Source: a virus. From it: a DNA stretch of 36,447 bases. The DNA is taken from positions 1 through 36,447 of the IMG/VR virus record IMGVR_UViG_3300020436_000032, one strand, 5' to 3'. Positions within the stretch are counted from its first letter, which is position 1. Every line of letters starts with the position of its first letter. Positions 1 through 36,447 of the stretch are shown piece after piece. The notes beneath the pieces are model-generated. The model worked only from the letters and a program-made list of their open reading frames with translations, searched no databases and was not told the DNA's origin. Position numbers and translations under genes: made by a program.

Positions 1-2784
1 GCGGCATTACTTGGAGCAAGTGGTGCAGGCCTTACAGACTCAGCAACAGCATCTAAGATTACTACAGATAGTATCAATGATGATGCAGTAAATGCAGCTA
101 AGATTGCGGCCAACGCAGTTGGAACCTCAGAGGTTGCAGACAATGTTCTAACCGCAACGGACCTTGCAGCTAACTCAGTTGGTTCATCTGAACTTGATGC
201 AGATACCAGAGCAGGTAAAGTAATTACAACTGGAGTCAAACCCCACATTGTTCCTGACGTTCTTTATCCCTCTTATGTCGCATCTGGAACTTCAAATAAG
301 TTACTAGATGGAACTACAGACCATTCAGGTGCATTTGGAACAGCTCAATCAGATGGACGAAAATACTACTATACCAATATCAAGGGCAGTAAACCTATCA
401 AAGACCCTAGAATCGGTGGGCATTTTGGTAGTCAAAGGCATAAGTTTAAATCCTTACAGTTACTTGAGCAGGAAACTGCTACGCACGGAAGTAATGTCTA
501 TAGTGTAGACGGAAGAGAGTGGATAAGATCTACTGGTTCTTATGTTTCACAAAACAATAATCAAGGGAATGTATTTTATCTAGATGATGATGGTTTTATT
601 GAAATAACAGGTTATTTTTCCGAAGCAAACTTAATAAGTTTAACTTGGGATAGTGGCAGAGACTATAAGTGGAGAATAGATGGTGGTAATGCTAACGAAA
701 AAACAACATTCCATACAACAGTAAGTACCCCATTAACAGGAAGATATGTTGATGCAGGATCAGTCGCTAATATAGGTATAAATCAAACACTTGGAATACA
801 TACTTTGAAATTGGAAGTAGTTGATGGTGAAGATACTTATTTTTACGGCATCGAACTAATCGCTCAAGACACAACATCAACCGCAAATCGCTCAAAGATA
901 CAGATTCCTGTTCAGAACGTGGTTTCTTTTGGTAAGAAATTTCCTATAAGTGCAACTTCTGCTCATTATGATCCTTTTAATGGGTTTACTTCTGGTTCTT
1001 CCGTTACATCCTATATTGATACTACTTATTCATTAGGTGTAGAAAACTGGAAACATAGTTCAACATACTATCGACCTTACAATGGTGGGCGAGTTGTAAA
1101 GTGGGTGGATAACGATGGAACGATAAAAACTTCTGTTACTTTGATGCCCCCTAATGCAAAAAGTATTGCTGATTCGAATATTAATGCAAAAGCAAATGCT
1201 AGTATAGCAAACAATACTTATTTCCCTACATTTGAAGAACACACTACAGACGTAAACGAAGACGAATTGCATGAAGTAGCCAAGACTTTTTGGTGGAGAG
1301 AGTTTGGAAACGGAAATGCCAATAATGGTCAGGTAACAGGCACAAATGGAGGTAGCTACAAGGATTTTAGTATGCTTACTGGTACAACTGCAACCGCTGC
1401 GGCGTTTGTTTTAGATGATGGAATAACTTCGATATCTGGGTATGATGTTGAGCTCAATGGTAATGGGTTAGGAGATAATCTTGGACTTAAAACAAGTGGT
1501 TCGAGGATTTGGTACACTTTTATAGGTACTGGTATCACGATAAGTGATCATAATGATTCTCCAAGAACATTCGGTCAGAATTTACCTTATGGTACTCATG
1601 TAGTAAAACATCATCATGACGGCAGTAATGTAGATTGGTTTATTGATGGTGTGCAATTACTAGAAGGCGATAGTGGGGATACGGCAATAACTGCAAGACA
1701 AATTACTTTTTATCAACCTAAACGCCCACCAATCCCTGAAGATGCCGTAGTGCTAGCAGACTACATGCTTTATGCAGATTGGGTTCCTATTGGTGATGCC
1801 GAAACAGGTTATATTAGTAAAGGCGCAAGAAGAACACACGCAAGCCGGGATATTTTTGTAAATAGAGATTCAGGAAGTAATAGTCCTTCACTTTCTCAGC
1901 AAACATCAGATGATAATGGTAGTGCTAATTTTGGGTTTAGGATGTCGCCTGGAAGTGGTTCACCTTGTAGTATAGATTTACCAGTTTTTTCTACTAATTT
2001 TGCTGTTTATGCAGAAAACCCATCGGTTTCTGGACACGCTATGAGTTTTGGTGGAACAAGTTCTACCATTACTAAACTAGATAATAGTGCAAATGATGAT
2101 TTAGATGCTTTTGTTGGTCCCACAACTTCTACTGATTTAGGTGTTAATAAATTAGAATATACAGCTATGGGAGATTATCATTTTTCAGGATTTGATTCTG
2201 CTGGAATAATTCACACTCCTCATCATTACCAAACCTTTGAAACCCCATTCCTTCATGAGTTAGTAGGTGGTGATAGAAATATGGAGCAGACTAATTTAAT
2301 TTGTAGTCCAGATGGAAAGACTTGGGATGAGATTACGAGAGATACAAGTTATATTACACTACACACTGGAATGCACTGTGGCGGTACTCCAGCTGGTAGT
2401 GCTCCAGTTGTCAATGGCAATGAGCTTCTTTTCAAACATTTTGAAATCTATAGGGGTTCAACAACTGGTGTAGAAGGTTTGCAAAAGAATTTTGCTTTGG
2501 CTTGTGATAGAATTATTTGTTTGGAGGATGGATATTATATTTGCAGTTGGGGAGCTAGAGCACAGAGTGGTTTAGAATTTCAACTTTATTTGTTTAAAAA
2601 TAGCACTTCTGCTTCTTTCTTTACATCCATTGATTCAAATAATCATGGTGGAGATAGAACTGGAACATTCAGAACAGTTTCGTTTAGATTAAAAAGAGGA
2701 GATTATCTTGTTATTAAAACTGGTAATGGGTTGACATCTGATACTTCTGGTCATTATACTTCTTTTCATATTAAAAAAGCATAA
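1..2784 (+). CDS. Long tail fibre protein A (5' end outside window)
   Basis: The frame is open from base 1 to the stop at 2782-2784, giving 927 visible residues, so the true start lies upstream. The visible N-terminus has short Ala/Asn/Asp repeats of the type AANAVGTSEVADN, typical of trimeric fibre shafts. A conserved block follows (YYYTNIKGSKPIKDPRIGG, then LLEQETATHG and SVDGREW), then a middle domain with GIELIAQDTTSTANRSKIQI and NGGRVVKWVD. A hinge with FETPFLHELVGGDRN and PDGKTWDE precedes about 140 C-terminal residues. Nearly all of this is shared with the protein at 6107-9034, but the last 140 residues differ. The C-terminal segment (ICLEDGYYICSWG, LKRGDYLVIKTG) has the spacing of a C1q/TNF-like jelly roll, which is an inference. 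Role: probable receptor-binding fibre of the tail. The exact fibre class is unknown. Confidence 0.85.
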   Translation, partial: AALLGASGAGLTDSATASKITTDSINDDAVNAAKIAANAVGTSEVADNVLTATDLAANSVGSSELDADTRAGKVITTGVKPHIVPDVLYPSYVASGTSNKLLDGTTDHSGAFGTAQSDGRKYYYTNIKGSKPIKDPRIGGHFGSQRHKFKSLQLLEQETATHGSNVYSVDGREWIRSTGSYVSQNNNQGNVFYLDDDGFIEITGYFSEANLISLTWDSGRDYKWRIDGGNANEKTTFHTTVSTPLTGRYVDAGSVANIGINQTLGIHTLKLEVVDGEDTYFYGIELIAQDTTSTANRSKIQIPVQNVVSFGKKFPISATSAHYDPFNGFTSGSSVTSYIDTTYSLGVENWKHSSTYYRPYNGGRVVKWVDNDGTIKTSVTLMPPNAKSIADSNINAKANASIANNTYFPTFEEHTTDVNEDELHEVAKTFWWREFGNGNANNGQVTGTNGGSYKDFSMLTGTTATAAAFVLDDGITSISGYDVELNGNGLGDNLGLKTSGSRIWYTFIGTGITISDHNDSPRTFGQNLPYGTHVVKHHHDGSNVDWFIDGVQLLEGDSGDTAITARQITFYQPKRPPIPEDAVVLADYMLYADWVPIGDAETGYISKGARRTHASRDIFVNRDSGSNSPSLSQQTSDDNGSANFGFRMSPGSGSPCSIDLPVFSTNFAVYAENPSVSGHAMSFGGTSSTITKLDNSANDDLDAFVGPTTSTDLGVNKLEYTAMGDYHFSGFDSAGIIHTPHHYQTFETPFLHELVGGDRNMEQTNLICSPDGKTWDEITRDTSYITLHTGMHCGGTPAGSAPVVNGNELLFKHFEIYRGSTTGVEGLQKNFALACDRIICLEDGYYICSWGARAQSGLEFQLYLFKNSTSASFFTSIDSNNHGGDRTGTFRTVSFRLKRGDYLVIKTGNGLTSDTSGHYTSFHIKKA

Positions 2785-2786
2785 AA

Positions 2787-3332
2787 ATGTTTATCGCAAT
2801 AAAAGATACAAAAGTAATTGCCATTCATGAAGTTGAGTGGAAATGTAGAAGGCAGGCAAAAGATGTTTCTAGCTCGGAGTACTGGACTTGGTTAGAATCA
2901 ATAACTACTGAAGACGAAAAAAGAAATAAAACCTACGACTTCTCTGGTGAAGACTATGAAATAGTAGAAACGGATGCGCCTTTGTCTTATGAATCTACAG
3001 ATGAGGATGGAAACACCAGAACTATTTCATTTTATGAGTCTGGATATATGCGTAATGATGGAACTTGTTCTCTCAAATGGGATGGAACAAAAATAGTCAA
3101 AGACGATACAGCTAAGGCCGCCTATGATCTTGAAGAAGAATGGAAACTAATCAGAAGAGAGAGAACTAGACTCCTAGCAGAAACCGATTGGGTAGTCATC
3201 AAGGCAAGAGAGAACGGAGGACAAGTCCCAGCTGCATGGAAGACATACAGAGTTGCACTCAGAGATATACCCTCTGAACAGTCAGATAAAACTAAATATT
3301 CAGAGATAACGTGGCCAACACAACCATCATAA
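2787..3332 (+). CDS. Tail assembly chaperone-like protein, partner of fibre A
   Basis: This 181-residue protein starts two bases after the fibre A stop, so translation is probably coupled; no strong Shine-Dalgarno is visible. The N-terminus (MFIAIKDTKVIAIHEVEW) and the block GEDYEIVETDAPLSY are shared with the protein at 9034-9507. The C-terminal third has the pattern W..IRRERTRLLAETDW...YRVALRDIP...WPTQP. I recognise this as the phage tail assembly chaperone type found beside many tail fibre genes (Phage_tail_APC-like). By analogy it would help fold or attach the fibre encoded just upstream. It carries an insertion relative to its paralogue (STDEDGNTRTISFYESGYM). The chaperone role is inferred from the motif and position, not shown. 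Confidence 0.75.
   Translation: MFIAIKDTKVIAIHEVEWKCRRQAKDVSSSEYWTWLESITTEDEKRNKTYDFSGEDYEIVETDAPLSYESTDEDGNTRTISFYESGYMRNDGTCSLKWDGTKIVKDDTAKAAYDLEEEWKLIRRERTRLLAETDWVVIKARENGGQVPAAWKTYRVALRDIPSEQSDKTKYSEITWPTQPS
3069..3109 (+). repeat. 41-bp exact repeat, copy 1
   Basis: Identical base for base to 9265-9305. It encodes the SLKWDGTKIVKDDT part of the chaperone-like protein. The flanking sequence diverges at synonymous positions, so this exact block suggests recombination or gene conversion between the two cassettes. Confidence 0.9.
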
Positions 3333-3341
3333 TAGGAACCA

Positions 3342-4235
3342 ATGGCAATTCGTAGAGTAACAGGAGCAGTATCACCATCAGAGTTGATTTTTGCAGATGC
3401 AAATGCATTGGGAGCAACCTATGATGGATCTGGTACAACCATTGAAAGGGGAGAGACATTTACACTTCCTGCTGGTGGAACTACGGCAGTAAGTAATGGT
3501 GCATTGAGACTAGAGGCTCTCAAAGGTGATTGTACGATTACAAACAATGGTAACAGTACACTCACAAATGCATCTGGTGTAGACGGAACTATACTCATGA
3601 GAAGTGGTGCTTCTGATTTTCCTGCATTTGTAAGGAATTCAAGTATGGGTTCTATGAGTATTCCTGCAAGAGAAGATTTTATTGGTAGTTTAATAAATGC
3701 TGGTACTTTTGATGGCACAATTAATAGTAATGCGACTTTTCCTGCTGGGACTGTTTTGCAAGTAGTTACCAATATATCTAATGTAGAATATGCTGATAAT
3801 CTTGGGACTACACTATGGAAATATGATGAATTAGACACCTCAATTACCCTCAGACAAGCAAATAGTAAGATTTTAGTCCATTTTAATTTTGGATCAGTTG
3901 CGTTTGGTAATAGTAATTTAGGTTATGCAAAGGCTCGGTATAAATTAGGTTCTGGTTCATATACTGATATAACTCCGCTTGGATCTCATACTACAGAAGG
4001 AATTAAACATCACATGGCAGTCAATTTATATGATGCTAATTATCAGTCAGATGTTGCATCAATGACCCTACCGCTAGAATTTGACAGTATAGCTAAAGAT
4101 ACAGTAATAACTTGCTCAGTTTGGTTTTATGGAGAAAGTTCCACAGCAGACTTCTTTATAAATAGAAATGCCAGAAATAGCGCAGATGATTTTGCCACAG
4201 TATCTACTTGTACTCTAATGGAAATAGCAACATGA
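3342..4235 (+). CDS. Fibre-like virion protein with jelly-roll-like C-terminus
   Basis: This is a 297-residue protein, with AGGA about 5 bases before the ATG at 3342. The N-terminal half is rich in Gly, Thr, Asn and Ser (YDGSGTTIERGETFTLPAGG, TITNNGNSTLTNASG), like short beta-helical or fibre-attachment segments in marine myophage tail proteins. From about residue 130 the sequence becomes a beta-rich domain (GTVLQVVTNISN, SKILVHFNFGSVAFGN, ending TCTLMEIAT). This resembles the C-terminal tip domains found on many short marine phage fibres. Its stop overlaps the next start (ATGA at 4232-4235). It sits between the two large fibre cassettes, so a role in adsorption is likely. No enzymatic motif is visible. 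Confidence 0.65.
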   Translation: MAIRRVTGAVSPSELIFADANALGATYDGSGTTIERGETFTLPAGGTTAVSNGALRLEALKGDCTITNNGNSTLTNASGVDGTILMRSGASDFPAFVRNSSMGSMSIPAREDFIGSLINAGTFDGTINSNATFPAGTVLQVVTNISNVEYADNLGTTLWKYDELDTSITLRQANSKILVHFNFGSVAFGNSNLGYAKARYKLGSGSYTDITPLGSHTTEGIKHHMAVNLYDANYQSDVASMTLPLEFDSIAKDTVITCSVWFYGESSTADFFINRNARNSADDFATVSTCTLMEIAT

Positions 4236-4552
4236 TAGATAAATTTCACGCAGTTAAAGCTCTCTGCCCTGAAGCTAGATTTGGAGTACGGAATAATGAA
4301 GTTGTATGGAGAGATGAAAACATTAAGCAACCAACAGAAGAAGAAATAAACGACAAGATTGCTGAACTCCAAGCTGACTATGATGCTAAAAAGTACCAAC
4401 GTGACCGAGCTGCCAGTTACCCAGACCTCGCAGAACAATTTGACCTTCTTTGGCACGCAATAGACGATGGTAAGTTCAACGTAAAAAGTAAAGACACTGA
4501 TTTCTACAAGAAGTTGAAAGCAGTCAAGGATGCAAATCCTAAACCAGAATAA
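4232..4552 (+). CDS. Small fibre-associated protein (XkdW-like pattern)
   Basis: I take the ATG at 4232 because it overlaps the upstream stop as ATGA and gives a 106-residue protein beginning MIDKFHAVKALCPEARFGV; an in-frame start at 4208 would lie inside the previous gene. The sequence has two recognisable parts: N-terminal NNEVVWRDENIKQPTEEEI, then a helical stretch with YPDLAEQFDLLWHAIDDGKF and LKAVKDANPKPE. Short proteins with this pattern often follow fibre genes in marine phages and are sometimes labelled XkdW-like or fibre-assembly related. Direct coupling to the fibre gene suggests a partner or chaperone role comparable to the genes at 2787 and 9034. That function is inferred. Confidence 0.65.
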   Translation: MIDKFHAVKALCPEARFGVRNNEVVWRDENIKQPTEEEINDKIAELQADYDAKKYQRDRAASYPDLAEQFDLLWHAIDDGKFNVKSKDTDFYKKLKAVKDANPKPE

Positions 4553-4555
4553 ATA
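4548..4555 (+). promoter_or_regulatory. Possible late promoter AATAAATA
   Basis: AATAAATA differs from the T4 late consensus TATAAATA only at the first base and overlaps the stop codon of the upstream gene. The predicted start, six bases after the last A, would be near 4561, leaving a 14-base leader that still contains AGGA before the ATG at 4575. In an AT-rich genome a single 7/8 match can be chance. Confidence 0.35.
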
Positions 4556-4574
4556 TTAGAAAAATAGGAAAACT

Positions 4575-5030
4575 ATGGCAAATTTAATTATCAAACCAGC
4601 CAGTGCATCTGATGATCTTAAATTGCAGGATGGTGCTGGTGCTGATATTGTAACAGTAGATACAAACAATGTTCTCTTTGGAAAGGGTATTCAGGAGACT
4701 AAAGGTACATCTACAAACAGTACAAATGCAATTACAATTGACCTTGCAACTGGAAACTTTTTTGAGATAGATTTAGAGAATAATAATGCAACTGTAACTT
4801 CATGGACATTTAGTAATATGGCAGGTAACAATAAAGTTTCATCTTGGATTATTAAGTTCACTCAAGGATCTACCGCTCGTGCATTGACATATCCAGCTGC
4901 CGTTAAATGGTCAGGAGGAACAGATCATGTAATGTCAACTACAAATAATGCCGTTGATATTGTATCAATGTTTACCTTCAATAATGGTACAGACATTTAC
5001 GCAAACATTGTAGGAAAGGCCTTTGCATAA
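4575..5030 (+). CDS. Fibre-module virion protein upstream of Gly-rich tip
   Basis: This 151-residue protein begins MANLIIKPASASDDLKLQDG, a start common to small marine phage structural proteins that resemble the N-terminal attachment part of fibres. The body is beta-rich (FEIDLENNNATVTSWTFSN, KVSSWIIKFTQGSTARALTYP, ending DIYANIVGKAFA). There are no cysteines, membrane segments or catalytic motifs. It has an AGGA ribosome binding site, and its stop overlaps the next ATG as TAATG. It probably works with the glycine-rich protein immediately downstream as an attachment or adaptor piece. No precise T4 counterpart is evident. Confidence 0.6.
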   Translation: MANLIIKPASASDDLKLQDGAGADIVTVDTNNVLFGKGIQETKGTSTNSTNAITIDLATGNFFEIDLENNNATVTSWTFSNMAGNNKVSSWIIKFTQGSTARALTYPAAVKWSGGTDHVMSTTNNAVDIVSMFTFNNGTDIYANIVGKAFA

Positions 5031-6094
5031 TGTTAGCTAGTCACCAGCAAGATCAATTTAGTCCTTATATTTCAGGAGCTAATTCTACAGGAACATACAC
5101 ATACAACAATGTGTTATACAGATGGCATAAAATAACATCTTCAACAACTTTAGAAATTGCTCCAGGTCTAATGGATTTTCTTGTTATTGCCGGAGGCGGT
5201 GGAGGTGGAGCTGGCGGTGGTGAAGTAGGTGGAGGTTCCACTATTGGTGGATCGGGTGGTGGAGCTGGTGGTTTAGTTTGGCAAACTAATATATGGGTTA
5301 CTGGAACTTCAGGGGGCTTAGAGTGTATTGTAGGAAGTGGAGGAAATAGGGGTTTTGCGGCCCCACAACTTGACTATGATTTAACTGGAGAAAAAGGAGG
5401 AGATTCTATTTTAAAGATTGGTTCTGGTTATTCAGGTACGACAATTAATGTTACTGCTAAAGGTGGTGGCGGTGGCGGTGGAGCTTATGGAGGAATAGCA
5501 AATACTGATTTCACCGCTTCTCATTTAGATGGAGGTTCAGGAGGTGGGGCCGCTGTTAATGTTAATGGCGGAAGTGGTACAGAACAAGGATCTCGTGGAA
5601 TTGGTTCAGGATTACAACCTAGTCAATCTGGTTTAAGTGCTGGACTTGGAAATAATGCTTCTCCTGTTTATTATGGAGTATACAATGGTTCTGGAGGTGG
5701 TGGTTCTGGAGGTGCTGGTGGGGCTGTTACACATCAAGACAGTGGTGCGCCTGGAGCAGGAGGAACAGGCACTTCAACATTTATTAATAGTAATTCAGCT
5801 GAAACGACTGCATTTCTAAATGCAGCTTCTGCTGGAGTGGATGTTTCTAGTACTAGATATATTGCAGCTGGCGGTTCTGGGGGAGATGCAAGTCAAGGAT
5901 CTAATCATGCTGTTGCTGGAGGTAATGGTGGTGGTGGAGCTGGTCAAAGTGCAGTTAGTGGAGCTGCGGCCGCAGGTGCAGGGGTAGCAAATACTGGAAG
6001 TGGTGGCGGTGGAGGTGCTGGTAATGGAAATGGAGCAAATGGTAGAGCTGGAGATGGTGGTTCAGGAATTATAATAATTAGATATAAAATATAA
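5030..6094 (+). CDS. Glycine-rich adhesin/tip protein
   Basis: This 354-residue protein has an N-terminal beta segment (YTYNNVLYRWHKITSSTTLEI, then DFLVIAGGGGGGAGGG). Many glycine runs follow (for example KGGGGGGGAYGG and NGSGGGGSGGAGGA), and it ends in GDGGSGIIIIRYKI. Glycine runs separated by variable loops are the hallmark of polyglycine-sandwich adhesins such as the gp38-type tips of T-even phages, in which the loops contact the receptor. The ending GxGGSGxxIIRY is seen on many phage Gly-rich proteins. The start overlaps the upstream stop (TAATG), consistent with a two-gene attachment module. Homology to gp38 itself is not claimed, since low-complexity glycine runs can arise independently. 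Confidence 0.65.
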   Translation: MLASHQQDQFSPYISGANSTGTYTYNNVLYRWHKITSSTTLEIAPGLMDFLVIAGGGGGGAGGGEVGGGSTIGGSGGGAGGLVWQTNIWVTGTSGGLECIVGSGGNRGFAAPQLDYDLTGEKGGDSILKIGSGYSGTTINVTAKGGGGGGGAYGGIANTDFTASHLDGGSGGGAAVNVNGGSGTEQGSRGIGSGLQPSQSGLSAGLGNNASPVYYGVYNGSGGGGSGGAGGAVTHQDSGAPGAGGTGTSTFINSNSAETTAFLNAASAGVDVSSTRYIAAGGSGGDASQGSNHAVAGGNGGGGAGQSAVSGAAAAGAGVANTGSGGGGGAGNGNGANGRAGDGGSGIIIIRYKI

Positions 6095-6106
6095 TCAGAG
6101 AAATTC

Positions 6107-9034
6107 ATGGCATTTTCAAAAGTAAAAGCAGGAGGACTTGCAGATAATTCAGTTGGTTCCTCGCAAATTTCGCCAGATACAGTAGTTGCATCTGATATTG
6201 CTGCCAATGCTGTCACAGCCTCAGAACTTGCCGACAATGCAGTAGACACGGATGCAATTGCAGCTAATGCAGTTGTTACTGCAAAGATTGCAGATTCTAC
6301 TGGTGCATCTGATGGTATTACTACTGCAAAACTCGCAACGAATGCAGTCACTACAGCAAAGATAACAGATGCAAATATTACAACTGCAAAGGTAGCAAAT
6401 AGTGCAATTACTTCATTAAAACTAGGGGATGTAATTGATACTGTACCTCACATCATTCCTGGCGTTTTGCAACCAGCTATTGCTGGAAAACTTCTGAATG
6501 GTGCTAATCATTCTGGTGCATACGGAACTCCACAAACCCAATCTGGTGGTGACGGCCACAGTTACTACTATACCGATATCAAAGGTTCAAAACCAATCAA
6601 AGACCCTAGAATCGGTGCATACTTTGGGTCACAGAGGCACAAAGCTAAATCAATTCAGTTATTAGAACAAGAAACTGCGCTCCACGGGCAAGATGTTTAT
6701 TCAATTGATGGCAGAGAATGGATGAGAGTTACTGGTCCAGATATTAGATCATATTACAACGATAATACTACAGGCAATGTAGGAACTGCAACGCAAGGAA
6801 CCGCAGGGACATTTATAGAAATAGTAGGATATTTTAGTGATGCTAATTATATCCAAGATACACACACAGCTGAAAGAAATATAATTACATCAGTTGATGG
6901 AGGAAGTACAAATACAAATTCTTCTTTTGTGACGAGTGTCGGTAGTCCTTTAAGTGGAAGATGCGTTGATGAAGCTAGCGTGGGACATCTAAACCTTCCT
7001 AGTACGCATTCTACATCTTTAGGGATACACACCTTAAAAATTAATTGGCCTGCGAGTAATTATCCTTATTTTTTTGGTATTGAACTAATCGCCCAAGATA
7101 CTACTTCAACCGCAAGACGTAGTGAAATAAAAATTCCTAAACAAAATGTTGTTTCTTTTGGTAAGAAATTTGAGGTAGGTTCTGATGATTTGGATAATGC
7201 AGTACATCCACACTACGATCCGTTTACCACTATGTCCTATGGTGGTTCTGGAACTACTGCCTCGGCACTAGCAAATCTTATTGATACTGCAACTTCTCTA
7301 GGAATGGACAATTGGAAAGCTGGAGGGGATAATTTTCATAGACCTTGGAATGGGGGCAGAGTCATTAAGTGGGTCGATAGTTCTGGGACAATAAAAACTT
7401 CAGTAAATATGATGCCACCTAATGCACAAAACATAGGAACTACGGCATCAAATCCAGTATCAAATACAGAGGTTGTAGCAGGAACAAATGGAGAAACGAT
7501 TAACTTTAATACAAGTGCAATAGACCACTCACAAGCAGAAGTAGCCAAGACTTGGAACTGTTATGAGTTTGGGAATGGGAATGCCAATGGAGGGCATGAT
7601 GGTCCTTATAAAGATGCCACTATGTTAGATGCTTCAGGGTTCGATGACATAGCCTATGTGATGGATGATGGTTTATCTTCACTTGTAATTGACAATGCTA
7701 GACAATATGACCTTGGAGAAGGTATTTATTTAGAAGCTTCAAAATCTGGTTATATAACTTTCATAGGAACTGGTATCTCTATTTATTCAAGCAATTCAGG
7801 TGTCGAGGCTACTAAGCATATAGCACAAAATTTGCATTACGGAACTCATGTTTTAAAAATAACAACTGCAGCTTCTCATAATGTCACAACACTAACTTTA
7901 GATGGAGTGCAATTAAACTCAAGTGCTACTCACTTTGTGTATGCACATTTTGAAGACATAACTTTCCACCAACCCAAACGCCCACCAATCCCTGAAGATT
8001 GCGTAGTGCTAGCTGACTATATGCTGATGGCAGATTTTGTTCCTACAACTTCAGTAGATGGTTCAATATCTAAAGGGGTAAGATACTGTAATGCTAGCAG
8101 AGATGTGTTTTATGATTCTGCCGCGGCACTTACTTATAACGCTGGATATCCATCTTTGGGTTATCAAGGGGTTAGTTTTTATAACAATAATGCTAATAAC
8201 GAAGCAAGGATAACAGCATTTGGTTCTGCTTATGAGAGTCATTATGTCAGAGGAACAAATCGTGTATCAAATACCCAAGCAAGATTAGATGGTTCAAACT
8301 ATAGTTATGTTGAAGCTGATGTTTACGATACTGGTGGTGAATGGGATGATACAAATGATGACGGAACTCTTACTAAAGCTGGTTCAGAAGCATTTCATAT
8401 GTATGGAATTAAAAACCAAACATTAGGAGTACATACTTTTGGAGATAAGAATTCTTCAGGTAGTGACTACAATGCTTGGAGTGCTTTTGCAGTTGCTACG
8501 CCAATTCATACTTCGTCCCACTACCAAGCCTTTGAAACCCCATTTCTTCATGAGTTAGTTGGGGGTGACAGAAATGTGGAACAAACCAATTTGATTTGTA
8601 CTCCAGACGGCAAGACATGGGATGAGGTAACTAGGGATACGAGTTATATAGGGTCTGCTTGTGTAAGTGCTGGAGGTGGGCCAGATAATGATAGTTCTTC
8701 AGGTGCAATTGTACTAACTGAATATAGAGGGGCACTTAATCCTAGTTCAGCGGTTAAAGATTTATTTAATAAAAACTGGGCCATTGCGTATGATCGTTTT
8801 ATATGTTTAAAAACTGGATATTATTTGATTCATTATACTATTAAACATACTAATAATTCTTCTGAAACATACATATACAGAAATTCTGGAACAATAGCAG
8901 CTCATCCTACTATAAATGGGGCAGTAAATATGGCAGGGGCGCATTATTTTTCTAGGGGAGATGTTTTGAGATTAGAAGGTGTGTGGGATGACAATGACTT
9001 TTACAATTATTTTCAAATAACAGAATTAAAATAA
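6107..9034 (+). CDS. Long tail fibre protein B (paralogue of fibre A)
   Basis: This is a complete 975-residue protein. Residues 1-110 are an Ala-rich shaft repeat (SDIAANAVTASELADNAVD and similar). The middle carries the blocks YYYTDIKGSKPIKDPRIGA, LLEQETALHG, SIDGREWMRVTG, GIELIAQDTTSTARRSEIKI, NGGRVIKWVD and RPPIPEDCVVLADYML. The hinge FETPFLHELVGGDRN and PDGKTWDEVTRDTSYI follows, and then about 140 residues that differ from fibre A but keep a similar outline (DRFICLKTGYYLIHYT, FSRGDVLRLEGV). The last segment looks like a C1q/TNF-type jelly roll and would be the receptor-binding tip. Its stop overlaps the ATG of its small partner gene (TAATG at 9032-9036). Carrying two such fibres suggests a broadened or switchable receptor range. 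Confidence 0.85.
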   Translation: MAFSKVKAGGLADNSVGSSQISPDTVVASDIAANAVTASELADNAVDTDAIAANAVVTAKIADSTGASDGITTAKLATNAVTTAKITDANITTAKVANSAITSLKLGDVIDTVPHIIPGVLQPAIAGKLLNGANHSGAYGTPQTQSGGDGHSYYYTDIKGSKPIKDPRIGAYFGSQRHKAKSIQLLEQETALHGQDVYSIDGREWMRVTGPDIRSYYNDNTTGNVGTATQGTAGTFIEIVGYFSDANYIQDTHTAERNIITSVDGGSTNTNSSFVTSVGSPLSGRCVDEASVGHLNLPSTHSTSLGIHTLKINWPASNYPYFFGIELIAQDTTSTARRSEIKIPKQNVVSFGKKFEVGSDDLDNAVHPHYDPFTTMSYGGSGTTASALANLIDTATSLGMDNWKAGGDNFHRPWNGGRVIKWVDSSGTIKTSVNMMPPNAQNIGTTASNPVSNTEVVAGTNGETINFNTSAIDHSQAEVAKTWNCYEFGNGNANGGHDGPYKDATMLDASGFDDIAYVMDDGLSSLVIDNARQYDLGEGIYLEASKSGYITFIGTGISIYSSNSGVEATKHIAQNLHYGTHVLKITTAASHNVTTLTLDGVQLNSSATHFVYAHFEDITFHQPKRPPIPEDCVVLADYMLMADFVPTTSVDGSISKGVRYCNASRDVFYDSAAALTYNAGYPSLGYQGVSFYNNNANNEARITAFGSAYESHYVRGTNRVSNTQARLDGSNYSYVEADVYDTGGEWDDTNDDGTLTKAGSEAFHMYGIKNQTLGVHTFGDKNSSGSDYNAWSAFAVATPIHTSSHYQAFETPFLHELVGGDRNVEQTNLICTPDGKTWDEVTRDTSYIGSACVSAGGGPDNDSSSGAIVLTEYRGALNPSSAVKDLFNKNWAIAYDRFICLKTGYYLIHYTIKHTNNSSETYIYRNSGTIAAHPTINGAVNMAGAHYFSRGDVLRLEGVWDDNDFYNYFQITELK

Positions 9035-9507
9035 TGTTTATAGCAGTAAAAAACTCAAAAGTAATAGCTATTCATGGAACAGAATGGCAGTGCAGAAGAA
9101 AGGCTAAAGGTCTATCAAAACCTGCTTATTGGACTTGGCTTGAATCGGTTACTACTGAAGGTGTACCAGATTATTCTGGTGAAGACTACGAGATTGTAGA
9201 AACAGATGCACCTTTGTCTTATTCATTCAATGATTCTGGTCACATACACCAAGACGGAACTTTCTCTCTCAAATGGGATGGAACAAAAATAGTCAAAGAC
9301 GATACCGCTAAGGCTGAATGGGAACTGGCAGAAGAATGGAAAAGAATCAGAATACAAAGAAACAGACTCCTTGCAGAAACCGATTACCTAGCACTTAAAG
9401 ACAATACTCTCTCTACAGCTATGAAGGAATACAGAGACAAATTAAGGTCAGTTCCACAGGATAATAGTGACCCCTATAACATAACTTGGCCTACTAAACC
9501 TTCCTAA
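9034..9507 (+). CDS. Tail assembly chaperone-like protein, partner of fibre B
   Basis: This 157-residue paralogue of the protein at 2787-3332 shares MFIAVKNSKVIAIHGTEW, YWTWLESVTTE, GEDYEIVETDAPLSY and LKWDGTKIVKDDTAKA. The C-terminus has the chaperone-type signature IRIQRNRLLAETDYLALKD...YRDKLRSVP...ITWPTKP. It lacks the roughly 14-residue insertion of its paralogue. Its start codon overlaps the fibre B stop, so the two are almost certainly translated together. A 41-base stretch is identical to the paralogous gene, showing a recent duplication or gene conversion. The function as a fibre-specific assembly factor is inferred from family and position. Confidence 0.75.
   Translation: MFIAVKNSKVIAIHGTEWQCRRKAKGLSKPAYWTWLESVTTEGVPDYSGEDYEIVETDAPLSYSFNDSGHIHQDGTFSLKWDGTKIVKDDTAKAEWELAEEWKRIRIQRNRLLAETDYLALKDNTLSTAMKEYRDKLRSVPQDNSDPYNITWPTKPS
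9265..9305 (+). repeat. 41-bp exact repeat, copy 2
   Basis: Second copy of the block at 3069-3109, in the same orientation and reading frame. The copies are 6196 bases apart and bracket the intervening fibre genes. Homologous recombination between them would delete or exchange the genes between. Confidence 0.9.
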
Positions 9508-9525
9508 TATACTTCTCTAATCGTC

Positions 9526-9559
9526 AACCCTTATAAATATTTAAACATTTATGAGGGTT
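9526..9559 (+). promoter_or_regulatory. Hairpin covering the ribosome binding site of gene 9564
   Basis: Bases 9526-9538 (AACCCTTATAAAT) pair with 9547-9559 (ATTTATGAGGGTT) over 13 base pairs, 12 Watson-Crick and one G-U, with an 8-base loop. The Shine-Dalgarno GAGGG (9553-9557) lies fully in the right arm. The late promoter lies mostly in the left arm, so late transcripts start in the loop and cannot form the hairpin, while read-through transcripts from the fibre genes can. There is no T-run after it, so it is a poor terminator candidate. Confidence 0.6.
9532..9539 (+). promoter_or_regulatory. Late promoter TATAAATA
   Basis: Exact match to the T4 late promoter recognised by gp55. If the element spans -13 to -6 as in T4, transcription starts at about 9545, giving a 19-base leader with the GAGGG ribosome binding site before the ATG at 9564. 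Confidence 0.75.
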
Positions 9560-9563
9560 TAAC

Positions 9564-9902
9564 ATGGCGGTCATTTCAAATATATTCATTGATGCAGGAG
9601 CAGACTATAGTACAACTGTAACAGTTACAGATAGTACTGGTAGTGCTCTGGATCTTACAGGATACTCAGCTGCAGCACAAATTCGTAAGACTTACGAATC
9701 CACAACTGCTACAGTTTCATTCACAATTGCATTCAACTCAGATCGAACTACAGGTAAGTTCGATATGTCTTTGACCTCTACACAAACAGGTGCAATCCCT
9801 CATGGAAGATATGTTTATGATGCACTCATAACTTCTGGTTCTGGAACAAAGACCAGAGTGGTTGAGGGAATAGTAACAGTTAATCCAAGGGTAACTCAGT
9901 AA
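9564..9902 (+). CDS. Small virion protein, BppU N-terminal-like fold
   Basis: This is a 112-residue protein. The pattern [34 protein letters not shown] and [12 protein letters not shown] is the beta-sandwich signature seen in phage baseplate/fibre-attachment proteins resembling the BppU N-terminal domain. Its start has a good GAGGG ribosome binding site that is buried in a hairpin in read-through transcripts, and a late promoter lies directly upstream. The stop overlaps the next ATG (TAATG at 9900-9904), linking it to the collagen-like protein. It probably forms the attachment base for the downstream fibre proteins. There is no obvious T4 counterpart. Confidence 0.6.
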
Positions 9903-11038
9903 TGCCTATAACTGCACAAATAACAGATAATAACGCAAGTTCTATAAAAGGAACTTCAACAACCCCTGCAAATGTAGCGGCATCTACTTCTGTAGGTGTA
10001 CAACCATCTATTACACGAATGGCGGTTCCTGGCGTCAGAGGTGCAGATGGAGATATTACATGGCAGGGAACTTGGAGTTCTTCAACCACTTATACACAAA
10101 ACAACGCAATACATTATAATGGTAGTTCGTATGTAGCACTTCAAGGTAATTCTAATGTTCGTCCAGACACAGATTCTACTGTATGGTCACTTATGGTTCA
10201 AAAAGGTGATACTGGAGATACAGGAGCAACTGGAGCTGTGGGACCAGCTGGTTCTACAGGAGCAACTGGAGCTACAGGTGCAACTGGAGCCACTGGACCT
10301 ACAGGATTAACTGGTTCTCAAGGGCCTCAGGGACCACAAGGACCACAAGGAGATGCAGGAACAGCGGCAACAGTTCAAGTAGGGTCTGTTTCTGCAAGTG
10401 CAGCTGGTTCTAATCCTACAGTAACGAACTCTGGTTCTTCTACCGCAGCTGTTTTAAACTTCTCATTACCAAGAGGTGCAACTGGTCCTCAAGGAGCTCA
10501 AGGTGTTACTGGAGCGGCTGGAGCTCAAGGAGCAGACGGAGCTCAGGGTGCAACTGGTCCTCAAGGACCACAAGGAAATACAGGAAATGCAGCTACGATT
10601 GCAGTTGGAACAGTATCCACTGGACTTGCAGGGTCTAATGTAATAGTAACAAACTCTGGTTCAACATCTGCAGCTACTTTAGACTTCACAATACCTAGAG
10701 GAGATACAGGAGCCTCAGGGTCTTTTACTTGGAAAAGTACTTGGAGTTCTGCAACTGCATATGGTGCCAACGAAGTGGTTGCATACAATGGAACATCATA
10801 TATTGCAGTAGTAAATAATCAAAATGTAAGACCAGACACAGACTCTACAAAATGGAATATTATGGCACAAGCGGGTGCAGAAGGTGGTTCTATTAGTTCT
10901 ATGGAGGACACACAAATAAGTGGTACAGTCGCAGACATGGCAATTTTAGCATACGATAGTAATGGAACAAAGTGGAAAGATAATAACACGTTCTCAGGAA
11001 CATTTGCCTCACCAATTTTGTCAGGTGGTACTTTTTAA
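9902..11038 (+). CDS. Collagen-like fibre with two carbohydrate-binding-like modules
   Basis: This is a 378-residue modular protein. Residues about 53-99 and 276-323 are two copies of a module with W-x-G/S-T-W-S-S, AxxYNGxSYxA and [11 protein letters not shown], resembling small chitin/carbohydrate-binding modules (CBM5/12-like). Residues about 102-153 and 192-229 are Gly-X-Y collagen-like repeats ([29 protein letters not shown]). Between them is a duplicated beta segment ([20 protein letters not shown] and [20 protein letters not shown]). Such proteins form trimeric rods on virions. The sugar-binding modules suggest reversible attachment to host or particle polysaccharide. The C-terminus ends in SGGTF. 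The start overlaps the previous stop. Substrate specificity cannot be told. Confidence 0.75.
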
Positions 11039-11047
11039 GGAGAAATA

Positions 11048-12847
11048 ATGGCAGCACAATTACAAATAAAACGAGCCGCAGATGCAACCGCAAATAGTGC
11101 TCCAGGCGGTAATCTAGCTGCAGGAGAACTTGCAGTATCTTATGGTAATGCTCCTGCACATAATAATTCTGGAGGTAGATTATTCGTAGGTAACTCTGCT
11201 GGTAATGGAAATATTGTCATAGGTGGAGAATACTTTACTGGACTATTAGACCATGCACCAGGCACGTTGACCAATGGTTCAGCAATTATCACAAACTCAA
11301 ACGGACAAATTGATACAATAAAGGTTGGAAAAACAAGTACAGCTGGTATCATAGATTTTCTTGAAGGTGATGGTGGGTCTGCAAAAGTTAGAATTCAAGC
11401 TCCAAACTCATTGAGTGGAGATGTCACTCTCACTCTTCCAACTTCAGCTGGAACGAATGGTCAGTTCATGCAAGTAAATGGTTCAGGTCAACTATCATTT
11501 GCTACAGTTCAGTCTTCATTTACACTCTCAGATGGTTCTAATACTGACACTTTTAATACTGGTGAAACTCTTACCTTTACAGCTGGAGAGGGTACTGATA
11601 TAACTGTAAGTAATAATACAGTAACTATTGCAGGAGAACTTGCAACTACAGGTAACGCTGGTGTGGCTTCATTTTCGTCTAATGACTTTGCAGTTTCGGG
11701 TGCTGGTGTAGTAACAATTCATGCAGTATCAAATGCACAACTCGCTGGGTCAATTGCAAATGCTAAACTTGCAACTGCTGGTCAACTTATATTGGGTTCT
11801 ACAACTCTAGAGTTAGGAACAACTGATACTGTAATTGCAGGATTGACTCAAATTACAATTGACCAAATTGACATTAACGGAAATACAATCAGTACAACTG
11901 ATACCGATGGAAATCTTATTCTTGACCCAAATGGTTCTGGAGCTGTTAATGTTAATAATTCAAAAATAATTAATGTATCTGACCCAACCAATGATTCAGA
12001 TGCAGCTACAAAAGCATACGTTGATGCAAGTGTAAGTGGATTGGATGTCAAAGAATCTGTAAGAATTGGAACCACAAACCCATTGGATGCAGTAACCTAT
12101 GTACAAGCTGCAGGAACATTAACAAGGTCTGGAAATGGTTCGATTAACTCTTCTGCTGGGTTAGGACAAAGTGTAACTCTTGTAGTAAATGATAGAGTTC
12201 TTGTTAAGGACCAAGCAGAAACAAGACAAAATGGTATCTATGTTGTTACTACAGTTGGTGATGGGTCAACTGCGTTTGTACTGACAAGAGCATCTGATGC
12301 AAATGTCGCATCAGAACTTACAGGAGGAACCTTTACTTTTGTTGAAGAGGGAACCAATGCAGATAATGGGTATGTATTTACACACAATGGTACACCTACA
12401 TTAACCAATGCAACTCTAAGTAATAACACACAATTAACTGTATCACAATTTTCTGGTGCAGGACAAATAACGGCTGGAGAGGGTCTTACAAAATCTGGAA
12501 ACACTATAAACGTAGTTGGTGGAACAACCATTGATGCAGATGCAAATTCAATTCATGTAAATTCATCTGGAACTGCAAACCAGATTCTTCTTTCATCGGG
12601 AACAGTAGGAAATGAAGCGACTTATGGTGCATTACCTTTAGCAAATACAAACTCAGTTACAGGAACACTTGCAATTGGGAATGGTGGAACAGGTGCAACC
12701 TCACTTACTGCTAACGGACTTCTGGTAGGAAACGGAACCAGTGCAATTGCAGCTTTGGCGGTTGGAACATCTGGACATTTTTTAAAATCAAATGGTTCAG
12801 GAAGTAACCCAAGTTTCACAAACGTAATTGACGCTGGAACATTTTAA
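11048..12847 (+). CDS. Tail fibre-like structural protein
   Basis: This 599-residue protein has a strong AAGGAG site five bases before the ATG. The N-terminus (LQIKRAADATANSAPGGNL, LAAGELAVSYG, GGRLFVGNSAG) is the typical start of marine phage fibre proteins that attach to the baseplate. The body consists of beta-rich repeats (ITTTxx-type segments, LILDPNGSGAVNVNN, SDAATKAYVDASVSGLDVKESVR). It continues with VKDQAETRQNGIYVVT and ADNGYVFTHNGTPTL, known from cyanophage structural proteins. The C-terminus has the trimeric repeat NGGTGATSLTANGLLVGNG and ends DAGTF. There is no catalytic motif. It is probably a side fibre or whisker component. Confidence 0.7.
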   Translation: MAAQLQIKRAADATANSAPGGNLAAGELAVSYGNAPAHNNSGGRLFVGNSAGNGNIVIGGEYFTGLLDHAPGTLTNGSAIITNSNGQIDTIKVGKTSTAGIIDFLEGDGGSAKVRIQAPNSLSGDVTLTLPTSAGTNGQFMQVNGSGQLSFATVQSSFTLSDGSNTDTFNTGETLTFTAGEGTDITVSNNTVTIAGELATTGNAGVASFSSNDFAVSGAGVVTIHAVSNAQLAGSIANAKLATAGQLILGSTTLELGTTDTVIAGLTQITIDQIDINGNTISTTDTDGNLILDPNGSGAVNVNNSKIINVSDPTNDSDAATKAYVDASVSGLDVKESVRIGTTNPLDAVTYVQAAGTLTRSGNGSINSSAGLGQSVTLVVNDRVLVKDQAETRQNGIYVVTTVGDGSTAFVLTRASDANVASELTGGTFTFVEEGTNADNGYVFTHNGTPTLTNATLSNNTQLTVSQFSGAGQITAGEGLTKSGNTINVVGGTTIDADANSIHVNSSGTANQILLSSGTVGNEATYGALPLANTNSVTGTLAIGNGGTGATSLTANGLLVGNGTSAIAALAVGTSGHFLKSNGSGSNPSFTNVIDAGTF

Positions 12848-13260
12848 TGTCTATAACTATACAACATAAACGTAGTCAGACTACAGGCGACCAACCAACT
12901 GTATCTGACATAGCGGTAGGAGAAATTGCATTAAATCTTGCAGATCTCCGTATGTTTACTAGAGATCATAATGATGTTATCAAAAGAATAGGTGGAGAGG
13001 ATGTTACCGCCACTTTAGACTTTACTAAAGCAGATAATACATTACAGGGTATATCGGTCACAGGGTTCAAGATGAACTTCAAGAAGGCCGATGGTACTCT
13101 TACAGTTTTTAATATTTTTCAACAGATGATGTTGTTTTCACTATTCCAAGGACACTTTGTATCTAAAGCAGTTTTCAATACTCATCAACATACAGAGACA
13201 CAGGCAGTGACCTTTGATAATGATACTACTCCATCTGGAACAACCTCAGTACCGATTTAG
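12847..13260 (+). CDS. Short fibre-like virion protein
   Basis: This 137-residue protein starts MSITIQHKRSQTTGDQPTVS and continues DIAVGEIALNLADLRMFTRD, the same attachment-type N-terminus seen in many fibre proteins (KRS...P..IA.GEIALN..D..). The C-terminal half (FNIFQQMMLFSLFQGHFVSKAVFN) includes a short hydrophobic stretch and the metal-ligand-like HQHTETQ. Two closely spaced histidines in this type of sequence recall the His-x-His sites in T4 short tail fibres, but one site is weak evidence. The start overlaps the previous stop as TAATG. It lies where T4 has gene 12 relative to wac and 13, and I do not claim homology. Confidence 0.55.
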   Translation: MSITIQHKRSQTTGDQPTVSDIAVGEIALNLADLRMFTRDHNDVIKRIGGEDVTATLDFTKADNTLQGISVTGFKMNFKKADGTLTVFNIFQQMMLFSLFQGHFVSKAVFNTHQHTETQAVTFDNDTTPSGTTSVPI

Positions 13261-13262
13261 AT

Positions 13263-14027
13263 ATGGCTGATAAGATACCCTTAAAAGGACTATTTGATGG
13301 AGGTGGGAACGTAACAGGTCTTGCTGAATTTAGGTCGGCTGATGGAGATACCCTTGGAGTAGTTCATGGTGGAACTGGACTCGCAACTGTAGGTGCAAAC
13401 AGAATTCTTACAGGTAATGGTACATCTGACTTAACTGACGAGGCAAATCTTACTTTTGATGGAACGACACTTGCAGTAACAGGAAACACAACAATATCTG
13501 GTAATCTGACAGTTCAAGGAAACTTTACAGAGACAGTCAAGATTGCAACTGAAGACCCAATTATTGCACTAAACACAGCTGTTACAGGTGCAAATGCTAA
13601 CGATGCTGGATTTGTTATTGAAAGGGGTTCAGACTCAAATGTTGCTCTAATATGGGATGAAAGTGATTCAGGAACTTCTGGTGGTATTTTTAATTTTATA
13701 ACTACTACAGATACAGGAATTGTATCTGGTAACATAAATGTCTCAGGACAAGCTGATATCAAGGCCGGAAATATTACTGGAACAGGAAACCTTGCAATCT
13801 CAGGAACACTTACAGGAGTGACAAGTTTAACAATGAATGGTGCATTAAGTGGAGTTACAAATTTAGGATTGTCTGGCAATTTACAGTTTGATTCAGGACA
13901 GACAGTAAATGAAATTTCAGACGATGGTACGTTTACAGATGGTTCTGCAAATGCATTGGTTACTGAAAACGCAATCAAAACTCATGTCAGTGCTCAGGCA
14001 TCTGCATTCGCAATAGCATTAGGATAA
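13263..14027 (+). CDS. Fibre-like protein in the wac (whisker) position
   Basis: This is a 254-residue protein beginning MADKIPLKGLFDGGGNVTGL. Repeats such as VHGGTGLATVGANRILTGNG and ITGTGNLAISGTLTGVTSLT indicate an elongated, probably trimeric, beta-structured fibre. The segment VKIATEDPIIALNTAVTGAN followed by GFVIERGSDSNVALIWDESD is a domain found repeatedly in cyanophage structural proteins. It lies directly upstream of gene 13, the position of T4 wac (fibritin), but it lacks the long coiled coil of fibritin. Its role as a whisker or neck-attached fibre is therefore only positional. Confidence 0.6.
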   Translation: MADKIPLKGLFDGGGNVTGLAEFRSADGDTLGVVHGGTGLATVGANRILTGNGTSDLTDEANLTFDGTTLAVTGNTTISGNLTVQGNFTETVKIATEDPIIALNTAVTGANANDAGFVIERGSDSNVALIWDESDSGTSGGIFNFITTTDTGIVSGNINVSGQADIKAGNITGTGNLAISGTLTGVTSLTMNGALSGVTNLGLSGNLQFDSGQTVNEISDDGTFTDGSANALVTENAIKTHVSAQASAFAIALG

Positions 14028-14030
14028 TAT

Positions 14031-14852
14031 ATGGCTACACCAAATACAAAAGACACACTTAAAGAATATTGTCTGAGAGCTCTTGGAAAACCAGTAATTG
14101 AAATAAATGTTGACCCAGACCAATTAGATGATAGAATCGACCAGGCACTTCAATATTATGCAGAGTTTCATATGGATGGTGTTCAGAGAATGTATCTGAA
14201 ACATCAAATAACCGCAGCTGAAAAAGCAAATGCTCAAACAAACAGTAGTACAACAGCTACAGATGCAGTTGACAGTTCTGTATCGGCAAACTGGTTAGAA
14301 CAAAAAGTCTGGTTACCTTTACCTACTTCAGTTATCTCTGTACTACAAGTATTTCCATTAGAAACAGGGAGTTCAAGAGGTGGTGAAATGTTTGATATAG
14401 AATATCAAATGAGACTTAACGATTTGTTTGATTTCAGTAGCACAAACTTGATTCACTATCAGATGATACAAGAACATCTTGACCTCATGCATCATATATT
14501 AACAGGAGAGATTCCTGTAAGATTTAACGAACACGCAAACAGATTATATATTGATATGGAATGGCCTAAAGACGTATCAGATGACCATTACATCATTATA
14601 GAGTGCTATAGAAAACTTGACCCAACTGTATATACAGATATATACAACGACTCTTATTTAAAGAAATATGCAACTGCATTAGTAAAAAAACAGTGGGGAG
14701 CAAATTTGATTAAATTTAATGGTGTTCAAATGCTGGGAGGAGTGCAATTGAATGGTGAGATTATTTACCAACAGGCAGATGAAGAAGTGAAACTTTTAGA
14801 AGAACAAATGTTAAACGGATATGGTCTTCCCGCTGATATGATGATGGGATGA
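14031..14852 (+). CDS. 13: Neck protein gp13
   Basis: This 273-residue protein (T4 gp13 is 309) starts MATPNTKDTLKEYCLRALGK and continues PVIEINVDPDQLDDRIDQAL QYYAEFH, the conserved opening of head-completion/neck proteins of T4-like phages. A central VWLPLPTSVISVLQVFPLE and a C-terminal AGxxLIKFNGVQMLGGVQLNG block also fit the family. gp13 forms, with gp14, the ring that closes the filled head and binds the tail. The genes for gp14 and gp15 follow immediately with one-base overlaps or tiny gaps, as in T4. The order itself supports the call. Confidence 0.92.
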   Translation: MATPNTKDTLKEYCLRALGKPVIEINVDPDQLDDRIDQALQYYAEFHMDGVQRMYLKHQITAAEKANAQTNSSTTATDAVDSSVSANWLEQKVWLPLPTSVISVLQVFPLETGSSRGGEMFDIEYQMRLNDLFDFSSTNLIHYQMIQEHLDLMHHILTGEIPVRFNEHANRLYIDMEWPKDVSDDHYIIIECYRKLDPTVYTDIYNDSYLKKYATALVKKQWGANLIKFNGVQMLGGVQLNGEIIYQQADEEVKLLEEQMLNGYGLPADMMMG

Positions 14853-14853
14853 T

Positions 14854-15594
14854 ATGCCTACAAATGTTTATTTCGATACTGGCACAACTTCTGAACAGAG
14901 GTTATATGAAAGTCTTATCATTGAGCAACTCAGAGCTTTTGGTCATGACGTTTATTATCTTCCTAGAAAACTGGTAAACGAAGATACTCTTTTTGGTGAG
15001 GATAGGTTATCAACCTTCAACGATGCATATATCATAGAGATGTATCTTGATAATGTTGAGGGATTTGAAGGTCAAAAAGAAATGATGACACGTTTTGGTC
15101 TGGATATGCAGGACGAAGCAACATGGGTTGTATCTAAAAGGAGGTTTGAACAACTTATTAGTTTGGACCAAAACTTAATTGTAAACTCTCGACCTAATGA
15201 GGGAGATCTCATCTATTTTCCTCTAGCGAAGAAACTATTTGAGATTTCCTTTGTAGACCATGATGACCCATTCTATCAGTTGTCTAACCTACCAGTATTC
15301 AAAATGCGATGTCGTACATTTGAATACAGTAGTGAGGCATTGGATACTGGTGTTACTGCAATTGATAATATAGAAACAAGTGAAACACTTGATGCATTGC
15401 AGTATCAATTTGAACTTGAATCTGAAACAGAAGCAGGAACTAATTATTTGATAACAGAGGATGGTGACTTTATAGTACAAGAAGAATATAATGTAGATAC
15501 TATAGACACATCCGCTGATAATACATTCTTTGAAACGCAAGGTGATTCGATACTTGATTTTTCAGAGGTAAACCCTTTTGGTGAGGTAACATAA
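14854..15594 (+). CDS. 14: Neck protein gp14
   Basis: This 246-residue protein (T4 gp14 is 256) has the N-terminus MPTNVYFDTGTTSEQRLYES followed by LRAFGHDVYYLPRKLVNEDT and ATWVVSKRRFE, which is highly conserved in gp14 neck proteins. An acidic, variable stretch (residues about 180-240) precedes the end, and the C-terminal DSILDFSEVNPFGEVT contains the usual NPFGE motif. It partners gp13 in sealing the portal after packaging and in head-tail joining. It starts right after the gp13 stop, and its stop overlaps the gp15 ATG. Confidence 0.93.
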   Translation: MPTNVYFDTGTTSEQRLYESLIIEQLRAFGHDVYYLPRKLVNEDTLFGEDRLSTFNDAYIIEMYLDNVEGFEGQKEMMTRFGLDMQDEATWVVSKRRFEQLISLDQNLIVNSRPNEGDLIYFPLAKKLFEISFVDHDDPFYQLSNLPVFKMRCRTFEYSSEALDTGVTAIDNIETSETLDALQYQFELESETEAGTNYLITEDGDFIVQEEYNVDTIDTSADNTFFETQGDSILDFSEVNPFGEVT

Positions 15595-16391
15595 TGCTTG
15601 GTACAACTTTCTATCATGAGACAATCCGAAAATGCGTAATCGGGTTTGGTACACTTTTTAATGATATTCACATAACACGTAAAGACAGTTCTGGAAATAC
15701 AGTACAGTCAATGAAGGTTCCGTTAGCTTACGGACCAAAACAGAAATTCTTAACAAGACTGAGAGAAGACCCAAATATCACTAAATCAGTCGCAATCACA
15801 CTTCCAAGAATTGGATTTGAGATTGGAACTATCGCATATGATAGTACAAGAAAGCTAAATAAGATTCAGAAGGTAAAAAAATCTGGGTCAACTGGGAGCA
15901 AAGTAAACACACAATATATGCCTGTTCCCTATAATATTGATTTTGAACTTTATGCAATGGCTAAGAATAGTGATGATGCATTGCAAATTGTTGAACAGAT
16001 ACTTCCGTATTTTCAACCAGAATATACGATTACTATCAATGATATTGTTCAAATGAATAATAAGAGAGATGTACCTATTGTTCTTACAGGCATCTCATAC
16101 GAAGATAATTATGAAGGTGAATTTACAGAGCGTAGAGCAATTATATACACAATGTCTTTCACTGCAAAGGCATATCTCTACGGACCAGTTATTTCTGGAC
16201 AAGTTATCACTAAGGTACAAGTTGACCAATTTAGTGACTCTGCATCAGCTGCACCTAAGAGAGAACAGAGATACACAGTTACTCCTGAACCTGCAACTGC
16301 CGATTTTGACGATGATTTTGGATTTAATGAAACAACTTCATTCTTTCAGGATGCAAAAACATACAACCCAACTACGGGTCAAGACGAATAG
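15594..16391 (+). CDS. 15: Tail sheath stabiliser / tail completion protein gp15
   Basis: This 265-residue protein (T4 gp15 is 272) begins MLGTTFYHETIRKCVIGFGT. It carries the family blocks KVPLAYGPKQKFLTRLREDP and ITLPRIGFEIGTIAYDSTRK, then RRAIIYTMSFTAKAYLYGPV near the C-terminus. gp15 forms the hexameric terminator ring at the head-proximal end of the tail and connects to gp13/gp14. It overlaps the gp14 stop by one base. It is followed, unusually for T4, by a fibre gene before gene 16. Confidence 0.93.
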   Translation: MLGTTFYHETIRKCVIGFGTLFNDIHITRKDSSGNTVQSMKVPLAYGPKQKFLTRLREDPNITKSVAITLPRIGFEIGTIAYDSTRKLNKIQKVKKSGSTGSKVNTQYMPVPYNIDFELYAMAKNSDDALQIVEQILPYFQPEYTITINDIVQMNNKRDVPIVLTGISYEDNYEGEFTERRAIIYTMSFTAKAYLYGPVISGQVITKVQVDQFSDSASAAPKREQRYTVTPEPATADFDDDFGFNETTSFFQDAKTYNPTTGQDE

Positions 16392-16398
16392 GTAAACT

Positions 16399-18228
16399 AT
16401 GGCATTTCAAACATTAGGATTAGGTTCATCTGCAAATGACGGAACAGGGGATACTCTAAGAGCTGCAGGAACCAAGATAAACGCAAATACTGGAGAAATC
16501 TATGCTAGATTCGGAAGTGGGTCTGGAAATGGTGCAACTCTAGAGTCTGCGACAGCGGCAAATATTTTAGTTGGTAATGGTACTAAATTTGCTAGTGTAG
16601 CTACCAGTGGTGATTTTACAATTTCTACCTCTGGTGCAATGTCCGTCAGGGAAAATCACATTACCATACCAGATGATACTTTATCGAATGTAGGTACTAC
16701 TACGAACAAACTGTATAATGTGGGAGGTGCTTTATTTTTTAATGGATCATCCGTAGGAACTGGTAGTGTTACAGGAATGACTTCATTCAAAGTTGCAGGA
16801 GATACTGGTGGAAATAAAACAGTAACTAATAGTGAAATAGTCACAATTGCTGGAGGCACTGGAATAGCTTCAGTTTCGTCTGATGACCAAACTGTTACTC
16901 TGAATATTGATGCCACAGTCGCAACTCTGACAGGAACTCAGACACTTACAAATAAAACTCTGACAACTCCTATTATAGCATCATTAAAACAGTCAGGTAG
17001 TAATACTTTAACAATGCCTGCTGTAACTGATACTTTGGTAGGTAAAACAACCACAGACACACTTACAAATAAAACTCTGACAAGTCCAGTTCTTGGAGGT
17101 ACGACTACAACAGCTTCTGGTAATTTAATTGTTGACCCTGCAACTCAAATATTGGAGGTAAAAGGAGATGGTTCATCAACTGAGGGTGGAATACAGTTAA
17201 ATTGTCGTGTCAATACTCATGGACAAAAAATACTTGCACAACCTCATAGTGAGGGAGTTACCAATACGATGTTACTTCCAAAAGGTGCCGACTCAACTCT
17301 GGTTTCAGAGGTATCAACATCTACATTGACAAACAAAACAATTGATGCAAATGGAACAGGTAACTCTATTACAAACCTAGAGGTTGCTGACTTTGCAGCT
17401 GCATCAATTGTAACTCAGAGTGAAGGTATTGGTTCAAATAATAATGACACAACTATTCCAACATCAGCTGCAGTAAAAGCATATGCAGATTCAGTCGGTG
17501 GTGGAGGTGGTGGTGGTAGTACAGTTGTTGTTCAAGATGAAGGTTCAGCCTTATCAACAAATGCCACTACGTTAAACTTTGTAGGTGCTGGTGTGACAGC
17601 TAGTGGTACTGGTGCAGTCAAGACAATAACAGTGGGTGCTGGAGTATCTACTCTTGCAGGACTTTCTGATACCACAATTGCTTCAAGTGCAGCTGGACAG
17701 ACACTCCTGTATGATGCATCTGATAGTTACGACAATAAACAGATAAAAGTTTTTGAAAACAATTCTGCATATACTACTGCATTTCCAATGTTTTTTGGTG
17801 CTCAAATGTTTACCATATCAGTGGCAGGAACAGGAAATGGATACACATTTGAGAATTACAACTCTGATGGAACAGATATGAATAGTGGTGCAGGAGCCAC
17901 AGGTAGTACTTTAACTATTTTTGAAGATCAAGTTGTAGTATTTCATCTGAAATGGGGGTCTAGTCATCCTTTTGCTATACGTACAGGTGCAAGTGGTGGT
18001 AGTGAAGGGACTAATTTAGTTACTGGTAATGGTGGAGATAATCTCATTCATATTGCAACTAATGGTACAGTGACTACTGGAACTAGTGCAAATGCTAAAA
18101 CTTCTGGTTATTTGATTTGGAAAGTGCCTCATTTTGGTTCAAACCAAGCATCTACATATTACTATCAGTGTACTGCACATCCAGGCAGTATGTATGGATT
18201 GATAAAAATAAGAACTATAACATATTAA
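16399..18228 (+). CDS. Fibre protein with C-terminal cupredoxin-like domain
   Basis: This is a 609-residue protein. The N-terminus MAFQTLGLGSSANDGTGDTL followed by RAAGTKINANTGEIYARFG is the standard attachment segment of marine phage fibres. The shaft has repeats LTNKTLTTPI, LTNKTLTSPV and LTNKTIDANG, plus AVKAYADSVGGGGGGGSTVV. The last 120 residues look like a cupredoxin: a strand with TLTIFEDQVVVFHLKWGSSH, His523 in SSHPFAIRT, and YYYQCTAHPGSMYG giving Cys591-x2-His594-x3-Met598. Those four residues have the order of type 1 copper ligands in plastocyanin-like proteins. It lies between genes 15 and 16, outside the main fibre region. The fibre assignment is firm; copper binding is an inference. 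Confidence 0.75.
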   Translation: MAFQTLGLGSSANDGTGDTLRAAGTKINANTGEIYARFGSGSGNGATLESATAANILVGNGTKFASVATSGDFTISTSGAMSVRENHITIPDDTLSNVGTTTNKLYNVGGALFFNGSSVGTGSVTGMTSFKVAGDTGGNKTVTNSEIVTIAGGTGIASVSSDDQTVTLNIDATVATLTGTQTLTNKTLTTPIIASLKQSGSNTLTMPAVTDTLVGKTTTDTLTNKTLTSPVLGGTTTTASGNLIVDPATQILEVKGDGSSTEGGIQLNCRVNTHGQKILAQPHSEGVTNTMLLPKGADSTLVSEVSTSTLTNKTIDANGTGNSITNLEVADFAAASIVTQSEGIGSNNNDTTIPTSAAVKAYADSVGGGGGGGSTVVVQDEGSALSTNATTLNFVGAGVTASGTGAVKTITVGAGVSTLAGLSDTTIASSAAGQTLLYDASDSYDNKQIKVFENNSAYTTAFPMFFGAQMFTISVAGTGNGYTFENYNSDGTDMNSGAGATGSTLTIFEDQVVVFHLKWGSSHPFAIRTGASGGSEGTNLVTGNGGDNLIHIATNGTVTTGTSANAKTSGYLIWKVPHFGSNQASTYYYQCTAHPGSMYGLIKIRTITY

Positions 18229-18232
18229 TGGA

Positions 18233-18622
18233 ATGGAAAAACTTGATGAATTACTGGGTATTGCTGGTGCAGTCGCCTCCACACCATCACCAACTGTACC
18301 GGCGATACCCAGACCACAAACCACAGATGAAGACGATGATGACTTCAAGTACAGTCGAGAAAATCTTTATCACATAATCGAGAGAGGTCAAGATGCTCTC
18401 GATGGAATCCTCAAAGTAGCTCAAGAAACAGACCATCCTAGAGCTTACGAAGTTGCAGGACAACTACTGAAGACCAATGCTGATAATGCAGAGAAGTTGG
18501 TCAATCTACAAACCACAAAGAAAAAAGTCAGGGAAGTTTCTGGTCCAAAGAACGTGACTAATGCATTATTTGTAGGTTCAACGGCAGAACTTCAAAAACT
18601 CATAAAGGATAAAAATGTGTAA
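18233..18622 (+). CDS. 16: Small terminase subunit gp16
   Basis: This 129-residue protein (T4 gp16 is 164) has the N-terminus MEKLDELLGIAGAVAS followed by an acidic linker (TTDEDDDDFKYSRENLYHII) and a helical coiled-coil core (ERGQDALDGILKVAQETDHP, RAYEVAGQLLKTNADNAEKL). This is the central oligomerisation region of T4-type small terminases. It regulates the gp17 motor and recognises the packaging substrate. Gene 17 follows after two small genes. The ATG at 18233 begins five bases after the previous stop. The extreme 3' end overlaps a cysteine-rich micro-ORF in another frame. Confidence 0.93.
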   Translation: MEKLDELLGIAGAVASTPSPTVPAIPRPQTTDEDDDDFKYSRENLYHIIERGQDALDGILKVAQETDHPRAYEVAGQLLKTNADNAEKLVNLQTTKKKVREVSGPKNVTNALFVGSTAELQKLIKDKNV

Positions 18623-18710
18623 TAACGAAGAATGTAAATGTCAAGACTGTAGTTGTGATCCATGTGAATGTACACCAGATAACCCTTGTGGATGTGATGA
18701 AAACATTTAG
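18615..18710 (+). CDS. Cysteine-rich metallothionein-like microprotein
   Basis: This 31-codon ORF starts at the ATG at 18615 and ends TAG at 18708-18710. It has a strong AAAGGA ribosome binding site (18604-18609) at good spacing. The product begins MCNNEECKCQDCSCDPCEC and contains nine cysteines in 31 residues (positions 2, 7, 9, 12, 14, 17, 19, 25, 27), mostly in C-x-C and C-x2-C spacing, plus many Asp and Glu. Such dense Cys patterns are seen in metallothioneins and other metal-binding peptides. It overlaps the last 8 bases of gene 16 and the first 14 bases of the next gene, in the usual tight packing. It is too short for default gene callers. Metal binding is inferred from composition only. 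Confidence 0.65.
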   Translation: MCNNEECKCQDCSCDPCECTPDNPCGCDENI

Positions 18711-19377
18711 ACAGTTTGTCGAAGCACCAAGAATCCCTAGAAAAAAGGGACAACCAGTTGGTAGTGACAAACACTCTGACCTTTATACAGATGAAAATCC
18801 AAAGGGAACAATTCATGGATTAAAATTTGCAACTGTAAAGGATGCAGAAGCTAGCGTGCGTAAAATAGAGAATAGTGGAAAGAAACACGCACACAAAATA
18901 CAAGCTGCAATAGCAATGGAACAACGTGCTAAGGTTGCAGGAAAAAAAGGTGCCGCGGCTGTATATCGTAGTTACATCGAAAAGATGAAAAAGATTACGA
19001 AACAAAAAAAGATGAATGAGGATGTATCTCGTTCAGATTTAGACCAAATAGAAAAATATGCTGATAGGTTGTTTGCAGCTGTTGGTATTGATGTAGAATT
19101 TACTCGACACTTTTTAGACAGAGTAAACGATGAAAGAAATAAGAAACCAATCAATACAGCTGAACTCATAAGATTGTTTAGACTTACCTATAAGAAACAT
19201 GGAAAGAAAATTCCAAAGATGGGACCAGATGCTCAGGCAGTTATACGAGATATGGAAACAGATATTAATATGCCGTTTGTTCTCAACATAGATAAGTCAG
19301 GTATGATTGACATGGTTGCTAAGACAGTGATGAGAAAGAAAGATTTTAAAACCTCAAATACAAAATTGAATGTCTGA
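18697..19377 (+). CDS. Two-part conserved phage protein of unknown function
   Basis: I take the ATG at 18697, giving 226 residues beginning MKTFRQFVEAPRIPRKKGQP; starts further upstream would run through the micro-ORF. Residues about 10-110 form a basic domain (GSDKHSDLYTDENPKGTIHG, KIENSGKKHAHKIQAAIAME, AAVYRSYIEKMKK) that I know as a stand-alone small domain in phages and bacteria. Residues about 120-226 form a second domain (IDVEFTRHFLDRVNDERNKK, INMPFVLNID, VAKTVMRKKDFKTSN) that also occurs alone in many T4-like phages. Neither has an assigned function that I can name with confidence. It is most likely a fusion of the two. It overlaps gene 17 by eight bases, placing it in the packaging operon. 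Confidence 0.7.
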   Translation: MKTFRQFVEAPRIPRKKGQPVGSDKHSDLYTDENPKGTIHGLKFATVKDAEASVRKIENSGKKHAHKIQAAIAMEQRAKVAGKKGAAAVYRSYIEKMKKITKQKKMNEDVSRSDLDQIEKYADRLFAAVGIDVEFTRHFLDRVNDERNKKPINTAELIRLFRLTYKKHGKKIPKMGPDAQAVIRDMETDINMPFVLNIDKSGMIDMVAKTVMRKKDFKTSNTKLNV

Positions 19378-21031
19378 TAATGTATATCTTGGGAATCCCA
19401 ATCTCAAGAGAGCGAATGTCCAAATCGAGTTTACGCCAAAACAAATTAAAGAGTATGCTCGATGTATGGAAGACCCGGCACACTTCATCGAAAACTATAT
19501 CAAGATAGTAAGTATTGATGAAGGACTTGTACCATTTCAACTCTATCCTTTTCAAAGAGACATGGTACAAACCTTTCATACCAATCGTTTCTCCATCTGC
19601 AAACTTCCAAGACAGTCTGGTAAATCTACAACGATTATAGCTTATCTATTGCACTATTGTTTGTTCAATTCTTCAGTCAATGTAGCAATTCTTGCAAACA
19701 AGGCCGCAGTTGCAAGGGATCTCTTAGGAAGGTTACAACTCGCATATGAGCATCTACCAAAGTGGTTGCAACAAGGGGTTATGTCTTGGAACAAGGGTTC
19801 CCTTGAACTTGAAAATGGCTCCAAGATTCTTGCAAGTGCAACATCCTCAAGTGCAGTCAGGGGTGGTTCTTATAACATCATCTTTCTTGATGAGTTTGCA
19901 TATGTTCCAAACAATATCGCAGAACAGTTCTTCAGTTCAGTCTATCCTACAATTTCTTCAGGTAAAACATCCAAGGTGATGATGGTAAGTACTCCACACG
20001 GAATGAATATGTTTTACAAAATGTGGAATGATGCAGAGAATGGTAGAAACTCCTATGTTCCTATTGAAGTTCATTGGAGTGAGGTGCCAGGCCGAGATGA
20101 AAAATGGAAACAAGAAACCATCAAAAATACCAGTGAACAACAGTTCAACGTGGAGTTTGAATGTGAGTTCTTGGGGTCTGTAAACACCCTCATACATCCT
20201 TCAAAACTAAAGGCATTGTCCCATAATGAGCCAATTCAAGAAAATGCAGGACTAAAAGTATACGAAAAACCTAGAGAAGATTCTGGTTATGTTCTTGTTG
20301 TTGATGTTTCTAGAGGATTGACTAGTGATTATTCTGCATTTATGGTGATGGATGTCTCAGAAGTTCCATATAGACAAGTTGCAGTTTTTAGAGATAATGA
20401 AATTAAACCTATGAACTTTCCTCAAATTATTCATAAAGTTGCAAATGCATATAATCTTGCATATGTTTTAGTTGAGGTCAATGATATTGGAGCTCAGGTC
20501 GCAGATGCATTACAATTTGATTTGGAGTATGATAATCTAATCATGACTACACAACATGGTAGAAGTGGACAGGTTGCAGGAGGTGGGTTTTCAGGTAAAA
20601 AAGCTCAATTAGGTGTAAGAACAACCAAAGCTCTCAAGAAGGTCGGGTGTTCAAACTTTAAGACCATGTTGGAAGCTGATAAAATATTCATACAAGATTT
20701 TGATACTATCGTAGAACTATCATCTTTCATATCCAAGGGTCAATCATGGGAAGCTGAAGAGGGAACTACAGATGACCTTGCAATGTGTCTAGTATTGTTT
20801 GGATGGTTATCTGACCAGACTTATTTTAAAGAATTAACAAACATGGATATTCGTCAACAACTCTGGAAAGAAAAAGAGGATTTGGTTGAACAGGATATGG
20901 CTCCATTTGGATTTGTTTTGGATGGTGTAACAGATGAGTATGGAGTTCGTATTGGAGAAACAGTGGACGAATATGGTTCTACATGGTCACCCGTGGTACA
21001 GTCACATAAAGAGTGGTTAGAGGATTGGTGA
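19370..21031 (+). CDS. 17: Large terminase subunit gp17 (ATPase/nuclease)
   Basis: This 553-residue protein (T4 gp17 is 610) has an N-terminal ATPase domain with the Walker A-type loop PRQSGKST (about residues 80-87) and Walker B IIFLDEF (about 170-176). The segment VMMVSTPHGMNMFYKMWNDA corresponds to the coupling motif region. The C-terminal RNase H-like nuclease domain shows the metal-binding acidic residues in VLVVDVSRGLTSDYSAF, VLVEVNDIG and TTDDLAMCLVLF. It pumps concatemeric DNA into the prohead through gp20 and cuts it at the end. The start ATG overlaps the preceding gene. Its 3' end overlaps, tail to tail, the minus-strand gene by 15 bases. Confidence 0.97.
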   Translation: MSDNVYLGNPNLKRANVQIEFTPKQIKEYARCMEDPAHFIENYIKIVSIDEGLVPFQLYPFQRDMVQTFHTNRFSICKLPRQSGKSTTIIAYLLHYCLFNSSVNVAILANKAAVARDLLGRLQLAYEHLPKWLQQGVMSWNKGSLELENGSKILASATSSSAVRGGSYNIIFLDEFAYVPNNIAEQFFSSVYPTISSGKTSKVMMVSTPHGMNMFYKMWNDAENGRNSYVPIEVHWSEVPGRDEKWKQETIKNTSEQQFNVEFECEFLGSVNTLIHPSKLKALSHNEPIQENAGLKVYEKPREDSGYVLVVDVSRGLTSDYSAFMVMDVSEVPYRQVAVFRDNEIKPMNFPQIIHKVANAYNLAYVLVEVNDIGAQVADALQFDLEYDNLIMTTQHGRSGQVAGGGFSGKKAQLGVRTTKALKKVGCSNFKTMLEADKIFIQDFDTIVELSSFISKGQSWEAEEGTTDDLAMCLVLFGWLSDQTYFKELTNMDIRQQLWKEKEDLVEQDMAPFGFVLDGVTDEYGVRIGETVDEYGSTWSPVVQSHKEWLEDW

Positions 21032-21319
21032 TAATTCTATATCATTCTTCAATTTAGCATCACAATTCATACATACAACTTTATTCTTCCGTATCCTTTC
21101 CAGAATCGGCTCTCTGAGTTTTTCTCTGAGTCCTTTTGATCTTGAAACGATTCTGATTTCTTTGTTGTCAGGGAAGAAGACCAAGGTACACGTTTCTGAT
21201 TCCCCACAGTGTAAACACGACTTGTCGGCCAAGTATTCGTTAATCCATATATCACGTTTTCTCCTTGCTTTCTTTACACCCTCTTTAATGGTGATTTTAT
21301 ATTTTTCATAGTGGTTCAT
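21017..21319 (-). CDS. Zinc-ribbon protein resembling HNH nuclease without catalytic histidines
   Basis: This is a 100-residue protein and the only convincing minus-strand gene in the window. Residues 35-38 (CLHC) and 83-86 (CMNC) form two C-x2-C pairs suited to a zinc site. The layout YLADKSCLHCGE...LVFF...SRSKGLREKL...NKVVCMNCDAKL matches small phage HNH proteins, where the consensus has C-x2-CG...L-x-FHH...vLC-x-NCH-x3-H. Here the HH position reads FF (48-49) and the last His positions read D and non-His residues, so a nuclease activity is doubtful. It may be a degenerate homing-type gene or a DNA-binding derivative. It overlaps the terminase 3' end by 15 bases. A minus-strand CATAAATA lies just before the start. 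Confidence 0.6.
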   Translation of the reverse strand: MNHYEKYKITIKEGVKKARRKRDIWINEYLADKSCLHCGESETCTLVFFPDNKEIRIVSRSKGLREKLREPILERIRKNKVVCMNCDAKLKNDIELSPIL

Positions 21320-21340
21320 TATAACCTATTTATGTTATAA
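21319..21340 (-). promoter_or_regulatory. Palindrome with minus-strand late-type promoter
   Basis: Read on the minus strand, TTATAAC (21340-21334) and GTTATAA (21325-21319) form a perfect 7-bp inverted repeat around an 8-base loop. The loop nearly coincides with CATAAATA (21334-21327). The right arm ends on the A of the start codon of the minus-strand gene. A gp55 start would fall about 2 bases before the ATG, giving a nearly leaderless mRNA. Alternatively TATAAC with TTGGGG 17 bases upstream could serve as a sigma-70-type promoter. Confidence 0.35.
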
Positions 21341-21365
21341 AAGACGTTCTGAAAAACCCCAAATG

Positions 21366-21373
21366 TCTAAATA
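21366..21373 (+). promoter_or_regulatory. 18: Possible late promoter TCTAAATA for gene 18
   Basis: A 7/8 match to TATAAATA, 34 bases before the tail sheath start. The predicted transcription start near 21379 leaves a leader that includes the AAGGAG ribosome binding site (21396-21401). It lies in the divergent 87-base gap between the minus-strand gene and gene 18, where a new plus-strand promoter would be expected. Confidence 0.4.
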
Positions 21374-21406
21374 TATGCATAAACACTTCTAATTTAAGGA
21401 GATGGA

Positions 21407-23362
21407 ATGGCGTTTCAAGTTTCGCCTGGTGTACAGGTAACAGAAAAAGATTTAACAAACGTAGTTCCTGCTGTTGCAACTTCAATTGCCGGTATCGTCA
21501 TGCCCGCACAAAAGGGTCCAGTTGACGAAATTACTGCAATTGCTTCCGAAGAAGAGTTAGTTCAAGTTTTTGGTCAACCTCAAAGTGCTGATAATGCATA
21601 TGAGGATTGGTTTTGTGCAGCTAACTTTTTAGGATATGGTAACGCTTTGAGAGTAGTAAGACCTTCAAGTGCTATCGTAAATGCTTGCGTGAGTGGAACT
21701 GCTGTTTTAATAAGGTCAACTGACCACTATACAAATACTTACAGAGATGGTACTGCAACCAATGTAGGAGAATTTGCTGCAAGAACAGCTGGAACATGGG
21801 GAAATAGTCTTAAAGTTTCTGTATGTTACAGTGCAGATAACTATGAAAAAACAAATGTAACAACATTGGATGCAGCTGAGGCCGCTGGACAGACAATAAT
21901 ATCTGTAGCTGCAACAACTGGTTTTGTTGTAGGAGATATAGTCAATTTCGGTGAAGCTGACGGAGCAGAATATAAAGTTACTGCAATTGCTTCTGGAGAC
22001 ACAATTACTATTGAAAGATTTGGAACCACTAACACAGCTGGAGGACTTAGAACTCCTATTAGTAATTCTACACCAGTACGTAGAAGGTGGGAATTTTATG
22101 ACCTGTTTGATGGGGCTCCCGGCACGTCCGATTATGTAGCTGACAGAACTGGACTTACAACTACGAATGATGAACTGCATATTGTAGTTATTGATACAGA
22201 TGGAAGCATTACAGGAGTAGTTGGACAGGTAATAGAAAAGTTTGAAAGAGTATCAAAACTTTCAGATGCAAGAAAGGCAGATGGAAGTACAAATTATTAT
22301 CCAGATGTCCTCTACAATGAGTCATCTATGATTTATTGGATGGACCACCCAGCTGCACAGGCAACTGGTTATGGAAACACAATTGCAGCTCATATTGCTG
22401 GTGGAAATGGTAATCTTTCATCAACAAACACAGAGGTTATCAAGACTCTTGATTTACAAAATGGAACAGATGATTATGCATTGACTGAAGGAGAAATGAA
22501 AGATGGAATTGACCGATTCAAAGATACTGAAACAGTAGATTTGAATCTTTTCATTTGTGGAAAATGTACTGCAACCAAAGCTGGAAATGCATTGGATATG
22601 TGTACGGACAGAAAAGATGCAGTCGCATTTATTTCTCCAGAAGCTTCTGATGTTGTCAATGTTGCAAGTGAGATTACTCAAACATCAAATGTTAAAGCGT
22701 TTTTTGATGCATTGACCTCAACATCATACGGATTCTTTGATAGTGGATACAAATATACCTATGACAAGTATAATGATACTTTTAGGTATGTACCACTTAA
22801 CGGAGACATGGCCGGACTTTGTGCAAGAACAGATGTAGTCGCAGACTCATGGTTCTCGCCAGGTGGATTCAATAGGGGTCAGGTACGTGGAGTCGTAAGA
22901 CTTGCATACAACCCTCAAAAAGCAAACAGAGATATTCTTTATAGGTCAAGAATTAATCCAGTTTGTTCTTTTCCTGGGCAGGGAACAGTTCTCTTTGGAG
23001 ATAAAACTGCACAAGCAAAACCAAGTGCATTTGATAGAATCAATGTACGAAGATTGTTTATCACTCTTGAGAAAGCAATCTCAACCGCTGCCAAATTTCA
23101 GTTGTTTGAATTCAACGATGAGTTTACACGAGCTGGATTCCGAAATCAAGTTGAACCTTTCTTGCGTGATGTTCAAGGAAGAAGGGGTATCACAGATTTC
23201 TTGGTAGTTTGTGACGAAACCAACAACCCAGGCTCGGTTGTTGATCGTAACGAGTTTGTTGCTGATATATTTGTCAAACCTGCTCGGTCTATTAACTTTA
23301 TTTCTCTGAACTTTATCGCCACGAAAACTGGTGTAGCGTTCAGTGAAGTAGTTGGAGCGTAA
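21407..23362 (+). CDS. 18: Tail sheath protein gp18
   Basis: This 651-residue protein (T4 gp18 is 659) has the N-terminus MAFQVSPGVQVTEKDLTNVV PAVATSIAGIV, the classic start of contractile sheath proteins. Other family blocks are GPVDEITAIASEEELVQVFG, EDWFCAANFLGYGNALRVVR, the variable protruding domain in the middle, and the C-terminal SFPGQGTVLFGDKTA, INVRRLFITLEKAI and VVCDETNNP. Six-fold rings of gp18 stack on the gp19 tube and contract on infection. It has a strong AAGGAG ribosome binding site five bases before the chosen ATG. It is followed ten bases later by gene 19. Confidence 0.97.
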   Translation: MAFQVSPGVQVTEKDLTNVVPAVATSIAGIVMPAQKGPVDEITAIASEEELVQVFGQPQSADNAYEDWFCAANFLGYGNALRVVRPSSAIVNACVSGTAVLIRSTDHYTNTYRDGTATNVGEFAARTAGTWGNSLKVSVCYSADNYEKTNVTTLDAAEAAGQTIISVAATTGFVVGDIVNFGEADGAEYKVTAIASGDTITIERFGTTNTAGGLRTPISNSTPVRRRWEFYDLFDGAPGTSDYVADRTGLTTTNDELHIVVIDTDGSITGVVGQVIEKFERVSKLSDARKADGSTNYYPDVLYNESSMIYWMDHPAAQATGYGNTIAAHIAGGNGNLSSTNTEVIKTLDLQNGTDDYALTEGEMKDGIDRFKDTETVDLNLFICGKCTATKAGNALDMCTDRKDAVAFISPEASDVVNVASEITQTSNVKAFFDALTSTSYGFFDSGYKYTYDKYNDTFRYVPLNGDMAGLCARTDVVADSWFSPGGFNRGQVRGVVRLAYNPQKANRDILYRSRINPVCSFPGQGTVLFGDKTAQAKPSAFDRINVRRLFITLEKAISTAAKFQLFEFNDEFTRAGFRNQVEPFLRDVQGRRGITDFLVVCDETNNPGSVVDRNEFVADIFVKPARSINFISLNFIATKTGVAFSEVVGA

Positions 23363-23372
23363 GGAGGACTAG

Positions 23373-23900
23373 ATGGCAACAATTAATGATTTTAAAGCAG
23401 TTCTCGCAGGAGGTGGTGCTCGTGCGAATCAGTTTCAAGTTACAATGCCTTTTCCAGGCTTTGCAGCTGCAGGAGGAGAGACAAGAGTTATGTCTTTTCT
23501 TTGCAGGACTACAAACTTGCCAGGAATGACATTAGGTGAGGTTCCTGTTCCTTTCAGAGGGCGTCAGTTGTATATTGCTGGTGACCGAACTTTTGAAACA
23601 TGGACTACAACCATCATGAATGACACTGATTTTCTAATTCGTAATGCGATGGAGAGATGGATGAATGCCATCAATGCATTGTCCGATAATAGTGGACTTG
23701 AAAACCCTTCAGACTATCAAGTTGATGCTTTTGTTGACCAACTGGATAGAGCTGGAGAAGCTATCAAGTCGTATACTTTTAGAGGTTTGTTTCCACAAAC
23801 AATCGCTCCAATTGAATTAGCGTATGACACTAATGATGCTGTTGAGGAATTTGAAGTAACATATCGTTACCAATTTTTTGAAACCAATACAACCAGTTAA
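23373..23900 (+). CDS. 19: Tail tube protein gp19
   Basis: This is a 175-residue protein (T4 gp19 is 163). The blocks RANQFQVTMPFPGF, TNLPGMTLGEVPVPFRGRQL, YIAGDRTFETWTTTIMNDTD and YTFRGLFPQTIAPIELAYDT are diagnostic of T4 tail tube subunits. It forms the inner tube through which DNA is ejected. A near-perfect AAGGAGG site lies five bases before the start, which suggests high expression, as expected for a protein needed in over a hundred copies. It lies directly after the sheath gene. Confidence 0.96.
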   Translation: MATINDFKAVLAGGGARANQFQVTMPFPGFAAAGGETRVMSFLCRTTNLPGMTLGEVPVPFRGRQLYIAGDRTFETWTTTIMNDTDFLIRNAMERWMNAINALSDNSGLENPSDYQVDAFVDQLDRAGEAIKSYTFRGLFPQTIAPIELAYDTNDAVEEFEVTYRYQFFETNTTS

Positions 23901-23904
23901 TAAT

Positions 23905-23937
23905 CCGTATAAATATTTACTACGTGAATAAATACGG
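23905..23937 (+). promoter_or_regulatory. Hairpin overlapping late promoter and portal ribosome binding site
   Basis: CCGTAT (23905-23910) pairs with ATACGG (23932-23937), and TATTTAC (23914-23920) pairs with GTGAATA (23924-23930, one G-U), with a small internal loop and a 3-base apical loop. The right arm takes in the first bases of the GGAG ribosome binding site (23936-23939). The left arm is the late promoter, and the predicted start (23921) is in the loop, so late mRNA lacks the left arm. Confidence 0.5.
23908..23915 (+). promoter_or_regulatory. 20: Late promoter TATAAATA for gene 20
   Basis: Exact T4-type late promoter in the 43-base gap between genes 19 and 20. With T4 spacing, transcription begins at about 23921, giving a 23-base leader to the ATG at 23944. 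Confidence 0.75.
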
Positions 23938-23943
23938 AGTGTT

Positions 23944-25494
23944 ATGGCACAGTTATTTGGTTTTGAGATAAAGCGAACGTCAAATCAAAGGGAAGAACAA
24001 CCTAGTTTTGTTCTTCCCGATGCTGATGACGGAGCAAATATACACGCTGGTTTTTACAGTCAGTATCTAGATCTAAATGCATCTGCAAAAAATGAGTACG
24101 ATTTAGTAAGAAGGTATCGTGCTGTATCTGAACATCCAGAGTGTGACTTTGCAATAGAAGATATCATCAACGAGTCTATCAATGTAGAAGCTGGAAAAGA
24201 AACAGTAAGCATTGTAACAGACAAAGTTCCGTTTTCCCCCAAAATAAAAACAAGAATCCGTCAAGAATTTGAACAGATTCTCCGCCTGTTAGACTTCAAT
24301 AATAAAGCACACGATATTTTCAGAAGGTGGTATATTGATGGAAGAGTATATTATCATAAGATTATAAATGAATCAAATCCAAAAGATGGAATACAAGAAT
24401 TAAGACATATTGACAGTCTCAAAATAAAAAGAGTAAAAAAGATAGAAAAAGGAGCATCCAAAAAAGGTACACCAGATATAAAAGTAGTATCAGATCATTA
24501 CGTATTCAATGAAAAAGGAATGGACCAAGTTTCTTCAGGCGGAGCATTTCAGATTACATCTGATTCAATTGCATTTTGTCCATCTGGTCTTTATGACCCT
24601 ACTAAAAATATTGTTCTATCATATCTTCACAAAGCAATCAAACCAGTAAACCAACTCAGAATGATTGAGGATGCAGTAGTCATCTATCGTATCTCAAGAG
24701 CTCCTGAAAGAAGAATTTTCTACATTGATGTTGGTAACCTTCCAAAAATCAAAGCAGAACAGTATCTCAAAGATGTCATGAATCGATATCGAAACAAGTT
24801 AGTGTACAACGCAGCTACAGGTGAGATACGAGATGACAGAAATCAAATGAGTATGTTGGAAGATTTCTGGTTACCTAGAAGGGAAGGTGGAAGAGGAACA
24901 GAAATTACAACTTTGCCTGGTGGACAAAACCTTGGTGAAGTCGAAGACATTGTTTATTTTCAGAGAAAACTTTATCGTTCACTCAATATTCCTGTAAGTA
25001 GATTAGAACAGGAATCTACCTTTAATCTGGGTAGAGGAGCTGAGATTACCAGAGATGAAGTTAAGTTTACCAAGTTTATTCAAAAACTTAGGAAGAAGTT
25101 CAATGTTCTCTTCAATGACCTGTTAAAGACACAATTAATCTTGAAAGGGGTCATTTCTGAGGAAGATTGGAGTAGTATAAGAACAAATATTCACTATTCC
25201 TATCTTAAAGATGGTCATTATGCAGAAATGCGAGACATGGATGTATTGCGTGACCGATTAGATATACTAAATACTATGGAACCCTATATTGGTGAATGGT
25301 TCTCAAAAGAGTATGTTCAGAAACACGTTTTCCGCATGACAGATGAGGAAATCAAGAGAATGGACAAACAAATTAACAAGGAACCACCACCACCAGACGA
25401 TGATGATGACAATGATAGGGATAACTCTCCAGATAGGAGGGATGACTTTCCAGATAGGGAAGAAGAAGAAAACCAACTCGACAGTCAGAGGTAA
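23944..25494 (+). CDS. 20: Portal vertex protein gp20
   Basis: This is a 516-residue protein (T4 gp20 is 524). Characteristic portal blocks include YRAVSEHPECDFAIEDIINE, HKAIKPVNQLRMIEDAVVIY RISRAPERR, DFWLPRREGGRGTEITTLPG and YRSLNIPVSRLEQESTFNLG. It forms the dodecameric ring at one head vertex. The ring nucleates prohead assembly, docks the gp17 motor and later binds gp13. The C-terminus ends in a long charged tail with a run of Asp and Glu. A late promoter and hairpin lie directly before the start. Genes for core, protease, scaffold and capsid follow. Confidence 0.97.
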   Translation: MAQLFGFEIKRTSNQREEQPSFVLPDADDGANIHAGFYSQYLDLNASAKNEYDLVRRYRAVSEHPECDFAIEDIINESINVEAGKETVSIVTDKVPFSPKIKTRIRQEFEQILRLLDFNNKAHDIFRRWYIDGRVYYHKIINESNPKDGIQELRHIDSLKIKRVKKIEKGASKKGTPDIKVVSDHYVFNEKGMDQVSSGGAFQITSDSIAFCPSGLYDPTKNIVLSYLHKAIKPVNQLRMIEDAVVIYRISRAPERRIFYIDVGNLPKIKAEQYLKDVMNRYRNKLVYNAATGEIRDDRNQMSMLEDFWLPRREGGRGTEITTLPGGQNLGEVEDIVYFQRKLYRSLNIPVSRLEQESTFNLGRGAEITRDEVKFTKFIQKLRKKFNVLFNDLLKTQLILKGVISEEDWSSIRTNIHYSYLKDGHYAEMRDMDVLRDRLDILNTMEPYIGEWFSKEYVQKHVFRMTDEEIKRMDKQINKEPPPPDDDDDNDRDNSPDRRDDFPDREEEENQLDSQR

Positions 25495-25497
25495 ATT

Positions 25498-25683
25498 ATG
25501 AGTAACATACCCGATATGATTAATGCATTACTTGATGATAACAAAATTGAGGCTGAAAGTGCATTCAAAAACACTATCTCTCAAAAAGTGGGAGATGCTT
25601 TAGATTTAAAACGTATTCAAGTTGCAAATAAATTTGTAACACAACACGTTACACAAACGGATACTGAGAGTGAAGACGTTTAA
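25498..25683 (+). CDS. Small prohead-core-type protein (gene 67 position)
   Basis: This is a 61-residue protein, with AGAGGTAA before the ATG, beginning MSNIPDMINALLDDNKIEAE and continuing SAFKNTISQKVGDALDLKRI. The pattern I.A.L..NxIEAExAFxxxIxxKVGDALDLKR is common in small proteins after the portal gene in marine T4-like phages. In T4 this place is occupied by gp67, a prohead core protein cleaved by gp21. Sequence similarity to T4 gp67 is not evident to me, so the assignment rests on size, charge and position. It overlaps the next ORF by 14 bases. Confidence 0.65.
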   Translation: MSNIPDMINALLDDNKIEAESAFKNTISQKVGDALDLKRIQVANKFVTQHVTQTDTESEDV

Positions 25684-25912
25684 TGAGTATCATGGTGTTC
25701 GTGAAAAAGATGAACACAAGAAATCAGCTGAATATAAAAAACTTTCATCACAGATGAAGAAAGCTGTAGATGATGTCTTCTCTACGTTAGAATCAAAACC
25801 TGGCGATTTTTTGAGCACATTTGATAAAACTGTCTCAAAGATTGCTAAGAAATATAAAGTGAAAGATAAAGATATCATGAGTTATTTCGACAAAGAAATG
25901 CTTACAATTTAA
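25670..25912 (+). CDS. Small prohead-region protein with GTG start (gene 68 position)
   Basis: This is an 80-residue protein. The best start is GTG at 25670, because the resulting N-terminus MKTFNEYHGVREKDEHKKS is of a type common in phage core proteins, and no ATG in this frame lies nearby. The sequence is Lys-rich and helical (SAEYKKLSSQMKKAVDDVFS, VSKIAKKYKVKDKDIMSYFD). It overlaps the previous gene by 14 bases, suggesting coupled translation. In T4 gene 68, another prohead core component, lies here. The function is inferred from position only. Confidence 0.55.
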   Translation: MKTFNEYHGVREKDEHKKSAEYKKLSSQMKKAVDDVFSTLESKPGDFLSTFDKTVSKIAKKYKVKDKDIMSYFDKEMLTI

Positions 25913-25920
25913 GGTAAACC

Positions 25921-26271
25921 ATGGCCAATCAAATTATTAACAAAATAGGAACCTCTGTAATTCATGTAGATAGTACAGATGGTGAGATAACTCTTGCAGA
26001 ATTAAAAAATGCAAATGAAGCAACAGTTGTAAACGCAGACATTGTAGAAATATTTTACAATCTTAAAGCTGGTGCATCAATAGCAATCGATAGAGGTGGA
26101 ACAGATTCAATAAAAATAGCAGGAAATGCATCTGGAGCTCATTTGGTTGGTCACATCAATTATAGACCATCTGGACTTGTACTCAGAGGAACGTCCACCG
26201 CCGATATTGGTGTCACTGTTTCTGGTTTTACTGATAGTTTAGTTACACTTATAGTCAAAAAGTCATATTAA
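25921..26271 (+). CDS. Beta-rich protein of unknown function in head gene cluster
   Basis: This 116-residue protein has an AAGGTAA site before the ATG. The sequence (MANQIINKIGTSVIHVDSTD, VEIFYNLKAGASIAIDRGGT, SGLVLRGTSTADIGVTVSGF) is predicted to be mostly beta strands, with no cysteine and no membrane segment. I do not recognise it as a T4 homologue. Its location between the core-like genes and the gp21 protease suggests a head component, perhaps a decoration or inner protein. Small Gly/Thr-rich proteins of this sort occur at the same place in other marine myophages. Confidence 0.6.
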   Translation: MANQIINKIGTSVIHVDSTDGEITLAELKNANEATVVNADIVEIFYNLKAGASIAIDRGGTDSIKIAGNASGAHLVGHINYRPSGLVLRGTSTADIGVTVSGFTDSLVTLIVKKSY

Positions 26272-26279
26272 GGGGAATT

Positions 26280-26897
26280 ATGAAATTAATTACGGAAACT
26301 TATGATGATTATGAAATTCTTATAGAAGGTAAAGGGAAAGACATGAAAATACAAGGTGTTTTCATGCAAGCAGAAACCAAAAATCGTAATGGTAGAGTAT
26401 ATCCCCTTGGCGTTCTTCAGAAAGAAGTGACAAGATATAATAAAGAATTAGTCTCCAAAAATCGTGCTTTTGGAGAACTAGGTCATCCAGACGGACCTAC
26501 TGTCAATCTGGATAGGGTTTCTCATATGATTGAGGAACTTGTACCCGAAGGTAATAATATCATCGGGAAAGCGAAGATTCTTGACACACCAAATGGTAAG
26601 ATTGTCAAAGAACTTCTAAATTCTGGTGCAAAACTTGGAGTCTCTAGTAGAGGAATGGGCACACTTGAAAAAAAGGGAAATGCAAATTACGTAAAAGATG
26701 ACTTTTACCTTGCAACTGCAGCTGATATTGTTGCAGACCCTTCAGCACCGCAAGCGTTTGTGGAAGGAATTATGGAAGGTAAGGAATGGATTTGGGACAA
26801 TGGTATTCTGAAAGAATCCGAAGTCGCAAAGATTCATAAACTTGCTTCCGCAAATAAACAGGCAGAAGCCTTTGAAGCTTTCCTTTCAAAACTCTAA
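26280..26897 (+). CDS. 21: Prohead core protease gp21
   Basis: This is a 205-residue protein (T4 gp21 is 212). The serine protease of herpesvirus-assemblin-like fold is recognisable by GVFMQAETKNRNGRVYP, the catalytic His in GELGHPDGP (about residue 69) and the catalytic Ser in LGVSSRGMG (residue 122 or 123). LATAADIVADPSAPQAFVEG follows. It matures the prohead by cleaving gp22, gp23 and itself at L/I-x-E sites. A GGGG-containing ribosome binding site precedes the ATG. A gp22 late promoter follows a few bases after the stop. Confidence 0.95.
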   Translation: MKLITETYDDYEILIEGKGKDMKIQGVFMQAETKNRNGRVYPLGVLQKEVTRYNKELVSKNRAFGELGHPDGPTVNLDRVSHMIEELVPEGNNIIGKAKILDTPNGKIVKELLNSGAKLGVSSRGMGTLEKKGNANYVKDDFYLATAADIVADPSAPQAFVEGIMEGKEWIWDNGILKESEVAKIHKLASANKQAEAFEAFLSKL

Positions 26898-26900
26898 TTT

Positions 26901-26908
26901 TATAAATA
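26901..26908 (+). promoter_or_regulatory. 22: Late promoter TATAAATA for gene 22
   Basis: Exact late promoter four bases after the gene 21 stop. The predicted start near 26914 gives a 25-base leader with AAGGAG before the gp22 ATG at 26939. No hairpin covers this site, in contrast with the promoters at 9532 and 23908. Confidence 0.75.
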
Positions 26909-26938
26909 TAATTAATCAATACTCTAAGGAGACTTAAA

Positions 26939-28114
26939 ATGTCTGAAAATCTCAATAAAGAAATGGAAGAAGTGGTTGAGGATACACTAGAGGAAGAAAC
27001 TCCCGCTCATAAATCCGTTAAGGGTAAGGGTGGAGTAGTTGCTCCAGTAACCACACCCGAAAGCCAACAAAAAGACAAATCCGGCGTCAAACAAGCAAAA
27101 CAACCTGCCGCTGGAGTTGCGTACAAGGAAGAAGTTGAAGTTGAGGAGGAAACCGAAACTGAAGCAGAAGAACTTGAAGAATCCCTTCCAAGGTTGAAAT
27201 CAGAAATGATGGATGGAATGGTAAAACATATGAAGAAAATGAAAAAAGAGGATCTTGCAAAACTCTATTCAACAACTCTTATGAAAGAGGAAGATGAAGA
27301 AGAGGATGAAGATGATGATGAAGAAGAAATGGAAGCTTATCATAGTAAGAAAATGAAGAAAGAGTCCATTGACCAAACAATAGAATCTCTTGATGTTTCT
27401 GATGATGTAAACGCATTGGTTGAAGGGGAAGAAATTTCCGAAGAATTCAAGTCAAAAGCTGCTACAATTTTTGAGAGTGCAGTAAAGACTAAAGTTCGTG
27501 CAGAACTTGAAAAAATGCAGGAAGAAAACGACAAAATTATCACTGATATGGCCGAACAGACAATGACTGATTTGGTTGAAAAAGTAGATGACTACTTGAA
27601 TTATGTCGTTGAACAGTGGATGTCTGAAAACGAACTTGCTATTGAGCGAGGACTCAAAGGTGAGATTGCAGAAGACTTCATTAGTGGACTGAAAAATCTT
27701 TTTGAAGACCACTATATTGATGTTCCAGATGAGAAGTATGACATTCTGGAAGCTAACTTGACGAAAATCGAAGAGTTAGAGGAAAAACTTAACAAACAGA
27801 TTGAAGAGAATGTTCAGTTGAGAAAAGCGAAAGGTGAACTTGTAAAAGAATCACTAGTTGCTGACGTTGCTAATGGGATGACTGATACTGAAACTGAAAA
27901 GTTCCAAAGTCTGGTTGAAGATGTAGAATTTTCTGATGAGGAATCCTATACGGAAAAACTCAAGACAATCAGAGAAAGTTATTTTGGTTCCAAAGAGGTT
28001 CTTACCGAAGAGGGAACTGAAGAAACTACTACAGAAGAAACAGTTGAAGTGACCGATTCAATGGACAAGTATTTAAAAGCCATTGGTCGTGACGTTCAAC
28101 GTGCTAAACAATAA
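26939..28114 (+). CDS. 22: Prohead scaffold protein gp22
   Basis: This is a 391-residue protein, clearly longer than T4 gp22 (269). It is highly acidic and helical, with runs such as EEVEVEEETETEAEELEESL and KEEDEEEDEDDDEEEMEAYH. Long coiled-coil segments follow (AELEKMQEENDKIITDMAEQ, NLTKIEELEEKLNKQIEENV). The C-terminal TDSMDKYLKAIGRDVQRAKQ is typical for the family. It fills the prohead interior and is degraded by gp21. The extra length is mainly in the acidic N-terminal third. It has an AAGGAG ribosome binding site and lies directly before gene 23. Confidence 0.92.
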   Translation: MSENLNKEMEEVVEDTLEEETPAHKSVKGKGGVVAPVTTPESQQKDKSGVKQAKQPAAGVAYKEEVEVEEETETEAEELEESLPRLKSEMMDGMVKHMKKMKKEDLAKLYSTTLMKEEDEEEDEDDDEEEMEAYHSKKMKKESIDQTIESLDVSDDVNALVEGEEISEEFKSKAATIFESAVKTKVRAELEKMQEENDKIITDMAEQTMTDLVEKVDDYLNYVVEQWMSENELAIERGLKGEIAEDFISGLKNLFEDHYIDVPDEKYDILEANLTKIEELEEKLNKQIEENVQLRKAKGELVKESLVADVANGMTDTETEKFQSLVEDVEFSDEESYTEKLKTIRESYFGSKEVLTEEGTEETTTEETVEVTDSMDKYLKAIGRDVQRAKQ

Positions 28115-28136
28115 TCACTTTAAATAGGAGTACTAT

Positions 28137-29543
28137 ATGTACAATGCAGAACAACTCCAAGAAAAGTGGCAACCAGTTTTGAATCATCCCGATCTCCCAG
28201 AGATCACAGATTCTTATAAACGAGCTGTTACCTCAGTTATCTTGGAAAACCAAGAGCGTGAACTCAAAGAGACACGTTCAATGTTGGCGGAAGCTGACAT
28301 GGCCGCAAGTGCAGCTGCTACGTTTGACCCAGTATTGATTTCACTGGTTCGCCGTGCAATGCCTAACTTGATGGCTTATGATGTTTGTGGTGTTCAACCA
28401 ATGAGTGGACCTACAGGACTCATCTTTGCCATGAAGGCACGTTATGGTGGTGGAGACACAGGATTCACCGAAGCTCTCTTTGATGGTGCTGAAACTTCTG
28501 CCAGTGGTAAGGGAGGTACAGGAGCTGATGGTAAACAAGTCGGTTCAAACCCAGGCGTTCTTAACGATTCTGGTGCAACTGCTCCTCAATCAGTTGATGG
28601 AGGTTCACCAGACGGAAGTTACAACGTCAGAGCTGGTATGTCTTTATCAGACGCTGAAGGTCTTAGTGGTGGTTCAACTGGTTCAGATGACCCAAGCCCC
28701 CCAACTGGTGATTTCCCAGGCACAAACTCTAGTGCTAAAGCTGGGGAATTTCAGGACATGGGTTTCACCATTGAGAAAACTCAAGTTACTGCAAGGACAC
28801 GTGCCTTGCGTGCTGGGTACACAATGGAACTTGCACAAGACCTGAAAGCTATTCATGGTCTGGATGCAGAATCCGAATTGTCTAACATTCTCTCAACTGA
28901 AATCCTTGCTGAAATCAATCGTGAGGTTGTTCGTTCAATCTACACAGTTGCTAAAAAAGGTGCTCTGGGAGTAACCGCTGACGGAATATTTGACCTTGAT
29001 ACAGATTCAAATGGTCGATGGTCAGTAGAGAAGTTCAAAGGACTTCTTTTCCAAATTGAGCGTGATTGTAACGCTATCGGAATCGAAACACGAAGAGGAA
29101 AAGGTAATATCCTCATGTGTTCAGCTGACGTAGCTTCCGCTCTGTCAATGGCCGGTGTTCTGGACTATGCTCCAAATATGTCAACAAATCTTAATGTTGA
29201 CACAACTGGAAATACTTTTGCCGGAACAATCAATGGACGAATTAAGGTCTATGTTGACCCATATGAGTCTCTTGCAAGTGGTGCCGGAAACTGGTATGTA
29301 GCTGGGTATCGTGGTGCTTCTGCTTATGATGCAGGACTGTTCTACTGCCCATACGTTCCATTGCAAATGGTTCGTGCGATTGGAGAAAATGACTTCCAGC
29401 CAAAAATTGCGTTTAAAACACGTTATGGAATGGCCGAGAATCCATTTGCTCGTTCATCAATCCCAACAAACATTGATGTTAATGCTCTTGCTCCTTCTGC
29501 GAATGTTTACTATCGCAGAGCTCGAGTGAACAATATCATGTAA
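28137..29543 (+). CDS. 23: Major capsid protein gp23
   Basis: This 468-residue protein (T4 gp23 is 521) has the N-terminus MYNAEQLQEKWQPVLNHPDL and conserved blocks TFDPVLISLVRRAMPNLMAY, DVCGVQPMSGPTGLIFAMKA and RAGYTMELAQDLKAIHGLDA. It also has GNILMCSADVASALSMAGVL and GLFYCPYVPLQMVRAIGEND, all standard for T4-type capsid proteins used in marine surveys. A gp21 consensus site L50-A-E52 followed by Ala53 suggests removal of a 52-residue propeptide. A Gly/Ser/Asp-rich loop (about residues 115-200) corresponds to the variable insertion domain. A GGAG site lies six bases before the ATG, and a strong hairpin follows the stop. Confidence 0.98.
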   Translation: MYNAEQLQEKWQPVLNHPDLPEITDSYKRAVTSVILENQERELKETRSMLAEADMAASAAATFDPVLISLVRRAMPNLMAYDVCGVQPMSGPTGLIFAMKARYGGGDTGFTEALFDGAETSASGKGGTGADGKQVGSNPGVLNDSGATAPQSVDGGSPDGSYNVRAGMSLSDAEGLSGGSTGSDDPSPPTGDFPGTNSSAKAGEFQDMGFTIEKTQVTARTRALRAGYTMELAQDLKAIHGLDAESELSNILSTEILAEINREVVRSIYTVAKKGALGVTADGIFDLDTDSNGRWSVEKFKGLLFQIERDCNAIGIETRRGKGNILMCSADVASALSMAGVLDYAPNMSTNLNVDTTGNTFAGTINGRIKVYVDPYESLASGAGNWYVAGYRGASAYDAGLFYCPYVPLQMVRAIGENDFQPKIAFKTRYGMAENPFARSSIPTNIDVNALAPSANVYYRRARVNNIM

Positions 29544-29549
29544 TCACTC

Positions 29550-29576
29550 TTGAGAGGGGATTTATTCCCCTCTCAA
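29550..29576 (+). terminator. Hairpin terminator after gene 23
   Basis: TTGAGAGGGGA (29550-29560) pairs perfectly over 11 bp with TCCCCTCTCAA (29566-29576) around a TTTAT loop, seven bases after the gp23 stop. No clear T-run follows, so it may act partly as an mRNA 3'-end stabiliser. A new late promoter begins six bases downstream. Confidence 0.7.
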
Positions 29577-29582
29577 ATCCCA

Positions 29583-29590
29583 CATAAATA
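29583..29590 (+). promoter_or_regulatory. Late promoter CATAAATA
   Basis: A 7/8 match to TATAAATA immediately downstream of the gene 23 hairpin. The predicted start near 29596 leaves an 11-base leader that still carries AAAGG before the ATG at 29607. The terminator-promoter arrangement supports function. Confidence 0.6.
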
Positions 29591-29606
29591 CTTGTAAAGG
29601 TAAATT

Positions 29607-30182
29607 ATGGCCGATACAAGTCAACCCACAGTTTTAGATTACGCTTCACAAACTACTTGGAGAATTCGTTTCAATCGAATTACTAAGGTCGAATGGTTTT
29701 GTACAAATGTTAATCTTCCAGGCATAAATCTTGGAGAAGCTTTGTTTCCTACTCCACTTTCAGATACCTATGTTGCAGGAGACAAATTGACATTTGAGAC
29801 TCTTAATATAACTTTTCTGGTGGATGAGGAACTACAAAACTATAGAGAACTATGGGATTGGATTGTTGGAGTTGGATTTCCAAAACAACATTCACAGTTT
29901 TCTTCTGTTCTTTCAAGTGGTTCAAATCCTGGCGGAACATTGACTGCATCGAATAGAGTAGGAAATACAGTAACCACTCCAAGTGATAGACCAGTATACG
30001 ATGAAGCTACATTGATAATTTACAATTCAAAAAACATACCGAAAGTTGAAGTAGCATTCAAAGACATTTTTCCAACAAGTCTTTCTGGACTTGCATATGC
30101 TCAAGATGCTACAGATGTTGAATATTTTAAAGCGGACGCTACTTTTAGATTCATGTATTATGAGTTTAAAAATGCCACATAA
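29607..30182 (+). CDS. Second tail-tube-fold protein (gp19-like)
   Basis: This is a 191-residue protein. The blocks WFCTNVNLPGINLGEALFPT, YVAGDKLTFETLNITFLVDE and YRELWDWIVGVGFP follow the tail-tube pattern (LPGI.LGE..., AGD...F.....). They are distinct from gp19 at 23373, with a ten-residue-plus insertion and a different C-terminus (TFRFMYYEFKNAT). In marine T4-like phages the slot after gene 23 usually carries the tail-tip or tail-completion gene (gp3 position). Related tube folds also occur in T4 gp48 and gp54. I interpret it as a tube-related protein, either a tube cap or baseplate-tube junction subunit. Its exact counterpart is uncertain. It has its own late promoter. Confidence 0.7.
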   Translation: MADTSQPTVLDYASQTTWRIRFNRITKVEWFCTNVNLPGINLGEALFPTPLSDTYVAGDKLTFETLNITFLVDEELQNYRELWDWIVGVGFPKQHSQFSSVLSSGSNPGGTLTASNRVGNTVTTPSDRPVYDEATLIIYNSKNIPKVEVAFKDIFPTSLSGLAYAQDATDVEYFKADATFRFMYYEFKNAT

Positions 30183-30185
30183 ATA
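30178..30185 (+). promoter_or_regulatory. Late promoter CATAAATA before uvsY leader
   Basis: A 7/8 match to TATAAATA overlapping the stop codon of the upstream gene. With T4 spacing the first transcribed base is G30191, which is exactly the first base of the closing stem of the structured leader. Confidence 0.6.
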
Positions 30186-30190
30186 ATTTC

Positions 30191-30264
30191 GAGCAGTCCA
30201 GAGTATTATTTTAATAGTCCACTCAAATTATGTGCGACAACATACTTAGGGTGACGGACTGCTC
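30191..30264 (+). ncRNA. Structured 5' leader or small RNA before uvsY
   Basis: GAGCAGTCC (30191-30199) pairs with GGACTGCTC (30256-30264) over 9 bp. Inside, GAGTATTA (30201-30208) pairs with TAAT (30212-30215) and ACTC (30221-30224), leaving a 5-base bulge. TATGT (30229-30233) pairs with ACATA (30240-30244). Together they give a three-way junction of 74 nt. The predicted late start is the first base of the stem, and the uvsY ATG lies 18 bases after the last stem base with no clear ribosome binding site. It could be a regulatory leader or a processed small RNA. It is not a tRNA: there is no T-loop. I know no matching RNA family. Confidence 0.5.
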
Positions 30265-30281
30265 CCTTTGATGAATAGATT

Positions 30282-30716
30282 ATGATATCACTAACTGAAT
30301 TACAACAAAAAGTAAAAAAAGATTTGAAGATTAACGATCTTCAATTAGATGTGGAGTCCCTGAGAATCCCATCATTACATTCCAAATATTTACAACTCCT
30401 TACAGAACATTCTCTTGCATATAAAAAAGCCAGAAATGAACTGTCAATCATCCGTAGAAACAAATGGATATACTACTCTGGAAAGGCTTCAGAGGATGTC
30501 TATAAAGAGAAGGGTGATTTTCCTATAAAACTGAAAACCAAAGACGAGGAAAAAACCTTCATTGAGGCTGATGAAGAGTTTATTGAAAAGAAAAAAGAGG
30601 TGGATTATCACGAATCTATTGTAGATTATCTTCAGGAAATTGTGAAACAGATTGGTAACAGAGGTTTTCAAATAAAAAATGCAATTGATTGGAGAAAATT
30701 TGAATCGGGAATGTAA
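30282..30716 (+). CDS. uvsY: Recombination mediator UvsY
   Basis: This is a 144-residue protein (T4 UvsY is 137). The features LTELQQKVKKDLKIND, HSKYLQLLTEHSLAYKKARN, KWIYYSGKASEDVYKEKG and the C-terminal GNRGFQIKNAIDWRKFESGM match the UvsY family, in which the C-terminal helix ending ...RGFAIKH..D.R.FE.G is highly conserved. UvsY loads the UvsX recombinase onto gp32-coated single-stranded DNA. Upstream is the structured leader. A 4-codon ORF (MNRL) begins at 30271 and its stop overlaps the uvsY ATG. The next gene overlaps by one base. Confidence 0.92.
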   Translation: MISLTELQQKVKKDLKINDLQLDVESLRIPSLHSKYLQLLTEHSLAYKKARNELSIIRRNKWIYYSGKASEDVYKEKGDFPIKLKTKDEEKTFIEADEEFIEKKKEVDYHESIVDYLQEIVKQIGNRGFQIKNAIDWRKFESGM

Positions 30717-31252
30717 TGTTAGGATACGATTATCTGTCTATTCCACTAGATAATAATTTACTCTATACTTGGGCAAAAGAATCTTATAAAGAATTTCAAC
30801 AAGGAACTGCATCTGGAAAAATATCAGAGAAAAGAAACAGTAAAATATCTTTTCTAACTCCAAATGAAAAAATAAGAAAAGAACTGTTCAGACTAGCTAA
30901 TAATGCAAATGAACTTGGTGGATGGGAACTAAAAATAACAAATGTAGAAAATCTTCAATATACAGTTTATGAAAAAGGAGATTACTATAATTGGCACACA
31001 GACGTAGGTAAAAAAAGAAATCCTCTAGGAATAAGAAAATTATCGTTTACAATGATATTGAATGATAATTATGAGGGTGGTACGTTACAGATGGAACATG
31101 GAGCTCCAAATAGTGATGATAGAGTATACAATATTTCTCCAAAGTTAGGAGAAATTATTTGGTTTCCCTCTTACAAATGGCATAGAGTGACATTAGTTAC
31201 AAGTGGAGTAAGACATTCTTTAGTATGTTGGTTTATTGGAGACTATGGTTGA
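30716..31252 (+). CDS. 2-oxoglutarate/Fe(II)-dependent dioxygenase (prolyl-hydroxylase type)
   Basis: This is a 178-residue protein. The double-stranded beta-helix iron site is visible: His94 and Asp96 in YNWHTDVG, His156 in KWHRVT, and the 2-oxoglutarate-binding Arg166 in GVRHSLVCW. Supporting motifs are FTMILNDNYEGGTLQM and GEIIWFPSYKWHRV. The fold matches prolyl-4-hydroxylase-like phage enzymes, which are common in marine myophages and of unknown substrate (protein side chain or nucleic acid base). It lies between uvsY and uvsW with TAATG overlap upstream, and its end overlaps uvsW by 8 bases, so it is co-translated with recombination proteins. The full motif suggests an active enzyme. Confidence 0.88.
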   Translation: MLGYDYLSIPLDNNLLYTWAKESYKEFQQGTASGKISEKRNSKISFLTPNEKIRKELFRLANNANELGGWELKITNVENLQYTVYEKGDYYNWHTDVGKKRNPLGIRKLSFTMILNDNYEGGTLQMEHGAPNSDDRVYNISPKLGEIIWFPSYKWHRVTLVTSGVRHSLVCWFIGDYG

Positions 31253-32681
31253 TATAACTGTTCACAAGAAGAATGATGTATTTCTTCAAGTTGAATGTGA
31301 AAGAAGTATCGCAAGAGAACTCAATGACTTTTTTAGTTATTGGGTTCCTGAAGCAAAATATATGCCTGCGTACAAAAATCGTATGTGGGATGGAAAGATT
31401 AGACTCTTTGATTCTAGAGTCAATCAAATTTATGTAGGTCTTTTAGATTATCTAAGAGACTTTGCAAAGAAAAGAAATTACTCAATACAAGGTGGAGAAT
31501 GGTCAACCCTGGCTACTCACAAAGAAGATGTTGAATCTTTTATCTCAAATCTCAAAATACCTCTACAACCTAGAGACTATCAAGTTGATGCCGTACACCA
31601 TGCAATACGAAATGGCCGTAGCATCCTTGTTAGTCCTACTGCATCTGGTAAATCATTAATTATCTACATTCTCATTCGTTATTTTGAGAAAGTATTTTAC
31701 GATCCAAAATTAACAAACATACTACTTCTAGTTCCTACCACATCTTTAGTCGAACAGATGTACAAAGATTTTAAAGATTATGGATGGAACTCTGAATATT
31801 ATTGCCATCGTATATATGGAGGTAGAGAAAAAGAATCTCCAAAACTCGTATATATCTCTACTTGGCAATCATTGTACCAAATGCCTAAAAATTACTTTGA
31901 TAGATTTGGTGCAATTATAGGTGATGAAGCTCATACCTTCAAGGCAGATTCACTTAAAAAGATTATGCATAAAACTACTAATTGTGAATATAAGTTTGGT
32001 TTTACTGGTACTTTGGATGGATATCAGTGCCACAGACTAGTTCTTGAAGGTCTGTTTGGACCAGTAAAACAGGTTACTACAACCAAACAACTTATTGATA
32101 ATAAACAACTTTCTGATATAAAAGTACATGGAATTGTCTTGACTTATGAGAAAAAAGAGTGTATAATACGTAAATATCATGATGAAATCAGTTATATAAC
32201 TGAATATCCTAAAAGGAATAATTTGATTCGGAATCTAGCGGTGGACCAAAAAGGCAATACTTTGATACTTTTCTCTCTCATCAAACATGGAGAGCAGTTG
32301 TTCAAAATGATAAAGGAGAAGACCAATGATGTACATCTTGTCTATGGTAATACCGATACTGAAACCAGAGAAAATATTAGAGCCATTGCAGAAAGAAACA
32401 CAGGTCACATTATCGTGGCAAGTTTCGGTGTATTCAGTACTGGCATCAACATTAGGAACTTGCATAACATTATTTTCGCTAGTCCTTATAAGTCTCGTAT
32501 TAGAAATCTTCAATCAATAGGTAGGGGGTTACGTTTACATGATAGTAAAGTTGCAGCTAATCTATATGATATTGCTGATAACTTTGAAGGTAAGAATCAT
32601 ACGTTTCGTCACTTTAAGGAACGTATTAAGTTGTATAATGAAGAAGGATTTGATTACAAGTTACATAGGGTACAAATCTAA
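31245..32681 (+). CDS. uvsW: RNA-DNA and DNA helicase UvsW
   Basis: This is a 478-residue protein (T4 UvsW is 503). I choose the ATG at 31245 (MVDITVHKKNDVFLQVECER), because the family starts with a short strand of this type followed by NRMWDGKIRLFD; an upstream TTG at 31236 is less likely. Superfamily 2 motifs: SPTASGKS (about 130-137), GDEAHTFK with DEAH (about 227-230), GFTGTL, and SIGRGLRLHDS. UvsW unwinds R-loops and branched DNA, shutting off origin-dependent replication and assisting recombination. It overlaps the oxygenase gene by 8 bases. Confidence 0.95.
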   Translation: MVDITVHKKNDVFLQVECERSIARELNDFFSYWVPEAKYMPAYKNRMWDGKIRLFDSRVNQIYVGLLDYLRDFAKKRNYSIQGGEWSTLATHKEDVESFISNLKIPLQPRDYQVDAVHHAIRNGRSILVSPTASGKSLIIYILIRYFEKVFYDPKLTNILLLVPTTSLVEQMYKDFKDYGWNSEYYCHRIYGGREKESPKLVYISTWQSLYQMPKNYFDRFGAIIGDEAHTFKADSLKKIMHKTTNCEYKFGFTGTLDGYQCHRLVLEGLFGPVKQVTTTKQLIDNKQLSDIKVHGIVLTYEKKECIIRKYHDEISYITEYPKRNNLIRNLAVDQKGNTLILFSLIKHGEQLFKMIKEKTNDVHLVYGNTDTETRENIRAIAERNTGHIIVASFGVFSTGINIRNLHNIIFASPYKSRIRNLQSIGRGLRLHDSKVAANLYDIADNFEGKNHTFRHFKERIKLYNEEGFDYKLHRVQI

Positions 32682-32743
32682 CTTGAATCCAGACATACTT
32701 ATTATACACAAAAAAACTCAACAGTCAAGTCAAAAATATTGTC

Positions 32744-32772
32744 TTGACATTTTCAAAAATAAAGGTTACAAT
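32744..32772 (+). promoter_or_regulatory. Sigma-70-type promoter candidate at gene 55 start
   Basis: TTGACA (32744-32749) and TACAAT (32767-32772) are separated by exactly 17 bases, a near-perfect housekeeping promoter. The -10 element overlaps the gp55 ATG, so transcription would start near 32779, inside gene 55. Such RNA could serve gene 33291 onwards (47, 46, def), or a shorter gp55 from Met17. The 89-base gap before gp55 holds no gene. Confidence 0.4.
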
Positions 32773-33289
32773 GGCGACTAAAGAACATTATGTAGATAAT
32801 AAAGAGTTCCTTGCAGCGATGATTCAGTGGAAGGATTCCATTAGTGAAGCTGAGTCAGAAGGAGAAGACCCACCACCCGTGACGGAGTATATTGGAGAGT
32901 GTTTCTATAAAATAGCTACACACCTATCATATAGACCTAATTTTATCAACTATACCTATCGTGAAGAAATGATAGGTGATGGTATAGAAAACTGTATTCA
33001 ATATGCTAAAAATTTTGACCCAGAAAAATCAAAGAATCCATTTGCATATTTTACACAAATAATTTATTACGCATTTTTAAGAAGAATATCAAAAGAAAAG
33101 AAACAACAATCAATCAAACAAAAGATGATTGATAACGACACACTCAAAACCCATGAAACAATGGATTTTGATGATGAGGTGTACGATAATACGTACATAG
33201 ACTTTCTCAGGGACAATTTACCTCAAGAAGAGGTTCCCAAAAGAAAGAAAAAAAATAAACGTGGTATAGAACATTTCATTGAGGAATAG
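32771..33289 (+). CDS. 55: Late-transcription sigma factor gp55
   Basis: This 172-residue protein (T4 gp55 is 185) has its start at the ATG at 32771, with AAAGG seven bases before it; an in-frame TTG further upstream is rejected. The segment MIGDGIENCIQYAKNFDPEK followed by NPFAYFTQIIYYAFLRRISK corresponds to the sigma region 2-like helix conserved in gp55. An acidic N-terminal stretch and a basic C-terminal tail (PKRKKKNKRGIEHFIEE) complete it. gp55 with host RNA polymerase reads TATAAATA promoters such as those at 9532, 23908 and 26901 in this window. The C-terminal segment corresponds to the clamp-interacting end in T4. Confidence 0.93.
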   Translation: MATKEHYVDNKEFLAAMIQWKDSISEAESEGEDPPPVTEYIGECFYKIATHLSYRPNFINYTYREEMIGDGIENCIQYAKNFDPEKSKNPFAYFTQIIYYAFLRRISKEKKQQSIKQKMIDNDTLKTHETMDFDDEVYDNTYIDFLRDNLPQEEVPKRKKKNKRGIEHFIEE

Positions 33290-33290
33290 T

Positions 33291-33464
33291 ATGACTAAAT
33301 TTGAAGAATATGTTGATAAGGTTGAAACCTTAATAAATGAGTACACTAAGGGACTCGCTCCAGATGAACTTAGAGCTATAAACAGGTCTATCGAAAACTC
33401 TAGTGCTGGGTCTGGGAAGATTTGGTTGGAAGATTTCGTGGACAAACAAATAAACAAAAAATGA
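33291..33464 (+). CDS. Small protein of unknown function between genes 55 and 47
   Basis: This 57-residue protein starts with the ATG at 33291, one base after the gp55 stop, and ends with ATGA overlapping gene 47. The sequence begins MTKFEEYVDKVETLINEYTK and continues GLAPDELRAINRSIENSS, IWLEDFVDKQINKK; it is mostly helical and charged. I do not recognise a family. Its position in a coupled series suggests a small accessory to late transcription or recombination. It could be an adaptor for gp46/47 or gp55, but nothing in the sequence decides this. Confidence 0.6.
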   Translation: MTKFEEYVDKVETLINEYTKGLAPDELRAINRSIENSSAGSGKIWLEDFVDKQINKK

Positions 33465-34534
33465 AAAAACTTGTAATAGTTACTGATACCCATTTTGGAG
33501 CTCGAAATGATAGTCAGGTTTTTAGTGATTATTTTTTTGAGTTCTATCAGAATCAATTCTTTCCGTATATCATAGAAAACTCTGAAGACATATGTGGTGT
33601 TATGCATCTTGGAGATTGTCTAGATCGTAGAAAGTTTATTAACTACAAAACAGCTATGGACTTTCGTGAGAAGTTTATAGGTGGTCTTATGAGTACATGG
33701 CTACCATGTCACTTTATAGTGGGTAATCATGACATATATTACAAGAACACACTTTCGGTAAACTGTTATAATGAATTACCTATACCTAGAAGTGAGGCTT
33801 GTTGGTACGTGTATGACAAACCACAAGTAATCAATATTGAGAAACAGGATATTGCAATCATTCCTTGGATAACTTCCGAGAACTATGCAGATACCACTAA
33901 GGTTCTCAAGTCTGGAGCTCAGATAGGTATGGGTCATTTGGAAATCAAAGGATTTGAGATGCACCAAGGAGTGGTGTCTGATCATGGATTTGAAAAAGAA
34001 CTATTCAAAAACTTTGAAATAGTTTTGAGTGGTCATTATCACAAGAGGTCTAACGATGGTCAAATTTATTATCTTGGATGTCCATATGAAATGACATGGG
34101 CAGATTGTGGTGACCCAAAAGGATTTCATACCTTTGATTTAGAAACTAGGGAATTGGAGTTCATACCAAACCAGTATACCATGTTTGAGAAGATTTATTA
34201 CGATGACTCAAAGATGGATTATGTCAACTCTGACATATCTAAATACGACAAAAAATTTGTCAAAATATTTGTGGAAAATCGCCAAGATTATTTTTCATTT
34301 GACAAATATCTAGATAGACTGTATAAAGAAATCTCAGTACATGACTTAAAAATAGTAGAAGATTTTTCAGACCTGAGCGCCGATTTTGTTCATGATGATG
34401 TTGTGGAAGGCGCTCAGGATACTCTGTCTCTACTGGATAAGTACGTGGATGAGATTGAAACTATACTAGACAAAGAAAGAATCAAATCAAAACTTAAATC
34501 ACTTTACGTTGAAGCTGGCGATTTAGAAATATGA
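33461..34534 (+). CDS. 47: Recombination endonuclease subunit gp47 (Mre11-like)
   Basis: This is a 357-residue protein (T4 gp47 is 339). The start is the ATG at 33461, overlapping the previous stop as ATGA; the longer reading upstream is not used because metallophosphoesterases begin with the strand KLVIVTDTHFGAR. Phosphoesterase motifs: DTHFGAR (8-14), HLGDCLDRR, FIVGNHDIYYKN, and VLSGHYHKRS. With gp46 it forms the nuclease-ATPase complex that resects DNA ends for recombination-dependent replication. It overlaps gene 46 by four bases. Confidence 0.95.
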   Translation: MKKLVIVTDTHFGARNDSQVFSDYFFEFYQNQFFPYIIENSEDICGVMHLGDCLDRRKFINYKTAMDFREKFIGGLMSTWLPCHFIVGNHDIYYKNTLSVNCYNELPIPRSEACWYVYDKPQVINIEKQDIAIIPWITSENYADTTKVLKSGAQIGMGHLEIKGFEMHQGVVSDHGFEKELFKNFEIVLSGHYHKRSNDGQIYYLGCPYEMTWADCGDPKGFHTFDLETRELEFIPNQYTMFEKIYYDDSKMDYVNSDISKYDKKFVKIFVENRQDYFSFDKYLDRLYKEISVHDLKIVEDFSDLSADFVHDDVVEGAQDTLSLLDKYVDEIETILDKERIKSKLKSLYVEAGDLEI

Positions 34535-36204
34535 TACACTTTAAAAAGGTTCGTTGGAAGAATTTTATTTCAACAGGAAACCAATTTACAGAGGTCATTC
34601 TAGATAGGTCTAAAACAACATTGATTATAGGAGAGAATGGAGCTGGTAAATCCACTGTCCTTGATGCATTGTGTTTTGTTCTGTTTGGAAAACCTTATAG
34701 ACCCATCAAGAAAAATCAATTAGTAAATTCTATCAATTCTTCTGGAACTGAAGTTGAAGTAGAGTTTCAGATTGGAACGAATGAATTTTTGGTTCGTAGA
34801 GGTGTCAAACCAAATCTCTTTGAGATTATTAGGAATGGTGAACCTATGGACCAAGAAGCTCATTCCAGAGATTTCCAGAAAATTCTGGAAGAACAAATAC
34901 TCAAGTTGAATTATAAGACATTTACTCAAGTGGTAATCTTGGGTTCTAGTTGTTTTATTCCGTTCATGCAGTTATCTACAACTCATCGTAGGGAAGTGGT
35001 CGAAGATATTCTTGATATCAAAGTTTTCTCCTTGATGAATGGATTACTTAAACTGAAGTATAAAGAAATACAATCAGAGGTAGATTCTCTTAAAATTACA
35101 GAGGGATTGTATAAGACAGAAAGAGACTTAGAAGAACATCATCTAGATAAAATAGAAAAAGGTGCAGAGATTAAACTCAAGAAACTAGAAGAAGATAGAA
35201 TAAAATACTCTGATGACTTAAATCAGAGACAAATGAAGAATATAGAGCTCTCTAAAGAAATTCAAGAACTAACTAGTGCTACCAAAGATCATTCAAAACT
35301 TAACACACTCAAAACACAAATAGGAACCAAAAAAGCTGAGGTAGATAAACAAAGAGATTTCTTTACGAAGAACGATGACTGTCCAGTATGCGAACAACCT
35401 ATCAAGAAATCATTTAAGAAACTTAGAAATTCAGAACTTTTAGACCAATCTAAAAAGTATGAAGATGCAATGGTAGAGATGGATAGTGAAATAGTTAGAC
35501 TGAATGATATTCTTAAAGATATGCAAAAGAAGTCTAGTATTATGCAACATAATATTGCAGAGGTTAATGCATTATCTAAATTGATACAAAAATGCATTGA
35601 TGAAATGGAAGAACTAGAAGAGGCAAAAGAAGAACAAGATAGTATGAAAAAACGAATTGAAGAAATGAATACAAATCTTCAAGAGGTTGATTTCAGACTC
35701 AAGGAACTAAAAGAAGAAAATTTTTATCTTGACATTTGCAAAAATTTACTGCATGATACAGGTATAAAGTCGAAGATTATCAAACAATATCTTCCTGTGA
35801 TGAATCAGACCATTCAGAAATATCTGACTGTTCTGGACTTCTATGTAAACTTTCATCTCAATGACCAGTTTGAAGAAACGATAAAGTCTAGGTATAGAGA
35901 TGATTTTTCTTATTCATCATTTTCTGAGGGTGAGAAAATGCGTATCGATTTGGCATTGATGTTTACATGGAGAGAGGTTGCAAGGTTGAAGAATTCAACG
36001 AATACCAATCTACTTATCATGGATGAAGTATTTGATTCCAGTTTAGATGCAGCTGGTACTGATGACTTTCTGAAGATTCTCAATGAACTTGAGAGTCAAA
36101 ACATCTTTGTGATTTCTCACAAAGGCGATGTTCTGTTTGACAAGTTTCATAGCATCTTGAAGTTTGAAAAACAGAATAACTTTAGCAAAATAGTAGAACC
36201 ATGA
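34531..36204 (+). CDS. 46: Recombination endonuclease subunit gp46 (Rad50-like)
   Basis: This is a 557-residue protein (T4 gp46 is 560). Walker A GENGAGKST (about 34-42) and the ABC signature FSEGEKMRIDLAL (about 464-476) are present, with Walker B LLIMDEVFDSSLD near residue 493. The zinc hook CPVC (284-287) lies at the tip of two coiled-coil arms (ERDLEEHHLDKIEKGAEIKL, EMEELEEAKEEQDSMKKRIE). It acts with gp47 in end resection. The gene overlaps the gp47 stop and the next gene's ATG, both as ATGA. Confidence 0.96.
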   Translation: MIHFKKVRWKNFISTGNQFTEVILDRSKTTLIIGENGAGKSTVLDALCFVLFGKPYRPIKKNQLVNSINSSGTEVEVEFQIGTNEFLVRRGVKPNLFEIIRNGEPMDQEAHSRDFQKILEEQILKLNYKTFTQVVILGSSCFIPFMQLSTTHRREVVEDILDIKVFSLMNGLLKLKYKEIQSEVDSLKITEGLYKTERDLEEHHLDKIEKGAEIKLKKLEEDRIKYSDDLNQRQMKNIELSKEIQELTSATKDHSKLNTLKTQIGTKKAEVDKQRDFFTKNDDCPVCEQPIKKSFKKLRNSELLDQSKKYEDAMVEMDSEIVRLNDILKDMQKKSSIMQHNIAEVNALSKLIQKCIDEMEELEEAKEEQDSMKKRIEEMNTNLQEVDFRLKELKEENFYLDICKNLLHDTGIKSKIIKQYLPVMNQTIQKYLTVLDFYVNFHLNDQFEETIKSRYRDDFSYSSFSEGEKMRIDLALMFTWREVARLKNSTNTNLLIMDEVFDSSLDAAGTDDFLKILNELESQNIFVISHKGDVLFDKFHSILKFEKQNNFSKIVEP

Positions 36205-36447
36205 TTTATCAATTACTAGAGTCACAACATCCATTGGTGCATATGAAAATGTCTGGTGAGTCAGAACCAGAGGATAAAGTAGAATTCTCTAAAGACATGG
36301 CTGAAACCATGAGACATTGGGGTGGTATTGGTCTTTCTGCAAATCAAGTGGGATTTCCATATCGTATGTTCGTAATGGGTGATAACGACAATTACATAAA
36401 TTGTTGGAATCCAAGAATCTTAGTCGAGTCTGATAATAAGGTTGCAA
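36201..36447 (+). CDS. def: Peptide deformylase (3' end outside window)
   Basis: The visible 82 residues start MIYQLLESQHPLVHM and contain GGIGLSANQVGFPYRMFVMG, the first conserved motif of peptide deformylases (GxGLxAxQ, residues about 42-49), followed by NCWNPRIL. The metal-binding EGCLS and HExDH motifs would lie beyond the window. The enzyme removes the formyl group from nascent proteins. It is a known auxiliary gene in marine cyanophages and other marine myophages, where it is thought to support synthesis of host or phage proteins during infection. The start overlaps the gp46 stop (ATGA at 36201-36204). Confidence 0.85.
   Translation, partial: MIYQLLESQHPLVHMKMSGESEPEDKVEFSKDMAETMRHWGGIGLSANQVGFPYRMFVMGDNDNYINCWNPRILVESDNKVA

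Follow-up and report, generated by a model that had tools for sequence, protein, structure and literature searches.

Translational control by the choice of promoter is documented for gene e of phage T4. There a hairpin masks the ribosome-binding site (RBS) and has the late promoter in its 5′ strand, such that the long early RNA is silent (≈ 100-fold) while the late RNA is translated (PMC3014915). RNA structures sequestering the RBS have also been described for T4 49, 26, soc, I-TevI, I-TevII and segB and for mobE of phage Aeh1 (PMC2988022, PMC3014915); in the endonuclease cases, late promoters are located near the sequestering structure (PMC2988022, PMC3014915). Switches of this kind are known from T4, close T-evens and the Aeromonas phage Aeh1 (PMC3014915, PMC2988022). 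Late transcription in T4 starts about one helical turn past the TATA box (PMC2988020), and the late motif of the cyanophage S-PM2 is NATAAATA (PMC2984593).

The stretch of DNA analysed here (the window, 36,447 nucleotides; genes are named by their first position) derives from an ocean phage of the T4 type, of whose genome it represents part; among its genes are those for tail fibres, portal, sheath, tube, scaffold and UvsY. The nearest named homologues of its gene 9564 are found in the Methylophilales phages Melnitz (66–70%), followed by pelagiphages and cyanophages, and by its sequence the phage is assigned to the Kyanoviridae/Melnitz-like T4-type phages. Upstream of gene 9564 a late promoter motif is nested in a hairpin that takes in the Shine-Dalgarno (SD) site, and this arrangement most probably represents a cis-acting translational switch governed by promoter choice.

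The nested element upstream of gene 9564

The features of the locus are as follows.

9034-9507, + strand: tail fibre assembly chaperone-like gene, immediately upstream; its transcript would enter the hairpin
9526-9559, + strand: 13-bp hairpin, with left arm 9526-9538, loop 9539-9546 (8 nt) and right arm 9547-9559
9532-9539, + strand: T4-type late promoter TATAAATA, exact motif, mostly within the left arm
9545, + strand: late transcription start as predicted from T4 geometry, within the loop
9553-9557, + strand: SD site GAGGG of gene 9564, in the right arm; the ATG of the gene is at 9564
9564-9902, + strand: putatively controlled gene, 112 aa, LtfC/T5 tail-tip (baseplate)-like β-sandwich protein

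The stem runs from A9526-U9559 to U9538-A9547 with a single U-G pair (9532-9553). A first-pass annotation of this DNA had described just such a 13-bp hairpin with one G-U pair, GAGGG in its right arm and TATAAATA mostly in its left arm, and both coordinates and pairing proved exact. The hairpin has an energy of −13.8 kcal/mol (z −4.9), which none of 200 dinucleotide shuffles equalled; a search of the window against Rfam returned no family. Taken singly, neither component is exceptional: hairpins as stable as this one are seen at 14 further + strand places in the window, and TATAAATA is not rarer than chance in such AT-rich DNA (4 found versus 2.7 expected). The motif alone, which shows no enrichment in the window, and hairpin stability alone, which is matched by comparable stems elsewhere, were consequently both dropped as evidence. 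What goes beyond chance is the combination of promoter and hairpin, and its conservation.

The genes immediately preceding gene 9564 encode tail fibres and proteins of fibre assembly. The product of gene 9564 matches the profiles phrog_1084 (4e-28) and phrog_3304 (1.5e-25), both of L-shaped tail fibre assembly, the match to Pfam LtfC (1e-4) being below the cut-off. The AlphaFold model, calculated with alignment rows from the window and related loci, has a pLDDT of 92 and matches tail-tip chains of T5/DT57C with Z 12, Ig-like chains ranking below. The predicted fold thus agrees with the baseplate-type gene of the first-pass annotation, a designation that fits. That such a switch would be unexpected before a baseplate-type gene was overstated, as T4 gene 26, which encodes a baseplate hub protein, had already been published (PMC2988022). 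The product of the next gene, 9902-11038, is a fibre with collagen repeats that matches the carbohydrate-binding module CBM_5_12.

Accessibility of the Shine-Dalgarno site

In a switch of the T4 type the hairpin includes the SD site or the start codon, and the hairpin of gene 9564 includes the former. The late start, itself a prediction from sequence and T4 geometry (PMC2988020), would fall downstream of the 5′ arm of this hairpin. On folding (energies for protein-free RNA at 37 °C), RNA of 9500-9600 forms the 9526-9559 stem, and RNA beginning at 9545 does not. The cost of opening the region from SD to AUG was chosen as the measure because accessibility of the SD hexamer alone understated Melnitz-type leaders; in the Melnitz relative, a clear release is seen for the SD-to-AUG region but not for the hexamer by itself. 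For gene 9564 this cost amounts to 17–18 kcal/mol for starts at 9440-9520 (16–18 kcal/mol over all lengths of read-through RNA tried), to 6 kcal/mol with an RNA start at 9530, and to ≈ 3 kcal/mol for every start from 9532 onward. As the SD is freed equally for all 5′ ends from 9532, the prediction is independent of the exact start, and a context of −400 to +120 leaves the predicted switch unchanged. The comparison of RNA with and without the left arm, one of the checks suggested in the first-pass annotation, therefore favours the switch.

For calibration, every gene with ATAAATA at promoter distance was scanned in 11 phage records (152 genes), a scan that requires the exact motif and an assumed promoter geometry. 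Gene 9564 gave the largest predicted switch, 15.8 kcal/mol, among these 152 late-promoter genes, the 11 records including three close relatives (the window, G004 and G005). The top four genes of T4 were I-TevII, e, 49 and 26, all of which have been reviewed as genes with RBS-sequestering structures (PMC3014915, PMC2988022), and no gene of HTVC008M, P-HM1 or Mosig passed. The T4 scan thus provides a blind positive control, and the empty records a negative one. The T4 precedent, for which the first-pass annotation named e and soc, is documented in the literature (PMC3014915, PMC2988022), and e was recovered; soc, like I-TevI, was not among the top hits of the exact-motif T4 scan. Under the shuffle control, T4 e and 49 reached only p 0.20 and 0.35, since this control is blunt where the arm lies inside the promoter.

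Conservation and covariation of the arms

Homologues of gene 9564 were collected from IMG/VR and phage records, and in 178 of the 193 with readable starts ATAAATA is present at most 66 nt ahead of the start codon. Nine other contigs carry the 34-nt element letter for letter, relatives with ≈ 73–76% identical protein (L031, L014) among them, while the DNA preceding it differs.

In a swap test, 38 leaders differing mutually in at least one arm were compared, each upstream arm being duplexed with every downstream part. The mean energy of the duplex with the own arm was −8.4 kcal/mol, versus −6.05 (sd 0.37) for permuted arms (z −6.2), and none of 100,000 permutations matched the cognate mean. A smaller test with 27 leaders gave z −5.6. 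Since SD and promoter are present in every permutation, shared features cannot explain this result. Along the same lines, 69 distinct leaders showed a mean switch of 7.1 kcal/mol, compared with 2.9 kcal/mol when the upstream arm was shuffled and the promoter kept (Wilcoxon, 1e-10); the switch was reached at p ≤ 0.05 in 44 of them, and the window clade gave 15.8 versus 6.2 kcal/mol. In this control, TATAAATA and the five bases next to it on the 3′ side were the sole part kept. An earlier version spared the final 20 nt of the leader, and with them most of the left arm, and so gave no information on the window clade.

The same layout recurs with wholly different arms, namely TATAACTCC/GGAGTTATA in L246, AAATCCCC/GGGGATTT in L039 and AACACAG...CCT/AGG...CTGTGTT in L183. 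Compensatory change in both arms, which the first-pass annotation had proposed as a check, is thus borne out by the swap test and by the 69-leader shuffle test and argues strongly that the pairing is maintained by selection. As relatives keep the pairing with different letters, the switch known from T4 very likely operates in marine phages too.

Alternative explanations for the hairpin

The alternative that survives best, although improbable, takes the hairpin as the intrinsic terminator of the fibre operon, overlapping the next promoter by chance. It could account for the lack of any other terminator found in 4400-9600, and in one sub-clade (L003, L004, L007 and L013) a stem AACCC...GGGTT is indeed followed by a T run. 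At the window hairpin, however, terminator prediction reports none, and just UUUAAC follows the GGG (TAAC after the stem), which is not a U tract. None of 29 leaders with a strong SD switch has five or more T in the eight bases past the stem, and none of 43 hairpin leaders scores on the + strand, in a test with loops of ≤ 8 that therefore leaves the L003 type outside; 15 of the 43 carry a separate upstream terminator yet keep the hairpin. What is conserved is that the SD region is paired; a U tract is not conserved.

In the L003-type leaders, seven T stand between the GGG of the right arm and the ATG, and a single element might here combine the functions of terminator, promoter and RBS lock. 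In L042 (2926-2940) and other leaders, terminator, late promoter and RBS hairpin are stacked within ≈ 120 bases before the gene 9564 homologue; judged by sequence, stacked terminator and RBS hairpin would form two barriers against upstream RNA.

With a still lower probability, the stem could protect or process RNA, be it the 3′ end of the fibre mRNA or the 5′ end of the tail-gene mRNA, the hiding of the SD being incidental. A precedent may be seen in the 36-bp inverted repeat of the S-PM2d psbA leader, which also has a gp55 site and is interpreted by its authors as an mRNA stability element (PMC5931967). But in one clade after another the right arm meets the SD region although its letters have changed, and the left arm stops before the presumed start, a position that a stability stem need not take. 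It is very unlikely that the inverted repeat is a DNA operator bound by a protein over the promoter, in analogy to autorepression by I-TevI, which binds an operator across its late promoter (PMC2988022). As might be expected of an operator, the palindrome has a single imperfect pair and is identical in nine close contigs; between clades, however, the arm letters vary freely while the pairing stays, which fits RNA pairing and not a single conserved binding sequence. A chance palindrome in an AT-rich leader, conceivable in view of the many equally stable hairpins and the unenriched TATAAATA, is hardly credible, since neither shuffles (0/200) nor arm permutations (0/100,000) did as well and the element is identical in contigs with ≈ 73–76% identical proteins, so that the comparative data exclude it. 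RNA stability, operator and chance are disfavoured because none of them predicts covariation placed on the SD.

Distribution and further hairpins of the same design

In the cyanophages and pelagiphages tested, the hairpin is absent, with the promoter retained in most: HTVC008M, P-HM1, S-T4, S-SRM01, DSL-LC02 and DSL-LC03 keep the late motif and show no pairing, and the exact late motif is missing in Mosig, S-CAM1 and the ACG-2014f record. Pairing is weak or lacking in the freshwater relatives L052, L058, L068, L070 and L078. In most of the annotated cyanophages, the gene preceding the gene 9564 homologue encodes a small virion protein, and no fibre cassette stands there. A protein tree of 77 rows, of poor resolution, requires ≈ 15 changes of the hairpin label. 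Absence of the pairing under a retained promoter had been named beforehand as an observation that would speak against the switch; it is encountered in the distant HTVC008M and several cyanophages, whereas the pairing is kept across a broad group. The pairing thus characterises one broad group, with gaps, rather than the family as a whole, and is widespread but not universal.

A second hairpin of the same design was located in the window.

23905-23937, + strand: second promoter/RBS hairpin, preceding the portal gene 23944
23908-23915, + strand: late promoter TATAAATA of the portal gene, inside the second hairpin
23935-23939, + strand: SD site CGGAG of the portal gene, at the second hairpin

The arms are CCGTAT...ATACGG, and the switch amounts to 9.2 kcal/mol, which none of 100 shuffles equalled. 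The close relatives G004 and G005 retain the hairpin with a changed loop. Portal-gene relatives at 55–62% identity seldom keep it, so the portal case is supported in close relatives only.

The strongest case in Melnitz-1 is that of gene 153.

MZ577095 75050-75111 (L178 1050-1112): hairpin preceding the start of gene 153 at 75111

This gene directly follows a tRNA-Leu gene; its product is gp5-like and combines an OB domain with a peptidase domain of the VanY-like kind. In its family, 13 distinct leaders switch by 11.6–20.6 kcal/mol, all beyond 60 shuffles, and the arms covary (AATCCCTTG/CAAGGGATT, CCCCTTT/AAAGGGG and AATCCTCTT/AAGAGGATT).

Two tail-tube-like genes (phrog_45) are present in the window, 23373-23900 and 29607-30182, of which one follows a late promoter and immediately precedes uvsY. 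A strong inverted repeat, TTGAGAGGGGA...TCCCCTCTCAA, at 29541-29580 around the end of gene 28137-29543, precedes CATAAATA and the second of these genes, 29607; the arrangement resembles a terminator with a late promoter next to it downstream. The tail-tube-like counterpart of Melnitz-1 (L179 3525-4094), after the major capsid gene, is preceded by an RBS hairpin of moderate strength, with a switch of 8.5 (p 0.05).

Proposed mechanism and role

Promoter activity, start site, read-through RNA, its translational silence and the benefit of the switch are putative parts of the following model. RNA entering from upstream would carry both arms, fold and hide the RBS, leaving gene 9564 silent on it. 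A late sigma/clamp system of the gp55/gp33/gp45 type would start RNA at the nested TATAAATA, in the loop, and this late RNA, without the left arm, would have a free RBS and be translated. The output of gene 9564 would thereby be bound to its own late promoter. Read-through into gene 9564 is plausible, since no intrinsic terminator was found within 4400-9600 and the nearest + strand late motif upstream of the element is at 4549; the absence of a terminator does no more than permit it.

The upstream genes, being tail genes, are themselves late, so that the purpose of the switch, timing or insulation, is a matter of interpretation. For the same reason insulation from fibre-operon RNA is the favoured role, early/late timing being the alternative: the switch would shield a tail gene that is conserved from preceding fibre genes that are variable. 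More tentatively, and with rather less than even confidence, promoter and hairpin may provide a general insulation among late genes of the marine group, uncoupling tail collar, portal and tail hydrolase from the RNA of variable or early neighbours. If insulation is indeed the role, the output of virion genes would be set by their own late promoters and not by timing alone.

Comparison with known systems

Our literature search found no report of such a switch for the gene 9564 family, Melnitz-like phages or Kyanoviridae. The Melnitz paper lists 15 late promoters, counted by motif matching and promoter prediction only, with hairpins unmentioned (PMC9004378). Motif-based operon maps of marine phages would overlook a layer at which the presence of RNA does not equal the production of protein. 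Covariation over dozens of marine and freshwater lineages points to a widespread, selected device, and provides a test for finding further cases from sequence.

In this context one should recall the leader of psbA in S-PM2d, likewise a marine T4-like phage, which has a long inverted repeat and a gp55 site (PMC5931967). Unlike at gene 9564, the repeat is ascribed to mRNA stability and light control, and the part of the source consulted mentions neither hiding of the RBS nor nesting of the promoter (PMC5931967). The gp5-like tail hydrolase gene of Melnitz parallels T4 gene e in that both encode cell-wall hydrolases. T4 49, 26 and I-TevII resemble gene 9564 in being recovered by the scan, gene 26 also as a baseplate hub gene; the T4 and Aeh1 cases differ from it in having no sequence relation and in their genes, hosts and phage family.

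The closest counterpart is T4 gene e, recovered by the scan as well, with its late promoter nested in the 5′ arm of the RBS hairpin. T4 e, however, is a coliphage lysis gene reached by early RNA and served by two late promoters, whereas gene 9564 encodes a structural protein of the tail and is preceded by late fibre genes. As the upstream genes of the window are tail genes, the early/late rationale of e is not directly transferable. Thus, the predicted switch of gene 9564, well supported by sequence evolution, adds a case to a known type of control, and its mechanism is not new.

Follow-up and report, generated by a model that had tools for sequence, protein, structure and literature searches.

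What occupies the short gap between the tail tube gene and uvsY in this marine phage, and does it serve uvsY or act separately? In the window, i.e., the whole 36,447-nucleotide stretch analyzed (IMG/VR record IMGVR_UViG_3300020436_000032), the upstream neighbour of the gap encodes a gp19-like tail tube protein (29607..30182, plus strand; phrog_45, 3.1e-32). The gene on its other side, also on the plus strand, encodes the recombination mediator UvsY (30282..30716; phrog_231, 5.7e-44; PF11056, 2.9e-33) and has no Shine-Dalgarno sequence. The genes that follow on the same strand (30716..36204) encode a 2OG-Fe(II) oxygenase, a UvsW-like helicase, a Metallophos protein (gp47-like) and an SMC/AAA protein (gp46-like), the names gp46 and gp47 being ones that we infer from domains and gene order. 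These genes are a recombination block, and the RNA described here stands at its head.

The initial annotation claimed a late promoter box before uvsY, and the predicted T4-type box CATAAATA is indeed present on the plus strand at 30178-30185, where it includes the TAA stop codon of the tail tube gene and lies 5 nt before the helix P1 discussed below. In cyanophage S-PM2, NATAAATA has been reported as a late-promoter motif (PMC2984593). The same box CATAAATA was also observed elsewhere in the window, on the minus strand at about 21327-21334, just upstream of a 100-aa minus-strand ORF (21017-21319) that carries two CxxC pairs and lies amid plus-strand late genes. With its ATG some 10-15 nt from the box, the late message of this ORF would be nearly leaderless; a Pfam match was looked for and none was found.

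The perfect 9-bp closing stem proposed earlier holds on inspection: GAGCAGTCC (30191..30199, plus strand) pairs with GGACTGCTC (30256..30264, plus strand) without a mismatch, and the first base of this helix, P1, is the predicted +1. P1 closes a structured RNA of 74 nt (30191..30264, plus strand), which we call family A, or uvsY-upstream RNA; in marine relatives of T4 such RNAs measure about 75-90 bases. The predicted folding energy in the window is -27.7 kcal/mol against a shuffle mean of -12.3 (z -5.81), and no fold as good arose among 200 dinucleotide shuffles. The MFE fold also contains, on the same strand, helix P2 (GAGUAUU ... AAUAGUC; 30201..30219) and helix P3 (CACUC ... GGGUG; 30220..30253), the latter with an apical hairpin. 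P2 belongs to the window's clade and not to the second clade of the family, and its paired variants in relatives are UAUUA/UAAUA, UAUUU/AAAUA, GAUUU/AAAUC and UAUUUU/AAAAUA. The most conserved stretch of the RNA, UGUGCGACAACAUA (30231..30244, plus strand; family form UGUGNGACAAYAUA), forms the apical hairpin of P3, and a G-Y pair (GC or GU) is maintained in it in 45/45 sequences. The interior as a whole shows strong conservation of GUCCAC and GUGNGACAA; in the window, GUCCAC lies at 30217..30222 (plus strand) and could pair with GUGNGAC at 30232-30238 if a single variable base is bulged out.

Relatives of UvsY in uncultivated viral contigs yielded loci L001-L008, which have the same leader as the window, and pattern scans of IMG/VR together with a second UvsY similarity search enlarged the set of leaders. 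A loose motif scan was rejected, its matches being mostly chance occurrences inside genes. Family A splits into two clades, clade one comprising the window and its relatives (23 distinct leaders), and both were placed in a joint alignment, A4, of 45 distinct sequences. Pairs 1-9 of P1 have zero unpaired cells in these 45 sequences; one extraction accepted only helices of 6 bp or more, and the lists compiled without a helix criterion show P1 in all members. Both sides have changed in 12 of 14 P1 pairs of this alignment, with replacements of C-G by A-U (16 sequences), C-G by U-A and G-C by A-U. The initial annotation had named absent conservation of pairing in related genomes as the observation that would count against it. 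When this was examined over the whole structure, 92.9% of cells were paired, and 13 pairs were changed on both sides, against 6.1 in shuffles, none of 500 of which scored as high; these counts include related sequences, which are not independent events. Sliding the partner by 1-3 columns as a control lowered pairing from 93% to 30-40%. Additionally, sense-strand U.G pairs are common in P1, which argues for selection on the sense RNA and not on a DNA palindrome. Judged by the compensating changes in P1, family A is a new structured RNA family in marine T4-like phages.

The three-way junction described earlier stands for the MFE fold of the window and for its clade, but not for the family: in other relatives P1 is lengthened to 12-14 bp and the interior is rearranged, and in clade two AAC mostly takes the place of the 5′ GAC in the GAC/GUC helix. 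We thus rejected it as the family structure.

The position of the helix relative to the late box is nearly invariant. In clade one, NNTAAATA lies exactly 5 nt before P1 in 23/23 distinct members, and the five bases in between vary; in clade two, P1 starts 0-2 nt later than this spacing. In T4-type late promoters, the 8-bp box precedes the start by about one helical turn (PMC2988020). Together with this geometry, the fixed spacing between box and P1 predicts that the first transcribed base coincides with the start of P1, from which we infer that transcription would begin at 30191 in the window. The sequence of P1 is free to change while its start at the predicted +1 stays.

No described RNA family of this shape was known to the initial annotation, and our searches agree, as no Rfam family reached threshold. 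With Rfam 15 at the gathering cut-off, there were 0 matches in the window and 0 in ten relatives covering both RNA classes of this site (the second class is described below), and the best match in a permissive search of the window had an E-value of 3.6, which is chance level. A known Rfam family, a tRNA or a tmRNA was accordingly rejected as the identity of 30191-30264. No description of a structured RNA before uvsY was found in the literature searched, which consisted mostly of papers available without subscription. With our model of the family, R1, the window gives a single match (58.7 bits, E 6.8e-10), being a member by construction, and further copies were absent from 90 other loci, mostly uvsY loci. 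Isolated phages gave only chance matches, and no copy was found in four isolate genomes in a search that had no positive control. In one case, L402 (NHCZ02000023.1), a phage contig carrying the RNA and uvsY had been binned in a bacterial MAG, ‘bacterium TMED46’; its leader agrees with that of contig L266.

Other marine uvsY lineages carry a differently folded RNA class between gp19 and uvsY, at loci L041-L079, L201-L235, L483-L516, L531, L325 and L404. The closing helices of this second class vary in sequence (GGATGAG/CTCATCC, GGTGGTGGAT/ATCCACCACC, GGTGGGGTA/TACCCCACC, GGGTAAGGTAC/GTACCTTACCC, GGATGGGGTG/TACCCCATCC and TGTGCAGA/TCTGCACA), and the helix was the selection criterion for most members, so that the pairing of all of them is partly by construction. 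Family B, which was found by its interior motif and is less helix-selected, shows one compensated pair. The members share an interior of the CUUGAACA type, with CUUG and CAAG often paired (variants CCUUG/CAAGG, UCUUG/CAAGA and ACUUG/CAAGU) and this pairing broken in some members. A Shine-Dalgarno switch, in which CCUU would pair with AAGG, was considered for this class and rejected, since it fails in L325 and L404, where the helix is ACUUG/CAAGU. Where TATAAATA is clear, P1 of the second class starts at the late +1 or at most 1 base from it; L483-L516 mostly have TATATAAT at the position expected for TATAAATA, possibly a variant late box. No second-class RNA was present in 61 of 87 distinct uvsY upstream regions compared. 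That another RNA class recurs in this gap suggests a need for such an RNA at the site itself.

The interior of family A allows two mutually exclusive sets of pairings, P2/P3 on the one hand and GUCCAC with GUGNGAC on the other. Both of the latter motifs are invariant and mutually complementary in 45/45 sequences; members from the motif scans had been selected for these letters, which are also present in the members that UvsY similarity brought in (L001-L008, L285-L296). Thermodynamically, P2 and P3 are preferred in clade one, and two hairpins with loops AGUC and GACA are preferred in most of clade two, the GUCCAC:GUGNGAC helix being less stable than the optimum by a mean of 4.7 kcal/mol in clade one and 8.2 kcal/mol in clade two. 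As a core helix this pairing was rejected, because it never varies, is partly scan-selected and lies that far above the optimum. A 3-bp loop contact, GUC:GAC, is possible in the family A interior.

The two clades differ in how the RNA relates to uvsY. The distance from the end of P1 to the uvsY start codon is 13-22 nt in nearly all leaders of clade one, which leaves no space for another promoter between the RNA and uvsY; a sigma-70-type promoter was sought at 29500-30400 of the window and was not found. At least four consecutive T residues directly follow P1 in 21/27 clade-two cases vs 5/22 in clade one (Fisher p 0.0002), and in the window P1 is followed by CCTTTG, so that there is no U-tract, nor is there a terminator call. 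Between the RNA and uvsY, clade two has TTGACW-N17-TAnnAT in 23/26 loci, several of them with a perfect 12/12 consensus; weak single cases do not exceed shuffles, and the spacing and position recur, but in loci that are related and not independent. Perfect TTGACA-17-TATAAT sequences were observed about 20-42 nt before the uvsY start, 3′ of the RNA, e.g., in L380, L381, L385 and L399. The window's clade lacks this promoter, so early uvsY expression may differ between the clades. With a U-tract and a uvsY promoter of its own, clade two is where the RNA and the uvsY message look separable, a pattern that, as far as sequence can tell, speaks more for a late non-coding RNA of its own than for a leader controlling only the translation of uvsY. 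The stable phage small RNA envisaged in the initial annotation thus draws support from the U-tract and separate sigma-70-type promoter of clade two, but the window has neither. On the other hand, uvsY directly follows the RNA wherever the locus extends far enough downstream, in a set of stretches that includes repeated contigs, and this placement of the copies is compatible with a cis role.

Regulation of uvsY translation by the parts proposed earlier found no support. The ribosome binding site of uvsY is weak, as had been noted, with no Shine-Dalgarno sequence and a duplex of +0.4 kcal/mol, compared with up to -12.1 for other genes of the window. The start region of uvsY lies outside the folded domain, and its predicted accessibility is 0.55 with the domain and 0.55 without it; P1 and its domain are also predicted to fold on their own in the read-through RNA. 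A 4-codon ORF, ATGAATAGATTATGA (ATG AAT AGA TTA TGA; 30271..30285, plus strand), does overlap the uvsY ATG as described but is conserved only in the window and its nearest relatives of the L003/L005 type; we do not regard it as functional and rejected it as a regulator. The missing Shine-Dalgarno sequence, the unchanged accessibility and the lack of conservation of the ORF argue against a simple translational leader. Direct repeats around TTATTATGACATTATTGCGACA upstream of uvsY were seen in L155, L258 and L272, where they duplicate its start region; two or more ATGs thereby become candidates, and a GCGACA there echoes the RNA loop.

The role that we consider the most likely, if with somewhat less than even confidence, is that of a stable late non-coding small RNA with an interior that binds either a protein or another RNA. 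Built on what was computed, i.e., a fold that is conserved, where it lies, which sequences belong to its family and, for clade two, a promoter and a U-tract, this reading supplies a transcript start, a mode of release and a partner in conditional terms. The structured non-coding RNA would be made from the late promoter, starting at 30191, and pairing of its first and last bases in the strong P1 would close both ends, as in many stable small RNAs. The conserved interior (GUCCAC and UGUGNGACAAYAUA) would be presented for recognition. In clade two, the RNA would be released by termination at P1 and the U-tract, uvsY being served by its own downstream sigma-70-type promoter. In the window's clade, where this promoter is absent and the U-tract mostly so, the late uvsY message would begin with the RNA; any release would come about by partial termination or by a cut within the 17 AU-rich nt that precede the start codon. 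This reading is weakened by the absence of a U-tract and of a terminator call in the window and by a search for antisense targets among the translation starts of the window, in which none was found (best duplex p 0.45 vs shuffles). It is also weakened by the location of all copies with enough flanking sequence directly upstream of uvsY, for which a cis-acting leader is the better explanation.

That such a leader, remaining part of the late uvsY transcript, regulates the recombination operon uvsY-uvsW is possible but doubtful, as is the route by which it would do so, namely the binding of a small molecule or of a protein from phage or host, with an effect on termination, decay or translation. 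The invariable position before uvsY speaks for it, as do the distance of mostly 13-22 nt between the clade-one P1 and the start codon, a conserved interior with two exclusive pairings, and the clade-two P1 with its U-tract, which could be an attenuator. Nevertheless, there is no Shine-Dalgarno sequence to hide, and the domain leaves the accessibility of the start unaffected; the alternative GUCCAC helix pays the 4.7 (clade one) and 8.2 (clade two) kcal/mol penalties given above; and the predicted clade-two uvsY promoter would give an mRNA without the RNA.

Less is asked of the RNA if only its paired first base matters, blocking 5′-end-dependent decay of the late uvsY message. E. coli mRNAs stabilized by 5′-terminal stem-loops offer a precedent, as far as the cited part of the source goes (references 92-95 in PMC3997798), and P1 is found at +1 in unrelated RNA classes with its sequence free to change. 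We nevertheless hold such a stabilizer to be unlikely, since it leaves the conserved interior and the clade-two uvsY promoter and U-tract unexplained.

The T4 replication origin oriF is located at the uvsY promoter. Although oriF needs an R-loop transcript, UvsW unwinds such R-loops (PMC3016281) and UvsW is encoded downstream here, a DNA-level element or primer RNA of a similar origin is highly improbable, given that oriF uses a MotA middle promoter and this locus has a late box with no sigma-70-type promoter at 29500-30400, that the GC skew keeps its sign across the window, on which ground an origin by GC skew was rejected, and that the compensating changes include sense-strand G.U pairs, pointing to RNA folding.

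Small structured RNAs are known from marine T4-like cyanophage genomes, among them PhotoRC-II, wcaG, manA, the glutamine riboswitch/glnA, Downstream-peptide and CfrI, most of which were first found by comparative genomics of marine metagenomes (PMC2864571; PMC9964418). Family A is likewise small, structured and found in marine T4-like phages, but the known RNAs adjoin metabolic and photosynthesis genes (PMC2864571), whereas family A adjoins uvsY and a predicted late promoter. In having an RNA structure by a T4-type late promoter upstream of a gene, it is like the leaders of T4 gene e, soc and I-TevI, in which an inhibitory helix loses its 5′ strand when transcription begins at the late start, so that the ribosome site becomes free (PMC3014915). 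Here, in contrast, the predicted late start at the first base of P1 would leave the helix complete, and there is no ribosome site inside it. A helix upstream of the start codon is likewise found in the split ribosome-binding sites of T4 genes 25 and 38, where it stands between the Shine-Dalgarno sequence and the AUG and brings the distant Shine-Dalgarno sequence close (PMC3014915); unlike these, uvsY is not preceded by a Shine-Dalgarno sequence, and the helix begins at the predicted transcript start. Like T4 RNAC and RNAD, family A is a small phage RNA with no role assigned, but those RNAs come from the tRNA region and family A would come from the predicted late promoter before uvsY.

A broader proposal, which we put forward only tentatively and consider rather unlikely as a whole, is that, in marine T4-like phages, late trans-acting small RNAs have a hot spot in the gp19-uvsY gap, with at least two unrelated classes, each with a helix from the first transcribed base, acting on host or phage targets. 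T4 is a textbook phage, but according to a 2010 review no T4 riboswitch or trans-acting small RNA had been functionally characterized, and relatives of T4 were suggested as a place to look (PMC3014915). If the hot-spot proposal is true, the T4 superfamily would possess a trans-acting small RNA with a function, of which none had been characterized by the time of that review. Family A itself offers a definite candidate, backed by covariation, where the recombination operon begins; its 5′ end is predicted to the base, and its two clades provide a testable split between a leader-like form and one that resembles a separate transcript.
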